Assembly (NCBI GenBank): GCA_017459315.1
Contig: JAFUDD010000167.1
Coordinates: 1-9,151, forward strand
DNA length: 9,151 nucleotides
Direction: 5' to 3'
Source: Clostridia bacterium
Lineage (GTDB): Bacteria > Bacillota_A > Clostridia > Christensenellales > CAG-138
Below are positions 1 through 9,151 of this stretch, one piece after another. Each line of letters starts with the position of its first letter. The first letter of the stretch is position 1. Under the pieces are notes generated by a model that saw only the letters and a list, made by a program, of their open reading frames with translations, made no database searches and had not been told where the DNA came from. The position numbers and the translations under genes were made by a program.

Positions 1-422
1 GTCATTTGGTCGTACTCTAAATCCTCTTTTAACTGATTCTTTATGTACTCCTCTATTTTCTTTGCATTTTTACCTACAGTATCTACGTAATAGCCTCTGC
101 ACCAGAAATGTCTATTGCCATACTTGTACTTTAAGTTCGCATGTGCGTCAAATATCATCAGCGCACTTTTCCCTTTTATGTAGCCCATAAAGCTCGATAT
201 ACTCATCTTTGGCGGGATACTCACCAGCATATGTACATGATCCGGCATTAGGTGCCCTTCAAGTATCTCTACGCCCTTATAATTGCATAGTTGTCTTAAT
301 ATCTTCCCTATACTTTCCCGGTATTGATTGTAAATGATTTTTCGTCTATACTTGGGGGTGAACACAATGTGGTACTTGCACAGCCATTTTGTGTGCGCTA
401 AACTGTTTTCCTGTTTAGCCAT
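1..422 (-). CDS. tnpA: IS200-type transposase TnpA (HUH/Y1), 3' end outside window
   Basis: The minus strand reads an open frame from ATG at 422-420 to the window edge, giving 140 residues. IS200 TnpA proteins are about 150 residues, so only the last few are missing. TnpA is a single-strand DNA transposase that cuts and rejoins the element ends through a 5'-phosphotyrosine. The protein opens MAKQENSLAHTKWLCKYHIV, a typical TnpA start. The metal-binding HUH motif is H62-V-H64 within MPDHVHMLVSIPP. The block FWCRGYYVDTVGKN (106-119) is followed by the likely catalytic tyrosine Y126 in EEYIKNQ, with Q130 as a possible further metal ligand. Its ribosome binding site GGAAGTGAGG (429-438) lies inside an inverted-repeat arm. 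The DNA is clearly more AT-rich than the rest of the window, which points to recent acquisition. No tnpB partner is visible, as expected for IS200 proper. The catalytic motifs seen look intact. Confidence 0.94.
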   Translation of the reverse strand, partial: MAKQENSLAHTKWLCKYHIVFTPKYRRKIIYNQYRESIGKILRQLCNYKGVEILEGHLMPDHVHMLVSIPPKMSISSFMGYIKGKSALMIFDAHANLKYKYGNRHFWCRGYYVDTVGKNAKKIEEYIKNQLKEDLEYDQM

Positions 423-423
423 A

Positions 424-490
424 AAAGCCTCACTTCCTTTCTTTTGTTTGAGAGCTTGGACTCCCTCATTCTATCGGAAGTGAGGCTTTT
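424..490 (-). promoter_or_regulatory. tnpA leader hairpin that sequesters the ribosome binding site
   Basis: A perfect 15-base inverted repeat is present: AAAAGCCTCACTTCC at 424-438 and its complement GGAAGTGAGGCTTTT at 476-490, 37 bases apart. In the tnpA mRNA (minus strand) the arm next to the start codon carries the Shine-Dalgarno GGAAGTGAGG and ends one base before ATG. The upstream arm can pair with all of it. IS200 of Salmonella is known to repress tnpA translation by a 5'-UTR stem-loop that hides the ribosome binding site, so the same role is inferred here. The pairing is seen in the sequence; its use in vivo is not shown. Confidence 0.75.
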
Positions 491-511
491 TGTGTACAAC
501 TTCTTGTCTCG

Positions 512-535
512 CACCCGCATAGCGGGTGGTTTTTT
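512..535. other. Subterminal hairpin of the IS200 element (possible plus-strand terminator)
   Basis: CACCCGC (512-518) and GCGGGTG (522-528) form a perfect 7-bp stem with the loop ATA. A run of six T follows at 530-535. It probably serves as the left-end structure bound by TnpA. On the plus strand it also has the form of an intrinsic terminator. On the minus strand no T-run follows it, so it would not stop transcription entering tnpA. Confidence 0.5.
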
Positions 536-568
536 GTTTCGCTTCGCTCAACTGCCTGAAGGCGTAAG

Positions 569-597
569 AAAAAGGAACGTGCCGACCGGCACGTTCC
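569..597 (-). terminator. Intrinsic terminator after the nitroreductase gene
   Basis: GGAACGTGCCG (574-584) and CGGCACGTTCC (587-597) are perfect complements and form a 10-11 bp GC-rich stem. On the minus strand the hairpin is followed at once by five T (573-569) and then CTT. It lies about 70 bases past the nitroreductase stop codon, so it ends the esterase-nitroreductase transcript. It also keeps that transcript out of the IS200 tnpA gene. Confidence 0.8.
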
Positions 598-668
598 TGC
601 GGACGAAAGCAGTACGTTCGTTTGCACGCAGTACGGCAGCGCAAGCCGAAACTGCCCGCAAAGCACCG

Positions 669-1166
669 TCAGGACAGATAATGGATCCTTTTGGGATCGA
701 AGCGTTCCTCCTGCGTCCGCGATTCGGCCGGATAGCCGAGCGGCACAAGCGCAAACGGCCGCAGCGTCGGCGGGATGCCGAGCACCTGCGCGACGCGATC
801 CATGCGTTCCTCCTCCGGCGCGATGCCGAGCCACACGCCGCCGAGTCCCTCCGCCGTGATCGCCAGCAGCAGGTTTTCGGTCGCAATCGCCATGTCGATC
901 TGCGCATACTGCGGCACCCAAAGCCCCTCCGTGCGATAGCACGGCACGATCACGACCGGCGCGTTTTTGGCGCAGCCCGCATAACGATGCACCTTGGACA
1001 GGGCTTCGATCATTTCGCGGTCGGTCACCACGAAAAACTCCCACGGCTGCTGATCGCCCGCCGACGGCGCCGCCATCGCCGCGCGCAAAAGGCGTTCGAT
1101 TTTTTCCGGCTCCACCGGCTTGTCCGTGTACTTGCGAATACTGACGCGTTCAAAAATCTCTTTCAT
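669..1166 (-). CDS. Nitroreductase-family FMN oxidoreductase
   Basis: A 165-residue protein of the nitroreductase superfamily: FMN-dependent, NAD(P)H-using reductases usually active as dimers. The physiological substrate cannot be told from sequence. Family marks are the N-terminal FMN-phosphate contact S9-I-R-K-Y13, the block AAPSAGDQQPWEFFVV (32-47), and EGLGGVWLGI in the second half. The usual asparagine of the PSxxNxQPW block is aspartate here (D38), a modest deviation. The length is at the short end of the family and no extra domain is present. I chose ATG at 1166 because AAGGAGGAAG (1168-1177) lies just upstream and MKEIFERVSIRKY is the usual start. A longer in-frame reading to 1253 runs through the esterase gene and has no family similarity. 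The gene overlaps the esterase stop by ATGA, so the two are probably translationally coupled. It ends before a strong terminator at 569-597. Confidence 0.9.
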   Translation of the reverse strand: MKEIFERVSIRKYTDKPVEPEKIERLLRAAMAAPSAGDQQPWEFFVVTDREMIEALSKVHRYAGCAKNAPVVIVPCYRTEGLWVPQYAQIDMAIATENLLLAITAEGLGGVWLGIAPEEERMDRVAQVLGIPPTLRPFALVPLGYPAESRTQEERFDPKRIHYLS

Positions 1167-1813
1167 GCTTCCTCCTTGCTGTGATGAATGAGCCACGCAA
1201 AGCCCTTGGCCGTGCGCAGCAGCGGGTCGGCAAAATGATTGCCGGGGTTCCATTCCAAAATACTGTCCGTGCCCGCCGTGTCGATTGCCGCGGCAAACAG
1301 CCGGATACGGTCGCCCACCGTCGCCATCAGACGGTTTTTCGTCTTCTCCTCCCGGTCGCCGAGGCTCAGATAGATATGCTTTGCGTTCGGCCTGCGGGCG
1401 CCGTAGGTTTCATAAAAGTCCGGGTACCACACCGAGGGCGACACCGCGGCGACACCGGCAAAGGCGTCGCTTTCATACGCCGCCCACAGCGCAAACAGCC
1501 CCGCGAGCGAATACCCGCCGAGCAGCAGCGTCCGTCCCCGAAACTGCGGCAGCACCTCGGCTTCGAGCATGGCAAGCGTCGCCTTCGCTTCACCGCCGAA
1601 CGGGACCTTGCCGAACACCGGCGGCGCAGGCCACGGCGAAAGCTCCCGATCCCAATCGGTCACGGTCACGACCGCGTGGCAAAACGGCACGTCGGTCATC
1701 GAACGAATAAGGCTGCTTTCCTCGCCCATGTCAAAGCCGTCGCGCGCGTCGGCCATTTCGAGCAGCACGATCTTGGCGTCCGGCTCGCCGTACAGCATAA
1801 GCGGTCTGTCCAT
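1163..1813 (-). CDS. Putative alpha/beta-hydrolase esterase
   Basis: A 216-residue protein with an alpha/beta-hydrolase layout, closest in feel to the putative esterase family (esterase D/enterochelin esterase type). The nucleophile elbow is G100-Y-S102-L-A-G105, preceded by the hydrophobic strand TLLLG. Candidate acid and base of the triad are D153 in IYLSLGDREEK and H193 in NPGNHF. The block AAVSPSVWYPDF (122-133) resembles this family. There is no signal peptide, so it is likely cytoplasmic; the substrate is unknown. ATG at 1813 is preferred because AAGGAGGAGG sits just upstream (1818-1827). An in-frame ATG at 1849 has no ribosome binding site and would place the putative -10 box inside the gene. 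The gene is first in a two-gene unit, and its last four bases ATGA start the nitroreductase. Pairing of a small hydrolase with a nitroreductase suggests a detoxifying or salvage role, but that is a guess. Confidence 0.82.
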   Translation of the reverse strand: MDRPLMLYGEPDAKIVLLEMADARDGFDMGEESSLIRSMTDVPFCHAVVTVTDWDRELSPWPAPPVFGKVPFGGEAKATLAMLEAEVLPQFRGRTLLLGGYSLAGLFALWAAYESDAFAGVAAVSPSVWYPDFYETYGARRPNAKHIYLSLGDREEKTKNRLMATVGDRIRLFAAAIDTAGTDSILEWNPGNHFADPLLRTAKGFAWLIHHSKEEA

Positions 1814-1837
1814 CGTGTCCTCCTCCTTGTCGGCTCT

Positions 1838-1843
1838 ATTGTA
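1838..1843 (-). promoter_or_regulatory. Possible -10 box for the esterase-nitroreductase unit
   Basis: On the minus strand TACAAT occurs 24 bases before the esterase start codon, preceded by GTGT. No good -35 hexamer is found 16-18 bases upstream (the sequence there is GC-rich), so this is a weak call resting on the -10 match and position. Confidence 0.4.
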
Positions 1844-1886
1844 ACACATCTTTCTCCCTGCCGCCAGCCGTTTTTATACAGCACGG

Positions 1887-1915
1887 TTGCGTTTTCGGAT
1901 AGCGCATAGTATACT
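1887..1915 (+). promoter_or_regulatory. Sigma-A type promoter of the SPFH-protein gene
   Basis: TTGCGT (1887-1892) and TATACT (1910-1915) are separated by exactly 17 bases. They lie 29 bases before the start codon at 1945, leaving room for a short leader with the ribosome binding site AAAGGAGG (1929-1936). The -10 box overlaps the 8-bp palindrome AGTATACT. Prediction from consensus only. Confidence 0.7.
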
Positions 1916-1944
1916 GTACGGAGAACCCAAAGGAGGCCGACGGT

Positions 1945-2844
1945 ATGGGCATTATCCGCGCAACGCTCGATGCGGCGCACAGCGTTTTGCAGGAGCAATG
2001 GAAGGAAGCATTTTTCTGCGACGCGCTCGGCGAAAACGTGCTGATGGCGCGCGGCCGCAAGCGCATCAGCCAGAGCAGCGCCAACAGTCGTGCGGACGAC
2101 CGCGTGATCACGAACGGCTCGCTGCTGTCCGTGGCGGACGGGCAGGCCGCGGTCGTCGTTTCGATGGGCAAGGTCATTGACGTTTGCACCGAGCCGGGGC
2201 CGCATATCTTTGTGGACGAAAACCACCCCGGCGGCGTGAAGGGGTATTTCCGCGACGTATGGAGCCGCATCGGCTTCGGCGGCGGCGACGTGCAGCCGAT
2301 CACCCACGCGGTCTACTATATCAACACGAAGGAGTCCGTCGGCAACCGCTTTATCACGCCCGCGCCGGTGCCCGTGGCGCTCGGCGATCCGGCGCTTAAG
2401 CTTTCGCTTGACGCAAGCGTGCTGTGCGAGGGCGTGTATTCCTATCGCGTGGCCGACCCCGCCGTGTTCTATCGCGCGGTGACGCACCTTGCCGGTATCT
2501 ACACGCGCGACCGGCTGCATAAGCAGCTCGAAGCCGAGCTGTTGACCGCGCTGCAAGCGGCGCTGACGGCACTCGTCAAGGAAGGCGCGCGGCCGAGCGA
2601 CCTGCCCTCGCTGACGCCGCAGCTGTCCGAACGGCTGCAGGCCGAAGGCGACGCCCGGTTTCTCCCGCGGTTCGGGCTTGCGCTTGTTTCGGTCGGCATC
2701 TCGTCGCTGTACGTGCTCGACGCAAAGCGGATCGCCGAGCTGCAGGCGCATGCCGTATTGAAGGATCCTGCCATGGCAATGGCGCATTTGGCGGGCGCGA
2801 CCGCCGCAGCGATGCAGAGCGCCGCACAGAACGGCGACAGCTGA
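1945..2844 (+). CDS. SPFH/Band-7 domain protein (YdjI-like, 'virion core protein'-like family)
   Basis: A 299-residue protein resembling the bacterial SPFH group that includes Bacillus subtilis YdjI. These proteins form membrane-associated oligomers in flotillin-like assemblies; their exact role is poorly known, with links to envelope stress. Recognisable parts are the opening amphipathic segment (about 1-30), SLLSVADGQAAVVVSMGKV and EPGPHIFVDEN (about 58-92) as the first half of the SPFH fold, and VYYINTKE with the following beta-rich stretch (about 123-165). A helical region containing QLEAELLTALQAAL and the block FGLALVSVGISSLYV follow. The C-terminus (DPAMAMAHLAGATAAAMQSA) is alanine-rich and stops without the cysteine zinc ribbon that several relatives carry. 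There is no signal peptide or clear transmembrane helix. ATG at 1945 has AAAGGAGG at the right distance. The gene stands alone, with its own promoter upstream and a strong terminator downstream. Confidence 0.8.
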   Translation: MGIIRATLDAAHSVLQEQWKEAFFCDALGENVLMARGRKRISQSSANSRADDRVITNGSLLSVADGQAAVVVSMGKVIDVCTEPGPHIFVDENHPGGVKGYFRDVWSRIGFGGGDVQPITHAVYYINTKESVGNRFITPAPVPVALGDPALKLSLDASVLCEGVYSYRVADPAVFYRAVTHLAGIYTRDRLHKQLEAELLTALQAALTALVKEGARPSDLPSLTPQLSERLQAEGDARFLPRFGLALVSVGISSLYVLDAKRIAELQAHAVLKDPAMAMAHLAGATAAAMQSAAQNGDS

Positions 2845-2850
2845 TTTTTT

Positions 2851-2901
2851 CCATAAAAACAGACTGCCGGAGAAAGCGATTCTCCGGCAGTATTTTTATG
2901 G
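2851..2901. terminator. Bidirectional intrinsic terminator between convergent genes
   Basis: ACTGCCGGAGAA (2863-2874) and TTCTCCGGCAGT (2880-2891) form a perfect 12-bp stem with loop AGCGA. It is flanked by CCATAAAAA (2851-2859) and TTTTTATGG (2893-2901), themselves complementary, so each strand has a T-run after the hairpin. It starts 6 bases after the SPFH gene stop and ends 7 bases beyond the aldo/keto reductase stop, serving both convergent genes. Confidence 0.92.
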
Positions 2902-2908
2902 CTGTTTT

Positions 2909-4102
2909 CTATTTTTGTTTACCCTTTCGAAATAGAAACTTCCTTGCAGCCGAAAGGATGATCTTATACGGCGGCGGGAGCAGCGCCTTATCGGCCTCAA
3001 CGAGCTTATCGCGGATCGGGAGGCTTTGCGGACAATGCTTTTCGCACTTGCCGCACTTGATGCACGCGGTTGCATAGGCCGAGCCCTCACGCAGCGCGAC
3101 GGCCTGTGCGTATTGCTTTCGCCCGTCGAATTTGGATTCGGCGTACATCATATTGTACGCGGCGAAGATGCCCGGAATGTCGATCCCCTTGGGGCACGGC
3201 ATGCAGTAGCGGCAGCCCGTGCAGCCGACCTTTTCCTTGGCGCGGATCTCCGCGATCACGTCCCGCACCAGCGCGCGATCCGCGTCGGTCATGCAGCCGG
3301 GCAGCGCCGCATCCGCAATGCGGCAGTTCTCGCGCACCATATCGAGCGAGTTCATGCCAGACAGCACGCAGGTCACACCGGTTTGATCATACAGCCATCG
3401 TAAACCCAGCTCCGCGGGCGAATAGCCCGTGCCGGACGCCGCGATCTTCTTTTTCGCGCTCTCCGGCAGCAGGTTCACGAGCTTGCCGCCGCGCAGCGGC
3501 TCCATGATGACGACCGGGATGCCGAGCGCCTCGGCGCGCTCCAAGCCCTTGCGCCCCGCCTGCGCGTGCTCGTCCAAATAGTTATACTGGATCTGGCAGA
3601 AATCCCACGGATAGGCTTCCAGGATTTTAACGAACATTTCCGTATCGCCGTGGTAGGAAAAGCCGATGTTGCGGATCTGCCCCGCCGCCTTCTTCTGTGC
3701 GATCCAGTCCTCGATGCCGAGCTTTTGCAGCTTTTCCCATTGCACGTAATCCGTGAGGTGATGCATGAGGTAGTAATCGACATACGTGGTTTTCAGGCGC
3801 GACAGCTCCTCGTTGAAAAACTTATCGAGCGCGGCGGCGCTGCCGATCATGTACTGCGGGAGCTTCGTCGCAATGTTGACCTTTTCCCGGATGCCGTTGC
3901 GCTCCAAAATCGTGCCGAGCGCAACCTCGCTGCCGGGGTAGATGTAGGCCGTGTCGAAATAATTGACGCCGAGCCGGTACGCCTCCAAAAGCTCCTGTTC
4001 GGCCTTGTCGAGGTCGATCCGGCCGCCCTTTTGCGTGAAACGCATGCAGCCGTAGCCGAGCGCTGAGATCGGCTCGCCGTGCTTGTCCTTGCGGTATTGC
4101 AT
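2909..4102 (-). CDS. Aldo/keto reductase with C-terminal 2x[4Fe-4S] ferredoxin domain
   Basis: A 397-residue two-domain oxidoreductase. The N-terminal part (about 1-285) is an aldo/keto reductase TIM barrel. The likely catalytic residues are D50 and Y55 in FDTAYIYPGSE, K80 in ATKLP, and H114 or H115 in YLMHHLTDY. GFSYHG (147-152), QIQYNYLD and MEPLRGGKL match the predicted cytoplasmic AKR/ferredoxin fusion group. The C-terminal part binds two [4Fe-4S] clusters: C294, C297, C300, C303 and C347, C350, C353, C357. Relatives are common in anaerobes; substrates are mostly unknown, and electrons could pass between the clusters and a nicotinamide-dependent site. I start it at ATG 4102, behind GGAAAGGA and at the natural AKR beginning MQYRKDKHGEPISALGYG. 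The frame stays open further upstream but there covers the neighbouring gene. It is last in the minus-strand cluster, 26 bases after the methyltransferase-like gene, and its stop lies next to the shared terminator. A role in cytochrome maturation is not evident. Confidence 0.93.
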   Translation of the reverse strand: MQYRKDKHGEPISALGYGCMRFTQKGGRIDLDKAEQELLEAYRLGVNYFDTAYIYPGSEVALGTILERNGIREKVNIATKLPQYMIGSAAALDKFFNEELSRLKTTYVDYYLMHHLTDYVQWEKLQKLGIEDWIAQKKAAGQIRNIGFSYHGDTEMFVKILEAYPWDFCQIQYNYLDEHAQAGRKGLERAEALGIPVVIMEPLRGGKLVNLLPESAKKKIAASGTGYSPAELGLRWLYDQTGVTCVLSGMNSLDMVRENCRIADAALPGCMTDADRALVRDVIAEIRAKEKVGCTGCRYCMPCPKGIDIPGIFAAYNMMYAESKFDGRKQYAQAVALREGSAYATACIKCGKCEKHCPQSLPIRDKLVEADKALLPPPYKIILSAARKFLFRKGKQK

Positions 4103-4128
4103 AATGATTTCCTTTCCGTGGAGATAGT

Positions 4129-4944
4129 TTATTTCCGATACGCCGAAAGCCGCATCCGGTACGCCTTGTTCTGCGCCGGATCGAATGGCCAAAGCAGCGT
4201 CGTTTCCGCTTCCGGCCTGCCGAACCGCCGTATATCCGTCATGCCCTGCGCCGCGCCGTCGATGCCGCCCGCCACGCCGACGCGCTCGGCTTCCAAGCCG
4301 ATCAATACGGTTTGCTTGGCCCATGCAAACAGCGCGTCGTTCACGCGCCCGACAGCGGCGGGCAGATACCCGCGAAGCTGCGTCAGCACCCTGTCCGTAT
4401 CGAGCGGCGCATAGCGGGCGATCACCCCTGCGATCCGCGCAAACGGCACAAGCAGCTGCGAATGTACGCCGATGCAGACCGCGCTGTCGCATAGCTCTGT
4501 TTGCGCCGTCAGCGGCGACGGCGTGCGCTCTTGCATGGCGGCGTCCATGCCCGACAGAAAACGCGCCGTTACGTCGATTCTTTCGCCGCGCGCGTGCGCC
4601 CTTGCCGCGTTCACCATATCGTCCGCAAACGCGCGATAGGCTTCGTCCGAAACGCCCAAAAGATCGGCGCACAGCACCGTCACGCTTTCTGCGTCGATGC
4701 TTTGCCTTTGCAGGCCCGCTTGCATCGCGGCCTCGTCGCGGTCGAGCAGCGTTATTTGTGCATGACCCGTCAAGCGCCGCAAATCGAAATCGTTGCACGC
4801 GCCTGCGCCGACAAGCAGCAGCCGCCCGCCGGGCGCGGTATTGGTCAGAATAAAATCCGTCACGGCCTGCCGATACGCCGCCCACGCCTCATAGGCATTC
4901 GGGATTACGGTCAGGCGGGCAAGCTCGTCATAAAGACTGCTCAT
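4129..4944 (-). CDS. Rossmann-fold, class I SAM-methyltransferase-like protein of unknown function
   Basis: A 271-residue protein that I do not recognise as a named family. The centre looks like a class I SAM-dependent methyltransferase: strand RLLLV followed by the glycine loop GAGACND (46-52, motif I), then ITLLDRD (64-70) with an acidic end that could hold the SAM ribose, then VTVLCADLLGV (88-98) with D94 like the adenine-contact motif. The first 40 residues are helical, and the remainder holds helical stretches plus a short strand block near the C-terminus (ETTLLWPFD). There is no signal peptide or membrane segment. The substrate is unknown, and a nucleotide-binding Rossmann protein without methyltransferase activity is possible. 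Its ATG overlaps the ccsA stop as ATGA, and no clear Shine-Dalgarno precedes it, so translation probably depends on ccsA. That coupling hints at a job tied to cytochrome assembly or respiration, but this rests on context alone. Confidence 0.7.
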   Translation of the reverse strand: MSSLYDELARLTVIPNAYEAWAAYRQAVTDFILTNTAPGGRLLLVGAGACNDFDLRRLTGHAQITLLDRDEAAMQAGLQRQSIDAESVTVLCADLLGVSDEAYRAFADDMVNAARAHARGERIDVTARFLSGMDAAMQERTPSPLTAQTELCDSAVCIGVHSQLLVPFARIAGVIARYAPLDTDRVLTQLRGYLPAAVGRVNDALFAWAKQTVLIGLEAERVGVAGGIDGAAQGMTDIRRFGRPEAETTLLWPFDPAQNKAYRMRLSAYRK

Positions 4945-5756
4945 GCGTAGCTGTGAATGCCGGGCAGGAACGTGTTCACGCCGATGTAGGTGAACATGAC
5001 GCAGACGAAGCCCGCGACCGCAAAGATCGCGGCGGCCTTGCCGTGCCACCCGCGGCGGATGCGCAGATGCAGGTACGTCGCGTAGACGATCCACGTGACG
5101 AGCGACCACGTTTCCTTCGGGTCCCACGACCAATAGCTGCCCCACGCGCGCTCCGCCCAGATCGCGCCGGTGACGATGGTGAACGTCAAAAACAGCAGGC
5201 CGAGTGCGACGCTGCGGTAGCTGATCAGATCCAGCTTTTCCTTGTCGGGGATATGCCGATCCAAAAAGCCCTTGGCCTTCATCTTGTCGCGCAGCAGAAA
5301 GATGATCGACAGTACGAACGACACGCCGAACGCGCCGTAGGCAATGATTGCGGTGGAGACATGGAAGCCGAGCCAGTTGCTCCGAAGCGCCGGCATCAGC
5401 TCATGCACCTCCTTCGACTGCATCGCGGCATAGCCGATGATGAGGAAGATCACCGGCGCGGCGAACGCGCCGAGCACCGGGAACTTGAACTTGATCACAA
5501 AGATCAGCGACACAAGGCACAGTCCCCACGCGAACGAGGTTGCAAACTCATACTGGTTCGTGAGCGGCAGCCGCCCCGCGCCGATCCCGCGGCAGACGAG
5601 CGCCGCCGTGTGCAGCACAAGGCCCAATATCTGCAGGCCGACGGCGATCTTCGCCACCGGGTCCTTTTTGATGGCGATAAAGACAAAGTACAGGATCATT
5701 GCCGCAAAGTAAAGCAGCATGACGATCGTGAACAGTACATTTTCCACGGCTAACAT
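4941..5756 (-). CDS. ccsA: System II cytochrome c maturation protein CcsA (ResC; also named CcsB)
   Basis: A 271-residue integral membrane protein of the heme-handling CcsA/ResC family. With ResB it moves heme to the outer face of the membrane and joins it to apocytochrome c CXXCH sites. Several hydrophobic segments are visible (about 8-29, 35-54, 75-90, 95-112, 130-155, 183-200, 217-232 and 241-264). The tryptophan-rich heme-binding WWD loop is W205-GSYWSWDPKET-W217. Family marks also include GRLPLTNQYEF (61-71), H49 in a membrane segment, H132 in GFHVS and H268 in the terminal GIHSYA, candidates for heme ligation. The length is normal for the split (non-fused) form. Its ribosome binding site GGAGGAA lies inside the end of resB, 3 bases separate the two genes, and the start is ATG 5756. 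The next gene overlaps its stop codon. The neighbour nrfA, a pentaheme protein, is the obvious client. Confidence 0.95.
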   Translation of the reverse strand: MLAVENVLFTIVMLLYFAAMILYFVFIAIKKDPVAKIAVGLQILGLVLHTAALVCRGIGAGRLPLTNQYEFATSFAWGLCLVSLIFVIKFKFPVLGAFAAPVIFLIIGYAAMQSKEVHELMPALRSNWLGFHVSTAIIAYGAFGVSFVLSIIFLLRDKMKAKGFLDRHIPDKEKLDLISYRSVALGLLFLTFTIVTGAIWAERAWGSYWSWDPKETWSLVTWIVYATYLHLRIRRGWHGKAAAIFAVAGFVCVMFTYIGVNTFLPGIHSYA

Positions 5757-5759
5757 CGT

Positions 5760-7094
5760 TTATTCCTCCGTCTCCTTCGATTCTGTCGCGCCGGGCGCGG
5801 CCTTCTTGAACCGTTCCCGATACAGCGCGCCGCCCTTTTTGCTCTGCCCGCACATCGTCCATGTGCCGTCCGCGTCCTGCACCGCCCATACCTTTTCGGG
5901 CAGCAGGTAGAACGCGAGCACAAGGCCGAGCGTCGTCACGATCCCGCCGGCAAGCGCAAGCCCCGTAAACCGGTCGCGCTTGATTTGCAGCAGCGTATAG
6001 CTTTGCGGCTCGGTGAATGTGACCTCATATTCGTCGATCGTCAGCGGCTCGTCCGCCAGCAGCACATTCATGCCGACGAACCGATCCGTCTGCGTCACGG
6101 GATCGAGATAGTAGACCGCATACAGGTACGCGGGGTTGTTGAGGCTGCCGGACTGCGTCTGCGGCCCGACGCCCGGGACAAGCACATAATCGGGGTAAAA
6201 CGCCATAAAGATCACGCGCAGACCTGGCATATCGGTGATCGGCAGCGCGTCGCCCGCGCAGACGACCTCGCTTTGCAGCGGCACGCCGTCCTTTTTCACG
6301 TTGATCCTTGCCGCCCAGCCGGTCGAGTTCTGATAGAACGTCATGCCGAACAGCTTCGCGGGGTTGTTGACCGAAATCGTCGCGCGCTGCTCGTCCGGCT
6401 GCGTCGTGCTGCCCTGCGGCGCGCGGAACACCGTGATGTCCGCAATATACTGCGCCACGGTATCGTCCTCGCGCAGCTCCACACGAAAATCGTCGATCGT
6501 CACATATAAGCCGGTGTCCCCGATGGCGCGGGTCTGCCCCGCCACGCCGTAGGCCACGTATTCGGTCTTGGTGAACTGACCCAAAGAAAAGCCCAAAATC
6601 AGCAGCAGGATGCCGAGGTGACACACCCATGCGCCCCAAAGCCCGATCCGGTTTTTCGACGAAAAGCGCATCGCTTTTCCGTCCCGTTCGGTCTGCATCG
6701 CCTTGGGCATGTGCAGCGCGGCAAAGACGGCGTCCGGATCGGTCACGCCCTCGACCTTGACCGTCGCCGCGGCGTCGTTCGCCTTTGCCGGGTCGGCCTC
6801 GGCCTTGGTGCGCTCGATCAGCTGCGGCAGACGGATCACGTTGCAAAGCAGAAGGTTCAGCACCAAAAACGCGTTGATTGCAATAAACCACCAGCTGTGG
6901 AACGCATCGTCAAGGCTGAGCGCCACGATCAGCGCCGCCGTGCGCTCGGAATAGCGCGCCGCGTACCATTCATAGCTTTGCCCCTGCGTGACGAAGCTGC
7001 CCGCCGCGCAGGCGAGCGCGAGCACCACGAGCAGAATGATCGCAAACCGCATTGAGGACAGGAATTTCCAAATTTTGCGTACTGTATCCATCAT
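5760..7094 (-). CDS. resB: System II cytochrome c maturation protein ResB (Ccs1-like)
   Basis: A 444-residue ResB-family protein, partner of CcsA in System II, thought to hold reduced apocytochrome and help present heme to it. Membrane segments are visible at about 17-35, 68-87, 150-172 and 378-398. Between the last two lies a large extracytoplasmic beta-rich domain (about 175-375) with the family-like stretch NNPAKLFGMTFYQNSTGW (243-260). The C-terminal tail carrying KVWAVQ is also seen in relatives. I start it at ATG 7094 because GGAGAAG is placed 5 bases upstream; a second ATG follows directly at 7091 and could be used instead. The in-frame ATG at 7136 would add 14 polar residues and has no ribosome binding site. 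Its stop is 3 bases before the ccsA start. Upstream lies a hairpin terminator that separates it from nrfA, so expression probably needs readthrough or an unseen promoter; none was obvious in 7095-7155. Confidence 0.93.
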   Translation of the reverse strand: MMDTVRKIWKFLSSMRFAIILLVVLALACAAGSFVTQGQSYEWYAARYSERTAALIVALSLDDAFHSWWFIAINAFLVLNLLLCNVIRLPQLIERTKAEADPAKANDAAATVKVEGVTDPDAVFAALHMPKAMQTERDGKAMRFSSKNRIGLWGAWVCHLGILLLILGFSLGQFTKTEYVAYGVAGQTRAIGDTGLYVTIDDFRVELREDDTVAQYIADITVFRAPQGSTTQPDEQRATISVNNPAKLFGMTFYQNSTGWAARINVKKDGVPLQSEVVCAGDALPITDMPGLRVIFMAFYPDYVLVPGVGPQTQSGSLNNPAYLYAVYYLDPVTQTDRFVGMNVLLADEPLTIDEYEVTFTEPQSYTLLQIKRDRFTGLALAGGIVTTLGLVLAFYLLPEKVWAVQDADGTWTMCGQSKKGGALYRERFKKAAPGATESKETEE

Positions 7095-7155
7095 GAAATC
7101 TTCTCCGGCAGAAGAATCTGCCTGAATCTGCGCCATGAGCGCAAATCAAATTTTC

Positions 7156-7190
7156 AAAAAGCGCGGCGGAAAGCTGTATCTCCGCCGCGC
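7156..7190 (-). terminator. Intrinsic terminator or attenuator between nrfA and resB
   Basis: GCGCGGCGGA (7161-7170) and TCCGCCGCGC (7181-7190) form a perfect 10-bp GC-rich stem with a 10-base loop. On the minus strand five T follow directly (7160-7156), then GAAAATTT. It begins 17 bases beyond the nrfA stop codon and has full terminator form. It would make nrfA mRNA more abundant than the downstream maturation genes, or separate two units. Confidence 0.8.
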
Positions 7191-7207
7191 CCTTCCGTTG
7201 GGGATTG

Positions 7208-8515
7208 TTACCGGCCGAGCAAAGCCATGCCCTCGGCGATCCGCGCCTCTGCGGTATCGAGGCAGTAGAACGCCAGCTCGGAGTTGTGCGCGCCCTCGGC
7301 ATTCTCGACATAGCAGAAGTCGAAATACCATTGCGCCGTGCGGTAGACCTCGCGCACCGCGTCGAGCTCTTCCTCGCTCATTGTGCCGGCGGCGACGGTT
7401 TCCGCAAGCGCGGTCTTAAAATCGCTCAGCTTGTTGCCGACCTCGGTTTCCCGCGCGGTCACGCGATCCTGCAGACGGCGCACCATCGTCACCATGTCGG
7501 TGTCCTCATGGCACTGCGCGCAGGTGGACAGCAGCGTGGGATTCTCCAGCGGGCTGACAAGCTCATGGCTGTGGTAAACCGTGCCGTCCTCGGCCTGCTC
7601 CATCGGCATGTGGCAGTCCGCACAGTTCAGCAGCGCGGCATGCTTGCCGGAAAGGTACGTTTCCATCTCCGGGTGCTGCGCCTTCAGCATCTTTGTCCCG
7701 GTGCTCGGCTGTACCCAGTCATAGAAGCCGACCGAGCCGTCCGGCATGACCATGCTGTTGTAATACGCCAAGATCGCATCCGGCGACATCGAAGCCATGT
7801 CGCTGTACGGCATCATCGTTTCGCTGTCGGTCGGGGTGAAGTAGTATTCGATGTGGCATTGGCCGCAGGAGAGCGTCGCGGGGTCGATGGTGCCGACCGC
7901 GCTGCCGAGCGCCTTTGTGACATACGAATGTGTGATCGTGATCTGCCCCGCGTTGCCCGCGTCGTTGCCGTGGCAGGTGTAGCAGGAGACATTCTCCTCC
8001 ATCATTGCCATGACCTCGTCAAACGGCATCGAGTAGACCGACACGCCGAGGTCGTTGACGAGCTTCGTAAAGTTCGGCGTCTTGCAGGTTAAGCAGTTCG
8101 CCTTGGCGTGCGGACGCTCGGTCTTGGCAACGTCGGCAAGCGTGTATTCATGACCGCGCGCCGAGCCGTAGTCCTTCGCAAAGCCGTAACCCTCATAGAT
8201 GTTCACAAGGTACGGATCCTGCTCGAGATAGCTCACGACATAGCTGTTCTTGCTGTTCGCGCCCATTGTAGCGACGATGTAGGGATAGGTTGCCGCCCAG
8301 TCGGACGCGTTCACCGTGCCGTCCTTGCTTGTGGCGGCGGGCGCGGCGACGTTTTGATATTGAATGTCGCTCCGGGTCAGCGGGCCGATCGAATCGCGGT
8401 TGACGAGGTGATACATCACATCCTCGTTCGTCGCAATGCCGCCGAGCAGCAGCAGGACCGTCAGAACGATAACCGCGCCGATGATCAGCTTCAGCGCCTG
8501 ATTTCTCCATTCCAT
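7208..8515 (-). CDS. nrfA: Ammonia-forming pentaheme cytochrome c nitrite reductase NrfA
   Basis: A 435-residue NrfA, which reduces nitrite to ammonium with six electrons outside the cell membrane. Five heme sites are present in NrfA order: CLTCK (141-145, lysine-ligated catalytic heme), CYTCH (178-182), CGQCH (217-221), CADCH (298-302) and CAQCH (332-336). Active-site residues known from the family are present: R120 in SARGH, Y224/Y225 in HIEYYF, and K278-A-Q-H281, where the lysine contacts calcium and the histidine the substrate. The last makes it a KXQH-type NrfA and not KXRH. The N-terminus has a positively charged start and one hydrophobic helix (about 8-28). There is no lipobox cysteine and no convincing cleavage site, so it may stay as a membrane anchor. 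The start at ATG 8515 has AAGGAGGG, which overlaps the rnfB TAA stop 13 bases upstream. No nrfH lies on either side. resB and ccsA follow downstream. Confidence 0.97.
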   Translation of the reverse strand: MEWRNQALKLIIGAVIVLTVLLLLGGIATNEDVMYHLVNRDSIGPLTRSDIQYQNVAAPAATSKDGTVNASDWAATYPYIVATMGANSKNSYVVSYLEQDPYLVNIYEGYGFAKDYGSARGHEYTLADVAKTERPHAKANCLTCKTPNFTKLVNDLGVSVYSMPFDEVMAMMEENVSCYTCHGNDAGNAGQITITHSYVTKALGSAVGTIDPATLSCGQCHIEYYFTPTDSETMMPYSDMASMSPDAILAYYNSMVMPDGSVGFYDWVQPSTGTKMLKAQHPEMETYLSGKHAALLNCADCHMPMEQAEDGTVYHSHELVSPLENPTLLSTCAQCHEDTDMVTMVRRLQDRVTARETEVGNKLSDFKTALAETVAAGTMSEEELDAVREVYRTAQWYFDFCYVENAEGAHNSELAFYCLDTAEARIAEGMALLGR

Positions 8516-8527
8516 AGCGAACCCTCC

Positions 8528-9151
8528 TTATGCCGCGGGCGTGTCGCTCTTTGCAAGCGGCGGGGTGATGACCTTTGCGGGACACTTTGCGACGCACTTG
8601 CCGCATTGCATGCAGGTGTCGTAATTGACATGCGCAAGGTTATTGGTGACGGTGATCGAGCCGGTCTCGCACTGCTTGGTGCAGAGCATACAGCCGATGC
8701 AGCCCGCCGAGCAGACCTTCTTGACCTGCGGCCCCTTGTCCTTATTCGAGCATTGCACCGAAACGTGCTTGCTTTCGGGCACAAGCTCGATGAGTCCCTT
8801 CGGGCATGCCTTGACGCACAGACCGCAGCCGACGCACTTGTTCCGGTTCACGACCGCCACGCCGTCCACGACATGGATCGCATTTTGCGGGCAGACGCCG
8901 ACGCAGGAGCCGAGGCCGAGACAGCCATAGTCGCAGTCGGCCAGATTCAGGCCGGACAGCTCCGCCGAGCGGCAGTCCTTGATGCCGACATAGTTGCCCT
9001 GGTTCTTGGTGACCTCGCAGGAGCCCTTGCAGCGAACGAACGCGACCTTGCGCTCGACCGCCTCCGCGTCCTCGCCCATGATGCCGCCGATCTTTTCGGC
9101 GACCGGCGTTCCGCCGACCGGGCAGACATTGACCGGGGCGTCCCCCGCGAC
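8528..9151 (-). CDS. rnfB: RnfB-type ferredoxin-accepting subunit of the Rnf complex, 5' end outside window
   Basis: The frame is open to the window edge and shows 207 C-terminal residues. Rnf moves electrons from reduced ferredoxin to NAD+ while pumping ions; RnfB takes electrons from ferredoxin through its iron-sulfur clusters. Visible are the last cysteine of the RnfB FeS domain in APVNVCPVGG (5-14), then VAEKIGGIM and VAFVRCKGSCEVT. Four [4Fe-4S] cysteine groups follow: CDYGCLGLGSCVGVCP (73-88), CVGCGLCVKACP (106-117), CIGCMLCTKQC (151-161) and CMQCGKCVAKCP (180-191). The membrane helix and the first cysteines must lie upstream of the window. An internal ATG at 9079 is not a credible start, because family-conserved sequence continues above it. 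In Clostridia rnfB is normally the last gene of rnfCDGEAB, so the rest of Rnf is expected just outside. Its stop codon is part of the nrfA Shine-Dalgarno sequence, tying nrfA to the rnf operon. A stand-alone RnfB-like polyferredoxin is the alternative. Confidence 0.88.
   Translation of the reverse strand, partial: VAGDAPVNVCPVGGTPVAEKIGGIMGEDAEAVERKVAFVRCKGSCEVTKNQGNYVGIKDCRSAELSGLNLADCDYGCLGLGSCVGVCPQNAIHVVDGVAVVNRNKCVGCGLCVKACPKGLIELVPESKHVSVQCSNKDKGPQVKKVCSAGCIGCMLCTKQCETGSITVTNNLAHVNYDTCMQCGKCVAKCPAKVITPPLAKSDTPAA

Follow-up and report, generated by a model that had tools for sequence, protein, structure and literature searches.

Many uncultured bacteria of the rumen and gut that give no sign of quinone synthesis end their rnf operon with nrfA, which points to a new, short form of nitrite respiration. 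Nitrite ammonification is generally treated as a respiration fed by quinol. We think it likely that the rnfCDGEAB-nrfA genes, together with resB and ccsA, encode a self-contained, quinone-free nitrite-ammonifying chain in which Rnf feeds NrfA directly.

Organization of the window

On the reverse strand, the window (the whole stretch of DNA analyzed, 9,151 nucleotides from a Clostridia bacterium) carries rnfB lacking its 5′ part, 12 bases, nrfA, a terminator-like hairpin, resB and ccsA, in this order. The 3′ part of rnfB (8528–9151, reverse strand), the gene for the ferredoxin-type 4Fe-4S subunit of Rnf, encodes 207 amino acids and has its 5′ end beyond the window; the complete homologue in locus L003 has 272. 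The best matches of this ORF are RnfB-type models, all under the curated cut-offs, as is expected of a truncated protein. At the rnfB-nrfA junction (8516–8530, reverse strand), the rnfB stop codon TAA (8530–8528) abuts the ribosome binding site of nrfA, GGAGG (8527–8523), and the nrfA ATG follows at 8515–8513. The spacing of exactly 12 bases agrees with the initial annotation, and the same type of junction recurs in relatives.

The nrfA gene (7208–8515, reverse strand) encodes a pentaheme ammonia-forming nitrite reductase of 435 amino acids, which matches the whole PF02335 domain (250.8 bits, cut-off 24.1; E-value 3e-74) and has the E. coli enzyme as its best PDB match; with two narrower NrfA models of NCBIfam, its scores stay under the cut-offs. 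The protein contains one CXXCK and four CXXCH heme motifs. Among 82 NrfA sequences (loci and window), the five heme motifs are present in 80, and the heme and two active-site motifs are all intact in 74, one or more being missing in the other eight. R134, K145, Y224/Y225 and H281, aligned with E. coli NrfA, are invariant in alignment A1 (11 sequences); we take the catalytic Arg, Lys, Tyr and His positions to be those of the E. coli and Wolinella enzymes. By eye, the N-terminus has an uncleaved-looking membrane anchor at about residues 8–28 and, judged from this sequence, NrfA is anchored in the membrane by its own N-terminal helix.

Directly 3′ of nrfA, inspection and folding reveal a terminator-like hairpin with a T run (7156–7190, reverse strand); the folding energy computed for a 41-base stretch is −26.9 kcal/mol (z −5.9), and a consensus terminator scan that allowed loops of 3–8 gave no report of it. 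Among gaps exceeding 15 nt, comparable hairpins, counted by an ad hoc rule of our own, occur in 28 of 65 between nrfA and resB, as against none of 52 between rnfB and nrfA. The position of the hairpin suggests that nrfA is the final gene of the rnf transcription unit. No promoter-like site was found by a sigma-70 consensus scan of 4900–9151. Farther downstream lie resB (5760–7136, reverse strand; PF05140; start perhaps at 7094 or 7091), for system II cytochrome c maturation, and ccsA/ccsB (4941–5756, reverse strand; PF01578; TIGR03144 above cut-off), for the system II heme lyase partner. Where 2.5 kb or more of downstream sequence is available (66 loci), both genes follow nrfA in 63, the pair beside nrfA being incomplete in three operons. 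When ORFs of at least 100 amino acids were called mechanically, every other family proved to be confined to 13 or fewer of 81 sequences.

Conservation of the rnf-nrfA operon

From 286 relatives, the best 80 loci were compared, which have 66–82% identity to the query. They come from 79 genomes other than the source genome of the window, all of them uncultured assemblies that are possibly incomplete or contaminated, and bear record titles that are mostly Clostridia, with some Spirochaetes. In all 77 of these best 80 loci whose contig extends at least 1 kb upstream, rnfB lies upstream of nrfA on the same strand (76 if the count is limited to 4 kb, an insert in L062 shifting the rnfB start to 4.3 kb); the remaining three contigs start at nrfA or at most 0.1 kb from it. 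Chance adjacency and a single-genome artefact are excluded by this count. The two genes overlap, are fused or are at most 90 nt apart in 70 of the 77 loci, and in the other seven, inserted DNA of roughly 0.2–3.5 kb separates them; in L062 and L076, a fumarate-reductase-like enzyme with FMN-binding domains sits between them. The rnfCDGEA genes that the initial annotation proposed to look for upstream, beyond the end of the window, are present in relatives: wherever the contig extends 6 kb or more upstream (57 loci), the full rnfC-D-G-E-A-B set is there, the gene string being exact in 55, whereas L027 and L044 have all genes plus one extra partial call.

The sequence distances of NrfA and Rnf are correlated (Mantel r 0.78; none of 1000 permutations equally high) in the 60 of 81 sequences in which all genes were long enough, and the three spirochaete operons of this set have 72–74% identity to the nearest non-spirochaete operons, in NrfA and Rnf alike. 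Exactly one RnfC_N match of at least 100 bits is found in 66 of the 79 genomes, several in seven and none in six. Eight additional RnfC stretches were checked for a second Rnf: in L090, L091 and L093, rnfC is the only rnf gene of the stretch, L092, L094 and L095 have incomplete rnf sets, and L088 and L089 are the Rnf of class controls, L088 being cut by the contig end after C, D and G. More distant NrfA proteins were sampled through 291 genomes of the class only, three of which have NrfA, one being G003 itself. In the class-mates G162 and G241, which are other Clostridia, NrfA is accompanied by resB-ccsA but not by NrfH, and the Rnf genes lie elsewhere in the genome; NrfA is evidently usable there without linkage to an rnf operon.

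Subunit fusions and features of Rnf

RnfB and NrfA form a single ORF in L063 and L080 and are also fused in five database proteins (P0001, P0002 and P0005–P0007), and these fusions fall in two lineages. An ATG and a sequence resembling a ribosome binding site are retained inside the fused ORFs, so free NrfA might be made too. RnfD and RnfG are encoded by one ORF in 70 of 70 cases, and by separate ones in the Rnf of the two class-mates with unlinked nrfA. The motif from which FMN attachment is predicted is present in 65 of 70 RnfG segments, the other five deviating, and in 66 of 70 RnfD segments, where three complete exceptions keep the acceptor Thr without the first Ser/Thr and one sequence is truncated. 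The RnfG of L003 has one FMN domain, and CXXCH occurs in one of 140 RnfD or RnfG segments. RnfC, the subunit with the NADH site, is of full length in L003, and its alignment with the RnfC structures of C. tetanomorphum and A. woodii covers nearly the whole chain, so that ordinary ferredoxin:NAD+ activity is probably kept alongside. Because the full RnfC is retained and Rnf probably still serves NAD, NrfA is probably a branch from Rnf and not a replacement of the NAD route.

The same complete RnfC would also suit a complex in which NADH is the main donor and electrons pass from RnfC through RnfD and RnfG to NrfA, bypassing the Na+-coupled RnfA/E, and the joining of RnfD and RnfG in one chain may favor this route. 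However, the fusion partner of NrfA in both lineages is RnfB, the ferredoxin-side subunit, and RnfA, RnfB and RnfE are all kept although they would be needless for transfer from NADH to nitrite alone; we therefore regard NADH as an unlikely main donor.

Other electron donors and quinones

NrfH (NapC/NirT family, PF03264) was found in none of the 79 relatives' genomes and in none of ten window ORFs scanned, by a search in which E. coli was the only positive among 14 controls and no Gram-positive served as a positive control. NrfD (PF03916) was likewise found in none of the 79 genomes, with 4 of 14 controls positive. UbiA-type prenyltransferases exceed the cut-off in 3 of the 79 genomes, as against 14 of 14 controls, and two more weak matches fall under it. 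Two of the three fit models of decaprenyl-phosphate phosphoribosyltransferase, a non-quinone enzyme, best; the third, on a 4.8 kb contig of G352, is closest to MenA models, under every cut-off, and MenD was not found in that genome. MenD is above the cut-off in one of the 79 genomes and under it in 36 more (controls, 7 of 14). The sole UbiA match of the MenD-carrying G322 resembles the non-quinone enzyme, and G012 has a sub-cut-off MenD-like match of 168 bits and no UbiA. PF02621 is above the cut-off in three genomes, always as a weak and partial match, and under it in 12 more. In none of the 79 genomes do a MenA-like protein and MenD occur together, or is there a good match to the futalosine pathway. 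A hidden quinol route was set aside after these searches of the relatives. The quinone-free transfer from Rnf to NrfA proposed in the initial annotation, with neither an NrfH or NrfD donor nor a complete menaquinone pathway, is thus supported in the relatives' genomes rather than in the window's own, and the RnfB-NrfA fusions, which were invisible to that annotation, strengthen it.

Other c-type cytochromes, sought with one general model (PF14537), gave weak matches in 3 of the 79 genomes, and the single match above the cut-off is a 743-aa frame, the length of the RnfB-NrfA frame of that genome. This finding bears on the explanation that nrfA is merely co-regulated on the rnf transcript, NrfA being reduced by a diffusible flavin, an unlinked flavoprotein or an unrecognized cytochrome. 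The two class-mates in which NrfA-resB-ccsA is unlinked to rnf, and NrfH is missing, do imply an unlinked donor there. Nevertheless, the one PF14537 match above the cut-off is a frame as long as RnfB-NrfA itself, RnfB and NrfA are fused in two lineages, their genes stay adjacent across records of two phyla, and the NrfA and Rnf distances are correlated, all of which makes co-regulation alone quite improbable.

PF00384 molybdopterin oxidoreductases are present in only 8 of the 79 genomes, so for most carriers nitrate reduction by such an enzyme is no source of nitrite. NrfA enzymes also act on NO, hydroxylamine and sulfite. Given that capacity and the rarity of PF00384 proteins, the enzyme might, with Rnf as donor, serve mainly in protection against NO or hydroxylamine or in sulfite reduction; but its active-site residues are the standard set, and nitrite is described, in the part of the source available to us, as accumulating in the rumen in dependence on feed nitrate (PMC6776011), and we give little credence to a main substrate other than nitrite.

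Proposed electron path

We infer that Rnf passes electrons directly to NrfA, with RnfG as the donor and with ferredoxin rather than NADH as the main electron source, and that the chain conserves energy. Reduced ferredoxin would hand electrons to RnfB, from which they would traverse the membrane through RnfA/E, a step that is coupled to Na+ release in the Rnf of Acetobacterium woodii, according to the accessible text of PMC11889175, and reach the outer face, where RnfG carries its covalent FMN. The FMN of RnfG would then reduce a heme of NrfA docked alongside, with neither quinone nor NrfH, and NrfA would carry out the six-electron reduction of nitrite to ammonium. Without nitrite, electrons would take the usual Rnf route back to NAD+, by way of RnfD and then RnfC. 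Because most of the genomes are without a molybdopterin nitrate reductase, nitrite is probably supplied by neighbors, and its reduction would serve as electron sink and detoxification. An electron left on the outer side would offset the charge of the Na+ that accompanied it, so the chain may or may not give a net energy yield.

A bolder reading, which we judge as likely as not, is that the complex is a Na+-pumping ferredoxin:nitrite oxidoreductase supercomplex with NrfA as a permanent seventh subunit of Rnf, and that Rnf is a general plug-in base. To this reading belong the covalent joining of NrfA to RnfB in two lineages and a setting with no quinone, NrfH or free cytochrome; the plug-ins would be outer-face terminal reductases in quinone-free gut bacteria, the fumarate-reductase-like enzymes with FMN domains in the same operons being further ones. 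We know of no shorter respiratory chain to nitrite than such a supercomplex.

If Rnf feeds NrfA directly, presumed pure fermenters would gain a respiratory outlet for low-potential electrons, which would be diverted from becoming H2 and, in the rumen, methane. Such organisms could be recognized from sequence by rnfB beside nrfA or by the RnfD-RnfG fusion, and the system would be a bacterial counterpart to Rnf-MmcA and a case in which the partitioning of Rnf electrons between NAD+ and an external acceptor could be tested.

Comparison with known systems

No description of an Rnf-NrfA chain was found in our literature search. The quinol:nitrite reductase NrfHA of the Wolinella type, exemplified in the available text of PMC12780646 by nrfH1A1 of Sporomusa ovata, shares with the present system an NrfA with CXXCK and four CXXCH motifs, the catalytic residues and, by family, the ammonium product. 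It differs in that NrfH is found in none of the 79 relatives' genomes, which have no quinone pathway on the markers tested, and in that NrfA here has its own helix and belongs to the rnf operon. The NrfABCD system of the E. coli type is set apart by NrfD, also found in none of those genomes.

The Rnf complexes of Acetobacterium woodii and Clostridium tetanomorphum (PDB 9eri series and 7zc6) have the same six subunits in the order CDGEAB, and RnfC, RnfD and RnfG match their solved chains. In those complexes RnfD and RnfG are separate, whereas here they form one chain (70 of 70), and the nrfA gene or NrfA domain follows RnfB. In the Rnf-MmcA system of Methanosarcina acetivorans, a multiheme cytochrome from the rnf operon likewise directs Rnf electrons to a non-NAD acceptor; MmcA, as described in the portion of PMC11024163 available, has seven hemes and is related to octaheme tetrathionate reductases; its gene comes first in the operon, and its electrons go to methanophenazine. 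By contrast, the cytochrome here is NrfA, which is unrelated to MmcA, is encoded in bacteria by the last gene, after rnfB, and is itself the terminal enzyme. Finally, the multi-flavinylated or multiheme RnfG proteins of Christensenellales, reported in hosts possibly related to the present ones (eLife 2021, PMC8238504, in excerpt), share the idea of a second outward path from bacterial Rnf; the extra cofactors of those systems lie within RnfG, and the available text of that paper does not name a terminal enzyme, whereas here the acceptor would be NrfA.

The rnf-nrfA Operon and its Conservation

On the reverse strand of the window, rnfB, which is entered mid-gene, is followed by nrfA, resB and ccsA. 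The initial annotation had the rnfB stop codon running into the nrfA ribosome binding site with 12 bases between the genes, and the coordinates match exactly: the TAA lies at 8530-8528 (reverse strand), GGAGG follows directly, and the nrfA ATG starts at 8515 (reverse strand). Relatives were collected with the window NrfA as query, one genome per species; 286 were obtained, and the best 80 loci were kept, representing 79 genomes (L032 and L070 are in the same genome). According to their titles, all 79 are metagenome-assembled genomes or uncultured-bacterium assemblies, mostly of Clostridia or Clostridiales, with a minority named Spirochaetes, Solobacterium or Erysipelothrix. Judging by the same titles, in which RUG denotes rumen, the sources are mostly ruminants.

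The junction proves to be general beyond this window. When three contigs that start at nrfA or no more than 0.1 kb from it are excluded from the best 80 of the 286 relatives, rnfB lies upstream of nrfA on the same strand in 77 of 77 loci; the genes are separated by at most 90 nt, overlap or are fused in 70 of these, and the other seven carry an insert. All 57 loci whose contigs extend 6 kb or more upstream hold rnfC-D-G-E-A-B complete and in this order, as that exact string in 55 and with one additional partial call in L027 and L044. Downstream of nrfA, resB and ccsA occur in 63 of the 66 loci that extend 2.5 kb or more on that side (L020 and L042 have neither, and L031 has resB only). Among mechanically called ORFs, no further conserved neighbour family was found in more than 13 of 81 sequences.

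Sequence 3′ of the window nrfA contains a 41-base stretch with a strong predicted hairpin and T residues after it (-26.9 kcal/mol, z -5.9). Applying a simple rule of our own to gaps longer than 15 nt, we found similar hairpins in 28 of 65 between nrfA and resB (14 other gaps are shorter) and in none of 52 between rnfB and nrfA, many of them short (26 others are shorter or fused). The distribution of these hairpins makes it look as if the rnf unit ends with nrfA, and resB-ccsA would be transcribed separately or by read-through. Also on the reverse strand of the window are an IS200/IS605-type transposase gene whose 3′ end lies beyond the window (3-422), genes for a nitroreductase-family protein (669-1253) and an aldo/keto reductase with a C-terminal 4Fe-4S domain (2909-4105), and two ORFs (1163-1849 and 4129-4938) for which neither Pfam nor NCBIfam gave a match at E 0.001.

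Distances between NrfA sequences correlate with those between concatenated Rnf sequences (r 0.78; 0 of 1000 permutations as high) in the 60 of 81 sequences in which all parts were long enough. The three spirochaete operons in this set are mutually nearest, and their 72-74% identity to the nearest non-spirochaete operon, in NrfA and in Rnf alike, suggests that the operon was transferred as one unit.

The NrfA Protein and RnfB-NrfA Fusions

The window NrfA matches the NrfA proteins of E. coli and Desulfovibrio, among others. Of 82 NrfA sequences, 74 preserve the heme motifs together with CGQCHxEYYF and KAQHP; of the remainder, three lack an exact EYYF, three lack an exact KAQHP, and two lack a heme motif and EYYF. 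R134, K145, Y224, Y225 and H281, which we take to be the catalytic residues, are invariant in an 11-sequence alignment. Most of nine inspected N-termini begin with a few charged residues and then a hydrophobic helix, with no obvious lipobox, whereas the NrfA proteins of the class-mates G162 and G241, 33-39% identical to that of the window, are lipoprotein-like.

In L063 and L080, RnfB and NrfA form a single uninterrupted frame from the RnfB start (705 and 721 residues, respectively). A protein search scored the 7995 candidates with the most words in common, and its list of the best 120 contained five further fusions (P0001, P0002 and P0005 of the L063 type; P0006 and P0007 of the L080 type). 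Because the fusion recurs in these five proteins, each with 2 to 26 member sequences, assembly error is an unlikely source. Both fused genes still contain an internal ATG, accompanied by a ribosome-binding-site-like sequence, and some free NrfA may therefore still be produced. Judging from charges and the Rnf topology, the order of the fusion would fit the membrane, with the iron-sulfur part of RnfB inside, the NrfA helix crossing and NrfA outside. RnfD and RnfG are also in one frame, in all 70 loci where both are readable; they are separate in G162 and G241.

Five other database proteins (P0003, P0004 and P0009-P0011; 774-817 aa) have a double-NrfA appearance, and the two that were checked, P0003 and P0010, contain two complete NrfA domains, each with the full set of five heme motifs. 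As NrfA is a dimer, these may be single-chain dimers. Two consecutive nrfA genes occur in L024 (10007-12430).

Electron Donors and Quinone Markers

NrfH and NrfD were each found in none of the 79 relatives' genomes. UbiA exceeds the cut-off in three of the 79 (two more are weak and below it), and 14 of 14 control genomes are positive. Two of the three proteins best match decaprenyl-phosphate phosphoribosyltransferase models, one over a cut-off, and the third is MenA-like but below all cut-offs. MenD exceeds the cut-off in one genome; matches below it in 36 others were taken as related thiamine-diphosphate enzymes. One MenD-like match of 168 bits, below the cut-off, lies at C9:17920-19140 in the genome of L014, which has no UbiA match. 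PF02621, another quinone-pathway marker, exceeds the cut-off in three of 79 genomes, every match being weak and partial. By these tests, none of the 79 genomes combines a MenA-like gene with MenD. The general c-type cytochrome model PF14537 exceeds the cut-off in one of 79, in a 743-aa open frame that is an NrfA fusion judging by its length.

PF02335 was found in three of 291 genomes of the same class: G003, G162 and G241. In the latter two, NrfH was not found, nrfA-resB-ccsA stands apart from rnf (additional stretches L081, L082, L084 and L096-L098), and Rnf is encoded elsewhere in the genome; G162 has two UbiA matches and G241 none. This contrast cuts both ways: linkage to rnf is special to the NrfA clade of the window, yet the lack of NrfH alongside NrfA extends beyond that clade.

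Molybdopterin oxidoreductases (PF00384) occur in only 8 of the 79 genomes, one as a weak partial match, so most carriers likely rely on nitrite made by others.

A Possible Electron Path

In the Rnf of A. woodii, ferredoxin is described as passing its electrons to RnfB and the RnfA/E cluster, from where they reach the FMN of RnfG and then RnfD and RnfC; Na+ is released as they move from RnfA/E to RnfG (PMC11889175). By analogy, its position in this path makes RnfG the natural exit point: electrons would run from ferredoxin through RnfB and RnfA/E to the RnfG FMN and then, in a final hop that we infer, to an NrfA heme and nitrite. L003 encodes a complete RnfC, which can be aligned nearly end to end with a solved RnfC, and the NAD branch is thus probably retained. 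An electron used outside together with outside protons would cancel the charge of the co-moved Na+; a Na+ gradient could still be formed, but the net energy gain from the branch is uncertain. The practical role of the branch may chiefly be that of an electron sink and a means of removing nitrite. The initial interpretation, in which ferredoxin supplies NrfA through Rnf, is supported at the genome level, the electron step itself being a proposal.

Two loci carry a different reductase in the rnfB-nrfA interval (L062, 6495-9964; L076, 3278-5428), an FMN_bind and FAD_binding_2 protein of the fumarate-reductase-like group. That of L076 has two FMN_bind stretches and exceeds the cut-off of a flavocytochrome c model; that of L062 exceeds no cut-off among 25 families listed and, as judged by eye, bears a twin-arginine-like signal; a TatA/B-like gene, a short ORF and tatC come before it. 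These two examples suggest that the Rnf operon is a collecting place for outer-face reductases.

Three further stretches (L090, L091 and L093) contain, as their sole rnf gene, an RnfC-like gene in a long open frame. The next ORF in L091 and L093 resembles, by eye, a methylenetetrahydrofolate reductase partner, and we presume these to be of the RnfC2-MetVF type. L094 and L095 each hold a second Rnf-like set consisting of rnfC-D-E-A, and neither stretch gave an rnfB match.

Comparison with Known Systems

Among the matches listed in mostly open-access, published full texts on Rnf together with nrfA or cytochrome c nitrite reductase, no title or abstract opening described an rnf-nrfA operon; four papers that name rnfB or RnfG together with nrfA were covered at the level of these listings (PMC4837345, PMC3534657, PMC4229854, PMC12908670). 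The gene-cluster tables of an eLife paper (PMC8238504) may hold such loci uncommented. Genome and metagenome papers naming both Rnf and NrfA treat them separately in the passages concerned (PMC6479175, PMC5317091, PMC5285517, PMC4700951), one of which reports genes for both as abundant in the rumen (PMC6479175). In a 2025 RNF/NQR review, nitrite has no occurrence and cytochrome one, for the archaeal case (PMC12174285). The pump and the reductase are both known, but we have found no description of their being joined in this way. One of the nearest earlier ideas is the MmcA-Rnf pair, MmcA being described as absent from bacteria in which Rnf works between ferredoxin and NAD (PMC11024163); the other, reported from Christensenellales, is a bifurcated Rnf with a multi-flavin, multiheme RnfG (PMC8238504).
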